DNA of 64,000 bases from Chloroflexota bacterium (GTDB taxonomy: Bacteria > Chloroflexota > Anaerolineae > Anaerolineales > Villigracilaceae). The position numbers and the translations under genes were made by a program. Positions 1-64,000 of the stretch are shown piece by piece (the stretch's first letter is position 1; every line of letters begins with the position of its first letter). The notes beneath the pieces were generated by a model that was not told where the DNA came from, searched no databases, and saw only the letters and a list, made by a program, of their open reading frames with translations. The DNA lies in assembly GCA_019873655.1 (NCBI GenBank), contig JAIOAU010000005.1:62001-126000 (forward strand), in the 5' to 3' direction.

Positions 1-470
1 TATTCCATGACGTGCGCCCGGCGCTCGTTGATGATTCCGGCCGGAGTGGGCAGGGTGAAGAGATGGTCGTAGTAACGCAGCGGCAGGACGTCGGCGTCCA
101 GCAGGACGATTTTTTCGTAGCGGCAGCCCAGGTCGCCGTCGGCGCCCAGGCGCAGGGCGTGCAGCCGGGTGAAGACGAACGGCCGGTCCTGGCGCTCCTG
201 GCGGCGCTTGTGCGGGATGAAGAGGCGCGGCGTCTCGATCACCCGGTCGTAGAGCAGACTCAGCGCCCGCCGCGCTTCGGGCGTGATCTCCTCCGTCACC
301 AGGCAGACCAGATCGGCGCGCGTCGCCTGGCGGCGCAAGCCGTAGGCGGTCATCAGCGCCCCCGGCAGGAAACTGTCGTTGAGCATCAGGAAGGTGACGA
401 AGGCGAAGCGCGGCGAACCGTCAGCGGCGGTCATCGATTCGGGGGCAGGAAAAAGGTCGGGCCGGGTCAT
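1..470 (-). CDS. Glycosyltransferase, family 8/glycogenin-like (3' end cut off by window)
   Basis: About 156 residues can be read from an ATG at 470 leftwards until the window ends, so the C-terminus is missing. The protein begins MTRPDLFPAPESMTAADGS and continues into a Rossmann-like stretch (FAFVTFLMLNDSFLPGAL, then VCLVTEEI). It holds the sequence KIVLLDADVLPL, the DxD metal/sugar-nucleotide motif of GT-A glycosyltransferases of the glycogenin/GT8 type. In that family a sugar is transferred from a nucleotide sugar with Mn2+. A second in-frame ATG 12 codons in (MTAADGS) is an alternative start. The gene is divergent from the flavoprotein at 519 and shares its promoter region. The acceptor cannot be inferred. 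Confidence 0.72.
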   Translation of the reverse strand, partial: MTRPDLFPAPESMTAADGSPRFAFVTFLMLNDSFLPGALMTAYGLRRQATRADLVCLVTEEITPEARRALSLLYDRVIETPRLFIPHKRRQERQDRPFVFTRLHALRLGADGDLGCRYEKIVLLDADVLPLRYYDHLFTLPTPAGIINERRAHVME

Positions 471-480
471 GGATGCCCGT

Positions 481-514
481 TTATTATAGTGCAAACCGGA
501 GGACGCTATAATAA
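481..514. promoter_or_regulatory. Symmetric divergent promoter pair
   Basis: TTATTATAG at 481-489 and CTATAATAA at 506-514 are perfect reverse complements. They give a TATAAT -10 box on the minus strand (488-483, for the glycosyltransferase) and one on the plus strand (507-512, for the flavoprotein). Each -10 box falls roughly where the -35 of the opposite promoter would lie. On the plus side exactly six bases (aagcgc) separate TATAAT from the ATG at 519, so transcription would start at or next to the start codon, as in a leaderless mRNA. No good -35 is visible for either promoter. Confidence 0.55.
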
Positions 515-518
515 GCGC

Positions 519-1667
519 ATGGATGACGCGACGTACGATGTCATCATCGTCGGGGCGGGGCCGGCCGGACTTTCGACCGCCCTGCACCTGGCGCAGATCG
601 CCCCCGACCTCGCGCCGCGCACGCTCATCCTGGAGAAGGCGCGCCACCCGCGCCCCAAACTGTGCGGCGGGGCGCTGGTCGCCGACGCCGAGGTCATCCT
701 GCGCCGCCTCGGCCTGGACGCCGCCGAGATTCCCCACCTGGACGCCACCGCGGCCCGCTTCGACTACGCCGGCCGCGGCCTGGTCATCCGCCTGCCGAAA
801 GGCTACACCCTGCGCCTGATCCGGCGGGACGAATTCGACGCCTGGCTGGCCGCGAAGGCGCGGGCGCGCGGCTTCCGCATCCAGGAAGAGACAACGGTGA
901 AGGGCGTGCGCGCCGAGGGCGCGGCGCTGGTGGTCGAGACCGACCGGGGCGAATACCGCGCCCGGGTCGTCGTCGGCGCGGACGGGTCGAACGGCGTCGT
1001 CCGCCGCGCCGTCCTGCCGCGCGCCCCGCTGCGGGCGGCGCGCGCCCTGGAGGTCGTCGTCCCCGCCGGGGAGGCCTCCACCCGCCGGGAGCAGGAGGCC
1101 CGCTTCGACTTCCTGCCCATCCCGCGCGGGATCGCTGGGTACATTTGGGATTTCCCCGCCCGGGCCGAGGGGCGGCCGGCGCGCCTGTGGGGCGTCTACG
1201 ACGCGGCCCTCTTCGGCGGCGGGGACCGCCCGGCGCTGACCGGCCTGCTGCGGGCCGAGATGACCCGCTGCGGCTATCGGCTGGAGGAGTCCGACCTGCG
1301 CGGCTAGCCGATCCGCCTCTTCGATCCGTTCGGCCGTTTCGCCGCCCCGGGCGTGATTCTGGTCGGCGACGCGGCCGGGGCCGATCCCATCTTCGGGGAG
1401 GGCATCAGTTTCGCCCTCGGCTGCGGCCGAATCGCCGCCCGGGCGATCCGGGCCGCCTTCGCCCGGCAGGATTTCTCGTTCCGCGATTACCGCCGCCGCG
1501 TCCTGCTGTCCCCGCTCGGCCAGGCGCTGACCCTGCGCTGGCTGATCGCCTGGATTCTCTACTCGTTCCAATGGCGCTGGATTCAGATTTTATTCTGGTG
1601 GGTCTTGAAGCCCCTCGTCGCCCTGATCGGCCTGCTGCTGGTGGTCAACTGGGCCAGGCGCGGCTGA
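519..1667 (+). pseudogene. Geranylgeranyl reductase-family FAD oxidoreductase interrupted by in-frame TAG
   Basis: The reading frame from ATG 519 to TGA 1667 (382 sense codons plus one internal stop) encodes a flavoprotein of the geranylgeranyl reductase / digeranylgeranylglycerophospholipid reductase type. These enzymes reduce isoprenoid double bonds. The N-terminal dinucleotide-binding motif VIIVGAGPAG lies at residues 8-17. The second FAD motif GDAAGADPIFGEGISFALG begins near codon 283, and a hydrophobic C-terminus follows. Codon 263 is TAG (1305-1307), lying between SDLRG and PIRLFDPFG in an otherwise intact frame, with clear family sequence on both sides. A nonsense mutation, a sequencing error or readthrough would all fit. 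As written, the product would lose the second FAD motif and is probably inactive. Confidence 0.8.
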
Positions 1668-1676
1668 GGAGAGTGG

Positions 1677-1709
1677 ATGAACCCGCTTCCTCGGAGGAAG
1701 CGGGTTCAT
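1677..1709. terminator. Bidirectional hairpin between convergent genes
   Basis: ATGAACCCGCTTCC (1677-1690) and GGAAGCGGGTTCAT (1696-1709) form a perfect 14-bp stem with a 5-nt loop. It sits between the ends of the flavoprotein gene (1667) and recO (1713). There is no clear T-run on either side, so termination strength is uncertain, but the position between convergent genes fits a shared terminator. Confidence 0.65.
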
Positions 1710-1712
1710 CGA

Positions 1713-2471
1713 TTATTTGCGAATCTGTTTCAAGAAATCGGGAGAATGCAGCGAACGTTCGAGCAGGTAGGTGAAATATTTCTGCATCAAGGCCTCGGCC
1801 TCGGCGCGGGTCTCCGCCGCCGGCTGGGCCCGCCGCGCCGCGGCGTAGTCGCTGCGCTGGAAGTGGCGCAGGTAGCGCAGGACATCCATCGAGACCGGCC
1901 AGGCCCCGGGCAATCCGGCCCCGCAGCGCGGACACAAGACGCCGCCGGCGGCGGGCGAGAAGAATTGATCGACCGCCTCGATTTCGGCGGCGCAGTTGAC
2001 GCAGGTGAACAACTGCGGCCGAAAGCCCAGGTGCTCGAGCAGATGGACCTCGTAATAGCGCAGCGCCGTCCAGGGGTCGTCTCCGGCGGCCAGCCGGCCG
2101 AGGGTCTCGACCAGCAGGCGGTAGAGGGCGTAATTTTCGCCCTCGTCCTCGTAAGTGAAGCGGTCGAGCAGTTCGACCACGTAGGCGGCGTAGCCGGTGA
2201 GGAGCAGGTTCTCGCGCAGCGGCAGGTAGGCCTCGAGCGTCTCGGCCTGGGTGACGATGGGCAGGTCGCGGCCCTTGGCCAGTTGCAGGACGACGCGGGT
2301 GAACGGTTCGAGATGCCCGGCTTTGCGCGAGCGGATGCGGCGCGCCCCCTTGGCGACGGCACGCACCTTGCCGCGCTCGCGGCTGTAGAGGCTGAGCAGA
2401 CGGTCGGCCTCGCCCCAGTCGGCGTGACGCAGGACGACCGCCTCCAGCCGGAAGGAACGCGCCCGATCCAT
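1713..2471 (-). CDS. recO: DNA repair protein RecO
   Basis: A 252-residue protein matching RecO in length and layout. RecO helps load RecA onto SSB-coated single-stranded DNA in the RecFOR pathway and anneals strands. The N-terminal OB-fold segment (FRLEAVVLRHADWGEADRLLSLYSRERG) includes the family's typical WGEADRLL region. A helical domain follows, with a four-cysteine zinc module (CVNC then CPRC, roughly residues 150-180). The ATG at 2471 is preceded by a G-rich Shine-Dalgarno-like stretch (GGCGGAGGCGGG). It lies 15 bases downstream of cdd on the same strand, so the two are probably cotranscribed. Confidence 0.93.
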   Translation of the reverse strand: MDRARSFRLEAVVLRHADWGEADRLLSLYSRERGKVRAVAKGARRIRSRKAGHLEPFTRVVLQLAKGRDLPIVTQAETLEAYLPLRENLLLTGYAAYVVELLDRFTYEDEGENYALYRLLVETLGRLAAGDDPWTALRYYEVHLLEHLGFRPQLFTCVNCAAEIEAVDQFFSPAAGGVLCPRCGAGLPGAWPVSMDVLRYLRHFQRSDYAAARRAQPAAETRAEAEALMQKYFTYLLERSLHSPDFLKQIRK

Positions 2472-2486
2472 CCCGCCTCCGCCGCC

Positions 2487-2897
2487 TCAGCGCGGCAAAT
2501 CCCGGGGGGTGAATGCGCCGGGCAGCAGGTCGGCGACGGTCGTTTCGCGCAGCAGACGCCCCTCCCCGTCGCCGATCAGGACGCGCATGTCCAGGCCGAA
2601 CTCGGCCATCACCTGACGGCAGCCGCCGCACGGCGAACCGCCGTTGGGCGTGACGACCGCCAGCGCCTCGAATTCGCGCTCCCCCTCCGAGACGGCCTTG
2701 AAGATGGCGACGCGTTCGGCGCACATGCCATGGGGATAGGCGGCGTTCTCGACGTTGCAGCCGGTGAACAGCCGCCCCGACTTCGTCCGCAGCGCCGCGC
2801 CGACCGGATAGTTCGAGTACGGCGCGTAGGCCCGGCGGCGGGCTTCTCTGGCCAGGTCGAGCAGCGCCTGGCGTTCCAAATCGGTCAGTGGTTGCAT
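2487..2897 (-). CDS. cdd: Cytidine deaminase
   Basis: A 136-residue homotetrameric-type cytidine deaminase, which converts cytidine and deoxycytidine to uridine and deoxyuridine for pyrimidine salvage. Visible motifs are the substrate-side segment YAPYSNYPVGAAL, the zinc/catalytic CAERVAIF (Cys and the proton-shuttling Glu) and PCGGCRQVMAEF with the two remaining zinc cysteines. The length is normal for the small bacterial form. ATG 2897 is chosen because family homology begins at MQPLTDLERQALLDLA; upstream codons belong to the glmU end region. It lies 28 bases after the glmU stop and 15 before recO. Confidence 0.95.
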   Translation of the reverse strand: MQPLTDLERQALLDLAREARRRAYAPYSNYPVGAALRTKSGRLFTGCNVENAAYPHGMCAERVAIFKAVSEGEREFEALAVVTPNGGSPCGGCRQVMAEFGLDMRVLIGDGEGRLLRETTVADLLPGAFTPRDLPR

Positions 2898-2925
2898 ATT
2901 TCTCTCGTTGACTCGAAGGTCAATC

Positions 2926-4272
2926 CTATTCGTTCGTCTTCTTGAGCGGGCGGGCGGGGACGCCGACCACCAGAGTGTCATCCGGCACGTCGCGGGTGAC
3001 GACCGCCCCGGCCCCAGTCTTGGCGCGCCGCCCGATCTTGACCGGCGCGACCAGCATGGTGTCCGAGCCGATGAACGCGCCCTCGCCAATCTCGGTCTGA
3101 TTCTTGCGGACGCCGTCGTAGTTGCAGGTGATCGTCCCGGCCCCGATGTTGACGTCTGCGCCGACGACGGCGTTGCCGATGTAGGAGAAATGCCCCATCT
3201 TCGTCCCCGGGCCGAGGACCGAGTCCTTGACCTCGCCGAAATTGCCCATGTGGACGCCGCGGCACAAATGAGCGCCCTTGCGCAGGTGGGCAAAGGGACC
3301 CATGTCCACCTCGTCCTCGACCACCGCCTGCTCCAGGACGGACTTGAGAATCTTGCAGCGCTGGCCGATCTGAGAATCGACGATGATCGTCTCCGGGCCG
3401 ATTTCGCAGCCCTCGCCGACCGCGGTGCGGCCGCGCAGGTGGGTGTTCGGCCAGAGGACGGTGTCGCGGCCGATGGTCACGCCCGGCTCGATGTAGGTGG
3501 AATCGGGATCAATGAGGGTCACGCCGGCCAGCATGTGGGCGCGGGCCGTGCGGCGGAACATGGCGCGCGTCGCCTCGGCCAGATGGACGCGGGTGTTGAC
3601 GCCGATGGCCTCGTCCAGGTCGTCGCTGACGATGGGCTGGACGGCCAGATGGTCGCGCACGGCCAGTTCGACGGTGTCGGTCAGGTAATACTCGCCCTTC
3701 GGGGAGAGCGGGATGCGGTGCAGGGCGTCCCACAGCCAGTCGGCGGAGAAGCAATAAGCGCCGACGTTGAGTTCGTTGATGCGCAGTTGCTCGGGGGTGG
3801 CGGAGGCCTCCTCGACGATGGCCTGCACCATGCCGTCGGTGGTGCGCAGGATGCGCCCAAAGCCGCGCGGGTCGTCGGCGATGACGGTCAACAGCGTCAG
3901 GGGGCCGGGGTTGGCCTTCTGGGCCTCGACCAGGCGGAGGAGGGTCTCGGCGCGCATGAGCGGCATGTCGGCGTAGGTGACCAGCACCAGGTCGGCCTGG
4001 CCGCGCAGCAGGGACTCAGCCTGCAGGACGGCGTGGCCGGTCCCCAGTTGCGGCTCCTGGACGATGCAGCGCGCCGCGTCGCCGACGTAGTCGCGCACCG
4101 CTTCACCCCCGTGACCGATGACGACGACCGGCGTCTCGGTGCTGGCGGCGCGGGCGGCTTCCAGAGCGTAGGCGATCATCGGCCGCCCGCAGACGGGGTG
4201 CAGCACCTTCGGCAGGTCCGATTTCATGCGCGTCCCCTGCCCGGCGGCAAGAAGGATGGAAACGATTTTCAC
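2926..4272 (-). CDS. glmU: Bifunctional UDP-N-acetylglucosamine pyrophosphorylase / glucosamine-1-P acetyltransferase
   Basis: A 448-residue GlmU, which makes UDP-GlcNAc for peptidoglycan and other envelope polymers. The N-terminal nucleotidyltransferase domain opens with LLAAGQGTRMKSDLPKVLH, the canonical G-X-G-T-(R)-M...P-K motif. The C-terminal half is a left-handed beta-helix of hexapeptide repeats (for example GVTIGRDTVLWPNTHL and DVNIGAGTITCNYDG), carrying the acetyltransferase site. The start is GTG at 4272, supported by GGGAGG a few bases upstream; no ATG lies nearby in a better position. Near-full length for the family. It is followed by cdd and recO on the same strand. Confidence 0.95.
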   Translation of the reverse strand: MKIVSILLAAGQGTRMKSDLPKVLHPVCGRPMIAYALEAARAASTETPVVVIGHGGEAVRDYVGDAARCIVQEPQLGTGHAVLQAESLLRGQADLVLVTYADMPLMRAETLLRLVEAQKANPGPLTLLTVIADDPRGFGRILRTTDGMVQAIVEEASATPEQLRINELNVGAYCFSADWLWDALHRIPLSPKGEYYLTDTVELAVRDHLAVQPIVSDDLDEAIGVNTRVHLAEATRAMFRRTARAHMLAGVTLIDPDSTYIEPGVTIGRDTVLWPNTHLRGRTAVGEGCEIGPETIIVDSQIGQRCKILKSVLEQAVVEDEVDMGPFAHLRKGAHLCRGVHMGNFGEVKDSVLGPGTKMGHFSYIGNAVVGADVNIGAGTITCNYDGVRKNQTEIGEGAFIGSDTMLVAPVKIGRRAKTGAGAVVTRDVPDDTLVVGVPARPLKKTNE

Positions 4273-4340
4273 AGCAACCTCCCGGAAATCACCAAAGACG
4301 CTACGCGAGGAGCAGAATTTGATTCCATTTGCAAAGAGAG

Positions 4341-4361
4341 AAAAACCCGCCTGGGCGCGGG
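4341..4361 (-). terminator. Rho-independent terminator of tRNA-Gln
   Basis: Read on the minus strand, CCCGC-GCCCAG-GCGGG forms a short GC stem followed directly by TTTTT. It begins about a dozen bases after the 3' end of tRNA-Gln and lies before the glmU start, so it fits as the tRNA terminator. Confidence 0.6.
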
Positions 4362-4373
4362 ATTTTCATCAGG

Positions 4374-4444
4374 CTGGGGCGCCTGGACTCGAACCAAGAT
4401 CCACAGATCCAAAGTCTGGTGTGCTGCCGTTGCACCACGCCCCA
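4374..4444 (-). tRNA. tRNA-Gln (UUG anticodon)
   Basis: The 71-nt minus-strand sequence folds as a cloverleaf. The acceptor stem is TGGGGCG/CGCCCCA with discriminator G (typical for Gln). The D-arm is GTGC/GCAC, the anticodon loop CTTTGGA gives UUG, and the T-arm CTTGG-TTCGAGT-CCAGG contains the conserved TTCGA. CCA is not encoded; the genome has CCT. The outermost anticodon-stem pair (27-43) is C-T, the only mismatch seen. It is the only RNA gene recognised in the window. Confidence 0.95.
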
Positions 4445-4509
4445 GAGCGGCACGATTGTATCACAGGCTTACCCGTCAGACAATAGACCTCTTGTGTAAG
4501 TCTACCTTA

Positions 4510-4655
4510 CGCCCTGAGCGGAGCGACGAGCGGCAGCGCGAAGCGCAGTCGAAGGGCGAGTGAAAAGAAACTCAGACTATCCTGGAGAAAACGTCCTTCG
4601 ACTGCGCCGCACAACCCTTCGGCAGGCTCAGGGCGTGCGGCTCCGCTCAGGACGG
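4510..4655. repeat. Imperfect inverted repeat in tRNA-response regulator gap
   Basis: The 303-base gap between tRNA-Gln and the response regulator contains no gene. It holds an inverted arrangement: a unit running CGCCCTGAGC...GCGCAGTCGAAGGGCG (about 4510-4558) is followed by the same words in reverse complement, CGTCCTTCGACTGCGC (4592-4607) and GGCTCAGGGCG (about 4625-4635). A further GCGGCTCCGCTCAGGACG tail follows. The pairing would make a large cruciform. It looks like a dispersed intergenic repeat rather than a regulatory site. Confidence 0.6.
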
Positions 4656-4747
4656 CGATCGTACTTCTGCAAAATGTCCAATATCGTCCAAAAAAGATGT
4701 TAAGGCCTCATCGGATCTGGGAAAAAGAGCCGCCCAAAAGAGCGTTT

Positions 4748-5782
4748 CTACTCAGGAGTCAGGCCGAGTTGCTTGGCCTGCTCGTACGAAAGCATATCCG
4801 GCTTGGTGGGCGCTTTCGTCTTGTCCACGGCCTCTTCCCAGAACGCGTCCAGTTCCTGAGGCTTGAGTTTCTTCTTGGCCTTGAGCAGCGGCTCCAAATC
4901 CTCCAACGGCTCGGTGCGGACATCTTCGGTCGCCTGCCTGGCCGGAACGGCCGGTTCGACCAGGGCCACCGAGGCGCCGATGGCCTGCAGCGCTTCCAGC
5001 ATAGCGTTGCGCGACTCGGCAAGCAGTTGCATGGCCTCCAGCGCCTTGTTCTTCTCTGTCAGTTTCTCTCCAACCGCCAGGAGAGCATGCGCCGTTCCCA
5101 CAGGCGCGAACAGGACGTCGTACCGTTCGCCGTGGAAAATGTGCCAGCTCGAGGCCGCCGCCGCCCCCAGCAGGGAGGCGATCTTCTGCCCGGCGCTGAA
5201 GATGGACATCAGCGAAACGGTCAGGGTGACCTCGGCGCTGCTGTCGGGCAGTTCGCCGGCGCGGGCCAGGACGCGTCCGCCGTCATCGTAGAGCAGCACC
5301 GCTTTGGCCTCTAGATTCTGGCGCAGGCCGGCCAGCAAGTCGGGCAAGGTGCGGCGCGTCTCCTCGGATTCGTCTTCGGGGGCGATCGGCTCGGGCGGCA
5401 GGATGGTCTCCACCAGGCCGAGGGCGCGTTCGACCGCGTCCAGGAAGTCAGCGATGGGGACGGGTTTGATGAAAAAGGCATCGGCCCCGGCGTTGGCGAC
5501 CTCACGCCGCACCTTGGGGTCGGTCAGGCCGGTGATGAGGATGACTTTGACATCCGGATGAAAGCCGCGCACTTTGAGCATCAACTCGATGCCCGAAATC
5601 CCCGGCAGACGATAATCCGCAACCAGCAAATCGACCCGGTTGCGGGAACTGTCCAGGAGCGCCTCCTCCCCCGAGGGAATCTCGACGATTTCCAGTTTGT
5701 GCTCCAACGTTTCCAGCGAGGTGCGCAGCAAGCGGCTGACTTCACGCTGGTCTTCTACGATTAGGATGCGATGGGCGGCCAT
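4748..5782 (-). CDS. Response regulator receiver protein with C-terminal sensory-like domain
   Basis: A 344-residue protein. Residues 1-120 are a classic receiver domain: acidic pair in ILIVEDQ, phospho-acceptor Asp in LLVADYRLPGISG, Thr in VILITGL and Lys in FFIKPVP. Instead of a DNA-binding output there is a domain around residues 145-240 (AVLLYDDGGRVLARAGELP ... WHIFHGERYDVLFAPVG) that resembles Roadblock/LC7 or GAF folds. A helical segment and a Lys/Glu-rich tail follow. A role as a phosphorylation-dependent adaptor is an inference. The ATG at 5782 follows a TAGAAT box by nine bases, so the leader would be very short. No partner histidine kinase lies nearby. Confidence 0.8.
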   Translation of the reverse strand: MAAHRILIVEDQREVSRLLRTSLETLEHKLEIVEIPSGEEALLDSSRNRVDLLVADYRLPGISGIELMLKVRGFHPDVKVILITGLTDPKVRREVANAGADAFFIKPVPIADFLDAVERALGLVETILPPEPIAPEDESEETRRTLPDLLAGLRQNLEAKAVLLYDDGGRVLARAGELPDSSAEVTLTVSLMSIFSAGQKIASLLGAAAASSWHIFHGERYDVLFAPVGTAHALLAVGEKLTEKNKALEAMQLLAESRNAMLEALQAIGASVALVEPAVPARQATEDVRTEPLEDLEPLLKAKKKLKPQELDAFWEEAVDKTKAPTKPDMLSYEQAKQLGLTPE

Positions 5783-5863
5783 AGTAGCAAAATTCTATCA
5801 CGAGTCTGACAAAAAGGCATTGAAAAAAGAAGCAAAGCCGCCGGTCGAAGAAGACCGAGGGCC

Positions 5864-6850
5864 TCACTTCAATAACCAACAAGCGGCCAGGTGATCGGGG
5901 TGAACTTCTTTGAGCGGCGGTTCTTCCTGGGAACAACGGTCAACGGCGACCGGACACCGGGGATGGAAGCGGCAGCCCTTGGGCGGATTCAACGGGCTGG
6001 GGACATCGCCCTTGAGGATGATGCGCTCCCGTTTGACGGTTGGGTCGGGGATGGGAATGGCCGACATCAGCGCCCGCGTGTAGGGGTGGAGCGGATCGCG
6101 GTAGAGGTCCTCGCGCGAGGCCAGTTCGACGATTTTGCCCAGGTACATGACCGCCACCCGGTCGGAAATATGCTCGACCACGCTCATGTTGTGGGCGATG
6201 AAGAGGTAAGTCAGGCCGAATTCCTGCTGCAAATCCTTGAGGATGTTCAACACCTGCGATTGGATGGAGACATCCAACGCCGAGACCGGCTCGTCGCAGA
6301 CGATGAATTTGGGGCGCAAGGCCAGGGCGCGAGCAATCCCGATGCGCTGGCGCTGTCCGCCGGAGAATTCGTGCGGGTAGCGCCGGGCATGGTAGTCTTC
6401 GAGACCCACTTTTTTCAACGTGTCCATCATGATCTCGAAGCGTTCCTGACGGGTGCCGACGCCATGGACGTTCAGGCCTTCCATGACCGACTCGCCGATC
6501 GGGACGCGCGGGTCGAGCGAGGCGTAAGGGTCCTGGAAGATGATTTGCATGTCGCGGCGCATGGCTTTCAGTTCCTTGCCGCGCAAGGTGGCCACATCGA
6601 CGCCGTTGAAGATGATTTGACCGGAGGTGGGTTCGATCAGGCGCAGGATGGTGCGGCCGATGGTGGTCTTGCCGCAGCCCGATTCGCCCACCAGGCCGAG
6701 CGTCTCGCCCTGCCGGATGGTGAAACTGACGTTGTCCACCGCCTGGACCCAGGCCACGACGCGCTGCAACAGGCCGGCGCGCACCGGAAAGTATTTGACC
6801 AGATTCTTGACGACTACCAGGTCTTGCTGTGACTTTTTCGGGTCAGTCAT
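5864..6850 (-). CDS. Peptide-type ABC transporter ATP-binding protein (OppF/DppF-like)
   Basis: A 328-residue cytoplasmic ATPase of the OppF/DppF family. It has Walker [10 protein letters not shown], signature [16 protein letters not shown], Walker [13 protein letters not shown] and the H-loop [13 protein letters not shown]. The C-terminal oligopeptide/dipeptide extension carries the cysteine-bearing [21 protein letters not shown], which in relatives binds an Fe-S cluster. ATG 6850 ([11 protein letters not shown]) is chosen because the open frame upstream is not family-like. It lies 38 bases after the partner ATPase gene. This is the last gene of the transporter block and forms a second ATPase pair beyond the one next to the permeases. 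Confidence 0.9.
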
Positions 6851-6888
6851 CGCTCGACTCGCTCCACGATGGGATAAGAGGCCGCCTG

Positions 6889-7914
<1,026 letters not shown>

Positions 7915-7943
7915 GATGAGTTTCTCCTCATGCAAGTACCCGA

Positions 7944-7970
7944 ATTATAGCAAAGAAATGCGATTTCCAA
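7944..7970 (-). promoter_or_regulatory. Candidate promoter for the second ATPase pair
   Basis: On the minus strand, TATAAT (7949-7944) is preceded at a 15-base spacing by TTGGAA (7970-7965). Transcription would start near 7937, leaving about 23 bases of leader that includes the AGGAG ribosome site of the gene at 7914. The spacing is short, so the -35 assignment is weak. Confidence 0.45.
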
Positions 7971-8030
7971 GCGCCCAAGAAAGGGCGCTTTTCCGCCTCA
8001 TAGCATTTGCCCTGCCAGAAGGCAGGGCAA
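7969..8030. terminator. Two adjacent hairpins between small membrane gene and second ATPase pair
   Basis: TTGCCCTGCC (8007-8016) and GGCAGGGCAA (8021-8030) form a perfect 10-bp stem with an AGAA loop. AAGCGCCC (7969-7976) and GGGCGCTT (7983-7990) form an 8-bp stem followed on the plus strand by TT. They lie just after the stop of the gene at 8054 and before the TATAAT box of the next transcription unit, where a terminator is expected. No long T-run follows in the minus direction. Confidence 0.5.
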
Positions 8031-8053
8031 TACTTTGCTCGTCAGATCCCAAC

Positions 8054-8266
8054 CTAGTGATCCTGGCGTCTGTTCATTCGGATGTACATCGTAGTAGCGA
8101 TAAAGCCCAGGAAAATGCCCGCCACCTGCGCCCCGAAGGACAGAAAATTCAGCCAGAAGGTCGACTCGATCAGCCGGATCATCATCAAAAAGGGGAAAAT
8201 CCACCCCAGCACCAACAACACAAAGGCGATGATGAACAACCGGCCGGGAGGAATCTCACTTCTCAT
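8054..8266 (-). CDS. Small two-helix membrane protein in ABC operon
   Basis: A 70-residue protein ([15 protein letters not shown]...) with two hydrophobic segments, about residues 9-32 and 42-62, ending in a basic tail (MYIRMNRRQDH). Its ATG at 8266 overlaps the stop of the preceding ATPase gene in an ATGA arrangement, so it is translationally coupled to the transporter. A start five codons further upstream is possible but would overlap more. I do not recognise a family. It may be an accessory transporter subunit or simply a hitchhiking small membrane protein. Confidence 0.7.
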   Translation of the reverse strand: MRSEIPPGRLFIIAFVLLVLGWIFPFLMMIRLIESTFWLNFLSFGAQVAGIFLGFIATTMYIRMNRRQDH

Positions 8267-9288
8267 TGATACAACCAGCATTGCACCTGATGGTTGGGTT
8301 CCGGTTCGAATTCGGGCGGCACTTCTACATCACATTTGCCGGGGATGATGCGCGGGCAACGCGGATGGAAGCGGCAGCCCGCCGGCGGCTTGACCAGGCT
8401 GGGCGGTTCGCCGGGCGGCACTTCCTTGTAGGTCTCGGCGTTGCGCGCATCGGGGTCGGAGGTGGCTGCCATCAACGCAAAGGTATAGGGATGCAACGGG
8501 TTCTTGAGAATCGCGCCGATGGGGCCTTTCTCCACCAGATTGCCGGCGTACATCACGAAGATGCGCTCCGAGAAATATTTGACCGTTGAAAGGTCATGAG
8601 TAATATAAATAAATGAGAGGTTGTGGCTCTCCTGCAAACCGCGCAGCAGTTTCAGGATTTCGACCCGCACCGAAGCATCCAGCATCGAGACCGGCTCGTC
8701 GGCCACAATTAACTTCGGCTCCATGATCATTGCCCGAGCAATGACCACCCGTTGCTGCTGACCGCCGCTCAACATATGGGGGAACTTGGGCAGGAAGTCC
8801 TCGACCGGATACATCTTGACTTCCTCCAAGACCTTGCGAATGCGGGCAAGGCGCTCTTGCTTGCTCTTGACGCCGCCGATGATGAGCGGTTCTTCGAGAA
8901 TGCGCTGGACGCTCATGAAGGGCGGCAGCGCCCCATAGGGGTCCTGCTGGACATAACCGACCTGGGAACGGTACCAGCGCAAGCCGGCGCGGCCCATCTC
9001 GCTGATCTTCTGGCCGTCGAATTCGACATGCCCTTCGGTCGGCATATACAGGCCCAAGATGGTCCGCATCAGGCTCGATTTGCCGCAGCCGCTCTCGCCG
9101 ACGACTGCGATCGCCTCGCCTTTGTGCAGGTCGAAACTGACGCCGTCCACGGCGCGCACATGTCCAACAATTCCAAAGCCAAAGCGGCGCAATTCGAACC
9201 AAACGCGCAGATTTTCGATGTGGAGCAGGATCGGCCGTCCATCGACGCCGATTCGCTGTTCCTTTACTTGGACGTCACTCTCTGCCAT
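8263..9288 (-). CDS. Peptide-type ABC transporter ATP-binding protein (DppF-like)
   Basis: A 341-residue ATPase. It has Walker [13 protein letters not shown], signature [17 protein letters not shown], Walker [14 protein letters not shown]-loop [13 protein letters not shown] and the C-terminal cysteine region [16 protein letters not shown]. The Q-loop segment ([18 protein letters not shown]) differs from the usual FQDP form. ATG 9288 ([14 protein letters not shown]) is backed by AGGAG ten bases upstream. It starts 13 bases after the gene at 9302 and overlaps the small membrane gene downstream. It pairs with the ATPase at 9302 to drive the two permeases. Confidence 0.9.
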
Positions 9289-9301
9289 ACTTTTCTCCTC
9301 G

Positions 9302-10264
9302 TCAGGCATACAGCCAGCACTTGACCTTCCGCCCGTCCTTCTCGATGATCGGCGGATCCTGTTCACAGCGGTCACGCCGCTTCGGGCAGCGCGGCGCAAA
9401 CCGGCAAGAAGGCGGCAGGTTGATCAGCGAGGGCGGCTGGCCGGTGATGAATTCGGGGTCCTGATCGGCGCGCAAACGCGGCACGCTGGCCATCAACATC
9501 TGCGCGTAGGGATGCAAGGGGGCCGGGAAGAAATCCTTGGCCTCGCCCGTCTCGACGATCTGACCGGCATACATGACGGCCACCTCGTCGGCCAGTTCGC
9601 TCGATGTCGCGATATCGTGCGTGATCAAGATGAAACTGGTGCCCAGTTCTTTCTTGATGCGCTTCAAAACATTGAAGATGTTCGCCTGCGTGAGCAGGTC
9701 GAGGGCGCTGGTCGGTTCGTCCAGAATGATGAGGTTAGGAGCCGTCACCAGCGCCATAGCGATCGCGGCCCGTTGACGCATGCCGCCCGACAGTTCGAAG
9801 GGATAGCGCACCAGGAAATCCTCCGGCACGCCAACGTGCTCGAACATTTGACGAGCCAGTTTCATCGCTTCCTCTTTCTTGACGCCCATGTGAATCATGG
9901 CCGGCTCTGCCACCTGATCGCCAACGCGGATAACCGGGTTGAGCGAATTCATCGCCGCCTGCGGCACCATCGAGATGCCCACCCAGCGAACGTTCTGACG
10001 GAATTCCTCATCGGACAGCGCCATAACATCCGAACCGCCCAGATAGACCTTGCCACTGTACGCGCCGACATTGCGCGGCAACAGGCGCAGGATGGCCTTG
10101 GCCAGCGAACTCTTGCCGCAGCCCGACTCGCCCAAAATCACGACAGCCCGGTTGTAATCCAGGTCGAAATTGATTCCGTCCACCGCCTGCACGGTCCCTA
10201 CCGTGGTGCGGAAGTGCAGAACCAGGTCTTCGACCCGCAATAGTTTCTCTCGATTCGCAGACAT
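9302..10264 (-). CDS. Peptide-type ABC transporter ATP-binding protein (DppD-like)
   Basis: A 320-residue ATPase. Its Walker A is [12 protein letters not shown], the signature LSGGMRQRAAIAMALVT, Walker B LIILDEPTSALD and the H-loop ILITHDIATSSEL, with the terminal CRFAPRCPKRRDRC motif. The segment before Walker A (LDYNRAVVILGESGCGK) lacks the usual GE(T/A) dipeptide, a mild oddity. ATG 10264 overlaps the preceding permease stop as TGATG. A GTG one codon earlier is also possible. Together with the following gene it forms the ATPase pair directly attached to the permeases. Confidence 0.9.
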   Translation of the reverse strand: MSANREKLLRVEDLVLHFRTTVGTVQAVDGINFDLDYNRAVVILGESGCGKSSLAKAILRLLPRNVGAYSGKVYLGGSDVMALSDEEFRQNVRWVGISMVPQAAMNSLNPVIRVGDQVAEPAMIHMGVKKEEAMKLARQMFEHVGVPEDFLVRYPFELSGGMRQRAAIAMALVTAPNLIILDEPTSALDLLTQANIFNVLKRIKKELGTSFILITHDIATSSELADEVAVMYAGQIVETGEAKDFFPAPLHPYAQMLMASVPRLRADQDPEFITGQPPSLINLPPSCRFAPRCPKRRDRCEQDPPIIEKDGRKVKCWLYA

Positions 10265-11622
10265 CACACACCTCGCAAGCGCGGATTGAAGATGCGGTCC
10301 ATCGCGAAGCCCAACAAGGCAAAGGCCAGCCCGGTAATCATCAACAAGACAGCCGGCTCAAGCACCCAGTAATACTGGCCCATGTACAAGGCGCCATTGG
10401 CCTGAGCATCATTGATGATCTTGCCCCATGTTGGCAAAACCGGATCGCCCAACCCCAGCACCGCCAGCGAGGCCTCCAGGAACACATACGATGGAATGAG
10501 GGTCACCAGAGTCGGGATCAAGAGCGGGACGATGCGCGGCACCAGATACATCACAATGATGCGGAAATTGCCGGCCCCATAGGCACGCGCCGCTTCGATA
10601 TAAGGCGACTCTTTGATTTGCAAGAAAATCGCCCGGTAACTCTTAATAGAGCCGCCGAAGATGCTCAACGCGATGGTCGCGCCCAACATCAACCAGATGC
10701 TCTTCGAATAGAATGTGCCGATCATGATCAAGATGGGCAGGAACGGCAACACCAGATTGACTTCTGTAATGCGTTGGATCAGTTCATCCACCCAGCCTCC
10801 AAACCAGACGCCAATGGCAGCAATCACCATCGTGGTCACCGTCGTACCGATGGCCGCCAGCAGACCAAAAGCCAAGGCCAGCGGCGTGCCCCACAGGAGC
10901 GCCACCGAAAGGTCGCGGCGGCGGTGATCGGTGCCAGCCCAACCGGCCACTTTTCCGTGCATTACCAGGCGGGCGTCGAAATCGGAGCCTTCCTCAAAGG
11001 TAAAACCGGTCAAGACGACTTGATAGGTTCCTTGCAAAGGCACCGGCGGGTCTGTATTTGGCACCGAGAAGATGCCGACCATCGGCGATAAGCCGCGCAG
11101 ACGCCGCTGCAAGCGCTGGTCCTGCGAAAAGCGGTAAGTATCCGCCTCGTCAATCGACATCTCCGTCACCCGCAATTCTCGCCCATCAGGAGTGATGACC
11201 GTGATTGCAACATAGGGCTTCTTCTCGGTGTAGGAGCCATTCAAATAGAGAAGCAATTCCTGAGGGTAGTCTTCGTACGAATAATCGAAAGAGAAGGTGA
11301 TTTTGACTTCGGTCATCTCTTCCGAGACGGCGTTGACCTCTTTGACGACCGTCCCGTCCTCATTTTCCTCACTTCGGCTGTCCAACAAGAAAGAAGCCGG
11401 CAGATCATTGCGACGGAAAATATTGATCCACTCCGGAGGAACATTTTGAGGATTCATGTACCAGACATCCTCCCCGCCGCGCCACAAACGAACCGCTTCG
11501 TCATAAGGAATGGCTATCAGGGCGTAAATGGAGACCGCCACCAGGGCCAGAACAATCACCAGCCCTGCCACAGCGGAGGGATATCGCAACAATTCGCGGA
11601 AACTTTTGCGCAGTTGGCTCAT
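10264..11622 (-). CDS. Peptide-type ABC transporter permease (DppC-like) with large extracytoplasmic insert
   Basis: A 452-residue inner-membrane permease. Residues 15-37 form the first membrane helix. An unusual insert of roughly 190 residues, rich in Asp/Glu and beta-like sequence, follows before the membrane core resumes near residue 240. The DppC core carries the ATPase-coupling EAA loop (YIEAARAYGAGNFRIIVMYLVPR). Typical DppC proteins are about 280-300 residues with a short loop, so the insert stands out. Its location predicts an extracytoplasmic domain near the binding protein. It overlaps the DppB-like gene by ATGA and the next ATPase by TGATG. Confidence 0.9.
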   Translation of the reverse strand: MSQLRKSFRELLRYPSAVAGLVIVLALVAVSIYALIAIPYDEAVRLWRGGEDVWYMNPQNVPPEWINIFRRNDLPASFLLDSRSEENEDGTVVKEVNAVSEEMTEVKITFSFDYSYEDYPQELLLYLNGSYTEKKPYVAITVITPDGRELRVTEMSIDEADTYRFSQDQRLQRRLRGLSPMVGIFSVPNTDPPVPLQGTYQVVLTGFTFEEGSDFDARLVMHGKVAGWAGTDHRRRDLSVALLWGTPLALAFGLLAAIGTTVTTMVIAAIGVWFGGWVDELIQRITEVNLVLPFLPILIMIGTFYSKSIWLMLGATIALSIFGGSIKSYRAIFLQIKESPYIEAARAYGAGNFRIIVMYLVPRIVPLLIPTLVTLIPSYVFLEASLAVLGLGDPVLPTWGKIINDAQANGALYMGQYYWVLEPAVLLMITGLAFALLGFAMDRIFNPRLRGV

Positions 11623-12764
11623 GACGGCGCACCTCCCTGGCCTCCCACTTTCACGCGCGGATCCACCAACGCATAGATGAAGTCCAGCAAGAAAACGGTG
11701 ATGGCCAGCAAGTAAGAGAAGATTACCGTTTCACCTACAATGATCGGAATATCGTACAAACCAATGGCCTCGAACAATTGCCGACCCAGTCCCGGCCACT
11801 GGAAGATCGTCTCGAAAATGGGAGCGCCCGTCCAGACGGTAATCAGCCCCAGGGCGAAGTTGGTGATGATCGTCGGCAGGGTAGGGCGCAAAATGTAGCG
11901 GCGTTCGATGTCGCGGGAGGTCAGGCCTTTGGCCTTGGCCATTTCCACATAGTCTTCGCTGGAATAGATCAGGAAGAATGTACGCTGCGAATAGACAGCC
12001 AGAAACACCGAACTGAGCGCCAGCGCCAGCATGGGCAGAATCATGTGTTTCATCATGCTGAGCGCATAGCGCAAGGGTTCAGACGGTGGAGGGGTATCCA
12101 CCATGCCTCCGAAAGGCAGAATTTTGAGAATGGCCGCAAAGATCAGGATCAGGAAAATGCCATAGAACCAGCCGGGGGCTGAATTCAATGGGGCAAGGGT
12201 AATGACAAGTTTGTCCAAAAAACTGCCGTACCGCCTCGACAGGTACAAGGCCACGTACAAGTCGAAGAAGAACAGCAGGATATTTGCGGTACCAAAGAGC
12301 ACGAGGGTAGATGGCAGCCGTTCCAGAAGAATCAGGCGCACCGTCCGCGAACCGCTGTCGCTCGTCAGGTGCATCGAGCGTCCCAGGTTCAAGGTGAGGG
12401 CATTGCTCATATAGGCGATGGTCCGCACCATGAAGGGCTTGTTCAAGCCCTGACGCTCTTCTTCAATGCGTACCCGTTCTTCTACCCACTGACGTCGTTC
12501 TTCCACGGACAGATTGCGGATGGCCGGGTTCATGGCGGCTTGTTGATTGAAATTTTCGCGGATTTCGCCGCGGCGGATTTCATCTACATAGCCCCCCATG
12601 TTGGCGATGACAATCGTCAGAAAGATAGCCACCACAATGGTCAGAAATAACGTCACCAGACGTACAGCCGAATATCGGGCGACTCGCTTGAACGTATCCG
12701 CCGCTCTTTTACGCGCCAGAACGCGTTCCAGCGAGGCTGGCTGGGGTTGGTTCTCTTCGCTCAT
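11619..12764 (-). CDS. Peptide-type ABC transporter permease (DppB-like)
   Basis: A 381-residue DppB/OppB-type permease with one N-terminal helix (about residues 35-55), a charged Arg/Glu-rich extracytoplasmic stretch (residues 60-110), then five further hydrophobic segments. The EAA coupling loop reads DYVEMAKAKGLTSRDIERRYILRPTL. The C-terminal pattern APIFETIFQWPGLGRQLFEAI is typical of the family. The N-terminal 30 residues are hydrophilic and longer than usual. It overlaps the DppC-like gene by ATGA and lies 89 bases after the binding-protein gene, across a strong hairpin. Confidence 0.9.
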   Translation of the reverse strand: MSEENQPQPASLERVLARKRAADTFKRVARYSAVRLVTLFLTIVVAIFLTIVIANMGGYVDEIRRGEIRENFNQQAAMNPAIRNLSVEERRQWVEERVRIEEERQGLNKPFMVRTIAYMSNALTLNLGRSMHLTSDSGSRTVRLILLERLPSTLVLFGTANILLFFFDLYVALYLSRRYGSFLDKLVITLAPLNSAPGWFYGIFLILIFAAILKILPFGGMVDTPPPSEPLRYALSMMKHMILPMLALALSSVFLAVYSQRTFFLIYSSEDYVEMAKAKGLTSRDIERRYILRPTLPTIITNFALGLITVWTGAPIFETIFQWPGLGRQLFEAIGLYDIPIIVGETVIFSYLLAITVFLLDFIYALVDPRVKVGGQGGAPS

Positions 12765-12801
12765 TGCTTAACCTTCCCATGTTTTTACTCTGGAATGTAA
12801 T

Positions 12802-12833
12802 CTGTTAGGGGCAGGTTGCCCTGCCCCTAACAG
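12802..12833 (-). terminator. Intra-operon hairpin between binding protein and permeases
   Basis: CTGTTAGGGGCAG (12802-12814) and CTGCCCCTAACAG (12821-12833) make a perfect 13-bp stem with a 6-nt loop, in the short gap after the solute-binding-protein stop at 12854 and before the permease start at 12764. There is no strong T-run. Such hairpins in ABC uptake operons commonly cause partial termination or protect the upstream mRNA end, giving more binding protein than permease. That function is inferred here. Confidence 0.7.
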
Positions 12834-12853
12834 AGAATATCGAGGCTTGCGGC

Positions 12854-15385
12854 TTACGGAGCAGTCACAACGAACTCGAGGGAGTCGAAGGACGGGATGC
12901 TCACCACAAGCGAGGTGACCGCCACTTCGATCTTGGCTGCGCCAGCCGTGAAGCCGGTGGTGTCGAGAACGACCTGATACTGGCCGTCAGCGACCAGTTC
13001 GGCATTGCCCGTGGTAACCAGGTTGCCGGTCGCGTCGTAAACCAGGTACTTGACGCCACTGATCTCAGCCGCCGGATAGGGAGCATCCTCGTAGGTCACG
13101 AAGACGTCGAAGGTGGCCTGGGTGCCAGCCGCCACGGAGGTCGGGCCGGTCAGGTCAACCACGGCAATCTTCGGGGCCGAGAAGCGCGCCCATTCGTCCG
13201 CCAGGTCAGGATAGTTCTCGTTGCGGGCCAGGGTCAGAGACTGCTCGACCGGGTAGACCGCTTCCAGATAGAACGGGCCGGTGCCCACCCAGAAGTGACC
13301 GCGGGCCGCGTACCAGGCCTGCAGGTTGGCGTAGCGGGCAGCCGCCTCTTCCGCCGTCACGTACTGACCCAGGGTCGGGGCGTACGGGATGAACGGATTG
13401 GCCACGTTCTGCTCGAGGTAGCTGTTCAGGATCTCCAGGCTCGGGCCGCTGATGTAGGACATCCACTCGACCTGCAGGGCGTCGGCCTTGTCAGCCGAGA
13501 AGGCCAACTGCTGAGCCGCTTCGGCCTGAACACCCAGGGCCAAGGCGTGCCAGGAGGCCGTGCCGTAAGTATAGGTCGGCCACCAGGTGACCACGTTGTT
13601 CTCGGCATCCAACTGATACAGGTCGTCGTAGGTCTCGATGACCAGCGGGTCGGTCGAGACGATGCGGACGCCCTTGAAGTGGGCAAGGTAGGCCTCCAGG
13701 TTGGCGGCCGCGGCCTCATCGTAGATGGCGCTTTCGGGCTTGCCAGGATCGAAGGTCATGATCATGCCCATGATGAAGTCGCCGATGCTCAGCGGGCTGC
13801 CGTCGTGCCAGGTCACGGTCTGGAACAGGTCAGCCGGATAGTAGACGGTGACCTTCACCTTGGCGGTGGTGCCTTCGGGGTAGCGCTCGGCGGCGGTGAC
13901 GAAGACCTGGTTGGCCGCATCCCAGTCAACCCAGGCATCCGCCGGGACAGCGATCTGATCGGCGAAGGTCAGGGTCACCCAGTCGAGAGTGCGGGCAATC
14001 GGCAGACCGGTCTGGGCCACGACCTCGGCGCGCTCGATCCGATGCGGCCAGGCAAGGCCGGTGTAGGGATCGGGCATGGTGCCGGTATCGCCGGTGGCGC
14101 GGATCGGGGTCATGTCATAGATCCAGTTGGAACCAGCAATGGCGTTCCAGGGATCGACCAGCACGCCGGGCTGCGCCCAGCGGACCACGCCGCCTTCCTC
14201 GCCGGTGAAGCGGATGGTGTAGGGCCACAGCATCGAGCCGGCCACGCCGCCCGCCAGGTCATAGGTGACTTCCAGGTTGGCGACCTGCGGGGAGAAGGAA
14301 ATCTGATCGACCAGCCAGACGCGGACCGAATCCTGCTGAGCCATCCAGAGGGCCTGCGAGAACAGTTCAGCGCGCTCTTCCATGCTGGTGAAGTCATTGT
14401 TGCGCAGGCGCAGAGCCACCGCATCGAACTCGGGGCTGGGGGTGTAGGCCTGGTGCAGCGGGATGGGGTAATCGCGCGGGGTGTAGTAGAACGAGAAGTT
14501 GGTGCCGTCATCGCGGCTGATGGCGGTGGTGATCCAGCCGCCGGTGTAGAAGTTCCACAGACCGTCAGCCGGGTTGGAGCGCACCCAGATGGGGGAGGCT
14601 TCGGAGCGGGTCTTGTACTGGCGATCGACCGTGAAGCCGATGGACTCCAGCTGGTTGGAAACGTAGTCGCCGATCTCCATGCGCTCATCCTCGGTGCGGA
14701 TGATGCCGACGAGGACGATCGGCGCGCCGTTGTAGTTCCACTTGCCGTCCACCAGCGTCGCGCCCAGAGCCTGCATCCGCTCGCTAATAACCTGCTGAGC
14801 GCGCTCAGGATTGTAGGCGTAGTAGGCCTCGATGGCGCGGCAGGTGTCAACGTAGCGGGCGTAGTCGGCGAAGGAGCTGTTCAGCGAGGTGAACTTCGGA
14901 ACAGCCAGGCCGCCGAAGATTTCCTGGGCGATGTAGTCGCGGTCCACCAGCCAGTTCATGGCCTCGCGGATTTGCGGATCGCCGAAGGGGTTCAGACGGC
15001 CGTCGGTGAAGTTGAGCACCGGGTTGAAGGTGATTTCGTTGTAGGAGCCGAAGGCCGTGGTGTAGGACAGGTTCGGATCGGCCTTGACGGTCTCGAACAA
15101 CACCGGGTCATTGACCGAGTAGGCGTAGATGTCAATCTCGCCAGCCTGCAGTTGAGTTACAGCAGCCTCAGCCTGGTCAATGCCGGTGAAGACCACCTGG
15201 TCCACCCAGGGGCCGCGGCGGGTCGTGCGCGGGGGTTCGGTCACGACCTCGGTCGCCGGCGCCTCTTCCGTAGCGGGGGCTTCCGTCGGAGCAGCCGTCT
15301 CGGTTTCCTTCGGGCCGCAGGCCGCCAGCACCATGCTGGCAATGACCAGCAAACCGAAGACCAACATCAAGCGTTTGCGTAACAT
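12854..15385 (-). CDS. Extracellular solute-binding lipoprotein, family 5 (very large)
   Basis: An 843-residue secreted lipoprotein. The signal peptide MLRKRLMLVFGLLVIASMVLAAC ends in a lipobox (LAAC), followed by a Thr/Pro/Glu-rich linker. The body is an SBP family 5 (peptide/nickel) fold (for example GDPQIREAMNWLVDRDYIAQEIFGG and TWHDGSPLSIGDFIMGMIMTFD). At over 800 residues it exceeds the usual 500-600. The order looks partly duplicated or permuted, and the last 100 residues (VDLTGPTSVAAGTQATFDVFV...) look like an Ig-like or beta-sandwich domain. A strong GGAGG site precedes ATG 15385. It is the first gene of the transporter operon and presumably delivers peptides to the permeases. Confidence 0.9.
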   Translation of the reverse strand: MLRKRLMLVFGLLVIASMVLAACGPKETETAAPTEAPATEEAPATEVVTEPPRTTRRGPWVDQVVFTGIDQAEAAVTQLQAGEIDIYAYSVNDPVLFETVKADPNLSYTTAFGSYNEITFNPVLNFTDGRLNPFGDPQIREAMNWLVDRDYIAQEIFGGLAVPKFTSLNSSFADYARYVDTCRAIEAYYAYNPERAQQVISERMQALGATLVDGKWNYNGAPIVLVGIIRTEDERMEIGDYVSNQLESIGFTVDRQYKTRSEASPIWVRSNPADGLWNFYTGGWITTAISRDDGTNFSFYYTPRDYPIPLHQAYTPSPEFDAVALRLRNNDFTSMEERAELFSQALWMAQQDSVRVWLVDQISFSPQVANLEVTYDLAGGVAGSMLWPYTIRFTGEEGGVVRWAQPGVLVDPWNAIAGSNWIYDMTPIRATGDTGTMPDPYTGLAWPHRIERAEVVAQTGLPIARTLDWVTLTFADQIAVPADAWVDWDAANQVFVTAAERYPEGTTAKVKVTVYYPADLFQTVTWHDGSPLSIGDFIMGMIMTFDPGKPESAIYDEAAAANLEAYLAHFKGVRIVSTDPLVIETYDDLYQLDAENNVVTWWPTYTYGTASWHALALGVQAEAAQQLAFSADKADALQVEWMSYISGPSLEILNSYLEQNVANPFIPYAPTLGQYVTAEEAAARYANLQAWYAARGHFWVGTGPFYLEAVYPVEQSLTLARNENYPDLADEWARFSAPKIAVVDLTGPTSVAAGTQATFDVFVTYEDAPYPAAEISGVKYLVYDATGNLVTTGNAELVADGQYQVVLDTTGFTAGAAKIEVAVTSLVVSIPSFDSLEFVVTAP

Positions 15386-15529
15386 TGTCTTTCTCCTCCA
15401 AGAGAATTGTGAATGGATTGGTTAAAACGGGGGGGAATGGGGAATCTAAACATATCTGGTGTTCGAGAAATCACCTCCTTCGCTCAAATTGCCTCCATGG
15501 CGTAAAAAACCGCCAAAAAGGCTTCAAAA

Positions 15530-15558
15530 AGATTAACACAACACCTACAAAAAGTCAA
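15530..15558 (-). promoter_or_regulatory. Candidate sigma-70 promoter for the ABC operon
   Basis: Within the 226-base gap upstream of the binding-protein gene, the minus strand has TTGACT (15558-15553), a 17-base spacer and TAATCT (15535-15530). The -35 and spacing are good; the -10 matches weakly. It would give a leader of roughly 135 bases before ATG 15385. The rest of the gap holds A/T-rich sequence and a TGGCG/CGCCA mini-hairpin but no gene. Confidence 0.45.
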
Positions 15559-15611
15559 GTGCATGGGTTCAGAAAATCAGTTGCAGATGTCACCCTTTTG
15601 CCAGGCATTCT

Positions 15612-17540
15612 TCATGGAATCGGCAGATCGAAGGCTTCGATATTCCACAGCGCGCTGGCAGCGGTGGGATCGAGGGCATAGTTGACCAACCCCGGCCGGG
15701 CCGCCGCGACCTTCAGCCGCCAGTAAAGAGGAAGGACGGGCAAATCGCGGGCGAACAGGGCCTGCGTGTCTTGGTAAGCCTGACGATAGGCCGGGTCGTC
15801 GGGCAGAAACTGATTCAGCGCCTGACAGGCGGCGTCGAAGCCAGGATTGCTGTACCCGCTCAGGTTGGTCCCCACCCAGTAATTGGCCGCCGTCGGGACC
15901 TCGCGGCTGCTGAACCACAGACAGGAGGGCCAGTTCCCGCCGCTGCCCATCGCAAACTGGGCCAGGTCGAACGCGCGCCCGAAGAGCGGCCCCTCCGGGC
16001 CGGGGGCGTAGAGGGCTTCGGGCGCGAGGTATTCCACCCGCAGACGCACGCCGCAAGCCGCCAGCGAATCGGCGACGAGGGTCGCCGTCTGGACGCGTTG
16101 GGCCGCGCCGGTGGTCAGATACGTGACCTCGAGCGGCGTACCGTTGAGGACGTTGGCTGCGCCCCAGGCCTGACGCGGCGTGGCCGGATCGTTGTCGTGG
16201 TCGATCCAGCCGGCCTGGTCGAGCAGACGATTGGCCGCGGCTACATCATACGGCAAAGGCGTCAGCGAGGCGTTGTAGAGAGGATGCCCGGCCGGCAAAT
16301 ACGAGGCCGGCACCTCCGAGAAGCCAGCAAGCACCTCCTCCACAATGCGCTGACGATCGATGCACTGGGCAATCGCCTGGCGGACGCGTACATCGCCGAA
16401 GTAGTCGGGGCGGTCGCGCCCGGCCAGGTACCCATCGTCATAGGAAGCCGGGCGGATGCCAAAGTCGATCCGCTCCATGACCGGCGTGGAAGCGACCAGC
16501 AGTTGCGCCTGTCCCTGGGCCTCGAGCGACTGGAGCAGGCTGACCTGTCCCTCCAGCCGGACGCTGGGGTCGAGCAGATCGCATTCACCGGCCACCAGCA
16601 TGCTGACCGCCGTCTCGGCGTCGGGGACGAAGCGGAAGACGAGCGTGTCGAAGCGCGGCAGGCCTTCGTCGGCCCGGAAATAGCGGGCGTTGCGGCTGAG
16701 GACAATCTGTTCGCCGCGAATCCACTCCTCGATCACGTACGGTCCCCAGCCCAGCGGGGTGACGGCGGCAATGTCCACTTCGGGCAGTTCGTCGGGCGCG
16801 AACGTTTCCCACAGGTGACGCGGCAGGGGCGACCAGAAATTCAGGAAGTAGGTGGGATCGAGGTAACCCGGCTTGCCCCACCACTGGACGGTCAAGTCGT
16901 CGGCCGCCTCGTAGGCGCGGGTGCGATCGGTGAGGTACTTGGAGCCGGGCAGGTCGGGGTTGGCCGCCAGGAGGTAGGCGTAGACCGAATCGTAGGCGGT
17001 GAGCGGCGCGCCGTCCGACCAGGTCAGGCCGGGACGCAGGCGGAAGTCGACCACCATCTGATCCATCTGAATTTCGCCCCGTCCATCGTAGACGATGGCG
17101 CAGTCGGCGCTGCGGCAGCCCGCCGGGCGGACGCGCACGCCCGGGGCCAGAGTCACCGGCACGCCGTCGGCGTCCACCACCTCATCGCCCACATAGACCG
17201 AGACCGCCGTCACCTGAGCATCGCCGTCGGCCAGGCTGGGGAGTTTTTCCAGGATGACCGGCTGGTAGGCGTAGGAATTCGTATCGATCGGCCCGTCATA
17301 GACCGCCGCCAGAACGGACTGAGCCGAAGCCGAGAGATTCCCGACCGGGAAGAGCGTCGGCGGCTCCTGCCCGAGGCAGACGGTCAGGACGCGGGGAGGC
17401 GCCTCCGTCGGCGTCGCCGAAGGAGCCGGCGTGGCAGAAGGGGAAACGGGGGAGACCTCGCCCCCGCCGCACGCCGACAGCCCGACAGCCAGAATCAGCA
17501 GCAATCCAAGAAAACGCGCCCGCCAAGCGGACAGAGTCAT
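15612..17540 (-). CDS. Extracellular solute-binding lipoprotein, family 5
   Basis: A 642-residue lipoprotein whose signal peptide ends in LSAC (MTLSAWRARFLGLLLILAVGLSAC), followed by a Ser/Pro/Thr linker. The body is SBP family 5 (peptide/nickel type), with the recognisable MDQMVVDFRLRPGLTWSDGAPL and VRQAIAQCIDRQRIVEEVL segments. GGGAGGG precedes ATG 17540. It lies upstream of, and in the same direction as, the larger binding-protein gene, but the gap between them contains its own promoter candidate. It could feed the same permeases with a different specificity. It is divergent from mscL. Confidence 0.88.
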   Translation of the reverse strand: MTLSAWRARFLGLLLILAVGLSACGGGEVSPVSPSATPAPSATPTEAPPRVLTVCLGQEPPTLFPVGNLSASAQSVLAAVYDGPIDTNSYAYQPVILEKLPSLADGDAQVTAVSVYVGDEVVDADGVPVTLAPGVRVRPAGCRSADCAIVYDGRGEIQMDQMVVDFRLRPGLTWSDGAPLTAYDSVYAYLLAANPDLPGSKYLTDRTRAYEAADDLTVQWWGKPGYLDPTYFLNFWSPLPRHLWETFAPDELPEVDIAAVTPLGWGPYVIEEWIRGEQIVLSRNARYFRADEGLPRFDTLVFRFVPDAETAVSMLVAGECDLLDPSVRLEGQVSLLQSLEAQGQAQLLVASTPVMERIDFGIRPASYDDGYLAGRDRPDYFGDVRVRQAIAQCIDRQRIVEEVLAGFSEVPASYLPAGHPLYNASLTPLPYDVAAANRLLDQAGWIDHDNDPATPRQAWGAANVLNGTPLEVTYLTTGAAQRVQTATLVADSLAACGVRLRVEYLAPEALYAPGPEGPLFGRAFDLAQFAMGSGGNWPSCLWFSSREVPTAANYWVGTNLSGYSNPGFDAACQALNQFLPDDPAYRQAYQDTQALFARDLPVLPLYWRLKVAAARPGLVNYALDPTAASALWNIEAFDLPIP

Positions 17541-17575
17541 ACCGCCCTCCCTTGAACTATGGAATCCATGCGCCG

Positions 17576-17581
17576 ATTATA
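17576..17581 (-). promoter_or_regulatory. -10 box for second binding-protein gene
   Basis: TATAAT on the minus strand (17581-17576), 35 bases upstream of ATG 17540. The expected -35 position overlaps the mscL -35 on the other strand, so the two divergent promoters share DNA and could compete. Confidence 0.5.
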
Positions 17582-17600
17582 CAACAGACCGCCCCACGCG

Positions 17601-17629
17601 TTGACAGCCCTCCTCCCTGACGGTACAAT
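17601..17629 (+). promoter_or_regulatory. Near-consensus sigma-70 promoter of mscL
   Basis: TTGACA (17601-17606), a 17-base spacer and TACAAT (17624-17629): the best -35/-10 pair seen in the window. Transcription would start around 17636, about 27 bases before the mscL ATG at 17663, with AAGGAGG in the leader. Confidence 0.8.
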
Positions 17630-17662
17630 CGAACCGCTATCTCATCCTGCAAGGAGGACACC

Positions 17663-18055
17663 ATGTGGAAAGAGTTCAAAGCCTTCATCATGCGCGGCAA
17701 CGTGATTGACCTGGCCGTAGGCGTCATCATCGGCGGCGCGTTCGGCAAGATCGTCGCCTCGCTGGTCAACGACATCCTCATGCCGCTCATCGGGTTGCTC
17801 ATGGGCGGGGTCAACTTCAGCGGCCTGGCCTGGCAGATTGGCGAAGCCTCCATCAATTACGGCATGTTCCTCCAGACGGTGGTGGATTTTCTGATCATCG
17901 CCGCCGCCATTTTCTTCATTGTCAAGGGCATCAATCAGTTACAGAAGAAGCCCGAACCCGCCCCGGCCGAGCCGACCACCAAGGAATGCCCCTACTGCTT
18001 CTCGACCATTCCCATCAAGGCCACGCGCTGCCCGCATTGCACCTCGCAATTGTAA
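17663..18055 (+). CDS. mscL: Large-conductance mechanosensitive channel with C-terminal zinc ribbon
   Basis: A 130-residue MscL, the pentameric channel that releases solutes on hypo-osmotic shock. The N-terminus ([31 protein letters not shown]) is diagnostic, with TM1 at about residues 14-40 and TM2 at about 70-95. After TM2, instead of the usual charged helix alone, there is a Pro-rich linker and a rubredoxin/zinc-ribbon-like module CPYC...CPHC (residues about 110-125). That addition would lie in the cytoplasm. AAGGAGG precedes the ATG, and a near-consensus promoter lies just upstream. Confidence 0.93.
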
Positions 18056-18076
18056 TTTTTCAGCCGCGAATTGCGC

Positions 18077-18165
18077 GAATTTCACGAAAGAGAACGGTCT
18101 GACGGGAAACGTTTGCTCATCTTTGCAGAGAAGTCCCCAGGTCTTTCGTTTCATTCGTGAAATTC
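18077..18165. repeat. 12-bp perfect inverted repeat upstream of helicase gene
   Basis: GAATTTCACGAA (18077-18088) and TTCGTGAAATTC (18154-18165) are exact reverse complements separated by 65 bases, filling most of the 123-base gap between mscL and the helicase. Related CACGAA/TTCGTG words recur in the gap at 21455-21577. No promoter or ribosome site is clear, although the helicase ATG is only 14 bases downstream. Confidence 0.6.
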
Positions 18166-18178
18166 GTGGCAAAAAGCC

Positions 18179-21100
18179 ATGGATTTTCTCGACAAACTCA
18201 ACCCTCAACAGCGCCAGGCCGTGACGGCGGGCGCCGGACCTGTCCTCGTCCTCGCCGGTCCCGGCTCCGGCAAGACGCGCGTCCTGACCCAGCGCGTCGC
18301 CTACCTCATCGCCGAGCAGGGCGTGCGTCCCTGGCAGATGCTGGCGGTGACCTTCACCAATAAGGCGGCGCGCGAGATGGAGAACCGCGTCCGCGCCATG
18401 CTGGGCGAACTGGCGACCGACGGCCTGTGGCTGGGCACGTTCCACGCCGTCTGCGCCCGCATCCTGCGCCGCGAGGCCGAACACCTGCCCTTCGACTCGA
18501 ATTACGTCATCTTCGATACCGATGACCAGGAGCGGGTGGTCAAGGCCGCCATCCGCGACCTGAACCTGGACGAGAAATCCTACCGCGCCCCCTCCGTCCA
18601 CGCGTCCATTTCGCGCGCCAAGAACGAACTCATCTTCCCCGATGACTACCCCGTCGCCACCTACCGCGACGAGGTGGTCAAACGCATCTACAAACGCTAC
18701 CAGGAACTGCTCAAGCAATCCAACGCCGTAGATTTCGACGACCTCCTGCTCTGGACGGCGCATCTCCTGTCGGAATTCCCTGCCGTGCGCGAGAAGTACG
18801 CCGGCCGCTTCCATCACGTGCTGGTGGACGAATTCCAGGACACCAACTTCGCCCAGTACACCCTGCTCAAACATCTCGCCTCGGTGCACGGCAACATCTT
18901 CTGCGTCGGGGACCCCGACCAGTGCTTTCCAACCGGGACGCTGGTGCTGACGCCAAAGGGACAAAAAGCAATTGAAACTATTCAGGAAGGCGACCAGGTA
19001 ATTGCCGCCAGTGGGCGCGGCTCGATACTTCCAGCCACAGTCAACCATGTTGGCAAGAGAACGTTCAATGGCAATTTGATAAAAGTGGTAACCGCCGGCG
19101 GTCATGCCTTCATGGCGACGCCCAATCATATAGTTTTTGCGCGACTGGGCCTCAATCCAGGTCTTCACTACGTGTACCTGATGTACCGCAAGGACAAAGG
19201 CTACCGCATTGGGATTGCCTCCCATGCCCGCAGCGACGGAGTCAATCCTGAACTCCAAATCGGGCTAAAAGTCAGGAGCAATCAGGAAAACGCAGACCGG
19301 CTCTGGATTCTGAAAGTTTGCAACGACCGAAATGAAGCGCATTACTGGGAATCTTTCTACTCAATCAAATACGGCATCCCGACAACCGTCTTTCACGTGC
19401 GTGGACGACGGATGCGCATGTCGCAGGAATACATTGACAAATTGTTCGCTGAAGTAGACACAAACAGCAATGCTCTGCGTCTGTTCAAAGACCTGGAAAT
19501 GGACTGGCGCTACCCGCACTACGTTCCCCAAGGGACATACCGAAACGTGGTCAACCTGCGCTATTTTGGCGATGGCCGCAAAACCGCCGAATCGCCCTGG
19601 CACGCTCATCGAGTGGACTTGTGGAGCAGCAACTCTGAACTGGCCGAAAGGCTTAAAGCGCTTGGTTATAACCCGCGCATCCGCAGCCGAAACAACTGGC
19701 GCGTTGGCCTGAATCGGTTGCATTACGAGGACATCCAGGAAATTGCCCAAAAACTCAGCCACGATGCGGGCGAAACAGACATCATCACCGGCGCATTCCT
19801 TGTGGACAAGGGCGCTGCCCCCATCGCGCCGCGTTTCAGTTTGATGCCTGTCAGTCATCTTTACCCGTCCATGATTGTAGCAATCGAAAAAGACGGCAAA
19901 ATCATCGAAGACGTGGTTACTGAAATCAGCCGCGTGCCCTATCAAGGAGATGTATTCGACCTTGAAGTGGACAATTTGCATAACTACATTGCTGGCGGCG
20001 TTGTCGTTCACAATTCCATCTACCGCTGGCGCGGGGCAGACTACCGCAACGTCCAACGCTTTGAGCAGGACTTCCCCGACGCGCAGGTCATCCTGCTGGA
20101 ACAGAACTACCGCTCGCGGCAGAACATCCTCGACGCCGCGATGGCCGTCATTGACCGCAACCCGCACCGCCGCCGCAAGCAACTCTTCACCGAGCGCGGC
20201 GCGGGCGAGAAACTCTTCTACTACGAAGCCCTCGACGACTACGGCGAGGCCTCCTTCGTGGTGGACACCATCGCCAGTTTGATTACCTCCAAAACGGTCG
20301 AACCGGGCGAGTGCGCCGTGATGTACCGCACCAACGCCCAGTCCCGCCTGCTGGAAGAAGCCTTCCTGCAAGCCCGCCTGCCCTACCGGCTGGTCGGGGC
20401 GCAGCGCTTCTACGGACGGCGCGAGGTCAAGGACATGATTGCCTACCTGCGCCTCGTCCACAACCCGGCGGACGAAATCTCGCTCGACCGCGTCATCAAC
20501 GTCCCGCCGCGCGGCATCGGCGAGAAGACCGTCCTGGCCCTGCACGCCGCTGCCCGCAGCGCGGACCTGACGCCGGGCGCGGCGCTGATGGACCTGGCGC
20601 GCGGCGACGCCTCCCCGCTCTGGCCGCAGTTTACCGGTCGGGCCGCGCTGCCCCTCGCCGACTTCGGCGCGCTGCTGGCCAACTGGCGCGCCGAGGCCGG
20701 CCGCCTCACCGTCACTGAACTCTTCGACCGCATCGCCGCCGACATCAACTACCGCGAGTACCTCGACGACGGCACGGAAGAGGGCGCCGAACGCTGGGAG
20801 AACGTCCAGGAGTTGCGCCGCCTGACGATGGAATACGCCACCCGCACGCTGGAGGAATTTCTCCAGGACGTGGCGCTCATCTCCGACCAGGACACCCTGA
20901 CCGATAAAAACGCCCCCACCCTGCTGACCCTGCACGCCGCCAAAGGGCTGGAGTTCGGCGCGGTCTTCATCGTCGGCCTGGATGACGGCCTCCTGCCGCA
21001 CAGCCGCTCCTTCGACGACCCCGAAACGATGGAGGAGGAACGCCGCCTCTTCTACGTCGGCATCACCCGCGCCAAAGACCGCCTCTACCTCGTCCGCGCC

Positions 21101-21454
21101 CTGCGGCGCGGCTCGCGCGGCTACGCCGAGGAGACTCTCCCCTCGCGCTATCTGGACGACATCCCGCCGGAACTCCTGGCCGGGAAATCCCGCGCCGGGC
21201 GCTCCTTCCGTGACGCGCGGCAATCCGCCTCCCCAGCCTGGCTGCGTCCGGACCCGAAACCTGCCGCGCCGACCCAGCCGCAATACCGCGCCGGCATGCG
21301 CGTCCGTCACCCCATCTGGGGCGAGGGAATTGTCCTCCACTCCCGCCTTCAGGACGGCGACGAGACGGTGGACATCGTCTTCGAGTCGGTCGGCATCAAG
21401 CGCGTGGCGGCGAGCCTGGCAAATTTGAAGGTTTTGAAAGAGAGAAAGGAATAA
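18179..21454 (+). CDS. pcrA: ATP-dependent DNA helicase, UvrD/PcrA type, with intein
   Basis: A 1091-residue precursor. Removing the intein (residues 249-612) leaves a 727-residue superfamily 1 3'-to-5' helicase of normal PcrA/UvrD length, used in repair and in clearing RecA or transcription blocks. It has Walker A AGPGSGKT (26-33), motif Ia LAVTFTNKAAREM, Walker B VLVDEFQDTN, motif III split by the intein at GDPDQ/SIYRWRGA, motif IV LEQNYRS, motif V LLTLHAAKGLEF and motif VI VGITRAKDRLYL. The C-terminal KOW-like tail (GMRVRHPIWGEGIVL...) matches the PcrA RNA polymerase-binding module. Splicing is required for function because motif III is interrupted. No Shine-Dalgarno is seen before ATG 18179. 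Confidence 0.95.
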   Translation: MDFLDKLNPQQRQAVTAGAGPVLVLAGPGSGKTRVLTQRVAYLIAEQGVRPWQMLAVTFTNKAAREMENRVRAMLGELATDGLWLGTFHAVCARILRREAEHLPFDSNYVIFDTDDQERVVKAAIRDLNLDEKSYRAPSVHASISRAKNELIFPDDYPVATYRDEVVKRIYKRYQELLKQSNAVDFDDLLLWTAHLLSEFPAVREKYAGRFHHVLVDEFQDTNFAQYTLLKHLASVHGNIFCVGDPDQCFPTGTLVLTPKGQKAIETIQEGDQVIAASGRGSILPATVNHVGKRTFNGNLIKVVTAGGHAFMATPNHIVFARLGLNPGLHYVYLMYRKDKGYRIGIASHARSDGVNPELQIGLKVRSNQENADRLWILKVCNDRNEAHYWESFYSIKYGIPTTVFHVRGRRMRMSQEYIDKLFAEVDTNSNALRLFKDLEMDWRYPHYVPQGTYRNVVNLRYFGDGRKTAESPWHAHRVDLWSSNSELAERLKALGYNPRIRSRNNWRVGLNRLHYEDIQEIAQKLSHDAGETDIITGAFLVDKGAAPIAPRFSLMPVSHLYPSMIVAIEKDGKIIEDVVTEISRVPYQGDVFDLEVDNLHNYIAGGVVVHNSIYRWRGADYRNVQRFEQDFPDAQVILLEQNYRSRQNILDAAMAVIDRNPHRRRKQLFTERGAGEKLFYYEALDDYGEASFVVDTIASLITSKTVEPGECAVMYRTNAQSRLLEEAFLQARLPYRLVGAQRFYGRREVKDMIAYLRLVHNPADEISLDRVINVPPRGIGEKTVLALHAAARSADLTPGAALMDLARGDASPLWPQFTGRAALPLADFGALLANWRAEAGRLTVTELFDRIAADINYREYLDDGTEEGAERWENVQELRRLTMEYATRTLEEFLQDVALISDQDTLTDKNAPTLLTLHAAKGLEFGAVFIVGLDDGLLPHSRSFDDPETMEEERRLFYVGITRAKDRLYLVRALRRGSRGYAEETLPSRYLDDIPPELLAGKSRAGRSFRDARQSASPAWLRPDPKPAAPTQPQYRAGMRVRHPIWGEGIVLHSRLQDGDETVDIVFESVGIKRVAASLANLKVLKERKE
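18923..20014 (+). other. Intein in helicase motif III (364 residues, GIY-YIG-like central region)
   Basis: In-frame protein intron. Block A starts at Cys249 (CFPTGTLVLTPKG). Block B is GGHAFMATPNHIVF with the T-x-x-H pattern. Blocks F/G are VFDLEVDNLHNYIAGGVVVHN, ending in the His-Asn pair, with Ser as the first downstream extein residue. All splice residues are present, so it should be active. The middle lacks LAGLIDADG or HNH motifs. It instead contains YVYLMYRKDKGYRIGIA, then an Arg and later EAHYWESFYSIKYGIP, an order resembling GIY-YIG endonucleases. The DNA is noticeably richer in A/T than the helicase exteins, suggesting recent acquisition. Confidence 0.9.
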
Positions 21455-21550
21455 ACACAAAGGGCACGAAGTCTGGCACGAAGGACTCAAAGGAAAAACA
21501 AAAAAAGAGTGCTTTGTGCGCCTTCGTGACTCCTTTGTGCCCGTTGTGTT
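21454..21550. repeat. Imperfect inverted repeat between helicase and peptidase genes
   Basis: AACACAAAGGGCACGAA (21454-21470) and TTTGTGCCCGTTGTGTT (21534-21550) pair at 15 of 17 positions. Inside them GGCACGAAGGACTCAAAGG is echoed by CGCCTTCGTGACTCCTTTG. The whole 123-base gap could fold into one long hairpin. It may act as a terminator or be a dispersed repeat; no T-run is seen. Confidence 0.6.
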
Positions 21551-21577
21551 GAATCGTTTTAGCCGAAAGGAACCTCC

Positions 21578-23293
21578 ATGCTCAAATCCCTCCCCTCCAC
21601 CCCCGAAGCCCTGATTGCTTGGACGTGGCCCGAAATCGAACCGCACTACCACGACCTGGCCTCCCGCCCGCTGACGGCCTCCAGCGTCGAAGAATGGCTG
21701 ACCGACTGGACGCGCCTGGGCGAGAAACTCGAGGAAATGTACGCCCGGCTGGCGCTGGCCACCTCGGTCAACACCGCCGACAAGGAAGCCGACGCCCGCA
21801 TGAACGCCTTCCTCGACGGCATCTTTCCCAACGCCATGGCCGCCGAGCAGAAACTGAAGGAGAAACTGCTGGCCAGCGGCCTGGAACCCAAAGGCTTCGA
21901 GATTCCGCTGCGCAACATGCGCGCCGAGGCGGATCTCTTCCGCGAGGCCAACCTGCCGCTCCTGGCCGAACAGCAGAAACTCGGCATCGAATACGACAAA
22001 ATCTTCGGCGCGCAGACGGTCGAGTGGGAAGGCGAGGAAGTCACACTGACCAAACTCGGCCTGGTCTTCCAGCAGCCCGACCGCGCCCGCCGTGAAAAGG
22101 CCTGGCGGATCAAGGCCGAGCGTCAACTCGCCGACCGCGCCGCCGTCAACGACCTGTGGGTCAAATTCATGGACGTGCGCGCCCGGATCGCCCGCAACGC
22201 CGGCAAGCCCAGTTACCGCGAATACGCCTGGCAGCAGCGTCTGCGCTTCGACTACACCCCCGAAGACTGCAAAGCCTTCGCGGCGGCCATCGAGCAGGTG
22301 GTTGTCCCGGCGGCGACGCGTATCTACGCGAAACGGAAGCAGGCCCTCGGTCTGGACTCGCTCCGCCCCTGGGATCTGACCGACGGCTGGTACGGGCATC
22401 CGACCCCGCCGGCAGACGCGCCCGTCCTCAAGCCGTTCACCTCCATCGAGGAACTCGTGCGCGGCGCCTCGGCTATCTTCCACAAGGTGGACCCCGTCCT
22501 GGGCGGCTACTTCGACGCCATGGTCGCCGAGGGCCTGACCGACCTCGAAAACCGCAAGAACAAGGCCCCCGGCGCGTTCTGCACCGCTTTCACCTCGCTG
22601 CGCAAGCCGTTCATCTTCGTCAACGCGGTCGGCACGCACAGCGACGTGATGACCACCCTGCACGAGTCGGGCCACGCCTTCCACGTCTTCGAGACCGCCC
22701 GCCTGCCCTACCTCCAGCAGTTGACCGTCCCAATGGAATTCGCCGAGGTGGCCTCGATGGGCATGGAACTGCTCGCCTCGCCCTATCTGACGGAGTTCTA
22801 CACCGAGGCGGACGCCGCCCGCGCTCGCATCGAACACCTGGAGCGCAACGTCCTCTTCTGGCCGTTCATGGCCGTGGTGGACTCGTTCCAGCAATGGGTC
22901 TATGAGAACCCCAAGCAGGGCGCGGACCCGGCCGCCTGCGACGCCAAATGGGGCGAACTCTGGGACCGCTTCATCCCCGGCGTGGACTACTCCGGGCTGG
23001 AGGAGGTCAAGAACACCGGCTGGCACCGCAAACTGCACATTCACCAGATTCCGTTCTACTACGTCGAGTACGGCCTGGCGCAGTTGGGCGCGGTGCAAAT
23101 CTTCGGCAACGCCCGCCGCGACCAGAAACAGGCCGTCGCCGATTACCGCAAGGCGCTGGCCCTGGGCGGCACGGTGCCCCTGCCCGAACTCTTCCAAACC
23201 GCCGGGGCCAAATTTGCCTTCGACGCCGCCACGCTCAAGAAAGCCGTGGACTTGATGGAAGCGGTGGTCGCGGGGTTGGAGGAGAAAATCTAA
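21578..23293 (+). CDS. M3 family oligoendopeptidase (PepF-like)
   Basis: A 571-residue zinc metallopeptidase of family M3, a cytosolic oligopeptide-degrading enzyme. The zinc-binding helix LHESGHAFHVF supplies the HExxH motif near residue 365. The downstream stretch MEFAEVASMGMELL supplies the third ligand region. YYVEYGLAQLGAVQIF near the C-terminus is also typical. The length is normal for oligoendopeptidases. AAAGGAACCTCC precedes ATG 21578. It could process peptides imported by the ABC system encoded 4-15 kb away, but nothing links the genes directly. Confidence 0.93.
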   Translation: MLKSLPSTPEALIAWTWPEIEPHYHDLASRPLTASSVEEWLTDWTRLGEKLEEMYARLALATSVNTADKEADARMNAFLDGIFPNAMAAEQKLKEKLLASGLEPKGFEIPLRNMRAEADLFREANLPLLAEQQKLGIEYDKIFGAQTVEWEGEEVTLTKLGLVFQQPDRARREKAWRIKAERQLADRAAVNDLWVKFMDVRARIARNAGKPSYREYAWQQRLRFDYTPEDCKAFAAAIEQVVVPAATRIYAKRKQALGLDSLRPWDLTDGWYGHPTPPADAPVLKPFTSIEELVRGASAIFHKVDPVLGGYFDAMVAEGLTDLENRKNKAPGAFCTAFTSLRKPFIFVNAVGTHSDVMTTLHESGHAFHVFETARLPYLQQLTVPMEFAEVASMGMELLASPYLTEFYTEADAARARIEHLERNVLFWPFMAVVDSFQQWVYENPKQGADPAACDAKWGELWDRFIPGVDYSGLEEVKNTGWHRKLHIHQIPFYYVEYGLAQLGAVQIFGNARRDQKQAVADYRKALALGGTVPLPELFQTAGAKFAFDAATLKKAVDLMEAVVAGLEEKI

Positions 23294-23296
23294 AAA

Positions 23297-23343
23297 AGAC
23301 GGCGGACAACGGACGGCAGACCGCGGTCTGCTGTCCGCCGTCT
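23297..23343. repeat. Compound palindrome (two nested hairpins)
   Basis: AGACGGCGGACA (23297-23308) pairs with TGTCCGCCGTCT (23332-23343). Inside, GCAGACC (23316-23322) pairs with GGTCTGC (23325-23331). The element fills the 65-base gap between the peptidase and the chromate-transporter-like gene. Its variant-repeat wording (ggcggac, ggacggc, ggcagac) suggests a REP-like dispersed palindrome; it may also terminate transcription. Confidence 0.65.
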
Positions 23344-23358
23344 CAACGGAGAAATCCC

Positions 23359-23922
23359 ATGGACTTGAAACTGATCTGGCGCCTCTTTCTCGTTTGCACC
23401 AAAGTCTCCGTCCTGACCTGGGGCGGCGGCCCGGCCTCGATTGCCCTGATGCAGCGCGAAACCGTCGCCGCCGGCTGGATGACCTCGGAGGAATTCGCCG
23501 ACTCGGTCGCCATCGGCAACGCCCTGCCCGGGCCGATTGCCCCCAAACTGGCCGCGCACGTCGGCTACAAGATGGCCGGGCTGCTCGGCGCTATCGCCGC
23601 TGTGACCGGCTCGGTGCTTCCCACCACGATTCTCATGCTGCTGGCGGTGGCCTTCTTCTTCGCCGTCAAGGATCGTCCCGAAGTGAAAGCCATGCTCAAG
23701 GCCGTGCGCCCGCTGGTGGTCGGCATGCTGGTCTGGACGGCCTACGATATGGCCCACAAAGTCTTCAACGCCGACGACCTCGGCTGGGGCAAGGCCCTGA
23801 CCCAGGGCTGGAGTCAGGCGATCATCGTGCTCGTCTCGTTTGGGTTGATGACCTTCACCAAAATCAACCCGGTCTGGCTGGTGCTGGCCGCGGCGCTGCT
23901 TGGCCTGGTCATCTACCGCTGA
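23359..23922 (+). CDS. Chromate transporter-like membrane protein, single-domain
   Basis: A 187-residue membrane protein of the chromate ion transporter (CHR) family. The N-terminal motif FLVCTKVSVLTWGGGPASIALMQRETV and SVAIGNALPGPIAPKLAAHVGYKM match the conserved GG(x)...LPGP pattern. About five hydrophobic segments follow. It is the short form with one CHR domain. Short forms usually occur as adjacent pairs, but here no second half is nearby. The transported anion is unknown; family membership does not prove chromate export. ATG 23359 has a GGAGAAATCCC leader. Confidence 0.85.
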   Translation: MDLKLIWRLFLVCTKVSVLTWGGGPASIALMQRETVAAGWMTSEEFADSVAIGNALPGPIAPKLAAHVGYKMAGLLGAIAAVTGSVLPTTILMLLAVAFFFAVKDRPEVKAMLKAVRPLVVGMLVWTAYDMAHKVFNADDLGWGKALTQGWSQAIIVLVSFGLMTFTKINPVWLVLAAALLGLVIYR

Positions 23923-23943
23923 GAACGCCGACAGGCAATTTGG

Positions 23944-23949
23944 TAAAAT
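23944..23949 (+). promoter_or_regulatory. -10 box giving a leaderless start for the nucleotidyltransferase
   Basis: TAAAAT (23944-23949), then exactly six bases (agcctc), then ATG 23956. The transcription start would fall on the ATG. No Shine-Dalgarno sequence is present, and no clear -35 is visible. Confidence 0.5.
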
Positions 23950-23955
23950 AGCCTC

Positions 23956-25005
23956 ATGAGCCAAACTCTGAAAATCGTCATCCCCACCGCCGGCTGGGCG
24001 ACGCGCATGCGCCCGCAGACCTGGTCGAAGCCCAAGCCGCTGGTCAGCGTGGCGGGCAAGGCCGTCCTTGAGCATCTTCTCGATGTATTTGCCTCCGTCC
24101 CGCCGGAGATAGAAAGAGAGTACGTCATCATCCTCGGCCCGTATCTGGGCGAGAATCAGATTCCGCCCTACCTGCAGGAACGACACCCGGAGTTGAACGT
24201 CTCCTACGCCCTCCAGCGGGAAATGAAAGGCCAATCGGACGCCCTCTGGTTGGCGCGCGACCTCATCTCCGGGCCGACGATTGTGATCTACTCCGACACG
24301 CTGATCGAGACCGACTTCTCCTTCCTGCCCAACGAAACCGCCGACGGCGTGGCCTGGGTCAAGCCGGTCCCCGACCCGCGCCGCTTCGGCGTGGCCGAGG
24401 TGGACGCCCAGGGACGCGTCACCCGCCTGGTCGAAAAGCCGCAATCGCTCGACAACAACCTGGTTCTGGTCGGCTGCTACTACTTTCGCGAGGGCCGCGA
24501 CCTGCTGACCGCCATCGAGGAGCAGTTCCGGCGCGGCGTGCAACTCAAGGGCGAGTACTTCCTGGCCGACGCCATCAACATCTGGCTGGAGGGCAAGCGC
24601 TTCATGCGCACCCAGCGCGTCGAGACCTGGCTGGACACCGGCACCATCGCCGCCACGCTGGAGACCAACCGCTACCTGTTGTCACGTTTCCACGTTGGGA
24701 CGTTTGAACGTTCCAACGTTCCAACGTTCCAACGCGCCAACGTACAACTCGTCGAGCCGGTCTTCATTCACGAAAGCGCCGAGGTCAGCGACTCGGTCAT
24801 CGGGCCGAACGTCTCCATCGGGCCGGAGTGCAAGATCGAGAACGCCCGCATCGAGGACTCCATCCTGGAGGCGGGGGCAACGGTGAAGGACGCGGCCCTG
24901 ATCGGCTCGTTTATCGGCCGCCGGGCGCGGGTCCAAGGAGGCTCCGCCAAGGCGCCTCCGCTGCGGCTGAACATCGGCGACGACAGCAGCGTCTCGTTCG
25001 AGTAG
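23956..25005 (+). CDS. Sugar-1-phosphate nucleotidyltransferase with C-terminal hexapeptide repeats
   Basis: A 349-residue GT-A-fold nucleotidyltransferase, which joins a sugar-1-phosphate to an NTP to make an activated sugar. The N-terminal IVIPTAGWATRMRPQTWSKPKPLVSV is the G-x-x-T-R-x-x-P...K-P signature. The metal-binding aspartate is in IVIYSDTLIE, and VAWVKPVPDPRRFGVAEVD is typical of RmlA/GalU-like enzymes. A C-terminal left-handed beta-helix (VIGPNVSIGPECKIENARIED) follows. The linker FHVGTFERSNVPTFQRANVQ (about residues 244-263) is the translation of an octamer tandem repeat and looks inserted. A second small palindrome encodes GGSAKAPP near the C-terminus. The exact sugar cannot be told. 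Confidence 0.88.
   Translation: MSQTLKIVIPTAGWATRMRPQTWSKPKPLVSVAGKAVLEHLLDVFASVPPEIEREYVIILGPYLGENQIPPYLQERHPELNVSYALQREMKGQSDALWLARDLISGPTIVIYSDTLIETDFSFLPNETADGVAWVKPVPDPRRFGVAEVDAQGRVTRLVEKPQSLDNNLVLVGCYYFREGRDLLTAIEEQFRRGVQLKGEYFLADAINIWLEGKRFMRTQRVETWLDTGTIAATLETNRYLLSRFHVGTFERSNVPTFQRANVQLVEPVFIHESAEVSDSVIGPNVSIGPECKIENARIEDSILEAGATVKDAALIGSFIGRRARVQGGSAKAPPLRLNIGDDSSVSFE
24683..24746 (+). repeat. Octamer tandem repeat inside nucleotidyltransferase gene
   Basis: Three exact copies of AACGTTCC (24707-24714, 24715-24722, 24723-24730), then the variants AACGCGCC and AACGTACA, preceded by degenerate cacgtt/gacgttt words. The array is in frame in the linker between the catalytic and beta-helix domains, where it adds about 15-20 residues. 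Confidence 0.85.
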
Positions 25006-25017
25006 TGCCTTTTATTC

Positions 25018-25052
25018 GTAGGACAAGTGACATCTTGTCCTACACTTTTTTT
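25018..25052 (+). terminator. Rho-independent terminator
   Basis: GTAGGACAAG (25018-25027), loop TGACAT and CTTGTCCTAC (25034-25043), then ACTTTTTTT. A perfect 10-bp stem plus T-run, directly after the nucleotidyltransferase stop. Confidence 0.92.
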
Positions 25053-25063
25053 GCCGCCAAACC

Positions 25064-25069
25064 TAAAAT
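25064..25069 (+). promoter_or_regulatory. -10 box giving a leaderless start for the small gene at 25076
   Basis: TAAAAT (25064-25069), six bases (agaagt), then ATG 25076. Same geometry as at 507 and 23944. No ribosome-binding site precedes the ATG. Confidence 0.5.
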
Positions 25070-25075
25070 AGAAGT

Positions 25076-25282
25076 ATGCTCGTCGAGTGCCGCTCCGAGC
25101 ACGAATACGCCGAGAGGCCGATTGCGTTGACCTGGGAGGGGCAGCGCCGTCCAATCCGCGAGATTCTGTCCCGCTGGCGCACGCCGGGGGAAAAGCATTT
25201 CCGCGTGCGCACAGTCGAAGGGGAGGTGTTCGAGTTGACCTACGTCGAAGTCTCCGACGAGTGGCAAATCAAACCCATATAA
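25076..25282 (+). CDS. Small conserved-looking protein, function unknown
   Basis: A 68-residue soluble protein (MLVECRSEHEYAERPIALTWEGQ...). The composition is normal for a folded small beta-rich domain: RPIALTWEGQRRPIREILSRWRTPGEKHFRVRTVEGEVFELTYVE alternates strands with turns and ends in DEWQIKPI. This pattern recalls small DUFs that begin with a predicted binding strand, but I do not place it in a family. It has its own promoter and terminator-separated position, and is followed 13 bases later by the aminotransferase, so the two may be cotranscribed. Confidence 0.75.
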   Translation: MLVECRSEHEYAERPIALTWEGQRRPIREILSRWRTPGEKHFRVRTVEGEVFELTYVEVSDEWQIKPI

Positions 25283-25295
25283 CCAAGGAGGATGG

Positions 25296-26474
25296 ATGCA
25301 GGAAATTTCCAACGTGAAGTACCTTTCGCAGCGCGTGGCGGGCCTGAAGCCTTCGGGCATCCGCAAGTTCTTCGACATCGCCGCCACGATGAAGGACGTC
25401 ATCTCGCTGGGCATCGGCGAGCCGGACTTCACCACCCCGCGCCCCATCATCGCCGCCGGGCAGCGCGCCCTGGAGGCCGGCGAGACGCACTACACCTCCA
25501 ACGCCGGCATCCTCGAATTGCGCCAGGCCGTGGCTGACAACCTGGCCCGCCTCTACGGCGTGCGCTACGACCCGGTCAACGAAATCATCATCACGGTCGG
25601 CGTCTCCGAGGCGCTCTACCTGGCGATGGTGGCCCTGCTCGACCCCGGCGACGAGGTCATCATCCCGACCCCGTGCTTCGTCTCCTACCAAGCCGAGGTG
25701 ATTCTGGCGGGCGGCGTGCCGGTCGAGATCCCCAGCAAACTGGAAGACAACTTCCAACTCGACCCGGACGCCATCCGGGCGGCCATCACGCCGCGCACCA
25801 AGGTCATCTTCATTGGCTACCCGAACAACCCCACCGGCGCGGTCGCCGAGCGCGACGTCCTGCTGGAGGTGGCCCGCATCGCCGAGGAACACGACCTGAT
25901 CGTCATCTCGGACGAAATCTACGACCGGCTGGTCTATGACTTCCAGCATGTCTGCTTCCCCAGTCTGGGCGAAAGCGTCCGGCAGCGCACCGTCCTGTTG
26001 GGCGGCTTCTCGAAAGCCTACGCCATGACCGGCTGGCGGCTGGGCTACGCCGCCGCGCCCGAACATCTCATCAAAGGCATGGTGCGCATCCACCAGTACA
26101 CCATCATGTCGGCCCCCACCATCGCCCAGATCGCCGGCATCGAGGCCCTCAAGAATGGCGAACCCTACGTCCAGGAGATGGTCGCCGAGTACGACCGGCG
26201 GCGGCGGCTGATCGTCAGCGGGCTGAACAAACTCGGCCTGACCACCTTCGAGCCGCGCGGCGCCTTCTACGCCTTCCCCAAGGTCGCCGCCTCCGGCATG
26301 GACGACGAGACCTTCGCCGAGAAACTCCTGCGCGAGGAGGGAGTCGCCGTCGTGCCGGGCAACGCCTTCGGCGCCGGCGGCGAGGGCTTCGTGCGCTGCT
26401 GCTACGCCACCGCCTACGAAAAGATCGAAGAGGCCCTGCATCGCATGGAACGCTTCATGAACCGTTACGGCTAG
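25296..26474 (+). CDS. Class I/II aminotransferase (aspartate aminotransferase-like)
   Basis: A 392-residue PLP-dependent aminotransferase of fold type I, which moves amino groups between amino acids and 2-oxo acids. IGEPDFTTPRPI, the substrate/cofactor contacts in FIGYPNNPTGAV, and the Schiff-base lysine in LLGGFSKAYAMTGWRLGYAAAP are all present. A terminal arginine is expected in GEGFVRCCYA. The sequence is closest in style to AspC/PatA-type subgroup I-gamma enzymes. AAGGAGG precedes ATG 25296. The substrate is not determinable from the sequence alone. Confidence 0.93.
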   Translation: MQEISNVKYLSQRVAGLKPSGIRKFFDIAATMKDVISLGIGEPDFTTPRPIIAAGQRALEAGETHYTSNAGILELRQAVADNLARLYGVRYDPVNEIIITVGVSEALYLAMVALLDPGDEVIIPTPCFVSYQAEVILAGGVPVEIPSKLEDNFQLDPDAIRAAITPRTKVIFIGYPNNPTGAVAERDVLLEVARIAEEHDLIVISDEIYDRLVYDFQHVCFPSLGESVRQRTVLLGGFSKAYAMTGWRLGYAAAPEHLIKGMVRIHQYTIMSAPTIAQIAGIEALKNGEPYVQEMVAEYDRRRRLIVSGLNKLGLTTFEPRGAFYAFPKVAASGMDDETFAEKLLREEGVAVVPGNAFGAGGEGFVRCCYATAYEKIEEALHRMERFMNRYG

Positions 26475-26492
26475 TCCCTCCGTGACGGCCCG

Positions 26493-26520
26493 GCGGAGCG
26501 GCAACCCCGCTCCGCTTTCT
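26493..26520 (+). terminator. Rho-independent terminator after aminotransferase
   Basis: GCGGAGCGG (26493-26501), loop CAACC, CCGCTCCGC (26507-26515), then TTTCTT. A 9-bp GC-rich stem 18 bases past the aminotransferase stop. Confidence 0.8.
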
Positions 26521-26585
26521 TGTCTCCCCACCTTGCCTCCCTTCGTTGACTGTGGTAGCCTCTGCACGCCGAAGGAGAACGCCCG

Positions 26586-28601
26586 ATGCGCCGTTTCGCC
26601 CCCAAATTGATCCTCGCCTGCCTGACCCTCCTGCTGGCCGCATGCCAGGGCGGGGAAGCGAACCCCTACCGCGACCTGCCGACGGCCACGCCGCGGCCGA
26701 CCGCGACCGCCTCGGCCGTTCCCCCCTCCGCCGACCAGCCGACCGCCCCGCCCCAGCCGACCGCCACCGCCGCGCCGACCGCCACCCCCGGCCCCGAGCC
26801 AGACTGGCGCGAAGCCCCCATCCTGCCCGAAACGATCAGCCCGCGCGTCCTGGCCATCTACCGCGACGGCCAGGCCCAGGGCCGCGACCCGCGCCACGTC
26901 TCCGTCATCGGCGATTGCCAGGCTATCCCCTTCGTCTTCCTCGGCCCCTACGAACGCGGCGAACTGACTCCCAGCAGCGCCGACGGATACCTGTGGGACG
27001 TCCTCCAATACTTCCAGGGTTCGTTCAACCGCTCCGGCATGGCCGTGCGCGGCGGCTTCACGGCCGCATCCATCCTCAACCCCCTCCACGCCGACCCCTA
27101 TTACTGCATCCCCGGCGAGACGCCGCTCACCTGTGAATACCGCCTGTACAACCCGGCCTTCGTCTTCATCAACCTCGAAACCTGGCTCGACCCCGCCACC
27201 GTCGACCGCTACGAGGCCTATCTGCGCGAAATCCTGGACTACGTCATCAGCCGCGGCAGCGTGCCGATCCTCATCACCAAGGCCGACGCCTCCGAACTGG
27301 GCACCGGCGAACACGTCATCAACCCGGCCATCGTGCGGGTGGCGCGCGACTACGACGTGCCGCTGGTCAACTTCTGGCGCGCCGCCCAGTACCTGCCCAA
27401 TTACGGCATCGACCCCACCCGCGAGGGCTTCCACCTCAGCCCCGAAGGGTACGCGCTGAAGAACACCCTCGCCCTGCGCGCACTCTATCAGGTCTGGCAA
27501 GCGGTGCAGGCCGAAAGCGCCGCCTCGACCGGCGCGCCCGCCCCCTCCCCCCAGGTCACTCCCGCGCCCCTCGCCGCCCCGCAGGTCACCCTGCCCGACT
27601 GCGCCGGCGGCTGCGTCTTCTTCGGGACCGCCGTCTCGCACGACGGCGCGGTGACGCCCAACGGCGTCTTCGCCTACGCCCCCGCCAGCGGACGCCTGAC
27701 CGCCGTCCTCGGCCCCGGCTTCGACCTGCAGGACGTCAGCGCCGACGGCCGGCGGCTGCTGATCAACGACGAGACCCGCCTCTTCGAGGTCTCCCTCGCC
27801 GACGGCTCCGCCCGTCTGCTCAGCGACTCCCTCTTCGCGCTCGGCGGTCAGGCCGCCTACTGGAGCGCCGACGAGAGCCGGGTCCTCTTCCTCGACCAGA
27901 CCGCCCCCATCGAGACCGACCGCGGCCAGGCCATCGGCCTCTTCCCCACCGGCCGCGACGACCTGCTCGTCTTCGAAAGCGGCGCGTGCGCGGCGCGGGC
28001 CGCCTGCCAGTCGAGCGGCGTCTACCGCCTCGGCCCCGGCCAGGTCCCGGAGCCGCTCGAGTCCTACCTGCGGCCGGTCTTCTCGCCCGACGGCCGGCAG
28101 GTGGCCTTCCTCAACCCGGCCGCGGCCACGCCCGAAAACTACTACCACATCGGCTATCTGTTACTCGAAGACGTGGACAGAGGCCTCCCCAGCCGCCGCA
28201 TCTTCTACTTCGCCCCCGTGCGCGGCTTCATGGTCTTCCCCGATGTGCGCGCCTACGCCTTCTCGCCCGACAGCCGCTGGCTGTTCGTCCTCTACGATTT
28301 CTACAGCGCCTACTACGAAAAGTCCCTGCGCCTGCAGACCTACCTGCTCGACGTCCCGGCCGGTATCCTGTACGACTACGGCCGCCTCGACGGCCCGGCC
28401 GGCTCGCTCAACCCGCGCCTGGTCTGGTCCCCCCAGAGCGACCGGGTGCTGTTCTTCCTGACCACCCCCGCCCCCGACGGCGGCTACACGCTGAACGTCT
28501 ACCAGACCAACCTGCAGACCGGCGAACGGCTGACGCCCCTGCAGACCGGCTTGCTGAGCAGCAGCGACTACTTCTACATCACAACCATCTACTGGCCCTA
28601 A
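26586..28601 (+). CDS. Lipoprotein with SGNH-hydrolase-like and beta-propeller-like regions
   Basis: A 671-residue secreted lipoprotein: signal peptide ending LLLAAC, then a Thr/Pro/Ala linker (to about residue 75). Residues 95-300 resemble SGNH/GDSL hydrolases: VSVIGDCQAIP near the block I position, FVFINLETW, and EGFHLSPEGYALKN carrying the His-containing block V. The usual catalytic Ser of block I appears to be replaced (GDCQ), so Cys may act or activity may be lost. Residues 335-670 contain TolB/WD40-like repeats (SPDGRQVAFLNP, SPDSRWLFVLYD). A cell-surface role is likely; the substrate is unknown. AAGGAG precedes ATG 26586. Confidence 0.8.
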   Translation: MRRFAPKLILACLTLLLAACQGGEANPYRDLPTATPRPTATASAVPPSADQPTAPPQPTATAAPTATPGPEPDWREAPILPETISPRVLAIYRDGQAQGRDPRHVSVIGDCQAIPFVFLGPYERGELTPSSADGYLWDVLQYFQGSFNRSGMAVRGGFTAASILNPLHADPYYCIPGETPLTCEYRLYNPAFVFINLETWLDPATVDRYEAYLREILDYVISRGSVPILITKADASELGTGEHVINPAIVRVARDYDVPLVNFWRAAQYLPNYGIDPTREGFHLSPEGYALKNTLALRALYQVWQAVQAESAASTGAPAPSPQVTPAPLAAPQVTLPDCAGGCVFFGTAVSHDGAVTPNGVFAYAPASGRLTAVLGPGFDLQDVSADGRRLLINDETRLFEVSLADGSARLLSDSLFALGGQAAYWSADESRVLFLDQTAPIETDRGQAIGLFPTGRDDLLVFESGACAARAACQSSGVYRLGPGQVPEPLESYLRPVFSPDGRQVAFLNPAAATPENYYHIGYLLLEDVDRGLPSRRIFYFAPVRGFMVFPDVRAYAFSPDSRWLFVLYDFYSAYYEKSLRLQTYLLDVPAGILYDYGRLDGPAGSLNPRLVWSPQSDRVLFFLTTPAPDGGYTLNVYQTNLQTGERLTPLQTGLLSSSDYFYITTIYWP

Positions 28602-28618
28602 CCGTTGCGGAGGAAATC

Positions 28619-30013
28619 ATGCCCACCTACGCCGATTTTGTCACAAAATACCCTTCTTACGACAAAACGCACGACATTGACGAACTGCGCGAGCGCGAAT
28701 ACCGCCGCCTGGACGAACAAGGCCACGTGTACCTGGACTACACCGGCGGCGGTCTGTACGCCGAGTCGCAAGTGCGGAAGCATCAGGAGATGCTGTTGAC
28801 GCACGTCTTCGGCAATCCGCATTCGTCCAATCCCACCTCGCTGGCTGCCACCCGCCTGATCGAAAGCGCCCGCGAGTACGTCCTGCACTACTTCAACGCC
28901 TCGCCCGAAGAATATGTCGTGATCTTCACCCCCAACGCCAGCGGGGCGCTCAAACTGGTCGGCGAGGCCTATCCCTTCGGCCAGGGCTGCCGCTACCTGC
29001 TGACCTTCGACAATCACAACTCGGTCAACGGCATCCGCGAATTCGCCCACGCCAAAGGCGCAGACGTGACCTACATCCCCCTCATGTTGCCCGACCTGCG
29101 GGTGGACGAGGCGATGCTCGAATCCGCCCTCGAGCAGGACGCAAACGGCTGCGCCAATCTCTTCGCCTATCCGGCGCAGTCGAATTTCTCCTCCGTCCAG
29201 CATTCGCTGGAATGGATCGAAAAGGCCCACGCCAAAGGCTGGGACGTGCTGCTCGACGCCGCCGCCTTCGTCCCCACCAACCGCCTCGACCTCTCGAAGT
29301 GGAAACCGGACTTCGTCCCGCTCTCCTTCTACAAAATGTTCGGCTACCCGACCGGCGTCGGCGCGCTGATCGCCCGCCGCGCCGCGCTGGGCAAATTGCG
29401 CCGCCCCTGGTTCGCCGGCGGCACGATTACGGTCGCCTCGGTGCAGGGCGACAAGTACTACCTCGCCGAAGGCCCGGCCGGTTTCGAGGACGGCACGCTG
29501 GACTACCTGAACATCCCGGCCGTCGAAATCGGCCTCAAGCACCTGGAAGCGATCGGCATTGATCTGATTCACGAGCGCGTCCGCGCCCTGACCGGCTGGC
29601 TGCTGGATAACCTCTCGGCGATGAAACACTCCAACGGCAAACCGCTGGTGCGCGTCTACGGGCCGCTGACCACCGAGAAGCGCGGCGGGGCGGTGACCGT
29701 CAACTTCTTCGACCGCGACGAAAGGCCGATCGACATCCGCCTGGTCGAGCGGGCTGCCAATGAGCACAACATCTCCTTGCGCACCGGCTGTTTCTGCAAC
29801 CCCGGCGCGGGCGAGATCGCCCTCCAAATCTCCAAAATGGAACTGGCCGCCTGCTTCTCCCAACCGGGCCACGACCAGCGCCTGACCTATGACGATTTCC
29901 GCCTGTGCATCGACGGCAAGGCCTCCGGCGCGGTACGCATCTCGATCGGCCTGGTCAGCAATTTCGAGGACATCGAGCGCCTGCTGGCCTTCGCCGGTGA
30001 ATTGCTCGACTGA
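28619..30013 (+). CDS. Class V aminotransferase (cysteine desulfurase / MoCo sulfurase-like)
   Basis: A 464-residue PLP enzyme of class V. YLDYTGGGLY, the cofactor-binding Asp213 in VLLDAAAFVPT and Lys239 in LSFYKMFGYPTGVGALI are present. The KMFGYPTG context is characteristic of the molybdenum cofactor sulfurase N-terminal domain. The RTGCFCNPGAGE loop contains the cysteines expected to carry persulfide. It has no C-terminal MOSC domain. ATG 28619 is chosen because GGAGGAAATC stands directly upstream; the open frame continues further upstream but reads inside the lipoprotein gene. DinB-like gene follows after 10 bases. Confidence 0.88.
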   Translation: MPTYADFVTKYPSYDKTHDIDELREREYRRLDEQGHVYLDYTGGGLYAESQVRKHQEMLLTHVFGNPHSSNPTSLAATRLIESAREYVLHYFNASPEEYVVIFTPNASGALKLVGEAYPFGQGCRYLLTFDNHNSVNGIREFAHAKGADVTYIPLMLPDLRVDEAMLESALEQDANGCANLFAYPAQSNFSSVQHSLEWIEKAHAKGWDVLLDAAAFVPTNRLDLSKWKPDFVPLSFYKMFGYPTGVGALIARRAALGKLRRPWFAGGTITVASVQGDKYYLAEGPAGFEDGTLDYLNIPAVEIGLKHLEAIGIDLIHERVRALTGWLLDNLSAMKHSNGKPLVRVYGPLTTEKRGGAVTVNFFDRDERPIDIRLVERAANEHNISLRTGCFCNPGAGEIALQISKMELAACFSQPGHDQRLTYDDFRLCIDGKASGAVRISIGLVSNFEDIERLLAFAGELLD

Positions 30014-30023
30014 AAGGACGCCT

Positions 30024-30560
30024 ATGGACGATTTGATTTCCCACACCCAGGCGGTGCTGTCGCTGACCGCCGCCCACTGGCTGAGCCTGACCGACAGCCT
30101 GCCGCTGGACCTGCTCTCCCGCCGCCCCGCCCCGGACGAATGGTCGGCGCTCGACTGCCTCCAGCACCTGCTCGACACCGAGCAGTGGGTCTTCCCCATC
30201 CGCCTGAAATCGATCCTGAACGGGCAGGATTTCCCGGCCTTCGATCCATCGGAGCAAGGCCGACGCTGGGAGCCTGGCACGCCCCCGCTCGAACTGGCGG
30301 CCGAATTCGTCCGCGTCCGCACCGCCAGCCTGACGCTCATCGCCCGCCTGAAACCCGACGACCTGAGCCGCACCGCCCGCCACGCCGAACTGGGCGAGGT
30401 GACTCTGGCCGAGATGCTCAACGAGTGGGCCGCCCATGACCTGATGCACCTGGTGCAGGCCGAGCGGGCGCTGATGCAGCCCTTCATCTGCGAGGCCGGC
30501 CCCTGGCGGCCCTACTTCGCCGACCACGACGCCGCCGCGCCGAAACCGCTCCCTCGATAA
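30024..30560 (+). CDS. DinB superfamily protein
   Basis: A 178-residue four-helix-bundle protein of the DinB/YfiT type. These are metal-binding, and some transfer small thiols. The His triad is suggested by LDCLQHLLDTEQ near residue 45 and WAAHDLMHLVQAER near residues 130-145, a typical HxxxH pair. A GGACG site precedes ATG 30024. It lies 10 bases after the class V aminotransferase, which suggests an operon and possibly sulfur- or thiol-linked chemistry. That link is inference. It ends convergently with the PP2C gene, with no clear terminator in the 37 bases between. Confidence 0.85.
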   Translation: MDDLISHTQAVLSLTAAHWLSLTDSLPLDLLSRRPAPDEWSALDCLQHLLDTEQWVFPIRLKSILNGQDFPAFDPSEQGRRWEPGTPPLELAAEFVRVRTASLTLIARLKPDDLSRTARHAELGEVTLAEMLNEWAAHDLMHLVQAERALMQPFICEAGPWRPYFADHDAAAPKPLPR

Positions 30561-30597
30561 CCTCTCGATTCAGGGAAAAGCGTTCTTCCGAATGTCT

Positions 30598-31530
30598 TCA
30601 GGGCAGCGCCTGGAGGAGCGCCCAAAACGTCACGAGAAGAATCAACACCAGCAGAATAGCCCCCATCGCCGCGCCCGTCAGCCACAGGCGCAGGCGCGGA
30701 TCCAGCCTGGGCGGCCGGAAATGAGCCGGCACAGCGATCAGCACGACCGTGATGTTGTCGTGGCCGCCGCGTTCGCAGGCCAGGTCGATCAAGGTCTGCG
30801 CCGCGGCCTCCAGTTCATGATCGGAGAGAATCGCTTCGATCTCCTCATTGGTCACCAAATCGGTCAGGCCGTCGGTGCACAGCAGGAACACATCGCCCGC
30901 CTGGATGGCCGCCCCCTGATTGGCCTCCGCCTGAGCGTCCGTCTCTTCGGGGCGCAGACGCAGCCGCAGGTCAGGGCGCGGCGGCAGGGTCGAGCCGAGG
31001 TAGCGGCGGATGACGTGCATGTTGGGATGGTGGCGGGCGTCCTGCGGATCAATCAGGCCGCGTTCGAGGGCTTCCTGGATCCAGGTGTGGTCGGTGGTCA
31101 ACTGCTGCAAAGACTTGCCCCGCAACAAATAGATGCGCGAATCGCCCACCGAGGCGGTATAGAGCCGGTTGGCGATGATCCACACACAGGCGCAGGTGGT
31201 GCCCATCCCCAGGCGTTGGGTATCGTCGCGGGCCTGGCTCGAAATCGCCTGACTGGCCGCCTCGACGGCCTGCCTGAGAGTCGCCAGCGGATTGCGCCCG
31301 CTGCTGGCCGCGACCGTCTGGCTGAGGACCTCGACCGCGATCTCCGCCGCCACCTCGCCGGCGCGGTGGCCGCCGATTCCATCCGAGACGACCGCGAAGA
31401 GAGAAGGGGTCGAATCGCGCCGTCCCAGCCGGTAAGCCGAGACGGCAAAACGGTCCTCGTTCTGCTTGCCCGACAGACCGGGGTGGGTCAGGGCGGCGAC
31501 AGGAAAGGGGGTCTCCGAGACGCGAATCAT
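30598..31530 (-). CDS. PP2C-type serine/threonine phosphatase with C-terminal membrane anchor
   Basis: A 310-residue Mg/Mn-dependent phosphatase. NEDRFAV supplies the first metal Asp, SDGIGGHRAGEVAA the second, LLCTDGLTDLV and GGHDNITVVLI the later conserved motifs. A single hydrophobic helix (about residues 285-306) at the C-terminus anchors it to the membrane. ATG 31530 overlaps the stop of the FHA gene in an ATGA arrangement, so the phosphatase and the FHA protein are coupled. Together they suggest Ser/Thr phospho-signalling, although no kinase is present in the window. Confidence 0.92.
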   Translation of the reverse strand: MIRVSETPFPVAALTHPGLSGKQNEDRFAVSAYRLGRRDSTPSLFAVVSDGIGGHRAGEVAAEIAVEVLSQTVAASSGRNPLATLRQAVEAASQAISSQARDDTQRLGMGTTCACVWIIANRLYTASVGDSRIYLLRGKSLQQLTTDHTWIQEALERGLIDPQDARHHPNMHVIRRYLGSTLPPRPDLRLRLRPEETDAQAEANQGAAIQAGDVFLLCTDGLTDLVTNEEIEAILSDHELEAAAQTLIDLACERGGHDNITVVLIAVPAHFRPPRLDPRLRLWLTGAAMGAILLVLILLVTFWALLQALP

Positions 31531-33383
31531 GGCGATGGACGAATCAGGCGCGGCGCCGGCCGTTCCGGCGGTTTGCTCAGCATGAACCGATAAGAGACCT
31601 GGCCGATGTGCAGGAGGTCGCCGTGCTGCAGGCGGCGCGCCTCGCTGCCCAGCGGCTCGTAGTTGACCCAGGTGCCGGCCGCCGACTTTTCGTCCCGCAG
31701 GTAGAAGTCGCCGGCCTCGTCCCGCCACAGGGTAGCGTGCAGCGGCGAGACAGAGGGGTCATCGAGCAGGCGGCTGGCGCGGGTGGGATCGGTTCCGAAG
31801 GTCAGTTCCTGTTCGAGGATGGGAATGGGCGGAGCGGTGACCGGCTGCCCGTCGGAGCGCAGGCGCACCAGGTAGGCGGCAGGCGCGACGCGGCGGGAAC
31901 GCGCCAGGAAAGAGGCGCGGCCCTTCTCCAGGCGCGGAATCGGCTGGGTGACCGGGTCCAGTTTGGAGGCGCGCTTCTGACGGGCGGCAGCCCGTCTGCG
32001 GCGTCCGCTCAGGAAGAGGACCAGAATCAGCGCCAGGCCGGCCAGCAGCGCCGAGACGCCCACCACCCATCCGACATGCCGCGCCAGAAAAACGCCCAGG
32101 CCGCGGCGCGGCTGGACGACCGAGACGTACACCGGGACGCCGATGCTCGTCTGACTCAGGCCAAGCGAATCGACCGCTTCGACCGTCAGGATGTGTTCGC
32201 CGCCGCGGGTGTAGCCGCGCAAGTCCCAGACGAAGACATCGAACGGTTCGGCGGTGTTTTCATCGGCCAGCGCGCCGTCCACATAGAGGGCGGTGCGCAC
32301 GAGGGGGCGCGGATGTCCGTCGGGGAATTCGACGATGATCTGGATGGTCTGCTCCGCCGGCAAGAGAGCGGTCAGATCGTTGCTGGTCGGGTCGGGCAAC
32401 TGACGGGTGATCTGCTCGGGCGGCAGGACGAAAATCGGATTCGGCGGCCGCACCTCGACCTGAAACGTCTGCGCCGCCGAGAGGGCCGTTTCGCCGCTCA
32501 GCGCGACTTGCACCGCCAGTTCGTGCGCGCCGGAGACGTTGACGGCCGAGGTGTAGGTCAGGCGGTACAGGCTGCGGTAGGGCAAAAGATAGTTTTCGAT
32601 GTCCGGCAGCGTCTCCTGGCCGGAGAAGGTGGCGTATTGGCCGCCGGTGCGGATGGCCAGGTCTTTCAGGGCGGTCGCCCCGCTGGTGGTGAAGTAATCA
32701 CGCGAGGCCACGATCCAGACGTTCACATAGACGCCCAGGTCGCGGGCGCGGGCGGTCAGGTTCTGCAGAGCGGGGATTTCCTGCGGCTCGGGGATGGGAG
32801 AGATGAACAAGACGACCCGCTTCATGCCAGGACGGGGCGTCGGCTCGGCGGCCGTCTCCAGGGCGCGGCTCAACGTCGCCAGCGAGGGCGTGATGGTTCG
32901 CGGGTCGGTTGTGTAAGCGCTCAAGGCCTGGAGGAAGTCGTCGCGCCCGAGGTGGACGGCGTTTACGCCGTCGGTGGTCAGGAAACTGAGATCGTCGGGA
33001 TGATTGGAGGGCCGGTTCCCGGCCCAGGCGGTCAGCGCATCGAGGATGAGTTGCTGGCGCGAGACGCCGCGCGGGTCGCGGGTGGCCGTCCCCGGGCCGG
33101 GGTTGAGCGCCACCACGAACTGGACGCCGGGCTGGAGTTCGGTCAACGTATCGAGCCGACGCGGCGCGCCATCCTCCACCGCCTGCACGGTCTCCGCCTC
33201 CAGGCCGCGGACGGCGTTGCCCGCCGCATCGTAGACGCGGAAATCGGCCGTCACGGTCGGAAAGGAATCCACCGAAAGGGACTCCAGTTCGACCCGCAGC
33301 CCGCTCTGGGCGCGGACGGGAGAGGCCGCCCCCACCAGGCCCAGAAGGATGAGGAACAAACAGCAGATGGCGAGGTTACGCAT
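31527..33383 (-). CDS. Membrane protein with vWA-like ectodomain and cytoplasmic FHA domain
   Basis: A 618-residue protein. It has an N-terminal signal peptide (MRNLAICCLFLILLGLVGAASPVRA) and a vWA-like region (about residues 80-280; GVQFVVALNPGPG, KRVVLFISPIP) in which the MIDAS DxSxS is not evident. Ig-like strands follow, then a transmembrane helix (VGWVVGVSALLAGLALILVL, about 435-455). A C-terminal FHA domain is seen in LTFGTDPTRASRLLDDPSVSPLHA and DEKSAAGTWVNYE. The domain binds phosphothreonine in relatives. The start overlaps the previous gene by 8 bases and the stop overlaps the PP2C start by ATGA. Confidence 0.88.
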   Translation of the reverse strand: MRNLAICCLFLILLGLVGAASPVRAQSGLRVELESLSVDSFPTVTADFRVYDAAGNAVRGLEAETVQAVEDGAPRRLDTLTELQPGVQFVVALNPGPGTATRDPRGVSRQQLILDALTAWAGNRPSNHPDDLSFLTTDGVNAVHLGRDDFLQALSAYTTDPRTITPSLATLSRALETAAEPTPRPGMKRVVLFISPIPEPQEIPALQNLTARARDLGVYVNVWIVASRDYFTTSGATALKDLAIRTGGQYATFSGQETLPDIENYLLPYRSLYRLTYTSAVNVSGAHELAVQVALSGETALSAAQTFQVEVRPPNPIFVLPPEQITRQLPDPTSNDLTALLPAEQTIQIIVEFPDGHPRPLVRTALYVDGALADENTAEPFDVFVWDLRGYTRGGEHILTVEAVDSLGLSQTSIGVPVYVSVVQPRRGLGVFLARHVGWVVGVSALLAGLALILVLFLSGRRRRAAARQKRASKLDPVTQPIPRLEKGRASFLARSRRVAPAAYLVRLRSDGQPVTAPPIPILEQELTFGTDPTRASRLLDDPSVSPLHATLWRDEAGDFYLRDEKSAAGTWVNYEPLGSEARRLQHGDLLHIGQVSYRFMLSKPPERPAPRLIRPSP

Positions 33384-34278
33384 TCTCCAGAGAGCCCATT
33401 TGCCAGGCGGGCTTTGCGACGCTCAGCCGCAGATAGGTGATCACCCAGGCGGCGCGTATGAAGGTGGTCAGCAGGCTGCTCAGGATGACAAAAATAGGAA
33501 AATAGACCAGCGCACCTATGCCAATGACCAGCGCCGCAGGCGTATCCAGGCTTCTGCTTGCCAGGACCAGCGTCGGCAGGAAACTGGACGACAGGGTGAA
33601 AGGCAAGGAAACGAGCACGGCCAGGATACCGATGCCAAGATACACAATGAGGATCGTCAACAAGATCGGCCCGAAATGTCTTTTGAACAAAGTCCAGGTG
33701 CGCTCGATGCCGGCGAAGACGCGCAAATTGTCCGCCACAAAGGACGCAATGGTCATATCAAGGTAAGCCTGCATAAGATAGACGACCGGAATCAGGACCA
33801 GCATCAAGGGAAGCATACAGAGGAAAGCGACGCCCAGGGTGATGACGGAAAGCAAAGTAATCACGACTATCAGGACGCCCGCGCCCAGAATCGCAACGGC
33901 CAAATACATCCCCATAACGCCCAGGGCGCGCCAAAAGAAAGGCAGGCTGTCTTTCGAGATGCCTCCAAATGATAGTCTCTCTGCTCCGCGCTCGGCGCGC
34001 AAGACGCCCAAACTGGTCGCCGTCATGGCCCAGACGCCGATCGGAAATGTCACCGCCGACGTCAGGATTTGCAAGACCAGGATAAGCGGCCTCCACCAGG
34101 ACTGGCCGACGGCCTCGGCAAGGTCAGGAAAAACAGATGAGACAGAAATTGGATTCAAAAGGAATTTAAATACCAAAGAGGGGAACCCCGTCAGAACCAC
34201 AATGGCTCCAAACAGCCAGAGCACTTTATGTTTCCAGACGATCTTCCAGGACGTTCCAAGCACTTCTCCGAAATCCAT
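33376..34278 (-). CDS. Multi-pass membrane protein upstream of FHA/PP2C genes
   Basis: A 300-residue protein with about six hydrophobic segments (for example VLWLFGAIVVLTGF, FPIGVWAMTATSLGVL, LGAGVLIVVITLLSVITLGVAFL, GPILLTILIVYLGIGILAVLV). Its outline fits the DUF7544/glycerophosphoryl-diester phosphodiesterase membrane-domain type of integral proteins; I do not claim an enzyme. ATG 34278 is supported by GGAGGAGAG, and homology begins MDFGEVLGTSWKIVWKHK. It overlaps the FHA gene start by 8 bases, forming a three-gene unit with the FHA and PP2C genes. Confidence 0.8.
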   Translation of the reverse strand: MDFGEVLGTSWKIVWKHKVLWLFGAIVVLTGFPSLVFKFLLNPISVSSVFPDLAEAVGQSWWRPLILVLQILTSAVTFPIGVWAMTATSLGVLRAERGAERLSFGGISKDSLPFFWRALGVMGMYLAVAILGAGVLIVVITLLSVITLGVAFLCMLPLMLVLIPVVYLMQAYLDMTIASFVADNLRVFAGIERTWTLFKRHFGPILLTILIVYLGIGILAVLVSLPFTLSSSFLPTLVLASRSLDTPAALVIGIGALVYFPIFVILSSLLTTFIRAAWVITYLRLSVAKPAWQMGSLENA

Positions 34279-34317
34279 CTCTCCTCCGCACACTTTGTAT
34301 TCGATGGCAGAAATCGG

Positions 34318-35859
34318 TCATTCCCACTCGATGGTCGCAGGCGGTTTGCTGGTTATATCATACACCACCCGGTTGATTCCGTGCACCTCGTTCACAATTC
34401 TGTTAGCCGCCCGCGCCAGCAAATCGTGGGGCAGGCGCGCCCAGTCGGCGGTCATGAAATCCTCGGTCACCACCGCCCGCAGGACGCAGGTCTCCTGATA
34501 GGTGCGCTCGTCGCCCATCACGCCCACCGAGCGGACGGGCAGCAACGCGGCGAAGGCCTGGCTGGTCCCGGCCCCTTTGCCGAGCAGACCGGCGCGGGAC
34601 AACTCCTCGGTGAAGATGGCGTCGGCGGCGCGCAGACGGGCGACCCGCTCCGGGGTCACCTCGCCGAGCACGCGCACGGTCAGGCCCGGACCCGGGAACG
34701 GCTGCCGCCAGACCATGCTTTCGGGCAGCCCCAGGGCCTCGCCCACCGCCCGCACCTCGTCCTTGAACAGGTAGCGCAGCGGTTCGACCAGGGTGAAGTC
34801 CATGTCCGGCGGCAGGCCGCCGACGTTGTGATGGCTCTTGATCTTGGCCGCCTTGCTGCGGTCGGGCGCGGCCGATTCGACCACGTCCGGGTAAATCGTC
34901 CCCTGGACGAGGAACTTCGGCGCGCCGAGTTTTCGGGCCTCGCGCTCGAAGATGCGGATGAACTTCTCGCCGACGATTTTGCGCTTCTGCTCCGGGTCGG
35001 TGACGCCCGCCAGGGCAGAGAAAAATTCCTCGGCGGCGTCCACCGCGACCAGTTCGACGCCCATCTGCTCGCGGAAAGTGCGCGCCACCTGCTCCGGCTC
35101 GCCCTGGCGGAGCAGGCCGGTGTCCACGAAGACGGCGACGAGTTGGTCGCCGACCGCCCGGTGGACGAGGGCCGCCGCGACCGACGAATCCACCCCGCCG
35201 CTGACCGCCGCCAGGACGCGTTCTCCGCCCACCTGTTCGCGCACGCGGGCGACGCTCGCCTCGATGATGGACTCCGGCGTCCAGGCCGGGGCGCAGCCGC
35301 AGACCTCGACCGCGAAGCGGCGCAGAATCTCCGCGCCTCCCTCGGTGTGCTTCACTTCGGGATGAAATTGCAGACCGTAATAGTTGCGCTCGAAATCGCC
35401 CATCGCCGCATAGGGGCTGTTGGCCGAGCGCGCCAGCGCTGTGAACCCCGGCGGCAATGCCGTGATTCTATCTCCATGGGACATCCACACCTGGAACGAC
35501 TGTCTGACGACTACCGGACTGGCGACCAGCGACTCTACCATTGCATGCCCATATTCCCGTTCTGGGGATGGGTCGACTTTTCCTCCCAGCGCGTGGGTCA
35601 GCAACTGCATGCCATAGCAGATGCCCAGCACCGGCAGGCCGGAGTCGAGGACGTAGCCGGGCAGGGTCGGCGCGCCCTCGGCGTAGACCGAGGCCGGCCC
35701 GCCGGAGAGGATGAATCCCCTGGGGCGGAGCGCCAGCACCGTCTCGGCGGGCGCGTCCCAGGGAAAGAGTTCGCAATAGACGTGCGCTTCGCGCACCCGG
35801 CGGGCGATGAGTTGGGCGTATTGCGAGCCGAAGTCGAGGATGGCGAGGGAATCAGTCAT
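34318..35859 (-). CDS. guaA: GMP synthase (glutamine-hydrolysing)
   Basis: A 513-residue enzyme converting XMP to GMP with glutamine and ATP. The N-terminal class I glutamine amidotransferase has Cys in [10 protein letters not shown] and a His-Glu pair near FHPEVKHTE. The ATP-pyrophosphatase domain has the P-loop [14 protein letters not shown]. The C-terminal dimerisation domain ends with PPATIEWE, the normal family terminus. Length is as expected. ATG 35859 lies within a CAGTGTT-type heptamer array that also covers the xpt stop. It follows xpt on the same strand, so the two form a guanine-nucleotide pair. Confidence 0.97.
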
Positions 35860-35887
35860 CAGTGTTCAGTGTTCAGTGGTCAGTCTT
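35853..35887. repeat. Heptamer tandem repeat linking guaA start and xpt stop
   Basis: Five 7-nt units on the plus strand: CAGTCAT (35853-35859), CAGTGTT, CAGTGTT, CAGTGGT, CAGTCTT (35881-35887). The array contains the guaA ATG (complement of CAT at 35857-35859) and the xpt stop (TGA, complement of TCA at 35880-35882). The same heptamer family recurs at 52709-52764. Confidence 0.85.
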
Positions 35888-36455
35888 CGGCGAAGATGAT
35901 TTGGCCGTTTTCCATCGAGGTGATGACGGCCAGCGATTCGATCGGCACGCCGACCGGCGCGAGCAGGTCGCGCCCGCCCTCGAAAGTCTTCTCGATCAGC
36001 GCCCCGATGCCGACGATGACCGCCCCGGCCGTCTGCGCCAGGCGCACCAGGCCCAGGATGGTCGCGCCGGTGGCGAGGAAGTCGTCGATGATCAACACCC
36101 GGTCGCCTGCGCTCAGGTGTTCGGGCGAGATGATCAGTTCGATCATGCGGCCCTTGGTGTGCGAAGGCGCCAGGGTCAGATAGACCTGATTGGGCATGGT
36201 GACCGGCTTGGTCTTGCGGGCATAGACGACCGGCAGGCCGAGCGGCAACGCGGTCAAGAGGGCCGGCGCGATGCCCGAAATTTCGGCCGTCAACACCTTG
36301 GTCGCCCCGACGTGCGCGAAGCGCCGCGCCAGTTCCTGGCCGCAGCGATTCATCAGCGCCGGGTCCACCTGATGGTTGACGAAACTATCCACCTTGAGAA
36401 TGCCGTTGCCGAGATTCTTCCCCTCCCGGCGGATGCGTTCGACTAACTCTTTCAA
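35880..36455 (-). CDS. xpt: Xanthine phosphoribosyltransferase
   Basis: A 191-residue PRTase, matching Xpt (about 190-195) in length. The PRPP-binding loop is VLIIDDFLATGATI. The N-terminal LKELVERIRREGKNLGNGILKVDSFVNHQ is the recognisable family start, and MPNQVYLTLAPSHTKG is also typical. It salvages xanthine to XMP, the substrate of the adjacent guaA. The start is TTG at 36455 with GGGAGG six bases upstream; the open frame extends much further but only as a shadow of the maf/PBP genes on the other strand. The leader is too short for a purine riboswitch. Confidence 0.92.
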   Translation of the reverse strand: MKELVERIRREGKNLGNGILKVDSFVNHQVDPALMNRCGQELARRFAHVGATKVLTAEISGIAPALLTALPLGLPVVYARKTKPVTMPNQVYLTLAPSHTKGRMIELIISPEHLSAGDRVLIIDDFLATGATILGLVRLAQTAGAVIVGIGALIEKTFEGGRDLLAPVGVPIESLAVITSMENGQIIFAED

Positions 36456-36498
36456 TGCTTCCTCCCGCTGCAGAGTGTGAAATAATCCAGACAGGCGC

Positions 36499-36504
36499 AT
36501 TTTA
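36499..36504 (-). promoter_or_regulatory. -10 box upstream of xpt
   Basis: TAAAAT on the minus strand (36504-36499), about 44 bases upstream of the TTG start of xpt. The -35 is unclear. It lies divergent from the maf -10 box. Confidence 0.4.
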
Positions 36505-36536
36505 CAACGGCACGAAAGAACCCGCCAGAGGTATGT

Positions 36537-36542
36537 TAGAAT
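36537..36542 (+). promoter_or_regulatory. -10 box giving a leaderless start for maf
   Basis: TAGAAT (36537-36542), six bases (cacgcc), then GTG 36549. This is the same six-base geometry as at 507, 23944 and 25064, here with a GTG start, and no Shine-Dalgarno sequence is present. Confidence 0.45.
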
Positions 36543-36548
36543 CACGCC

Positions 36549-37220
36549 GTGACCGGCAAACCTGTGCTGATTCTGGCCTCCGCCTCGCCCCGCCGCTGGG
36601 AACTGCTGGCGCTCGGCAACTGGATGTTCCACCCCCAGCCCGTCGAAGCAGACGAGACTCCGCTGCCTGGCGAGACGCCGGACGCCTACGTCCTGCGGCT
36701 GGCGGAGAGCAAAGCGCGCCTGTGCGCCGAGCGCGCCCACCCGGAGCAAATCATCCTCGCCGCCGACACCGCCGTCGTCCTCGACGGCGCGCTGCTGGGC
36801 AAACCGGCCGACATGGCCGAGGCGGCCGACATGCTCCGGCGGCTGCGCGGCCGCGTGCATCAGGTCTACACCGGGCTGGCCGTCCTGCGCATGTCCGACG
36901 GCCGCCTCCTGACCGATTTGTGCGTCACCGAGGTCCCCATGCGGGACTACAGCGACGAGGAAATGAACGCCTACATCCTGAGCGGCGACCCGCTCGACAA
37001 GGCCGGCGCCTACGCCATCCAACACCCCACCTTCCGGCCGGTCGCCGAGATGCGCGGCTGCTATGCCAGCGTGATGGGCCTGCCGCTCTGCCACCTGGTG
37101 AGAACGCTGCGTCAACTGAACATCCACCCTAACGCCGATGTCCCCGCGAACTGTCAGGTCCATCTGCGTTACCAGTGCCCAATCTTCCGTCAGGTTTTGC
37201 GGGGCGAACAAGTCGGCTGA
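36549..37220 (+). CDS. maf: Maf-like nucleotide pyrophosphatase (dTTP/UTP type)
   Basis: A 223-residue Maf protein, a house-cleaning pyrophosphatase that hydrolyses modified or canonical NTPs to NMPs. ILASASPRRWELL is the Maf signature, ILAADTAVVLDG the catalytic Asp region, and DKAGAYAIQ the typical third block. Slightly longer than the common 190-200 because of a C-terminal tail (ADVPANCQVHLRYQ...). The start GTG 36549 has no ribosome site but a -10 box six bases upstream. It is followed by the penicillin-binding protein gene after 16 bases. Confidence 0.93.
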   Translation: MTGKPVLILASASPRRWELLALGNWMFHPQPVEADETPLPGETPDAYVLRLAESKARLCAERAHPEQIILAADTAVVLDGALLGKPADMAEAADMLRRLRGRVHQVYTGLAVLRMSDGRLLTDLCVTEVPMRDYSDEEMNAYILSGDPLDKAGAYAIQHPTFRPVAEMRGCYASVMGLPLCHLVRTLRQLNIHPNADVPANCQVHLRYQCPIFRQVLRGEQVG

Positions 37221-37236
37221 TTCAAAAAGGAAAAGA

Positions 37237-39453
37237 ATGAAAAGATTCCGCTGGATTCTCCTTGCTTTACTATTGTCCTTGCTCTCTGCCTGCACGGGGG
37301 GCGGCAACCCCTTCAGCGCGCCGACGCCCACCCTGCCGCCGCCCAGCGTCACCACTATCGCGGTACCAGACCCGGAGGCCTTCCTGAGCGCCTACCTGGA
37401 CGCCTACCGGCTGGAAGACTACCCCGGCATGTACGCCCTGCTCAGCGCCGCCAGTCAACAAACCATCGACGCGGCCGCCTTTGCCCAACGGCACCGCGAC
37501 GCCCTCAACGCCCTGAGCGTCCAGGAAATTGACTACACGATTCTCGCCTCGTTGAAGAACCCCAACTCGGCCCAGGTGGCCTTCCGGCTCATCTACCGCA
37601 CCGCCCTCTTCGGCGAGGTGCAACGCGACATCACCGCCAACCTGACCCTGGAACACAACGCCTGGCGGCTGACATGGGACACCGGCCTGATTCTGCCCGA
37701 AATCGCCGGCGGCCGCTCCCTGGCCGCCACCTACACCCAGCCGGCGCGCGGCGACATCTACGACCGCAACGGGCGCGCCATCGTCAGCCAGGCCAACGCC
37801 GTCGCCATCGGCATCGTCCCCGGGCAAATCGGCTTCGATGAAGAAGAAACCATGCTGGTCGCCCTCTACCAGGCCACCGGCCTGCGCCCCGAAACCATCG
37901 CCAGCATGTACCAGTACTACGGCCCCGATCAATACGTCCCCATCGCTGAAGTGGACGCCAGCCAGGTCAACGTCAATTGGATTTGCAGTTACGGCGGCGT
38001 GGTCTGCACGCAATACACCTCCCGCTATTACCAACTCGGCGGCATCGCCTCGCAGACGGTCGGCTACACGCTCCCCATCCCGGCCGAACGCTACGACGAG
38101 TACCGCCGGCGCGGCTACAGCGGCGCAGAGCGCGTCGGCGACGCCGGCATCGAATCCTGGGGCGAATCCTACCTGGCCGGCCGCAACGGGGCCGATGTGT
38201 ACATCGTCAACCCCGACGGCTCGGTCGTCAACCCGCCCATCCTGCACGCCGACCCCCAGCCGGCCCAATCCATCACCCTGACCATCGACCGCGACCTGCA
38301 ATACCAGGCCCAGCAGGCCTTCGACGGCCTGCCCGGCGCGGCCGTCGTCATGGAAGTGAACACCGGCCGCATCCTGGCCCTCGTCTCCACCCCCGGCTTC
38401 GACCCCAACCTGTTCGACCCCAACAACCAGAACAGTTTCGCGCTGGGCAATATGCTCAACGACCCCAACCAGCCGCTCTTCAACCGCGCCACCCAGGGAC
38501 AGTATCCGCTCGGCTCGGTCTTCAAGATCATCACCATGGCCGCCGCCCTCGAAAGCGGCTCCTTCACCGCCGAGACCACCTACGACTGCCAATACGACTT
38601 CACAGAACTCGGCCCCAACAACATCAAACACGACTGGACCTGGCAGCACTGCCAGGATGAACTCCTGCTCTACGGCGAGTGCCGCACCCAGCCCAGCGGC
38701 ATGCTGACCCTGCCGCAGGGGCTGATGCGCTCCTGCAACCCCTGGTTCTACCACATCGGCCTGGCGCTCTACAACCAGGGCAACGGTCAACTCATCAGCG
38801 ACATGGCGCGCGGCTTCGGCCTGGGCGCCCCGACCGGCATCGGCCAGGTGGCCGAGGCCTCCGGCAACATCCCCTACCCGCGCGACGGCAACGACGCCAC
38901 CAACATCGCCATCGGCCAGGGCGAGGTGCAGGTCACCCCGCTGCAAGTGGCGACTTTCACCGCCGCCATCGCCAACGGCGGCACCCTCTACCGGCCGCAG
39001 GTGGTCGAATCCATCCAGCCGGTGGACGGCGCGCCCACCTACACCTTCCGGCCCGAAGCGCGCGGCACACTGCCGGTCAGCCCGGAGAATCTGGAAATCA
39101 TCCGCTCCGCCATGCGCGAGGTGGTCGCCAACCGGCGCGGCACGGCCTACTTCCGCCTCTCCACCCTGCCCATCCCCGTCTACGGCAAGACCGGCACCGC
39201 CGAGACCGGCCGGCCCTACCCGCACGCCTGGTTCACCGGCTTCACCGCCGCCAACCGCGAAGACCGGCCCGACATCGCCGTCACCGTCTTCGTCCCCTAC
39301 ATCGGCGAAGGCTCCGACTACGCCGCTCCCATCTTCCGCCGCATCGTGGAAATCTACTTCTACGGCCGGCCGCAAAGCATCTACTGGTTCGAATCCAACA
39401 TCGGCATCACCGAGACGCCCACCCCCTACGGAGGCGTGACGCCCAGCCCCTGA
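37237..39453 (+). CDS. Class B penicillin-binding protein (lipoprotein-like, NTF2-like N-domain)
   Basis: A 738-residue peptidoglycan transpeptidase. The N-terminus MKRFRWILLALLLSLLSAC ends in a lipobox, so the protein is probably lipid-anchored outside the membrane. Residues 45-160 resemble the MecA/NTF2-like domain (ASLKNPNSAQVAF, RTALFGEVQRD). A PBP dimerisation domain (ARGDIYDRNG) follows. The transpeptidase carries SxxK in GSVFKIITMAAAL, SxN in RSCNPWFYH and KTG in VYGKTGTAETG. All catalytic motifs are intact. AAAAAGGAAAAGA precedes ATG 37237. It lies between maf and rsgA on the same strand. Confidence 0.93.
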   Translation: MKRFRWILLALLLSLLSACTGGGNPFSAPTPTLPPPSVTTIAVPDPEAFLSAYLDAYRLEDYPGMYALLSAASQQTIDAAAFAQRHRDALNALSVQEIDYTILASLKNPNSAQVAFRLIYRTALFGEVQRDITANLTLEHNAWRLTWDTGLILPEIAGGRSLAATYTQPARGDIYDRNGRAIVSQANAVAIGIVPGQIGFDEEETMLVALYQATGLRPETIASMYQYYGPDQYVPIAEVDASQVNVNWICSYGGVVCTQYTSRYYQLGGIASQTVGYTLPIPAERYDEYRRRGYSGAERVGDAGIESWGESYLAGRNGADVYIVNPDGSVVNPPILHADPQPAQSITLTIDRDLQYQAQQAFDGLPGAAVVMEVNTGRILALVSTPGFDPNLFDPNNQNSFALGNMLNDPNQPLFNRATQGQYPLGSVFKIITMAAALESGSFTAETTYDCQYDFTELGPNNIKHDWTWQHCQDELLLYGECRTQPSGMLTLPQGLMRSCNPWFYHIGLALYNQGNGQLISDMARGFGLGAPTGIGQVAEASGNIPYPRDGNDATNIAIGQGEVQVTPLQVATFTAAIANGGTLYRPQVVESIQPVDGAPTYTFRPEARGTLPVSPENLEIIRSAMREVVANRRGTAYFRLSTLPIPVYGKTGTAETGRPYPHAWFTGFTAANREDRPDIAVTVFVPYIGEGSDYAAPIFRRIVEIYFYGRPQSIYWFESNIGITETPTPYGGVTPSP

Positions 39454-39463
39454 ACCGAAAACA

Positions 39464-40375
39464 ATGCCGCAAACGCCCACCGAACCCGGACTCATCCTGC
39501 GCGCCCAATCGGGCTTCTTCACCGTCGAGACGGCGCACGGCCCCCTGACCTGCCGCCTGCGCGGCCGCCTCAAGCGCGGCCCCCGCCTGGGCGACATCGC
39601 CGCCATCGGCGACCGCGTCCAGGTCTCGCGCCTGCCCGACGGGACGGGGATGATCGAAGCGATCGAACCGCGCGCCCGCGCCCTCGTCCGCCTCGACCCG
39701 CGTCCGCAGGGCGTCTATCAGCAGGTGCTTCTGGCCAATCCCGACCAGGCGGTCTTCGTCTTCGCCTGCGCCCAGCCGCAGCCGCGCCTGCGCATGCTCG
39801 ACCGCTTCCTGGTCATCGCCGAAAAACAAGGCCTGCCGGCGATCATCGTCGCCAACAAAGTGGACCTGGTCGGGCAGGAGCAGGCCGAGCGTCTCTTTGG
39901 CCTGTACCCGCCCATCGGCTATCGGGTGATTTACACCTCGGTCAAGAGCGGCCAGGGATTGGACGACCTGCGCCAGGCGCTGGGCGGCAAGATTTCGGCC
40001 CTGGCCGGGCCGAGCGGCGTGGGCAAATCCAGCCTGCTCAACGCCCTGCAGCCGGGGCTGGGACTGGCCGTGCGCGAGGTCAGCCAGGCGGTCAACAAAG
40101 GCCGCCACACCACCACCGTGCGCCAGATGTTCCCCTTCGATGGCGGCTACGTGGCCGACATGCCCGGCCTGCGTTCCCTGGCGCTGTGGGACACCGAGCC
40201 GGAAGAGATGGACGCCTACTTCCCCGAAATTGCCCCCCTGGTGGCGCATTGCCAGTTCAGCGACTGCACCCACCAATCCGAGCCGGGCTGCGCCGTCCGC
40301 GCCGCCGTGGAGGCCGGAGAGGTGAGTCAGGAGCGATATGAGTCATATCTGCGCTTGCGAGCCGGAGAGGAGTGA
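39464..40375 (+). CDS. rsgA: Small ribosomal subunit biogenesis GTPase RsgA
   Basis: A 303-residue circularly permuted GTPase that helps mature the 30S subunit. It has an N-terminal OB fold; then G4 (VANKVDLV) precedes G1 (AGPSGVGKSSLLNAL) and G3 (VADMPGLRSL), the permuted order of this family. The C-terminal zinc module is in CQFSDCTHQSEPGC. It starts 10 bases after the penicillin-binding protein stop, with no strong ribosome site. A methyltransferase gene begins 6 bases after its stop. Confidence 0.96.
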   Translation: MPQTPTEPGLILRAQSGFFTVETAHGPLTCRLRGRLKRGPRLGDIAAIGDRVQVSRLPDGTGMIEAIEPRARALVRLDPRPQGVYQQVLLANPDQAVFVFACAQPQPRLRMLDRFLVIAEKQGLPAIIVANKVDLVGQEQAERLFGLYPPIGYRVIYTSVKSGQGLDDLRQALGGKISALAGPSGVGKSSLLNALQPGLGLAVREVSQAVNKGRHTTTVRQMFPFDGGYVADMPGLRSLALWDTEPEEMDAYFPEIAPLVAHCQFSDCTHQSEPGCAVRAAVEAGEVSQERYESYLRLRAGEE

Positions 40376-40381
40376 GGAACA

Positions 40382-41314
40382 ATGATCGAGATTTATGAAA
40401 AATCGTGCGAACAAATGAGCGAAGTAGAGGACAACAGTGTAGCCCTGACCGTTACCTCTCCTCCTTATTGGAATGCGATTGATTATGACATTCACGCTAC
40501 CGACAAACGTCAATATTACCGCACACGACGATATGCTCGCGGCTACCTGGGGTATGGAGAGTACCTCGATTGGCTGGTTCGTATTTTCGACGAAGTCTAT
40601 CGTGTGACTAAGCCCGGCGGCCTGTGCGCCGTTGTCATCGGTACAGTTCTCCTCGATGGCGATCTCTACGCGGTCCCCTTCGACTTTGTCTCTCGAATGA
40701 CGAAAGAACGCTGGGCCTTTTACCAAGATTTCATCTGGCACAAATGTACAGCAGGCGTCAAGCGGGCCGGAGTCAGCATTCAAAAACCATATCCCGGTTA
40801 CTTTTACCCAAACATCATGAACGAATACATCCTGTTATTTCAGAAACCGGGGCCAAAAATCTATGAAGGACGTACCGATAGCGAGAAAAAAGACGCCCGC
40901 TATCCTGTCAATCGTCTGTTCACACTGGACATTGCCAATAATATCTGGCACATTGCGCCGGTCCCACCAGACGTGATTGACCATCCAGCCCCATTCCCTG
41001 AAGAAATCCCCTATCGGCTCATTTCGTTGTATTCCTATCCTGGCGATTTGATTTTAGACCCCTTCTTAGGATCAGGGCAAACAACAAAGGTGGCGCATCA
41101 CCTGGGCCGAAACGCCGTAGGATATGAAATCATCCCAAAATACGCCCGCCTGGCCAGGGCGCGTTTGAAAGAACCGCTCTCCATTCGCCCACAGCAACTG
41201 GTTGCCGTGTTTGAGAAAATAGAGCTGGATGAACCTGCATCGAGTGGCGGCGGAAAGAACGGCAAAAAGTCTTCTTCGGCAGTGCAAATGTCTTTCGAGA
41301 CGATCGCGCCTTAG
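40382..41314 (+). CDS. DNA methyltransferase, N4-cytosine/N6-adenine class beta
   Basis: A 310-residue modification methylase. The catalytic motif TSPPYW lies at residues 25-30, and the SAM-binding DPFLGSGQT at 226-234. With the catalytic motif first, this is the class beta order. SPPY favours N4-cytosine methylation, though N6-adenine cannot be excluded. A target-recognition region is expected about residues 95-190. The DNA is clearly more A/T-rich than neighbouring rsgA and holB, which suggests recent transfer. GAGGAGTGAGGAACA precedes ATG 40382. The next gene, an HhH-GPD-like protein, starts 17 bases after the stop. The C-terminal 40 residues are low-complexity and hydrophilic. Confidence 0.92.
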   Translation: MIEIYEKSCEQMSEVEDNSVALTVTSPPYWNAIDYDIHATDKRQYYRTRRYARGYLGYGEYLDWLVRIFDEVYRVTKPGGLCAVVIGTVLLDGDLYAVPFDFVSRMTKERWAFYQDFIWHKCTAGVKRAGVSIQKPYPGYFYPNIMNEYILLFQKPGPKIYEGRTDSEKKDARYPVNRLFTLDIANNIWHIAPVPPDVIDHPAPFPEEIPYRLISLYSYPGDLILDPFLGSGQTTKVAHHLGRNAVGYEIIPKYARLARARLKEPLSIRPQQLVAVFEKIELDEPASSGGGKNGKKSSSAVQMSFETIAP

Positions 41315-41331
41315 CAGCAGCGGAGAGCGGT

Positions 41332-42504
41332 ATGGATTTCATTTCATCTCTAATCGGTCGAGTTGCGCAAGAAGGGCAAAACCATCCTTCCGCTCCATCG
41401 CTTGCAGCCGTCGAAATCTTCAAGAATTTGCTGAACAGACGAGGCGAGATTAAACAAGAGAATCTGGACGAAACCGACGGCAGCAATATCAGCCGACGCG
41501 AGCTCCTAACGCGCTTTTTGCTGTTAAATGCGGTCATCGACCAAGGCCCCGACATTATCGGCGTCCGAAATTTGCTCGTTGGCGTGACCAATGACTTGTA
41601 TCATAAAGAAGTGCGTTTTCTCCACCGTCCTGCCTCTTTCTTCCAGGAACTTGGCATTGCTATTAACCAGATTCTTTCCCGGCATCAATCCATCAAAGCG
41701 CTGCGGGCAGAGGCATGGGCGCGGGAAAACCGCTCGCGCGCCAGCAGATATAACCTGTTTATGGATAACTCGAAACAGGCGCTGAACTATGCCGTCTTCC
41801 GCTGGGGAGTCCCCCTGGCTTTGCCTCTTCTCCTAGAAAAAGATCAAGGCGAGAATAAATCATGGTCGCCTTTGCTTGACTACTTAGAAGATCATGTTTC
41901 TGCCGAATTCATGACTGCGGCGCTCAAAGACCATGAGCGTTATGGTCTCGGCAAAGCCATTGGCGACAAAGCCTGTCATCTATTCGCAAAATGGCTGATT
42001 TCATCCTTTGGCCTAACTCGCCGGAATGAGCCAACCTGGGGGCCTTATTCTTTCGAAGTCCCCTACGACTCGAATGCCGGGCGTGTGCTGTGGAGAACCG
42101 GTTATCTATTGCACTGGGCGTCCGAAGACGAATATGCAAAACGACAAGTTATACAAAAAGGGCAGGGAAAGGGCGGCCTGGACTACATTCGCGTCACCAA
42201 CATTCGAGGAATGCCCACAATACGCGAACTCCCGGCAGAGGTCAGAGAGGCTTACTTTGAAATTGCTGTCAAACATCTTGCAACCCATAAAAAGAAACCA
42301 GCCAAATTCGAGATTCAGAGGCTTCAGCATCCTTATTTGCTCTTATCAGGGCAAACGGTCGCCAGTTTCGACGATGGCCTGATTTACATTGGCACGAACT
42401 ACTGCTTCAACCACGCCCAACCGAAGTGCCAAGAATGCCCTCTGAACGATTTATGCCTGGGCTACCTTTCGTCTCCTGCTCTGATACAGTACTACCGCAC
42501 ATGA
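41332..42504 (+). CDS. HhH-GPD DNA glycosylase-like protein with Fe-S motif, partner of the methyltransferase
   Basis: A 390-residue protein. Near the C-terminus Cys358, Cys366, Cys369 and Cys375 form C-x7-C-x2-C-x5-C (QPKCQECPLNDLC), matching the Fe-S loop of EndoIII/MutY but one residue longer. Residues 205-220 (GLGKAIGDKACHLFAK) resemble the helix-hairpin-helix, with Lys213 where EndoIII has its Schiff-base lysine. PYDSNAGRVLWR (Asp246) resembles the catalytic Asp segment (D-x-N-x-x-R-V). The N-terminal 190 residues have no match I recognise. It may be a base-excising restriction effector or a repair enzyme linked to the methylation. A/T-richer DNA; its stop overlaps holB as ATGA. Confidence 0.75.
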   Translation: MDFISSLIGRVAQEGQNHPSAPSLAAVEIFKNLLNRRGEIKQENLDETDGSNISRRELLTRFLLLNAVIDQGPDIIGVRNLLVGVTNDLYHKEVRFLHRPASFFQELGIAINQILSRHQSIKALRAEAWARENRSRASRYNLFMDNSKQALNYAVFRWGVPLALPLLLEKDQGENKSWSPLLDYLEDHVSAEFMTAALKDHERYGLGKAIGDKACHLFAKWLISSFGLTRRNEPTWGPYSFEVPYDSNAGRVLWRTGYLLHWASEDEYAKRQVIQKGQGKGGLDYIRVTNIRGMPTIRELPAEVREAYFEIAVKHLATHKKKPAKFEIQRLQHPYLLLSGQTVASFDDGLIYIGTNYCFNHAQPKCQECPLNDLCLGYLSSPALIQYYRT

Positions 42505-43502
42505 CCAACTGGAACCTCCTCGACCATGAATGGGCAGTCGAACTGCTGCGCGGGCAGATCCAGCGCGGCGTTTTCAGCCATGCCTATCTCTTCGCCGGTC
42601 CGCCCGGGGTTGGACGCCGCACGCTGGCCCTGCGCTTCGCCCAGGCGCTGCTTTGCCCGAATCCGGCCTCGCCGGGCGAACCGTGCGGCGCATGCCGCGC
42701 CTGCAAACAAATCGAGGCCATGCAGTACCCCGACCTGGCGGTGGTGCAAGCCGAAAAAGAGGGCGGCGTGCTGAAGGTGGAACAGGTGCGCGAGGTGCGC
42801 CAGATGCTCTCGCTCAAGCCCTATCAGGGCGTTTACCGCGTGGCGCTCTTCCTGCGCTTCGAGGAGGCCAACGCCAGCGCCGCCAATGCCCTGCTCAAGA
42901 CGCTGGAGGAAGCCCCGCAACACGCCATCCTCCTGCTGACCGCCGATTCGCCCGAATCGCTCCTGCCGACCATCGTCTCACGCTGTCAGGTGATTCGTCT
43001 GCGCCCCCTGCCGGTGGAGACGGTCGAGGCCGTCCTGCGCGAACGCGGCGCCGACGCCGAAACCGCCCGCCTGCTGGCCCATCTCTCCAGCGGACGCCCC
43101 GGCCTGGCCTTCCGCCTGCTCGCCGACCCCTCGGCCCTCGACTTCCGCCGTCAGCGGCTGGACGAACTGCGCCGCCTGCTTTCGGCCTCGCGGGTGGAAA
43201 AATTCGCCTACGCCGAGCGGCTGACCGACCGCAAACGCGCCGAGCAGGAACGCCTGCGCGAAACGCTGCTCCTCTGGCTCGCCTACTGGCGCGACGTCCT
43301 GCTTGCCGCTTCCGGCGCCTCCGCTCCCCTGGCCAACCCTGACCGCGCCGACGAGATTCGCGCCCTGGCCGCCGGCCTCGATTTGCCCTCCGCCCGCCGT
43401 TTGGTCGAACAGACCGAAAAAGCCATCCAACAGTTGGACGCCAACGTCAACGCCCGCCTGCTGGTCGAAGTGCTCTTGCTGGACTGGCCGAGGTTGCCAT
43501 GA
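42501..43502 (+). CDS. holB: DNA polymerase III delta-prime subunit
   Basis: A 333-residue clamp-loader subunit. The AAA+ fold has a P-loop-like AGPPGVGRRTLALRFA, and the zinc module is formed by CPNPASPGEPCGACRACK. The sensor region is ANALLKTLEEAP, and SRCQVIRL is the arginine-containing sensor segment. ATG 42501 overlaps the stop of the preceding gene (ATGA). The frame extends 25 codons upstream but the family starts at MTNWNLLDHEWAVELLRGQI. Downstream overlap with the small gene at 43499 is also ATGA. The direct overlap with the restriction-like cassette is unusual for a core replication gene. Confidence 0.93.
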   Translation: MTNWNLLDHEWAVELLRGQIQRGVFSHAYLFAGPPGVGRRTLALRFAQALLCPNPASPGEPCGACRACKQIEAMQYPDLAVVQAEKEGGVLKVEQVREVRQMLSLKPYQGVYRVALFLRFEEANASAANALLKTLEEAPQHAILLLTADSPESLLPTIVSRCQVIRLRPLPVETVEAVLRERGADAETARLLAHLSSGRPGLAFRLLADPSALDFRRQRLDELRRLLSASRVEKFAYAERLTDRKRAEQERLRETLLLWLAYWRDVLLAASGASAPLANPDRADEIRALAAGLDLPSARRLVEQTEKAIQQLDANVNARLLVEVLLLDWPRLP

Positions 43503-43846
43503 AACCCAAAGATCTCAAACAATTTGCCGTCATGACCCTTGCCGAAGGCGAGGAAATCGCCGGGATGTGGATCACGAAACCCGTCCCTAACAGCGGCCTC
43601 TACAAACTGATTGCCAAGAAACGAGTCGATGGGAAGTATGAATGGGCGCATTTCATCCATCGCCCCGACGGCCGCAAAGAGGTCATCCTGCGCGGGCAGG
43701 CCGAGAACCCAGAACAGTTGGAACAACTGATCGAAATCGTGAACCGCAATCTGCGCCAGATTCTCGGCCCAGACCTCAAACTGGAACCGGCCGCCATCGA
43801 AGTGTATTCCCTGGACGGGAAAAAAGCCCCGCCAGCAGTGCTTTGA
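43499..43846 (+). CDS. Small soluble protein after holB, function unknown
   Basis: A 115-residue protein beginning MKPKDLKQFAVMTLAEGEEIAGMWITKP and ending DGKKAPPAVL. Its composition is normal for a folded protein, with beta-rich N-terminal half and a helix near residues 70-88 (NPEQLEQLIEIVNRNLRQIL). I do not recognise a family. The ATG overlaps the holB stop (ATGA), so the two are coupled. A terminator follows at 43908. Confidence 0.75.
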   Translation: MKPKDLKQFAVMTLAEGEEIAGMWITKPVPNSGLYKLIAKKRVDGKYEWAHFIHRPDGRKEVILRGQAENPEQLEQLIEIVNRNLRQILGPDLKLEPAAIEVYSLDGKKAPPAVL

Positions 43847-43907
43847 CCTCCGGCGACGCGAAGCGGCCTCGACTTCGGCCCTCCCCTGCTGCCAGAAAAT
43901 AAAGAAA

Positions 43908-43966
43908 GGGCTGTCTCATCTTCTGGGACAGCCCGACTTTTTTGTTGTTTCGGGGGCTAAGCCCCC
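43908..43966 (+). terminator. Terminator after holB unit, plus adjacent GGGGGC palindrome
   Basis: GGGCTGTC (43908-43915) pairs with GACAGCCC (43927-43934), followed by GACTTTTTT: a standard Rho-independent terminator. A second palindrome GGGGGC-TAA-GCCCCC (43952-43966) follows. The rest of the 264-base gap to 44111 holds no gene that I can support. Confidence 0.88.
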
Positions 43967-44110
43967 AAAGAAGCAGATTGGAGGGCAGGAGCAGGCCGCT
44001 GGTCCCCCAAACGTGCTGGACAGAATCAGAGCGTTCCGACTCAGGCTTTTGGCCCCTGGGGGGATAGTTCCTGCTCTACTTTTTGGACAGTCCTTTGCTT
44101 TCCAGGCGGA

Positions 44111-44428
44111 TCAATCCTCTTTCTTCTTTTCCTCTTTCTTTTCCTTCTTCGGCAAGCCCCACAGCAGGATGGCAACGGTGAAGCCGATGCCGAACATGCC
44201 CAGCGCGGCAGGAGCACCGGCCAGGTAGAAGGTCATCGCAATCACCAGCCCCAGCGCGCCGAGGAAGACCGCGATCTGTAACTGCCAGGCCTGCTGGGCC
44301 TTGCGCAGGAACTCGAGCGTCAGCCAGCCAGCCGTCAGACCGATGCCGAGGAAACCAATCAGGCGCACGAGCGCGCCCAGCAACAAGATGAGGTCGCTGA
44401 TGGTGTAATTATCGAAAATGGGTCGCAT
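44111..44428 (-). CDS. Small three-helix membrane protein
   Basis: A 105-residue protein with three hydrophobic segments (LILLLGALVRLIGFLGIGLTAGW, WQLQIAVFLGALGLVIAMTFYL, AALGMFGIGFTVAILLWGL). It ends in a run of Lys/Glu (KKEKKEEKKKED). The A/T-rich tail coding is biased for a GC-rich genome. No family is recognised. GGAGGAGAAAAC precedes the ATG at 44428. It is 33 bases after the DUF456 gene on the same strand. Confidence 0.75.
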   Translation of the reverse strand: MRPIFDNYTISDLILLLGALVRLIGFLGIGLTAGWLTLEFLRKAQQAWQLQIAVFLGALGLVIAMTFYLAGAPAALGMFGIGFTVAILLWGLPKKEKKEEKKKED

Positions 44429-44461
44429 GTTTTCTCCTCCGTTTGGAATGGGTCGAAAAGG

Positions 44462-44968
44462 TTACGTCCAGGCCCAGATCATCCACAGGCCAATCATCAC
44501 CAAACCTATTATAAACCGAATCACGAAAGCCCACCCGCAGCCGACCATCATCCCTTTCATGGTGGTGTAGGCTTTCTGGGCGTCCTTGAGGCGAATCCAT
44601 TCGGCTGCAAACAAGGCCAGAATCGCGGCCGCGATTCCTCCCAGAACAGGAAAGGCAAAATTGCCCAGAATGGCGGCCAGCAAAGCCAGCCCAATGGACA
44701 GCCAGGAAGCCCCTTCTTTACGGCTGGAGGCGGCCATGAGCAGATTGTCCACGAAAGAGCCGCCGATCATCAAGACCGTTATCAGGCCGAACATGACCCA
44801 GCCCAGCACGCCGAAGCCGGCATAGAGGCCATAGCCGAGCGCCGCCGCCCAGATGATGACCAGCCCCGGCAGGACAGGCACGGCCAACAGACCAAGCCCG
44901 GCCAGCATAAACGTCACCACCAGAGCATGGACCAGCAATTCGGCCGAACCCTTCAACCACTCGGGCAT
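44462..44968 (-). CDS. DUF456 family membrane protein
   Basis: A 168-residue protein with four to five hydrophobic segments. VPVLPGLVIIWAAALGYGLYAGF and FVDNLLMAASSRKEGAS match the DUF456 core (glycine-rich helix pairs, then an NLL...A...KEG region), and FPVLGGIAAAILALFAAEW is the second half. The family's function is unknown. AGGAGATGCG precedes ATG 44968. It may be cotranscribed with the small membrane gene downstream. Confidence 0.85.
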   Translation of the reverse strand: MPEWLKGSAELLVHALVVTFMLAGLGLLAVPVLPGLVIIWAAALGYGLYAGFGVLGWVMFGLITVLMIGGSFVDNLLMAASSRKEGASWLSIGLALLAAILGNFAFPVLGGIAAAILALFAAEWIRLKDAQKAYTTMKGMMVGCGWAFVIRFIIGLVMIGLWMIWAWT

Positions 44969-45001
44969 CGCATCTCCTCTACAAGATCGGCAGACAAGTC
45001 A

Positions 45002-46408
45002 TCAGGGGCAAACGGAGACTTCACTATAGGAATAGACCTCCGAGGTAACATTATTGTACAAACCGTCGGTGGCGACAAACCACCAGTAGACCGTATCGCC
45101 AGGGTTGGCAGGGATGACGGGATTGCCGATCCACATCCCGGAATTGAAAACCAGGGGGAGCGTTCCGGAGCAGATGGGAACGCCCATCGAATCCTGCACC
45201 TGATATCCAAGCCAGGCGGCATTGATGCCGTGGATGTCAGAAATAATGACCTTGTAATAGCGCTGGTCGCAGAATTCGGATGGATAACCGATAGGCCCTT
45301 CGACCAGGGTAAAGTAGGTGTTGGGATCAGGAGTGGACGACGACTGAAGCGGCGGCAGCGAGGTCTCCCAAACAGTCAGAGGCTTGGTGAAGGTGAAGGA
45401 GGCCGATCGGCAGATGACCTGTCCCTGGGCGTCCAGCGCGCTGACCTGCCAGGAATAGGTGCCGGCGGCAGGCAGGTTCTCGATATAGAGACGCAGGCTG
45501 GTTCCGTTCGTCTCAAAGGTGTTGATCGCGCCGTTGATCGAGATAACTTGCAACTGATATTTGGCCGCGCCGGAGTAGGAATTCCAACTAAAGATCACTG
45601 CACCCGAGGCAGGCAGAGCAGCGCCGTTGGCCGGCGAAAGCAATTGCAAGGCGCAGCCTGGAGTAGGCGTACAGGTGGGAGTCATCGTGGGGGTGCTGGC
45701 AGCGGTTGCCGTGGCGGTGGGGAAAGCCGTCAGGGTGGCAACGATTTCGGGCAGGAGGGCTTCCGCCTCGGGGACGTTGCTCGCCCAGGCTTGAAATTCG
45801 TCCCAGGTCAGGGCGCGGGCCGTGGGAGGCGGGGGCGTCTCTCCCTCGCCGACAATGCGGAGAACCGCGCCTTCGCCGGTCGAAAGATCGAGGCTGCCGG
45901 CGGGATTGGAAGCGGAGCACTGCCCCTCGAAGCAACTGACCCACACCTGCATCGTCGCCGGGTCGAGCCAGACCATCAGATGAGAACCGCGCACAGCAGC
46001 TGTGCCGCCGGGCGTCTCGACTTCGAGCGAGCCGCCGGTCAACGCCACCCAGATTTGACCCGCCAGCAGACGGAGACGGGTGAAGAGGCTGTCTTCGGCG
46101 GGAGCGTTGGCGGCCAGCACGAAGGAGGTGTCCGGCGGGACCCGGACGATGGTGCCGCTGGAGAGGTCGAGGCGGGCACGGCCATCCGGCCCGGTGCGCA
46201 CTTCGCCGCCTTCCTGCAAGAGCGCCCCTTCCTCCGCCGGGCCGAAGTCCGTCTGGCCGGGATTCCTGATTTGGACGTCGCCGACCACCTCGCTCAGCCG
46301 GGCCGATTGGGGCTGGGAGGGATCGGCTGGCGTTTCGGTCTGGCAGCCAGTCAACAGCCAGACAAAAAGGACCAGAACAAGAGCCATTTGTTTGAAACGG
46401 TGGTGCAT
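45002..46408 (-). CDS. FecR-domain lipoprotein
   Basis: A 468-residue secreted lipoprotein. The signal peptide ends in LLTGC. Residues about 30-170 form a FecR-like domain (SEVVGDVQIRNPGQTDF, VRTGPDGRARLDLSSGTIVRV, VETPGGTAAVRGSHLMVW). A Thr/Pro linker (TPTMTPTCTPTPGC) follows, then two fibronectin/Ig-like modules (LQLLSPANGAALPASGAVIFSWN... and a C-terminal beta-sandwich). No ECF sigma factor or TonB receptor lies nearby, so the classic signalling role is not supported. ATG 46408 (MHHRFKQM) is preferred because AGAGGAGG precedes it; eight extra upstream codons lack one. Confidence 0.85.
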   Translation of the reverse strand: MHHRFKQMALVLVLFVWLLTGCQTETPADPSQPQSARLSEVVGDVQIRNPGQTDFGPAEEGALLQEGGEVRTGPDGRARLDLSSGTIVRVPPDTSFVLAANAPAEDSLFTRLRLLAGQIWVALTGGSLEVETPGGTAAVRGSHLMVWLDPATMQVWVSCFEGQCSASNPAGSLDLSTGEGAVLRIVGEGETPPPPTARALTWDEFQAWASNVPEAEALLPEIVATLTAFPTATATAASTPTMTPTCTPTPGCALQLLSPANGAALPASGAVIFSWNSYSGAAKYQLQVISINGAINTFETNGTSLRLYIENLPAAGTYSWQVSALDAQGQVICRSASFTFTKPLTVWETSLPPLQSSSTPDPNTYFTLVEGPIGYPSEFCDQRYYKVIISDIHGINAAWLGYQVQDSMGVPICSGTLPLVFNSGMWIGNPVIPANPGDTVYWWFVATDGLYNNVTSEVYSYSEVSVCP

Positions 46409-46522
46409 GTCAACCTCCTCTGGCAGGTGCAATTAAATGCGCTATTCTACTCGTGTCTCAACCTGTAGAAAAGGGAAGAGGTATCCCACTTTTCGGCTAT
46501 TTGTCAGGCAAGGTCATCTGCG

Positions 46523-47632
46523 TCAGGGGCCGTTGCGCAGGGTGAGGGTGTAACGGCAATAGCGCAACGAATCCGCCTCGGCGATGCGCAGGCGCATTTG
46601 AACGGGAACGCCGGCGGGCAAACGGATAGGACGTTGAAAAGCGCCGCAGGTCAGAATGGGGCCGTCGGCAAGAGGCGCGCCGTCCCGCCAGAATTCGACC
46701 GTCAGCGTGGCGTTGCCTTCGCAGGCCAGGCTGGCATAGAGCAACGCCTCCGCGCCGCCGGCGAAGGGGGTGAATTCCAGCCAGTCTTCCAGGTCGCCCT
46801 GCGGGAAGGAAAGGTCGCTGGTGTAGGTCAATTGGCGGACGCCGCCGGGCGCAAACACGACCTGCACAGCGGGGCGGAGGCGCGAGTCGTCGTCGGCGGG
46901 GGCGGGGCCGACCGTGGGGGTAGGCGTGACCGCCAGAGGGGTAGGACGGTCGGGCAGCGGGGTGATGGGCGTGCCCGAAGCGTTGACCAGGGGCAGGCTG
47001 GCGAGGTCGTCCGTCTGGAGGTAGACAGCGGTCACCCAGCCGCGGCCGTTGGGGGCAGCGGGAAATTCGATCTGCGCCCAGGCGCCGGTCTCGTTGCGGC
47101 CGGTCAAGACGACCACGCTGCCCGCATCGAGCGTGCCCAGCACTTCGTAGGTGGTCGCCGGGCCGCTGCGCACGTTCAGGCGCTGGGTCAGGCGGGCGGT
47201 CGGACCGGCGGGCGTCGGGGTGGGGGTGGTCAGCAGGATGAGCGGCAAACGTTCGGCGTCCGTCACCCGGACGTAGGCGGCCGCGACCCAGCCGCGCCCC
47301 TCGGGCCCGGCCTCGAAGAGAACGGCGTACCACAGACCGCTCTCGTCGCGGCCCACCACCTGGACCGTCTGGCCGGCTTCGATCAGGCCGATGGTCTCGC
47401 GCAGGGTGGACGGCCCGGCGCGGACGTTGAGGCGCGCGGTAGTGACGCCCTCGACCGTCGCAAGCGTAGCGGTCGGGGAAGGCGCGGGAGAGGGAGAAGC
47501 GGTCGGCGTTGGCGTGGGAGAAAGAGGAGATGGAGAGGCAACCGCCTGAGTAGGGGTTGCCTCTTGGATTCTCTCGCCTGTACAGGCGGCGACCAGCAAG
47601 GCAAGGCCAGCCAACAGGAGCAACCTCTTCAT
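46523..47632 (-). CDS. Lipoprotein with two bacterial SH3 domains
   Basis: A 369-residue lipoprotein. The signal peptide ends in LVAAC, followed by a Ser/Thr/Pro linker. Two SH3b domains follow, each with the typical LNVRAGPS and LNVRSGPA signature. Residues about 60-125 and 145-210 hold them. The C-terminal domain (DDDSRLRPAVQVVFAPGGVRQLTYTSDLSF...) is beta-rich. SH3b domains usually bind cell-wall peptides, so a surface location is likely. ATG 47632 has GAAGAGG upstream. Part of a same-strand series of surface lipoprotein genes. Confidence 0.85.
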   Translation of the reverse strand: MKRLLLLAGLALLVAACTGERIQEATPTQAVASPSPLSPTPTPTASPSPAPSPTATLATVEGVTTARLNVRAGPSTLRETIGLIEAGQTVQVVGRDESGLWYAVLFEAGPEGRGWVAAAYVRVTDAERLPLILLTTPTPTPAGPTARLTQRLNVRSGPATTYEVLGTLDAGSVVVLTGRNETGAWAQIEFPAAPNGRGWVTAVYLQTDDLASLPLVNASGTPITPLPDRPTPLAVTPTPTVGPAPADDDSRLRPAVQVVFAPGGVRQLTYTSDLSFPQGDLEDWLEFTPFAGGAEALLYASLACEGNATLTVEFWRDGAPLADGPILTCGAFQRPIRLPAGVPVQMRLRIAEADSLRYCRYTLTLRNGP

Positions 47633-47654
47633 GAGAAATCGAGCGCCGGTTTCT

Positions 47655-48359
47655 TCAACGGATAAAGTCTAGCGATTGGACCATCGCCTGCAAGGAATAG
47701 CGGTATTGCGGCCAGGAGATATCATCACAGATACCGCCCAAAATCACAATCTCTTGGTCATGGAGAACGATGGTCATATACACAATGGCGATATTGTTGG
47801 ATGTTCCGGGAGTACGATAGACGCCGGAGGCAGCGGGATAGGAATCGATGGTCAGCAAGCGCGGCTCTTCGATCGGCGTTCGGTTATTCCCCAGAATCAG
47901 ACTGCTTACATATTCCAGAACTTGAAGAGGCGAGTTCGGATTGACGTTGGAAGGCAAGTCGCCGGTAGAGAGGACATTGGAAAGAACGAGCAGCACTGCC
48001 CCATTGCGCGGCGTGGAGTCGGCGTTGTCCATGATCTGCTGAGAGGAAGCAAAGACGATGAAATAGCCGCCATCCTGCTGCTCTTCTTCATATACCCACC
48101 CTTGTGGATACCAAATGTTGAAACCGGCGCCCGGATTGCTGTAGAGCAGGCCGGGAGGGGTCGGCGTGGGGAACAGCCGCCCAATGGCCGGAATCTGGTC
48201 TCTGGCGGCGTACAGGCCAATGGCGACGAAAGCGCAACAAAGACAGAGCGCGATCAAGCCAACGCCGATGCCAAGCCAGACCTTACCGCGCGAGCGCGGA
48301 GGGGGGGGAGGCGGGGGCGGAGGCGGGGGATGAAGCGCAGGTTCCTGGAAAGTGTCCAT
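47655..48359 (-). CDS. Single-pass membrane protein with polyproline N-terminus
   Basis: A 234-residue protein. An N-terminal cytoplasmic polyproline run (11 prolines, from residue 11) is followed by a basic cluster and a transmembrane helix (VWLGIGVGLIALCLCCAFVAIGLYAA, about residues 27-52). A folded extracytoplasmic domain follows (GLLYSNPGAGFNIWYPQGWVYEEE ... ILGGICDDISWPQYRYSLQAM), recalling PsbP-like folds. That fold assignment is low confidence. The polyproline codons come from a run of eight G bases on the plus strand (48301-48308), prone to slippage. AAGGAGAATCG precedes ATG 48359. Confidence 0.75.
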   Translation of the reverse strand: MDTFQEPALHPPPPPPPPPPPRSRGKVWLGIGVGLIALCLCCAFVAIGLYAARDQIPAIGRLFPTPTPPGLLYSNPGAGFNIWYPQGWVYEEEQQDGGYFIVFASSQQIMDNADSTPRNGAVLLVLSNVLSTGDLPSNVNPNSPLQVLEYVSSLILGNNRTPIEEPRLLTIDSYPAASGVYRTPGTSNNIAIVYMTIVLHDQEIVILGGICDDISWPQYRYSLQAMVQSLDFIR

Positions 48360-48435
48360 GTCGATTCTCCTTGGGAGAGGTAAGGGCAGTTATCCCATTC
48401 TAGCATAAAAGTCGGGCTTCTTTTGTCGCTCCGAT

Positions 48436-48806
48436 TCACTTTCGCCTGGCGATGAACACGCCGCTCGCATCGTTTTCGTGGCGCCAAACGCCGGTGAGGG
48501 TATTGGCATCCTCGAACGTCCCTTGCCAGGTCTCCTGACCGGTGAGTTGGACGACCGCGCCCTGGACGGTGTACTCGCCCTCGTAGTCAACCTGGTAAAT
48601 GTTGACCTGGCGGCAGGTCCCGCCGGTGGGCGCGCCCTCGAAGGTGATCGTCCCGGCGTCGTAGGTGTTGCCGTCACTGGAGGTCAGGGTGTATTCCCAT
48701 TCGCCGCGGATGTCGTAGGCGGCGGAGACGGCCTCCGGCGCGGACTGGCATCCGGCAAGAGCAGGAAGACAGTCAACGATAGGAAGAGGAATTTCAAGGT
48801 TTGCAT
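48436..48806 (-). pseudogene. Frameshifted lipoprotein gene (1-nt loss in signal-peptide region)
   Basis: From ATG 48806 the frame reads MQTLKFLFLSLTVFLL, a typical signal-peptide start, then goes out of frame. One frame over, the sequence continues ALAGCQSAPEAVSAAYDIRG and stays open for about 107 more codons to TGA at 48436, ending SGVFIARRK. Joined, it is a textbook lipoprotein with lipobox LAGC and a roughly 105-residue beta-rich mature domain (EGAPTGGTCRQVNIYQV, TWQGTFEDANTL). The span is 371 nt, one short of a multiple of three. The shift lies between about 48755 and 48768. It starts 8 bases after the GT39 stop. Confidence 0.8.
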
Positions 48807-48814
48807 CGGTTTCT

Positions 48815-50812
48815 TTACTTTGATGAAGCGGGTGAAAGGAGATAGAGGGTGTAATCCTCCCATTGCCGCGCCGTCGGCAGGGAGGCGAGCAGAGCGTCCA
48901 GCGCCTGCCAGTCGCTCTCCGGCAGTTCGCCCGTATGATGGAGGCGGACGAAATCGGCGCCCGTTTGGAAGAGCAGCAAATGGGTGTAGCCCTGCTCCTG
49001 CCAGGCGGCTAGAATCTGTTCGGGGGTCTGGTAGAGACGCCTGTCGGTGTACCAGCGGTCGATGACCTCGTCCGGATCGCAGACGGGCAGGCAGTACAGA
49101 CTGCGGGTTTCCCACAGCATCAGCACGCGCGAGCCGGGCGGCAACTCGCGCAGGGCCTGCATGGCTTCGGCGTAATCGCCCAGGTTATGAGCCAGATACT
49201 GTTGTTGCGACTGCAGACCGAGCAAAGCGTCCCAGGCATTTCGATGATAGGCATCCTGGCAGGCAGCGTAGGCCGAAAAGTCCAGGGCCAGCATGACGAC
49301 GACCGAGGCGATCCTCCCGAAGCGGATGGCATGCGCTTTGACCTGCCCGAGGGCGTCGAACCCGGCTCCCGCCAGGACGGCCCAGGCAGGGAAGAAGGCA
49401 AAATACAACCGGCTTTGAATCAGCAGTCCGGCGAAACGGCTGGCGATGATCCAGATGAGGAAGCCGGAGAGGGTCGCCACGGCAGAGAGCCGAAGGGTTT
49501 GTTGCTCGTCCGGGGAGCGTCTCCGCCAGCCCAGGGCGGCCAGGGGACTCAGCCCCAGCAGCAGCGGCCCGATGGAGGCGCTGTAGCCGCTTTTGCCTTC
49601 TATCCCCAAGATGGTCGCCAGGCCGGGGAGGAGAAAGATTTCGCTCCAGGGGCGGGGAGCGAGACTCTTCTGGTAGAAGGCCAGGCGGACGGCGTTCATG
49701 TCCGCGGCGGGGAACAGAAGCGGATAGAAGGGGTTGCCGGTGGCCAGATAGTTCTTCACAAACCAGGGCAGGCTGACGAGGACGGCCGCGCCGCCGAAGA
49801 GGAGGAGGGCCTGCAGGCTCTTTCGCCCTCCCAGGGTTCGGGATTCGGTCAGGATGACGGCCAGACCGCAGAGGAGCAGGACGCCGGCGGTGTATTTCGT
49901 CGCCAGGGTCATGCCCGCCAGGGCCCCGGCCAGCAGGAGGTCGAAGCGGGCTTTGCGGGTCAGCCAGCGTCTCAGGGCGATCACGGCGGCCATGCCGAAG
50001 AACATCCCCGCCCAGTCCACGTATCCCCACGAGAGCGAGAGGGCGAAGGTCTCGCCGGCCAGGAGGGAGGCGACGGCCGCCCAGGCGGCGCGCCGGCCGA
50101 ACGATTCCAGCGTGTACGAGAAGACGGCAAGCAACGTCAGGCCTCCGAGCGCCCAGCCAAGCAGGGCGGCGGCCGATTCGCCCCCCAGCGACATGGCCAG
50201 AGTATAGAGCATTTCGGTCTGCTCGGGCATGCCCCAGAACATGTTTTCCGGCAGGTAAACGAGACGCCCGATCTGCAGATAGGCGCGCGGAATGGCAAGG
50301 TGATAGGTCAGGGCATCGAACTGAACGGGAGGGACCGCGGCGACCATCCACGCGCTGGCCAGGATGAGAAGAACCGCCAGTCCAGTCGCTTTTTCGAAGA
50401 GACCGCTCTCCTTCCAGCCGAGGGCGAGCGTTTTCCAGGTTCGCCACCAGGCCAAGGTCTGACGCCGCAGCAAGAGGAGGCCGGCGAACAACAGCGCGCC
50501 GAACAGAGCAAGCGAAAAGCCAACGACCGCGCCCAGCGCCAGCGTCAGGAGGCTCATCAGTCCCAAACCCAGCGCCGCCTGGAGAATGCCGTCGGAAAGC
50601 GGCTGCTGGGCCTGGCCGCGCAGGCAGGCGAAGCCCAGTCCGCCAGCGATGGAGAGAATGAGCGCAACGATGACCATCCGCCAGGCCGCCAGCAGCAGAC
50701 CGGCAAATTCGGCCGCCGAGAACGGTTTATGCGACCAGGCGTAAGCGGCCAGGATGAACATGAGCCAGAAAACGCTCAGCAGACCGTAAAGCAGGGTTTT
50801 GTTCGATTTCAT
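48815..50812 (-). CDS. GT39-family membrane glycosyltransferase-like protein (first of two)
   Basis: A 665-residue protein with many hydrophobic helices, of the GT-C/PMT_2 (dolichyl-phosphate-mannose mannosyltransferase-like) type. These transfer sugars from lipid carriers outside the membrane. VPPVQFDALTYHLAIPRAYL corresponds to the first extracytoplasmic loop, and ATKYTAGVLLL and KNYLATGNPFYPLLFP match relatives. The last 150 residues are soluble (DEVIDRWYTDRRLYQTPEQI). ATG 50812 (MKSNKTLLYGLL) overlaps the upstream GT39 stop as ATGA. The longer frame upstream is not family-like. Donor and acceptor are unknown. Confidence 0.82.
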   Translation of the reverse strand: MKSNKTLLYGLLSVFWLMFILAAYAWSHKPFSAAEFAGLLLAAWRMVIVALILSIAGGLGFACLRGQAQQPLSDGILQAALGLGLMSLLTLALGAVVGFSLALFGALLFAGLLLLRRQTLAWWRTWKTLALGWKESGLFEKATGLAVLLILASAWMVAAVPPVQFDALTYHLAIPRAYLQIGRLVYLPENMFWGMPEQTEMLYTLAMSLGGESAAALLGWALGGLTLLAVFSYTLESFGRRAAWAAVASLLAGETFALSLSWGYVDWAGMFFGMAAVIALRRWLTRKARFDLLLAGALAGMTLATKYTAGVLLLCGLAVILTESRTLGGRKSLQALLLFGGAAVLVSLPWFVKNYLATGNPFYPLLFPAADMNAVRLAFYQKSLAPRPWSEIFLLPGLATILGIEGKSGYSASIGPLLLGLSPLAALGWRRRSPDEQQTLRLSAVATLSGFLIWIIASRFAGLLIQSRLYFAFFPAWAVLAGAGFDALGQVKAHAIRFGRIASVVVMLALDFSAYAACQDAYHRNAWDALLGLQSQQQYLAHNLGDYAEAMQALRELPPGSRVLMLWETRSLYCLPVCDPDEVIDRWYTDRRLYQTPEQILAAWQEQGYTHLLLFQTGADFVRLHHTGELPESDWQALDALLASLPTARQWEDYTLYLLSPASSK

Positions 50813-52344
50813 GGCGCAACGAAAAGATAAAGGCGCAAATCGCCGAAGGAGTGTTGTTCTTCCAGACGGTAGCGCGCCGTCAGCCAGGCCAGGTGCGGAT
50901 GAGTCGCGGCGCCGGCTTGCTGATATTCCTGAATCGATTGCTCGAAAATGACGAACCAAACGCGCCGGGCGCCGCGGACGGCGCTTTCCAGGTCGGGCCG
51001 GGTCTGAACGCCCAGCGCTTGCTGGGTGGCCGGCGCCAGGGTGTCGGCGGGCGAACCCGGCGGGTCGGCGAGGCATTCCTGCTGGAGGTCCGGGGCGTAG
51101 TAGAGGGCGGGCAGCCAGGAAAGTTTGTTGGAGTGCAGGATCACGTCGTCCCGCTGCCTTCTTTCCCGAACCCATCGATCCAGTTCGGCGTAGGGGGCGT
51201 AGGGGAAGCCGTCATAGGTCAGGTGTTGATACCATCCCATCCCGGCGTTGACGAGCAGCAGCGCCGCCAGGCCGACCTTCAGGCCACGCGGCATGACGGC
51301 TTTGGTCAGCGCCCAGGCCAGCCAGAGGCAGAACAGCACTCCGCTGGGGAGCAGGGCGCGCTCGAGGTACAGAGGAAATCTCTGCGAGACGAGAAACAAC
51401 AAGACGGGCGGCGCAAAGGAGAGGTACAACAGCCAGATGCCGGACAGCCTCTGGTCCCGTATTTTGAACGTGTGCAACAGCGCCAGGGCGGCGACCGTCA
51501 GCGCCGCGAATAGGGCCAGGGGCAGCCAGCCCTCGGGCAGCGGCAAATGGGTCGTGTAGGCCAGCAGCAGCGTGAAGAGTTTGGCGACGCCGGGGCGTTC
51601 CGTCCAGTACGAGGCGGAGACCTTTGCAACTTGAGCCGGCAGGTGGACGAGCCAGGGCAGGTAGAGGAGCAGCGCGCCGACCCCGGCCAGCGCCAGCGAC
51701 AGGGCGCTGCGCCATTGGCGGCCGATCAACGGCCAGAGCGCCAGCGGAATCAGGAAGAACGCCGCCAGATTGTGCGTGTACTGCGCCAGCGCCGCCGTCA
51801 GGGCAAAGACCAGCCACCACCTCTGGCCCCCCTGCTGGGTCGCCCGCCAATAGGCATACGCCGCCAGCAGCAGCCAGAGCGCCAGGAAGGCGTACATGCG
51901 TATCTCTTGCGAGTAGTGGATGTGAAAAGGCGAAAGCGCCGCCAGCGCAAGCCCGGCCAGCGCCGTTTTCCGGCCGAACATCTCCTTCGCCAGCCGCCAC
52001 ACCACGAGCAGGGTCATCATTCCGGCCAGGATGGACAGGCTGCGGGCGGCGACGACCGAATCGCCGGCCGCTTTCATCCAGAGCCAGAGCAGGGTGTAAT
52101 AGCCCAGCGGATGGATATCCGCCGAGCCGGCGCCGGTGGGCGTCAGCGTCCCGTAGATCATGGCGGCGGGTCCCTGCCGGGCGAACAGGATGGCAAAGGC
52201 CTCGTCGTACCAGATGGGCCGCGAGGCGATCCCGGCCAGGCGGAGGAGCAGCGCCCCGGCCAGAATCAAAAAAGGCAGAAGCCTCTGCAAAGAGGGGGAG
52301 AGCAGGACAAAAAGAAATCGCAGCCGCCCGACCGCGCTCTTCAT
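50809..52344 (-). CDS. GT39-family membrane glycosyltransferase-like protein (second of two)
   Basis: A 511-residue GT-C protein of the PMT_2 type. SRPIWYDEAFAILFAR carries the Asp-Glu of the first loop, and HIHYSQEIRMYAFLALWLLLAAYAYWRA is a characteristic segment of bacterial GT39 proteins. About nine hydrophobic helices follow, with a soluble C-terminal domain (RDDVILHSNKLSWLPALYY). ATG 52344 overlaps the methyltransferase stop as ATGA. Three overlapping genes (methyltransferase, this one, the gene at 48815) form an operon that may modify an envelope glycan or lipid. Confidence 0.88.
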   Translation of the reverse strand: MKSAVGRLRFLFVLLSPSLQRLLPFLILAGALLLRLAGIASRPIWYDEAFAILFARQGPAAMIYGTLTPTGAGSADIHPLGYYTLLWLWMKAAGDSVVAARSLSILAGMMTLLVVWRLAKEMFGRKTALAGLALAALSPFHIHYSQEIRMYAFLALWLLLAAYAYWRATQQGGQRWWLVFALTAALAQYTHNLAAFFLIPLALWPLIGRQWRSALSLALAGVGALLLYLPWLVHLPAQVAKVSASYWTERPGVAKLFTLLLAYTTHLPLPEGWLPLALFAALTVAALALLHTFKIRDQRLSGIWLLYLSFAPPVLLFLVSQRFPLYLERALLPSGVLFCLWLAWALTKAVMPRGLKVGLAALLLVNAGMGWYQHLTYDGFPYAPYAELDRWVRERRQRDDVILHSNKLSWLPALYYAPDLQQECLADPPGSPADTLAPATQQALGVQTRPDLESAVRGARRVWFVIFEQSIQEYQQAGAATHPHLAWLTARYRLEEQHSFGDLRLYLFVAP

Positions 52345-53078
52345 GAACGTCTCTCCCAAATCTGATACAACCCCAGGCGGCCGTTCTCCCCGTCCGAGGA
52401 AAACGTCTCGCGGACCTCGAACCTGCTCGCCGCGGCCAGGGCGTTCAACTCCGCCTCGTCGAAGGCGTGGACGTAGCGCAACCCGCGCCCGCCGCCGCGC
52501 CAGTCGAGGAGATAATCGCCGGGGTCCACGTCGGCCTCCGTCAGGCCGGCCTCGCTCCAGGGCTGGATGCGTCCGCGCCATTTCTCGCTGCTCAGGAACT
52601 GCCACTCGGAGTGGATAAAGACCCCGCCAGGGGCGAGCAGGGCGTGGACTTTGTTCAGCAGGTCGAGGCGAAGTTCACGCGAGGGGATGTGGTGGAGGAC
52701 GGCGAAGGCAGTGACCAGTGACCAGTGTTCAGTGTTCAGTGTTCGGTGTTCAGTGTTCAGTTTGTCGGGCCAGTCGGGGGCGGTCAAGTCGGCTTCGGCG
52801 AAGGCGAAATGGTCGGGCAACGCTCCGGCTTCCTGCAGGAGCGGACGGCTGAAGTCCAGGCCGAGGTAGCGGCCGCGGAAGCCGCGCCGGGCCAGGGCGC
52901 GCGCCAGTTCGCCGTTGCCGCAGCCGAGGTCGAGGATGGATTCGTGCGCGGCGATCCGCTCCAGCAACCGGTTCACGCCCGGCTGCAGCCGCATCCGCGT
53001 GGACGAGAATTCCCGCCCGAAGGTCTGGTAGAATCTTCGATTGAGTTCGATCAACCGCGCCGCAGCATCTTTATTCAT
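52341..53078 (-). CDS. Class I SAM-dependent methyltransferase with in-frame heptamer repeat
   Basis: A 245-residue methyltransferase. The SAM motif I is ILDLGCGNGELARAL, motif II is YLGLDFSRPLL and the post-motif is FAFAEADLTAPDW. Between these and the FAVLHHIPSRE segment lies KLNTEHRTLNTEHWSLVTA, the translation of a heptamer repeat array, so the fold carries an insertion of about 16-18 residues right before a core strand. A TATAAT box seven bases upstream of ATG 53078 suggests near-leaderless transcription, although AAGAGG also precedes the ATG. Target unknown; the operon with two GT39 genes hints at an envelope role. Confidence 0.85.
   Translation of the reverse strand: MNKDAAARLIELNRRFYQTFGREFSSTRMRLQPGVNRLLERIAAHESILDLGCGNGELARALARRGFRGRYLGLDFSRPLLQEAGALPDHFAFAEADLTAPDWPDKLNTEHRTLNTEHWSLVTAFAVLHHIPSRELRLDLLNKVHALLAPGGVFIHSEWQFLSSEKWRGRIQPWSEAGLTEADVDPGDYLLDWRGGGRGLRYVHAFDEAELNALAAASRFEVRETFSSDGENGRLGLYQIWERRS
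52709..52764. repeat. Heptamer tandem repeat inside methyltransferase gene
   Basis: Eight 7-nt units on the plus strand: CAGTGAC, CAGTGAC, CAGTGTT, CAGTGTT, CAGTGTT, CGGTGTT, CAGTGTT, CAGTTTG. Same unit family as at 35853-35887 near guaA. It reads through in frame on the minus strand. Confidence 0.9.
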
Positions 53079-53085
53079 CCTCTTG

Positions 53086-53091
53086 ATTATA
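53086..53091 (-). promoter_or_regulatory. -10 box upstream of the methyltransferase gene
   Basis: TATAAT on the minus strand (53091-53086), then seven bases (CAAGAGG), then ATG 53078. The -35 would lie within the nonamer repeat; none is clear. Confidence 0.45.
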
Positions 53092-53098
53092 TCTGCGA

Positions 53099-53175
53099 AA
53101 TCTGTGCAATCTGTGTAATCTGTGTAATCTGTGTAATCTGTGGCTGTAATCTGTGGCTGTAATCTGTGGCTAAAA
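53099..53175. repeat. Nonamer/13-mer tandem repeat in divergent gap
   Basis: Copies of TAATCTGTG (9-nt spacing) are followed by copies of TAATCTGTGGCTG (13-nt spacing), spanning the divergent intergenic region between the methyltransferase and elp3-like genes. The last GTG of the array is the likely start codon of the elp3-like gene at 53166. Confidence 0.85.
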
Positions 53176-54800
53176 AACACAACTGGCGCGAACTGCGCGC
53201 CCTGCCCCCCGAAAAACTCGCCCAGGCCCGTCTGGCGCTGGAGGACATCCGCCGCGGCAAACCCGTGGAGGCGGCCCTGCACGCCCACCTGTATAACGCC
53301 GCGCCGCTCCACAAGTCCGCGCTGGTGGCGGCCTACCACCAACTGGTCGCGAGCGGCGAGTGGCAGGCCGATGACGCCCTGCTGGCGCGCATCCGCCTCA
53401 AGCCGGTGCGGACGCTTTCGGGCGTCACCACCGTCACCGTGCTGACCAAACCCTATCCCTGCCCCGGTCAGTGCATCTTCTGTCCCGATGACGTGCGCAT
53501 GCCCAAGAGTTACCTGCCCGACGAACCCGGCGCGGCGCGGGCGGTGGAAAACGACTTCGACCCCTACCGGCAGGTGACCTCGCGGCTGGAGGCGCTGACC
53601 TCGGTCGGCCACCCGACCGACAAAATCGAACTGCTCATCCTCGGCGGAACGTTCTCGTCCTACCGCCGCGACTACCAGGCCTGGTTCGTCCTGCGCTGCT
53701 TTCAGGCGCTGAACGAATCGTCCGATGAGACCTTTCTCGAAGACCGACGGCGCGACCTGCCGGCGCTCATCGAGGCGCTCGCCCGCGAACAGCAGGTCAA
53801 CGAAACCGCCCCGCACCGCAACGTCGGCCTGGTGGTCGAGACCCGCCCGGACGAAATCACGCCCGACGAACTGGCCTGGCTGCGGACGCTCGGCGTGACC
53901 AAAGTCCAGATGGGCGCGCAGAGCCTCGACGACCACATCCTGGAACTCAACCGGCGCGGCCACACCGTCGCCGACCTGCACCGCGCCGTCGCCCTCCTGC
54001 GGGCGGGCGGATTCAAAATCGTCCTGCACTGGATGCCCAACCTGCTCGGCGCGACCCTCGACTCCGACCGCGCCGATTTCCCGCGCCTGTGGGACGGCCT
54101 CTGCCCGGACGAAATCAAAATCTACCCCACCCAACTGCTCGCCAACGCCCCGCTCTACGAAATCTGGCAGCGCGGCGAATACCGGCCTTACTCGACCGGG
54201 GAACTGGTCAGCCTGATTGCAGACGTGAAGCCGACCATCCCGCGCTACTGCCGCGTCAACCGCGTCATCCGCGACATCCCCTCCACGCATGTGGTGGAGG
54301 GCAACAAGCGCACCAGTTTGCGGCAGGACGTCCACGCCGAACTGGCGCGGCGCGGGACGCGCTGCAACTGCATCCGCTGCCGCGAGGTGCGCGGCGAGCC
54401 GGTCGAACCGGCCTCCCTGCGCCTCGACGACCTGGTCTATGCCGCCGACGGCGCGGAGGAGCATTTTCTCTCCTTCGTCACGCCCGAGGACAAGATTGCC
54501 GGATTCCTGCGTCTTTCGCTCCCCGGCCCCAATTCGCCCGCCGACGGCCTGCGCGACCTGGAAGGCGCGGCCATCATCCGCGAGGTGCATGTGTACGGGC
54601 AGTCGCTGGAGGTGGGGCGCGAGCGTCCCGGCGCGGCCCAGCACGCCGGTCTCGGCACGCGTTTGCTGGCCGAGGCCGAGCGGATTGCGCGGGAAAAAGG
54701 ATACCGCCGGATGGCGGTCATCGCGGCGGTGGGGACGCGGCTCTATTACCTGGAACGCGGCTTCGAGCGCGGGGAATTGTATCTGGTCAAGAATCTCTAG
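53166..54800 (+). CDS. Elp3-like radical SAM / GNAT tRNA-modifying enzyme
   Basis: A 544-residue protein. The radical SAM cluster is CPGQCIFC (Cys99, Cys103, Cys106), followed by the partial TIM barrel. CNCIRCREV (about residues 400-408) carries the zinc cysteines. A C-terminal GNAT domain has the acetyl-CoA loop QHAGLGTRLLAEAERIA. Elp3 proteins modify wobble uridine of tRNA at the 5-position. Immediately after the zinc site, GEPVEP (410-415) looks like an inserted palindromic repeat. The start GTG at 53166 is the tail of a tandem repeat; no ribosome site is visible. Convergent with the gene at 54818. Confidence 0.9.
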   Translation: MAKKHNWRELRALPPEKLAQARLALEDIRRGKPVEAALHAHLYNAAPLHKSALVAAYHQLVASGEWQADDALLARIRLKPVRTLSGVTTVTVLTKPYPCPGQCIFCPDDVRMPKSYLPDEPGAARAVENDFDPYRQVTSRLEALTSVGHPTDKIELLILGGTFSSYRRDYQAWFVLRCFQALNESSDETFLEDRRRDLPALIEALAREQQVNETAPHRNVGLVVETRPDEITPDELAWLRTLGVTKVQMGAQSLDDHILELNRRGHTVADLHRAVALLRAGGFKIVLHWMPNLLGATLDSDRADFPRLWDGLCPDEIKIYPTQLLANAPLYEIWQRGEYRPYSTGELVSLIADVKPTIPRYCRVNRVIRDIPSTHVVEGNKRTSLRQDVHAELARRGTRCNCIRCREVRGEPVEPASLRLDDLVYAADGAEEHFLSFVTPEDKIAGFLRLSLPGPNSPADGLRDLEGAAIIREVHVYGQSLEVGRERPGAAQHAGLGTRLLAEAERIAREKGYRRMAVIAAVGTRLYYLERGFERGELYLVKNL

Positions 54801-54817
54801 CGGGAGACGCCGCCCGG

Positions 54818-55522
54818 CTATTTGGCGCGCGTTTCCCACTCGGCAATGGCGGCGCGGACGGCGGCGACCACTTCGGGGTCGGGGACGGCGTCCAGGCCCT
54901 GGTAGCGGGCAGCGCCGACGGTGATAATCACGCCGCCGCCCGGCGATTCGCTCAGGCTGATGGCTTTCATTCCCAGCGCGGTTCCCGCCAGGCGTTTCTG
55001 GAGGACCTCGTTGATCTGTTCGACGATGCTCAGAGGGGCAGGAGCAGGTTCGACCGGCTTGGCCCGGCCGGGAAACAGCGAGGCCTTGACCGGTTCGACC
55101 GGCGGCGGGACGACCGGAGGCGGCGGCTCGGCGGCCGCAGCGGGACGCGGCGGGACGGCGGCCGGCGGGGCTTCCACCCAGGGCCGCACTCGACTCAGCG
55201 CCGCGACCAAACGCCGGCGCTGATCGGGCAGGAGGCTGCCGGGCGCGCCCAGGTCGGCACCCTCCAGTTCCAGGTGGAGTTGCTGATCGGGGCCGTTCCA
55301 CAGCCGCAGGATCGATTCCCCGGCGGGCGCGGCCGCCCGGACCTCGGCGGCCTTTTGGCGGGCGGCCTCGATCTCGACCTCGGCCTTCAGTTCAGCGGCG
55401 CGGATTTTCTTGTTGGCGCGCAGGTTCGAGTCGATGAAACCGATCAGCCAGCCCAGGAACAACATCACCAAACCGACGACAAAAACAATCCAGGTTCTGA
55501 CCAGTTCGGGCATAGGCTTCAT
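54818..55522 (-). CDS. Membrane-anchored protein with Pro-rich linker, function unknown
   Basis: A 234-residue protein. An N-terminal membrane helix (TWIVFVVGLVMLFLGWLIGFI) is followed by a charged helical stretch rich in Ala/Glu/Lys (about residues 38-65). A beta-containing region (SILRLWNGPDQQLHLELEGADLG) and a Pro/Ala/Val linker follow, then a C-terminal helical domain. No family is recognised. ATG 55522 overlaps the mutM stop as ATGA. A second ATG three codons later has GGAGGG at better spacing, so the true start is uncertain. Convergent with the elp3-like gene. Confidence 0.75.
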   Translation of the reverse strand: MKPMPELVRTWIVFVVGLVMLFLGWLIGFIDSNLRANKKIRAAELKAEVEIEAARQKAAEVRAAAPAGESILRLWNGPDQQLHLELEGADLGAPGSLLPDQRRRLVAALSRVRPWVEAPPAAVPPRPAAAAEPPPPVVPPPVEPVKASLFPGRAKPVEPAPAPLSIVEQINEVLQKRLAGTALGMKAISLSESPGGGVIITVGAARYQGLDAVPDPEVVAAVRAAIAEWETRAK

Positions 55523-56325
55523 CCCTCCAACGGCTGACAGCGCGGGCAGAAGTGCGTGCCGCGCTGCCCGACGACGATCCGCTCGATGGGCGTCTGGCAG
55601 ACGGGACACGGCTGGCCCGTCCGCCGGTAGACGCGAAAGTGATTCTGGAAATCCCCGCCGCGGTAGACCCAGTCGATGCTGGCCCCGTTGTGTTCGATGC
55701 CGTCGGTCAGGACGCGGCGGATGGCGGCGTGCAGTTGAGCGGCTTCCGTCTCCTTGATTGTATCCGAAATTCGCCGCGGATGCAGCCCCGCCAGATGGAG
55801 AGCCTCGTCGGCGTAGATGTTGCCCAGCCCGGCCAGGAAGGTCTGGTCGAGCAGGAGGGGCTTGAGTTGCCGCCGGCGGCGGGCGAGGGCGGCGTACAGC
55901 CAGGCGGGGGTGAATTCATCCGAAAGCGGTTCCGGGCCGAGGTCGCGGAAGACCTCGGCAGGGTCGTCCACCAGCCAGACGCGGCCGAACTTGCGCGGGT
56001 CGTGGAAGACCAGGGTGGCGTCGTCCGAGAGACGCAGCAGGAGGCGGTCATGTTGGGCGGGCTGATAGCCGCCCAGGACAACCAGCAGGTCGCCGCTCAT
56101 GCGCAGGTGGATGAGTAGATGGGAGGTCGAAAGCCGGATGTCCAGGTATTTGGCGCGGCGCGAGACGTCGAGGATTTTCTGGCCGATGATCTGTCTTTTG
56201 AAGGTCGCGGGAGAGGGCGCGGCTAGGGTGCGCCGCCAGCGCAGTTGGGCGTCGAGGACGGTCTTGTCGATGAGCGCCGGCCGCAGGAGACGGGCGATGG
56301 TCTCGACCTCGGGCAATTCGGGCAT
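55519..56325 (-). CDS. mutM: Formamidopyrimidine-DNA glycosylase
   Basis: A 268-residue DNA glycosylase/AP lyase that removes 8-oxoguanine and ring-opened purines. The N-terminal MPELPEVETIARLL carries the Pro catalytic N-terminus and Glu. The FLAGLGNIYADEALHLAG motif is the H2TH segment. The C-terminal zinc finger is CPVCQTPIERIVVGQRGTHFCPRC. Length and motifs are standard. It overlaps the membrane-anchored gene downstream (ATGA), and its ATG at 56325 abuts the stop of the GNAT gene at 56326. Confidence 0.97.
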   Translation of the reverse strand: MPELPEVETIARLLRPALIDKTVLDAQLRWRRTLAAPSPATFKRQIIGQKILDVSRRAKYLDIRLSTSHLLIHLRMSGDLLVVLGGYQPAQHDRLLLRLSDDATLVFHDPRKFGRVWLVDDPAEVFRDLGPEPLSDEFTPAWLYAALARRRRQLKPLLLDQTFLAGLGNIYADEALHLAGLHPRRISDTIKETEAAQLHAAIRRVLTDGIEHNGASIDWVYRGGDFQNHFRVYRRTGQPCPVCQTPIERIVVGQRGTHFCPRCQPLEG

Positions 56326-56856
56326 TCAGGCCTCGTCTGGAATCAGCGCGCTCAGGTCGGGCCAGCCGTAGGCCACCTCGATGAGGGTTTGGTTGCCGAT
56401 TTCGATGGGCTTTTCGCGCAGGTACTGGCCGCCCAGGGTTTCGTAGAAGCGGCGCGCCGGGGCGTTGTCTTTCAGCACCCACAGGAGCAGGGAGGCGTGC
56501 CCCCGGCGGCGCAATTCGCGGGCCGCGGCCTGCATCAAGCGCCGGCCCAAGCCGCGGCCCTGGAACTGCTTGAGGAGGTAAATGGCAGTCACCTCCCCCG
56601 TGTAGGCCGGATCGCCCTCGCGCTCGTTCATGCCGTGGACGAAGCCGACGATTTCCCCCTCCTCTTCGGCGACGTACATGAAGCCTCTTTCGGGATCGGC
56701 GAGGATTCTGGCCCACATTTGCCCCTGGCGTTCGACCGAGAGGGCTTGCAGGAATTCCTCGGCGAGGATGCCCGAGTAGGCGGCGCGCCAGGAGTCGACC
56801 TGGACGCGGGCGATGCCGGGCGCGTCGGCGGGAGCGGCGGGGCGAATCACGGTCAT
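56326..56856 (-). CDS. GNAT family N-acetyltransferase
   Basis: A 176-residue GNAT protein. The acetyl-CoA binding loop is AIYLLKQFQGRGLGRRLMQAAA (Q-x-x-G-x-G/A), followed by the LLLWVLKDNAPARRFYETLG segment typical of the family. The N-terminus is IRPAAPADAPGIARVQVDSWRAAY. It is of the type commonly annotated as ribosomal or small-molecule acetyltransferase; the substrate is unknown. It starts 39 bases after the bacterioferritin stop, across a terminator hairpin, and stops next to mutM. Confidence 0.92.
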   Translation of the reverse strand: MTVIRPAAPADAPGIARVQVDSWRAAYSGILAEEFLQALSVERQGQMWARILADPERGFMYVAEEEGEIVGFVHGMNEREGDPAYTGEVTAIYLLKQFQGRGLGRRLMQAAARELRRRGHASLLLWVLKDNAPARRFYETLGGQYLREKPIEIGNQTLIEVAYGWPDLSALIPDEA

Positions 56857-56864
56857 AGGGAGAG

Positions 56865-56889
56865 AAGGGCGCAGCCGTGCTGCGCCCTT
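56865..56889 (-). terminator. Hairpin terminator after bacterioferritin gene
   Basis: AAGGGCGCAGC (56865-56875) and GCTGCGCCCTT (56879-56889) form a perfect 11-bp stem with a 3-nt loop, followed in the minus direction by TCTCTCCC rather than a clean T-run. Confidence 0.7.
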
Positions 56890-56895
56890 GTCGGT

Positions 56896-57363
56896 CTAGT
56901 GAAGTTGTTCTGACAGATAGGCCTGGATGCCCATTTGCTTGATCTGGTCGAGTTGGGCTTCGAGCCAGTCGAGATGCTCTTCCTCGTCTTCGAGGATGTC
57001 CTCGAACAGTTCGCGCGTGCCGTTATCGCCCAGGCTGGCGGCCTGTTGGATGGCGTCGTTGTATTCTTTGACGGCCGTGGTCTCGGATTCCATGTCGCTC
57101 TTGAGTTGCGCTTCGACCGTCTCGCCGATGTGCATTTTGTTCAGTTGGCTGACGATGGGAATGCCCTCCAGGAAGAGGATGCGGGCGATGAGTTTTTCGG
57201 CGTGCTTCATCTCGTCCATGGCGCGCTTTTCGGCGGCTTCGTGAAGGCGCTGGTAGCCCCAGTTGGCGCACATCTCCGAGTGGACCATGTACTGGTTGAT
57301 GGCGGTCAATTCCTCGGCCAGCATGGCGTTGAGGGTAGCAATAATTTGGGCGTTTCCTTTCAT
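56896..57363 (-). CDS. bfr: Bacterioferritin-type ferritin
   Basis: A 155-residue four-helix ferritin. Conserved di-iron ligands are suggested by the first-helix Glu in AEELTAINQY, MDEMKHAEKLI (Glu and His) and the third-helix pattern EEEHLDWLEAQL. The length and the MHIGETVEAQLKSDME segment are typical of bacterioferritins. It stores iron in a 24-mer shell. The ATG at 57363 has AAGGAGAAA upstream. Adjacent to prs on the same strand, 22 bases apart, but there is no functional link visible. Confidence 0.95.
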   Translation of the reverse strand: MKGNAQIIATLNAMLAEELTAINQYMVHSEMCANWGYQRLHEAAEKRAMDEMKHAEKLIARILFLEGIPIVSQLNKMHIGETVEAQLKSDMESETTAVKEYNDAIQQAASLGDNGTRELFEDILEDEEEHLDWLEAQLDQIKQMGIQAYLSEQLH

Positions 57364-57385
57364 GGTTTTTCTCCTTTTGGTGAAT

Positions 57386-58378
57386 TTATTCGTTGAACAA
57401 TTGGCCGACGCTGCGGCCCTCGTGGGCGCGGCGGATGACCTCGCCCAGCAGAGGGGCGACGCTCAGGATGGTCAGCCGGTCGCCGAGCAGACGGGCTTTC
57501 TCGGGCGGGATGGGGATGCTGTCGGTGGTGATGTATTCGGAGACGGGCAGGGCAGCCAGGCGCTCGACGGCGTTGGCCGAAAAGACCGGGTGGAGGAAGG
57601 CGACGTAGACGCGCCGGGCGCCGTTCTCCTTGACCAGTTCGACGGCCTGGACGATGGAGCCGCCGGTGTCGATTTCGTCGTCCACCAGGACGACGTCGCG
57701 GTCCCTGACATCGCCGATGACGGTAAGCGCCTGGGCCTTGGCGTCGTTGGAGACGCGGCGCTTTTCGATGAAGGCGATGGGGGCGTCGATGCCGGCGGCG
57801 AAGTTGCGGCCCTTCTTGGCGTAACCCAGGTCCACGGTCACCACCACCGGGTCGTGCAGGTCGGCGCGCAGGTTCTGGTTGACGTAGTTGATGAGCAGGT
57901 ATTGGGCGTTGAGCACGTCGCCGGGGATGGAGAAGAAGCCCTGGATTTGGAAGGAATGCGGGTCGAGAGTCATGTAGCGGTCGGCGCCGGCGATCTGAAT
58001 CATGTCGGCCACCAGGCGGGCGGTGATGGGGACGCGCGGCTGGTCTTTCTTGTCGGAGCGGCCGTAGCACAGATAGGGAATCACCGCCGTCACGCGCGCC
58101 GCCGAGTCGAGTTTGAGGGTCTGCAACAGAATCAGCAATTCCATCAAGTTGCGGTGCACCGGGGCGGCGGTGTGCTGGATGACGTACACATCCTGGCCGC
58201 GCACGCTGCTGTGCAATTTGACGAACAAGTTCTGGTTGGGGAACTCGATGATGTCGCGGCCGCACAGCGACTCGCCTAGGTAATCGGCCACCTTGGTCGC
58301 CAGTTCCGGCGAGGCCGTGCCGGCATAGAGTTTGATGCCTCCATAGACTTTCATTTCGTGCGAGGGTTGAACAGACAT
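57386..58378 (-). CDS. prs: Ribose-phosphate pyrophosphokinase
   Basis: A 330-residue PRPP synthetase, making PRPP from ribose-5-phosphate and ATP for nucleotide and amino-acid synthesis. The flexible-loop region is YGRSDKKDQPRVPITARL, the PRPP-binding motif is VVLVDDEIDTGGSI, and the N-terminal KLYAGTASPELATKVADYLG with EFPNQNLFVK matches relatives. The length is slightly above average. It starts 12 bases after the GNAT gene stop, so they are likely one unit. Confidence 0.95.
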   Translation of the reverse strand: MSVQPSHEMKVYGGIKLYAGTASPELATKVADYLGESLCGRDIIEFPNQNLFVKLHSSVRGQDVYVIQHTAAPVHRNLMELLILLQTLKLDSAARVTAVIPYLCYGRSDKKDQPRVPITARLVADMIQIAGADRYMTLDPHSFQIQGFFSIPGDVLNAQYLLINYVNQNLRADLHDPVVVTVDLGYAKKGRNFAAGIDAPIAFIEKRRVSNDAKAQALTVIGDVRDRDVVLVDDEIDTGGSIVQAVELVKENGARRVYVAFLHPVFSANAVERLAALPVSEYITTDSIPIPPEKARLLGDRLTILSVAPLLGEVIRRAHEGRSVGQLFNE

Positions 58379-58390
58379 ACGCCTCCCGAA

Positions 58391-58927
58391 CTAAGACGCC
58401 TGCCATTCGGAGCGCAGGACGCTCATGATCAATATATCATGATACTCGCCGTCTCTGAAGACCGCCTGGCGGAAGCGCCCCTCGTGGACGAAACCGGCCT
58501 TTTCGTAGGCGCGGATGCCGCCCAGATTGTCGGCGTCGACCCGCAGGAAGATGCGGTTCAGGTTGAGACTCTCGAAGCCGAACTTGAGCAGCAGCCGCAT
58601 GACTTCGGTGCCGTAGCCCTTGTTCCAGCAGGATTTGTCGCCGATGAAGAGACCCACTTCGCTGCTGCGCGCCCGCCAGTCGATGTCGAAGAAACCGCAG
58701 TTGCCGACCAACCGCCAGCCCTCGCCGTCGCGGATTTCGATGGCATAGGGTTGTTCTTCCGGCGGACGCTTGAGCATGTTCTCGAACCAATTTTCCTCGC
58801 TGGCCTGCGAGATGGGCAAGCCTCCGGAAAGGTAACGGCGCACTTCGGGGTCGTTCAACCATTCCACGAAGCGGGGCAAATCGGCGCGCTCGTTGCGGCG
58901 CAGGCGAATCCGTTCTCCGTAAATCAT
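58391..58927 (-). CDS. RimJ/RimL-type GNAT acetyltransferase
   Basis: A 178-residue GNAT protein of the acetyltransferase_3 group. IRLRRNERADLPRFVEWLNDPEVRRYL is the family N-terminus. The acetyl-CoA loop SCWNKGYGTEVMRLLLKFGFESLNLNRIFLRVDADNLGGIRAYEKAGF is well preserved in order. Substrate could be a ribosomal protein or a small molecule. ATG 58927 (MIYGERI) is supported by GGAGG; the longer open frame upstream is not family-like. First gene of a unit with prs. Confidence 0.9.
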   Translation of the reverse strand: MIYGERIRLRRNERADLPRFVEWLNDPEVRRYLSGGLPISQASEENWFENMLKRPPEEQPYAIEIRDGEGWRLVGNCGFFDIDWRARSSEVGLFIGDKSCWNKGYGTEVMRLLLKFGFESLNLNRIFLRVDADNLGGIRAYEKAGFVHEGRFRQAVFRDGEYHDILIMSVLRSEWQAS

Positions 58928-59014
58928 CCGGCCTCCGCGCCCGTGCGTTTGGCAGAAACGCCCGGGCATTCCACTTGAAACTTGCTCGTCCTAGCGCCCC
59001 TGTCTTCCATGCGG

Positions 59015-59020
59015 ATTATA
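59015..59020 (-). promoter_or_regulatory. -10 box for the GNAT/prs unit
   Basis: TATAAT on the minus strand (59020-59015), about 88 bases upstream of ATG 58927. The -35 is poor. Confidence 0.4.
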
Positions 59021-59033
59021 CTATAAGCATTCC

Positions 59034-59062
59034 TTGACCTGCCGCGCTTCAGGATTTAAAAT
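59034..59062 (+). promoter_or_regulatory. Sigma-70 type promoter for the LPDWL operon
   Basis: TTGACC (59034-59039), a 17-base spacer, TAAAAT (59057-59062). A second candidate, extended -10 TGcTATACT (59105-59113), lies closer to ATG 59132. Both face the operon that runs to the window end. Confidence 0.65.
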
Positions 59063-59131
59063 CAACCTGGTTGGCTCATCTGTTCTACGCAGTCAGATAA
59101 GTTGTGCTATACTGATAGCAACCGGCCTGCC

Positions 59132-59401
59132 ATGCAGATGCAACTTGCTCGCCAAAAGCGTTCTTCCTGGCCTGTTTGGGCCAAAACCCTCCGCCGCCTG
59201 GGACTGGAGAACCTGGCGGCTTGGGCGCTGGAGGCCGGCGGTCCGCTGACGCTCTTGGGAGCGCAGGCCCTCTACCTCGGAGGCCCTTTGCTGCGCCCCC
59301 TCCTTTCGGAGGCCCGCCTGGACGATTTGGCGGCTCTTCTGGAAGACGGCGAAGAACAGCGCGCCTTCATTTCTTTCCTGCACGAGGAGGCAGCCTCTTG
59401 A
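59132..59401 (+). CDS. Small protein, first gene of an uncharacterised operon
   Basis: An 89-residue protein starting MQMQLARQKRSSWPVWAKTLRRLGLENLA, with a hydrophobic stretch (WALEAGGPLTLLGAQALYLGGPLLRPLL) and an acidic tail (LEDGEEQRAFISFLHEEAAS). The frame is open further upstream, but the promoter boxes at 59105-59113 lie there, so ATG 59132 is preferred. I do not recognise a family. Its stop overlaps the next gene's TTG start as TTGA. Confidence 0.65.
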   Translation: MQMQLARQKRSSWPVWAKTLRRLGLENLAAWALEAGGPLTLLGAQALYLGGPLLRPLLSEARLDDLAALLEDGEEQRAFISFLHEEAAS

Positions 59402-60150
59402 CCCCCTTCTGGCTTGGTGTGGTTGGACTGGCGCTGGTGCTGATCAGCGCAGGGGCGATGCTGGGCCTGGCTGTGTTGCGCCGTAAAACCCCGCCCACCT
59501 TCCGCGAAATCCCCGCTTTTCAACGCTTACAAGAGGCCATCGGCCGGGCGGTGGAAGATGGCAGCCGCATTCACCTCTCGCTGGGACGCGGCGCGCTGGT
59601 CAGCCCGCAAAACGCCTCGGCGCTGGCCGGCCTGAGCGCCCTGCGCCGCCTGGCCAGCCTGACCTCCGCCAGCGACAATCCGCCCGTGGCCACGGCCGGC
59701 GAGGCCGGACTGGCGATGCTTTCTCAAGAGACGCTCTACAGCGCCCACCTGGCCTCCCTGGCGGCCACGGCCTTCGATCCGACCACCGGGCGGCTGACCG
59801 GGCTGACCCCCTTCTCCTACGCCGCCGGCGCTCTGCCCCTCTTGAGCGATGAGAACGTATCCTCCAGCGTTCTGCTGGGCAACTTCGGCCCCGAAGTCGG
59901 CCTGTTGACCGAGGCGGATGAACGTCAGGGCATGTTTACGCTGGCGGCCAGCGACAGCCTGCCCGCCCAGGCCATTCTGTACGCCAGCGCCGAGGAATTG
60001 CTCATCGGCGAAGAACTGTTCGCCAGCGGCGCCTACCTCAACGCCGGTCCGCTCCACAAATCCAGCCTGACCGTCCAAGACCTGCTGCGCTGGCTGGTCG
60101 TCATCGTCCTGTTGATTGGCTTTTTGCTCAAACTGACAGGTGTCCTGTGA
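59398..60150 (+). CDS. Membrane protein resembling DUF6754
   Basis: A 250-residue protein with hydrophobic segments at each end: an N-terminal helix (TPFWLGVVGLALVLISAGAMLGLAVL) and a C-terminal helix (LLRWLVVIVLLIGFLLKLTGVL). The middle contains DGSRIHLSLGRGALVSPQNASALAGLSALRRLA, which resembles the DUF6754 pattern as I remember it. That assignment is tentative. The start TTG 59398 overlaps the previous stop (TTGA); no ATG is suitably placed. Its stop overlaps the next gene's GTG. Confidence 0.7.
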   Translation: MTPFWLGVVGLALVLISAGAMLGLAVLRRKTPPTFREIPAFQRLQEAIGRAVEDGSRIHLSLGRGALVSPQNASALAGLSALRRLASLTSASDNPPVATAGEAGLAMLSQETLYSAHLASLAATAFDPTTGRLTGLTPFSYAAGALPLLSDENVSSSVLLGNFGPEVGLLTEADERQGMFTLAASDSLPAQAILYASAEELLIGEELFASGAYLNAGPLHKSSLTVQDLLRWLVVIVLLIGFLLKLTGVL

Positions 60151-60776
60151 AACTGCGCGGCCTGCTCTCCACCGCCTTTGCCATCGCCTTTGGCGTCATC
60201 GTCCTGCTGGGCTACTTCCTCGAATTCCAGCCCTTCTATGGACTGCGGGTGGTCTTCGTCGAATGGGCGGTCATCCTGGCCGGTTTTGCCGTCCTGGTGG
60301 GGCTGGGCAACCTGGTGGCGGTGCACATCAAGAAGATTCGCGCCCGGGAAAAGGGCAGTGCCTACGGCCTGCTGCTCGTCTTCTCTTTGTTGATGACTTT
60401 CCTGGCCGGGCTGGCCTGGGGACCGGATCATCCGAACATGGTCTTGCTCTTTCGGACGGTTCAGTTCCCCGTAGAGGCCAGCCTGATGGCGCTGCTGACG
60501 GTCAGCCTGGCCTATGCCAGCGTCCGCATGTTGCGCCGCCGCCTGAATCTGTTTTCCATCGTGTTCCTGGGAACGGTGCTGATCATCCTGCTGGGGACGG
60601 CTTCCCTGCCCCTGCTCGGCGACGTGCCCTTCGTCGGCGACTGGGTGCGGCCGTTCGTCTCGCAAGTGATCGCCGGGGCCGGGGCGCGCGGCATCTTGAT
60701 CGGCGTGGCCCTGGGAACGCTGACCACCGGCCTGCGCGTGCTGATCGGGGCTGACCGCCCCTACGGGGGGAAGTGA
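60147..60776 (+). CDS. Multi-pass membrane protein, function unknown
   Basis: A 209-residue protein with about six hydrophobic segments (for example FAIAFGVIVLLGYFLEF, WAVILAGFAVLVGLGNLVAV, LNLFSIVFLGTVLIILLGTASL, GILIGVALGTLTTGLRVLIG). The start is GTG 60147, overlapping the preceding stop (GTGA). No family is recognised. It is the third gene of a tightly overlapping operon, so it likely forms a complex with its neighbours. Confidence 0.75.
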   Translation: MKLRGLLSTAFAIAFGVIVLLGYFLEFQPFYGLRVVFVEWAVILAGFAVLVGLGNLVAVHIKKIRAREKGSAYGLLLVFSLLMTFLAGLAWGPDHPNMVLLFRTVQFPVEASLMALLTVSLAYASVRMLRRRLNLFSIVFLGTVLIILLGTASLPLLGDVPFVGDWVRPFVSQVIAGAGARGILIGVALGTLTTGLRVLIGADRPYGGK

Positions 60777-63310
60777 TGGCCGAGATACGCTGTCCGATGT
60801 GCGGAAAACCCAACCCCGAGGAGCGCGAGACCTGCTCCTTCTGCCAGGCGCGTCTCAAGCCGCTGATTGCCCCCTCGCCCGGTACGCCCCCCATTCGAGC
60901 CGGGCAGGAGCCGCTCAAGAAGCCCACCTCAGACCTGGAACGCGCTTCCCTGGGCGGGGGCGAATCCATCCCCGCCGGTCAGGAACCCACCAAGAAGAAT
61001 ACCGCCGAGTTGGAGCAGGCCCTGCCATCCTGGCTGCGTTCTCTGCGCCAGGGACAGGAGCCCCAGGCGACCGAAAAGCCGGCCGCCGAATCCGCTGGCG
61101 AGGGAGGGCTGCCCTTGCCCTCCGCTGCCCAGCCCGCCCCCGAAGAGGACTTGCCCGATTGGCTGGCCGGCCTGGGAGCGCAGGCAGAGGAGGAAGAAGA
61201 GGAATTACCCGACTGGCTGGCCGGAATCCGCGGCAAGGTCGGCGCAGAGACGGGCATCCCGGCCTCGGAGGAACCCATCACCCACCCCCTGGTCGGAGCC
61301 GAAACCCTCGACCGCCTGGGAAGCGAAGGGGCCGTTGGTCCGCCGGAGTATGAAATTGCCTCCGGCCGCATGGAAGCCGAGATCGGCGGCCCGGAACAGG
61401 CGGCGGGCGGAGAAGAACTGCCCGACTGGCTGTCGAAACTGGAAGAATCGGTCCCGGCCGCGCCCGAAGCGGCTGCCCCGGTCGAGGGCCTTCCCGACTG
61501 GCTGAAAGGAACAGCCGAGGCCGCGCCCGAAGCGGCCGCCCCGGCCGAGGGCCTTCCCGACTGGCTGAAAGGAACGGGCGAGGGCCTCCCGACCGAGGCC
61601 GCGCCCGAAGCGGCTGCCCCGGCCGAGGGCCTTCCCGACTGGCTGAAGGGGACGGGCGAGGGCCTGCCGACCGAGGCCGCGCCCGAAGCGGCCGTCCCGA
61701 GCGAGGCGCTTCCCGATTGGCTGTCGAAATTGGAGCAGATGGAAGGAACGGAACCGCCGCCAGCGGCTACGCCCGCCTTCAGCGAGTCCCTGCCCGATTG
61801 GTTGAGCGGAGAAGCGCAGGCCGGACCGCAAGCGCCCCCGCCGGCAATCCTCCCCGAACAACCATCGGAGGAGAGCCCCGCCTGGTTGCCGGAGGGACCG
61901 GCTGGCCTGGAGGCCGAAACCCCGGCCGGGCCGCTGCCCGATTGGCTGGCCGAGGTGGAGGCGAGCGCCGCGCCGACCGAGTCGGCCGCGCCAGCGTTTG
62001 TGATGGGGGCCGAGGAGGAGGAAATCCCGCCCGAGGCGGCCGCGCCCGTCTTCGCGATGGAGACGCCGGACTGGTTGTCCTCGCTGCGGCCCGAGGAGGG
62101 GTCCAAGCCCTTCGCCGAGGAAACAGGCCAACCCCCGTCCGAAGAGACGGGGGGAGAAATCGCGCCCGCCGAACTTCCTTCCTGGGTGCAGGCCATGCGC
62201 CCGGTCGAAGCGGTGGTTTCCGAGGTCGAACTCCCCGAGACGGAAGAAGAGCAGGTCGTCGAGTCGCAGGGGCCGCTGGCCGGGCTGCGAGGGGTGCTGC
62301 CGGCCGCGCCGGGTCTGGGAGCGGTGCGCAAGCCGCCTCCGTATTCCATCAAACTGAGAGTAGATGAGGCCCAGCAGCGTTACGCCGCCTATCTGGAGCA
62401 ACTGGTCACGCGCGAAAATCAGCCCCGCCGGGCGACGGCGGCGGCCAGAGCGGGAGCGGCCAATTGGCTGCGCTGGCTGATCGCCCTGCTCCTGCTGCTA
62501 GTGGTCGGCCTGCCGCTCCTCGGCGGCATGCGCCTGGATGGAGTCCATCAATTCCTGACGCCGCCCGACGTAGCGGCGGCCAGCGATTTGGTCAGCGCCC
62601 TGCCCGACAACGCGCCAGTGCTGGTGGCTTTCGACTACCAACCGGCGCTGGCGGGAGAACTGGAGGCCGCCGCCGGCCCGCTCATGCACCATCTGTTCTA
62701 TCGCGGGGCGCGCCTGACCCTCGTCTCGACCAATCCCATGGGGCCGGCTCTGGCCGAACACTTCATGGGTCGCATGGCGGAGACCCACAATTTCCAGCCG
62801 GCCGATCGTTATCTCAACCTGGGCTACCTGGCGGGCGGAGCGGCGGGCGTCTTTGACTTCATCCTCTACCCGCTTTCCTACGTCCCCTCGACGGGCGCGG
62901 CCGACCCGCTCCAGTCCGCGCCTCTGCGCGGGGTTCAGCAGTTGTCGGATTACGCCCTGATCGTGGTCCTGACCGACGACGCCGATACCGGCCGCATCTG
63001 GGTCGAACAACTGACCGCGGCGGGCCTGCACGGCGAGATTCCCCTGGTGATGGTGGTCTCGGCCCAGGCCGAACCGATGATGCGCCCGTATTATGACTCG
63101 CGCCAAATGGACGGCCTGGTGAGCGGCCTGGCCGGCGCCCGTTTCTACGAACAACGGGTCAGCCTGCCGGTCGAGACGACGGCCCCTTACTGGAGCGCCT
63201 TCAGCCTGGGAATGCTCCTGGTCGTCATCACACTCGCGGTCGGCGGCGCCTGGAACGCCGTTCAGGCCTGGCGCAACCGCAAGCCGGTCATCGAGGAGAA
63301 AGAAGACTGA
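60776..63310 (+). CDS. Zinc-ribbon protein with repeated LPDWL motifs and C-terminal membrane region
   Basis: An 844-residue protein. An N-terminal zinc ribbon (CPMCGKPNPEERETCSFC) is followed by roughly 450 residues of Pro/Ala/Glu-rich low-complexity sequence. In it the pentamer LPDWL occurs nine times, usually with AGL, KGT or SKL after it, plus variants (LPSWL, SPAWL, TPDWL, LPSWV). A transmembrane helix (WLRWLIALLLLLVVGLPLLGG, about residues 562-582) leads to a folded domain, then a second helix near 810-830 and a short charged tail. ATG 60776 overlaps the previous stop as TGATG. No homologue is recognised. It might be a scaffold with repeated short linear binding motifs. Confidence 0.7.
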   Translation: MAEIRCPMCGKPNPEERETCSFCQARLKPLIAPSPGTPPIRAGQEPLKKPTSDLERASLGGGESIPAGQEPTKKNTAELEQALPSWLRSLRQGQEPQATEKPAAESAGEGGLPLPSAAQPAPEEDLPDWLAGLGAQAEEEEEELPDWLAGIRGKVGAETGIPASEEPITHPLVGAETLDRLGSEGAVGPPEYEIASGRMEAEIGGPEQAAGGEELPDWLSKLEESVPAAPEAAAPVEGLPDWLKGTAEAAPEAAAPAEGLPDWLKGTGEGLPTEAAPEAAAPAEGLPDWLKGTGEGLPTEAAPEAAVPSEALPDWLSKLEQMEGTEPPPAATPAFSESLPDWLSGEAQAGPQAPPPAILPEQPSEESPAWLPEGPAGLEAETPAGPLPDWLAEVEASAAPTESAAPAFVMGAEEEEIPPEAAAPVFAMETPDWLSSLRPEEGSKPFAEETGQPPSEETGGEIAPAELPSWVQAMRPVEAVVSEVELPETEEEQVVESQGPLAGLRGVLPAAPGLGAVRKPPPYSIKLRVDEAQQRYAAYLEQLVTRENQPRRATAAARAGAANWLRWLIALLLLLVVGLPLLGGMRLDGVHQFLTPPDVAAASDLVSALPDNAPVLVAFDYQPALAGELEAAAGPLMHHLFYRGARLTLVSTNPMGPALAEHFMGRMAETHNFQPADRYLNLGYLAGGAAGVFDFILYPLSYVPSTGAADPLQSAPLRGVQQLSDYALIVVLTDDADTGRIWVEQLTAAGLHGEIPLVMVVSAQAEPMMRPYYDSRQMDGLVSGLAGARFYEQRVSLPVETTAPYWSAFSLGMLLVVITLAVGGAWNAVQAWRNRKPVIEEKED
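61480..61720 (+). repeat. DNA-level tandem repeat encoding LPDWL-KGT units
   Basis: Near-identical DNA segments (GGCCTTCCCGACTGGCTGAA followed by GCGCCCGAAGCGGC) repeat three times between about 61480 and 61700, with fainter copies on both sides. The repeat unit is roughly 60-85 bases. Copy number could vary by slippage. Confidence 0.8.
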
Positions 63311-63312
63311 CC

Positions 63313-63975
63313 ATGACCAGTATGCCCTCGACCGAATGGATTGCCGGCCTGGTCAGTTTCCTGCTGACCGTGATGGTCTTCTCTTACTTGTGGAAAGACA
63401 ATGCGCTCTTCCGGCTGGCAGTCTATCTTTTCGTCGGCGTTTCGGCCGGTTACGTCGGCGCGGTGGCTTGCCGCCAGGTGTTGCTGCCGCGTCTGATTCT
63501 GCCGCTCCTGGAGGGCGATCTTCTGGCCGCCTTCCCGCTCCTGCTGGGACTGGCGCTGCTGGGCAAGTTGTCCCGGCGCACCGCCGCCTTGGGGAATCCC
63601 TCCCTGGCGTTGATGGTCGGCGTGGGGACGGCGGTGGCGATCGGCGGGGCTGTCTTGGGTACGCTCATCCCCCAGGTGCAGGCCACCATCAACAATTTCG
63701 AACTGGACCCGGCCCGCTCGATGGCCGAACAAATCCTGGACGCCAGCACCTTCCTGGTAGGGACGGTCACCACGCTGGTCTATTTCCACTACAGCGCCCG
63801 GCCGGGGGCGCAAGGCCCCCAACGCAGCAAACTGGTCACCCTGCTGGGCTGGGTGGGGCAGATTTTCATCGCCATCACCTTTGGCGTGATCTTCGCCGGC
63901 GTCTATGCCGCCGCGCTGACGGCCTTGATTGAGCGCCTGAGTTCTCTGCGCCTCTTCCTGGGATCGTTGTTCTGA
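63313..63975 (+). CDS. Multi-pass membrane protein, function unknown (operon member)
   Basis: A 220-residue protein with about six hydrophobic segments (for example WIAGLVSFLLTVMVFSYLW, AVYLFVGVSAGYVGAVAC, FPLLLGLALLGKL, GQIFIAITFGVIFAGVYAAALTAL). ATG 63313 is two bases past the stop of the LPDWL protein. In frame it carries GGGGGC-GCAAG-GCCCCC (63804-63820), a palindrome related to the one at 43952, adding ARPGAQGPQ to a loop. Function unknown; probably part of the same membrane complex. Confidence 0.75.
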   Translation: MTSMPSTEWIAGLVSFLLTVMVFSYLWKDNALFRLAVYLFVGVSAGYVGAVACRQVLLPRLILPLLEGDLLAAFPLLLGLALLGKLSRRTAALGNPSLALMVGVGTAVAIGGAVLGTLIPQVQATINNFELDPARSMAEQILDASTFLVGTVTTLVYFHYSARPGAQGPQRSKLVTLLGWVGQIFIAITFGVIFAGVYAAALTALIERLSSLRLFLGSLF

Positions 63976-63980
63976 CGCCT

Positions 63981-64000
63981 ATGCCTGCTTCGCTGATCGA
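63981..64000 (+). CDS. Start of a further gene (6 codons only)
   Basis: ATG 63981 gives MPASLI before the window ends, five bases after the previous stop. The tight spacing suggests a next operon gene, but too little is present to classify it. Confidence 0.35.

Follow-up and report, generated by a model that had tools for sequence, protein, structure and literature searches.

A tandem array of 7-nt units inside the gene of an apparently ordinary enzyme raises the question of whether it serves as an on/off switch, as the preliminary description had supposed, or came to stand there in some other way. The array lies in a window of 64,000 nucleotides (the whole stretch of DNA that was analysed) from the genome of a Chloroflexota bacterium of the Anaerolineales, and the features concerned are collected in Table 1. 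As argued below, it is probably part of a genome-wide population of heptamers, occupying a tolerant loop that has been rewritten repeatedly and is locked in frame, rather than a switch.

Table 1. Coordinates of the array, its host gene and related features in the window.
Feature	Position	Strand	Basis and remarks
Class I SAM-dependent methyltransferase, 245 aa, array host	52341-53078	-	Pfam; model mean pLDDT 91.7, pTM 0.90
Heptamer array, eight units	52709-52764	-	(AACACTG)n-type on the coding strand; product approximately LNTEHRTLNTEHWSLVT; TRF, register, codons
Two CAGTGAC units, also coding S-L-V-T of core strand beta-4	52709-52722	-	Alignments and model
elp3 (tRNA U34 radical SAM/GNAT enzyme), divergent neighbour	53166-54800	+	NCBIfam TIGR01211 E=3.5e-143; synteny
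Second array, same heptamer family as the window array	35853-35887		Junction of two minus-strand ORFs, 34318-35859 and 35880-37355

Laid out in register on the forward strand, the array consists of two CAGTGAC units, three of CAGTGTT, one CGGTGTT, a further CAGTGTT and a final CAGTTTG; CAGTGTT is exact in four of the eight, and the other four carry one or two changes. TRF calls period 7 at 52723-52761 (5.6 copies, 93% matches) and also period 21 at 52709-52761, and together with the register layout and the open frame it confirms the eight in-frame heptamers originally described. The two-unit pattern CAGTGTTCAGTGTT, allowing up to three mismatches, has 12 matches in the window; 100 shuffles gave 2.16 on average and never more than 6. 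Beside the second array, the ORF at 34318-35859 is presumably guaA-like.

The product of the host gene is, by profile and predicted fold, a class I SAM methyltransferase. Its frame is open through the array, Methyltransf_23 (E=5e-19) and related Pfam profiles match it, and a methyltransferase profile is found in all 42 members of the sequence set behind the structure model. In the model derived from these 42 sequences, a weak loop joins the predicted strands beta-3 (residues 91-95) and beta-4 (residues 119-125), the weakest blocks, with means of 78 and 69, falling at residues 101-120. Both Pfam and the model thus agree with the original view of an otherwise standard methyltransferase in which the array follows the SAM-binding motifs and precedes a core strand. 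Counting its own, 98 of 101 genomes gave a match to the methyltransferase, some of these matches being weak or paralogous. elp3 adjoins it in divergent orientation in 67 of the 80 best-ranked loci (154 were confirmed), an adjacency which suggests a bacterial partner enzyme in wobble-uridine modification. No NCBIfam model scores above its cut-off for the methyltransferase. Comparison of its model with known structures placed METTL6 first (Z 22.0), ahead of near ties whose scores differ by no more than 1, and the Trm9 structure 5cm2 at Foldseek rank 23, with a profile match spanning positions 25-221. A Trm9-like tRNA wobble-uridine methyltransferase is a candidate function, from the elp3 neighbourhood and the long profile match, but METTL6 comes first structurally.

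The behaviour of the loop across relatives was followed by aligning the window gene to the 80 best-ranked of 154 confirmed orthologues, from assemblies nearly all titled Anaerolineae, Anaerolineales or Chloroflexi. Lags of 4-15 were scored, an array being called where at least 20 of 28 positions matched themselves at a given lag. Loop length ranges from 42 to 111 nt across the 81 aligned genes, and many versions are heptamer arrays of differing sequence. Lag 7 passes in the loop of 19 of the 81 and lag 14 in 12, lags 4-6, 8-13 and 15 pass in none of them, and the number of loop arrays expected from mononucleotide shuffles of the loops is 0.0. The rest of the same genes, outside the loop, gave lag 7 in 1/81 and lag 12 in 4/81. 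A second methyltransferase sample (L031-L060, drawn from 30 of the 98 matching genomes) showed lag 7 in 14, lag 14 in nine and lag 12 in one; it overlaps the 80 orthologues (L061-L140) in species, and the two sets of counts are not summed.

The units that build these loops, with families assigned by eye, include AACACTG, TCAGTKA, AAGTGAG, AAGAAGT, TCAATTG, CATTCTC, GTTGAAG and CACTGCT, and the peptides they encode are unrelated (LSVISDQ, LNTEHRT, EEFLLPSY and CQLSIVNCQL, for example). Even the window gene and its sister L061, 81% identical (87% over the tree columns), have different loop units. A tree computed from the alignment minus the loop requires no fewer than 12 changes in whether an array is present and 14 in unit family; the tree is a quick one with 33 of its 78 inner branches open, and these counts are accordingly approximate. 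By eye, L061, L070, L076, L079 and L080 have loop arrays that look two-armed and inverted. In one orthologue, L087, the loop array is preceded by CCTGCCCTGAGCAATGTCGAAGGG, which we take to resemble a different dispersed repeat. These comparisons point to the loop as a hot spot that heptamer arrays appear to have rewritten repeatedly in the order.

The preliminary description had the array inserted into the enzyme, which holds only in part. Array-free orthologues also have a segment at this place, with a median loop length of 51 nt compared with 57 nt for loops with arrays and 72 nt for the window gene, so that the loop has been rewritten with a modest net gain and only partly by insertion. Moreover, two of the eight units code for the conserved S-L-V-T within beta-4, and the array therefore overlaps the conserved core as well as the loop. 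Since array-free homologues largely share S-L-V-T (as in FDLVTAF), the rewritten part corresponds to about residues 99-119.

If slippage altered the number of units, the methyltransferase would be turned on and off as in a phase-variable contingency locus. As in such loci, the 7-nt unit lies inside an ORF and is not a multiple of three, and the other two frames of the host gene stop 10 and 17 codons past the array; a change by a single unit would hence inactivate the gene, and this part of the original argument is upheld by the frame analysis. A pure AACACTG array would read TGA in every frame, and the two would-be TGA codons of the window array read CGA and TGG. Unit number does differ between related species. 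However, the tract is short and interrupted, with at most three identical units in succession where a contingency locus would have a long uninterrupted run. None of the 81 aligned orthologue segments (the window gene and the best 80 of 154, one genome per species) contains a stop codon, and the four orthologues with split matches (G027, G093, G095 and G098) are all in frame through the loop. The count samples one genome per species from loci ranked by similarity, in which a frameshifted copy would rank lower and rare switching could hide. The sister species L076 and L080, with few differences in the flanks shown, have arrays that differ by exactly 21 nt, or three units, and the gene is widespread and stands beside elp3 rather than in a surface-protein setting. 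In Haemophilus, the heptanucleotide tracts linked to phase variation lie upstream of variable surface genes; these resemble the window array in being tandem 7-nt units near a gene, whereas the latter is short, interrupted and set within a conserved enzyme, with no off allele seen among the 81 orthologues. Altogether, the proposed on/off switch finds no support in these data and is very improbable. One match with an internal TGA, in G063, was considered as an off allele and rejected, as it belongs to a diverged methyltransferase with an ORF of 190 residues, and G065, whose locus is on two contigs, was left out of the frame verdict.

Beyond the methyltransferase, the heptamer of the window array is dispersed through the whole genome, which has 111 matches to its pattern with up to two mismatches, compared with 6 for the reversed control, and thus holds many dispersed direct repeats, as genomes with TAACTGA-type repeats do. 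At least 41 arrays or near-arrays were laid out around the listed match places. Thirteen of the 39 arrays checked for ORFs have no surrounding ORF of at least 60 aa, and many of the ORFs around the remaining arrays are likely spurious. A Pfam scan of ten ORFs covering nine arrays placed six arrays in ORFs with a match (molybdenum-hydroxylase-type, radical SAM, peptidase M23, near its start, kinase-FGE, uracil-DNA glycosylase and QueA) and left four ORFs without one; the methyltransferase is the seventh array-bearing gene with a Pfam match. Within 364 kb of this genome, made up of the window and 15 samples of 20 kb, period 7 leads with nine of 23 period calls and at least six unit families, one array possibly counting at more than one period. 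Codon-shuffled controls of the same sample gave no period-7 array, and none occurs in 200-kb samples of G010 and of G057. TAACTGA-type repeats are mostly found just upstream of start codons; of the arrays here, several have flanks that end near CAT. Seven arrays (L142, L145, L146, L148, L154, L167 and L168) lie within a larger dispersed repeat with shared flanks.

Different genomes carry different units. CAGTGTTCAGTGTT is present in 17 of 101 genomes, the window genome included, with a single match of the reversed control in all of them; TCAGTKATCAGTKATCAG is present in 32 of the 101, with no match of its reversed control, and has no match in the window genome. By eye, the abundance of a unit in a genome and the unit found in its loop agree only loosely over 30 genomes; G046, for example, has 15 TCAGTKA matches and no array in its methyltransferase loop.

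Other enzymes show the same periodicity. The methyltransferase and three further ORFs were picked for orthologue comparison because the window genome bears an array in each, and 30 orthologues were sampled for QueA (of 55 genomes), uracil-DNA glycosylase (of 61) and the radical SAM ORF (of 61). In QueA, lag 7 passes in 9/30 and lag 14 in 4/30 at one loop (query residues 258-289, L174-L203), and among these orthologues there is no other lag and nothing outside that loop. Uracil-DNA glycosylase has lag 7 in three of 30 (query residues 177-195; L263, L264 and L291) and no lag besides. The radical SAM ORF (L161) gave lag 7 in 7/30 and lag 6 in 16/30, with 11 of 13 period-7 clusters at query residues 159-231 and two at 636-638; it was dropped as a clean loop case since in relatives it seems to correspond to two adjacent genes, with the arrays mostly at their junction.

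Regions not chosen for arrays give a different picture. The neighbouring Elp3 genes have lag 7 in 2/67 and lag 9 in 12/67, and the flanks of the same 80 loci (442 kb) contain 17 clusters of period 9 and 12 of period 7, three of the latter being N or poly-T runs. The 37 elp3-methyltransferase spacers (16 kb) pass at lag 7 in two cases, one probably an N run, and at lag 8 in five. Period 7 thus dominates the loops; with a threshold this loose, it does not dominate DNA in general. The methyltransferase loops, with 19 arrays in about 4.6 kb, are far denser in arrays than flanks or spacers. That a coding loop should be denser than intergenic DNA is not predicted by tolerance alone, and site preference or benefit may be needed in addition.

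The most probable explanation starts from the genome rather than the gene. Some Anaerolineales genomes would make or spread short, imperfect heptamer arrays with a fixed 7-nt period and many unit sequences; many of these would fall between genes, and some would reach or develop within protein loops in which rewriting is tolerated, where the only survivors would be versions that keep the frame and are free of stop codons. The beta-3/beta-4 connection of the methyltransferase would be one such loop, repeatedly rewritten in the order, with changes of unit number that are frame-locked and fixed only in three-unit steps, so that the array would endanger the gene through mutation and supply loop sequence instead of acting as a switch. 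The strongest argument is the period: coding selection favours multiples of three and yet the loops show 7 and 14, so the length of the unit would be set by the repeat-making process, with selection only filtering arrays for frame and stops. We infer that tolerance and retention, not benefit, explain the hot loop. Weighing against this account are the density of arrays in the loop, the excess of periods 9, 8 or 6 over 7 in flanks, Elp3 genes, spacers and the radical SAM ORF, the empty G010 and G057 samples and the loose tie between a genome's units and its loop.

As to the origin of the 7-nt period, heptamers are over-represented among the longer simple repeats of many bacteria, and the only cause offered in the relevant passages of two papers is a hypothesis, cited for heptamers in general, of slippage tied to a 7-nt polymerase footprint (PMC4692102, PMC4679880). 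A bolder form of the explanation, possible but doubtful, is that some Anaerolineales possess a process, acting on DNA in a fixed register of 7 nt, that builds arrays of almost any unit and prefers certain loops, making up a lineage-wide mutational system of loop remodelling with frame-locked retention. Seeding by the S-L-V-T codons (TCACTGGTCACT, nearly two heptamers) was also considered; it suits TCAGTKA and AACACTG arrays and is insufficient because it leaves the TCAATTG, CATTCTC, GTTGAAG and AAGAAGT arrays at the same loop unexplained.

Selection could play a larger part if the repeats lengthened or diversified an enzyme loop to advantage and new arrays were kept for that reason. The density of arrays above that of flanks and spacer and the recurrent changes on the tree are consistent with such an adaptive loop, as is the fact that QueA, the other strong case, is a tRNA-modifying enzyme and that the methyltransferase lies beside elp3. 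The encoded peptides, however, are unrelated, model confidence is lowest in the loop, and uracil-DNA glycosylase shows arrays too, so that this account is considered unlikely. Chance, or repetition at the level of the protein with no special DNA process, might be invoked for a loop that is free to vary, and the window stretch by itself offers only eight imperfect units; it is nevertheless extremely improbable when the periods in the methyltransferase loop, QueA and uracil-DNA glycosylase are 7 or 14 and not multiples of three, and when the same units recur across the genome while their controls score close to zero.

A transposable element with a preference for the array sites might instead have left the arrays as footprints or carried them as cargo. 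An insertion element does have 19 ends in the window genome, all at contig edges (L244-L262), and period-7 DNA lies directly outside seven of the 19 by lag score and 14 by eye. Against this, two insertions outside arrays suggest, by eye, target duplications of 5 bp and not 7 bp (L260/L245 and L249/L262), and the matches listed for the element-end pattern include none on contig C5, and so none at or close to the window array. With apparent 5-bp duplications the arrays look like pre-existing targets, used rather than made by the element, and a mobile-element origin is quite improbable. The narrower proposal that transposon target duplication supplied the 7-nt unit was rejected, as the element beside the arrays seems, by eye, to duplicate 5 bp.

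Several known systems resemble the arrays described here in part. Rickettsia palindromic elements are defined, longer elements acquired in frame by unrelated proteins. In-frame acquisition of repeats by unrelated proteins is common to both systems, but the loops examined here contain 7-nt units of several unrelated sequences, some two-armed and inverted, and not one defined palindromic family. Similar too are the direct repeats of the heptamer TAACTGA in Beggiatoaceae, Cyanobacteria and Bacteroidetes (MacGregor 2015, PMC4679880), which, in the parts of that paper relevant here, are likewise dispersed and short, mostly intergenic and in some cases within ORFs. The window unit is AACACTG and not TAACTGA; the loop unit TCAGTKA of several relatives nevertheless includes the reverse complement of TAACTGA, which is thus present in some relatives' loops, and LSVISYQ, a reverse reading given in that paper, is close to the LSVISDQ or LSVISHQ of several orthologue loops. 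That system, as far as those parts go, has one dominant unit and ORF cases that are mostly protein ends or hypothetical proteins (PMC4679880), whereas the loop described here lies inside an enzyme and is filled, from one member of the order to another, by several unrelated units.

Heptamers of the types GGGAATC and GGGGA(C/T)T in Xanthomonas and Nostoc are also dispersed, with inverted pairs mentioned, which recalls the inverted look of some loop arrays here; they differ, in the sections concerned, in forming G-quadruplexes and in being over-represented in non-coding DNA (PMC4692102). In Borg proteins, tandem repeats create new protein segments, and homologues can carry different DNA units, as in the present loops; in the sections of the source that treat them, however, Borgs are archaeal extrachromosomal elements whose repeats mostly create disordered regions (PMC9879509). 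The matches listed for the open-licence literature include no account of enzyme loops that capture heptamers repeatedly and exchange their units, nor any paper on heptamer arrays in Chloroflexi. Dispersed heptamers, some of them in ORFs, are therefore already known, and their unit-swapping capture in enzyme loops seems new. Its value lies in the fact that period 7 (and 14) in enzyme loops separates a mutational process from selection, with the methyltransferase and QueA loops as sites at which sister species can be compared for the gain, exchange and loss of arrays; repeats of a non-coding type can supply new protein loop sequence.

Other repeats of the window were also noted. The spacer between the methyltransferase and elp3 (53091-53171) is filled by a second repeat family, a ATCTGTGTA 9-mer followed by TGTAATCTGTGGC, which has 39 matches genome-wide with up to two mismatches and none in the reversed control. 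TRF further reports long tandem repeats of 63 and 78 nt at 61456-61723, perhaps coding since both lengths are multiples of three, and an octamer array, AACGTTCC, of 4.6 copies at 24707-24743.
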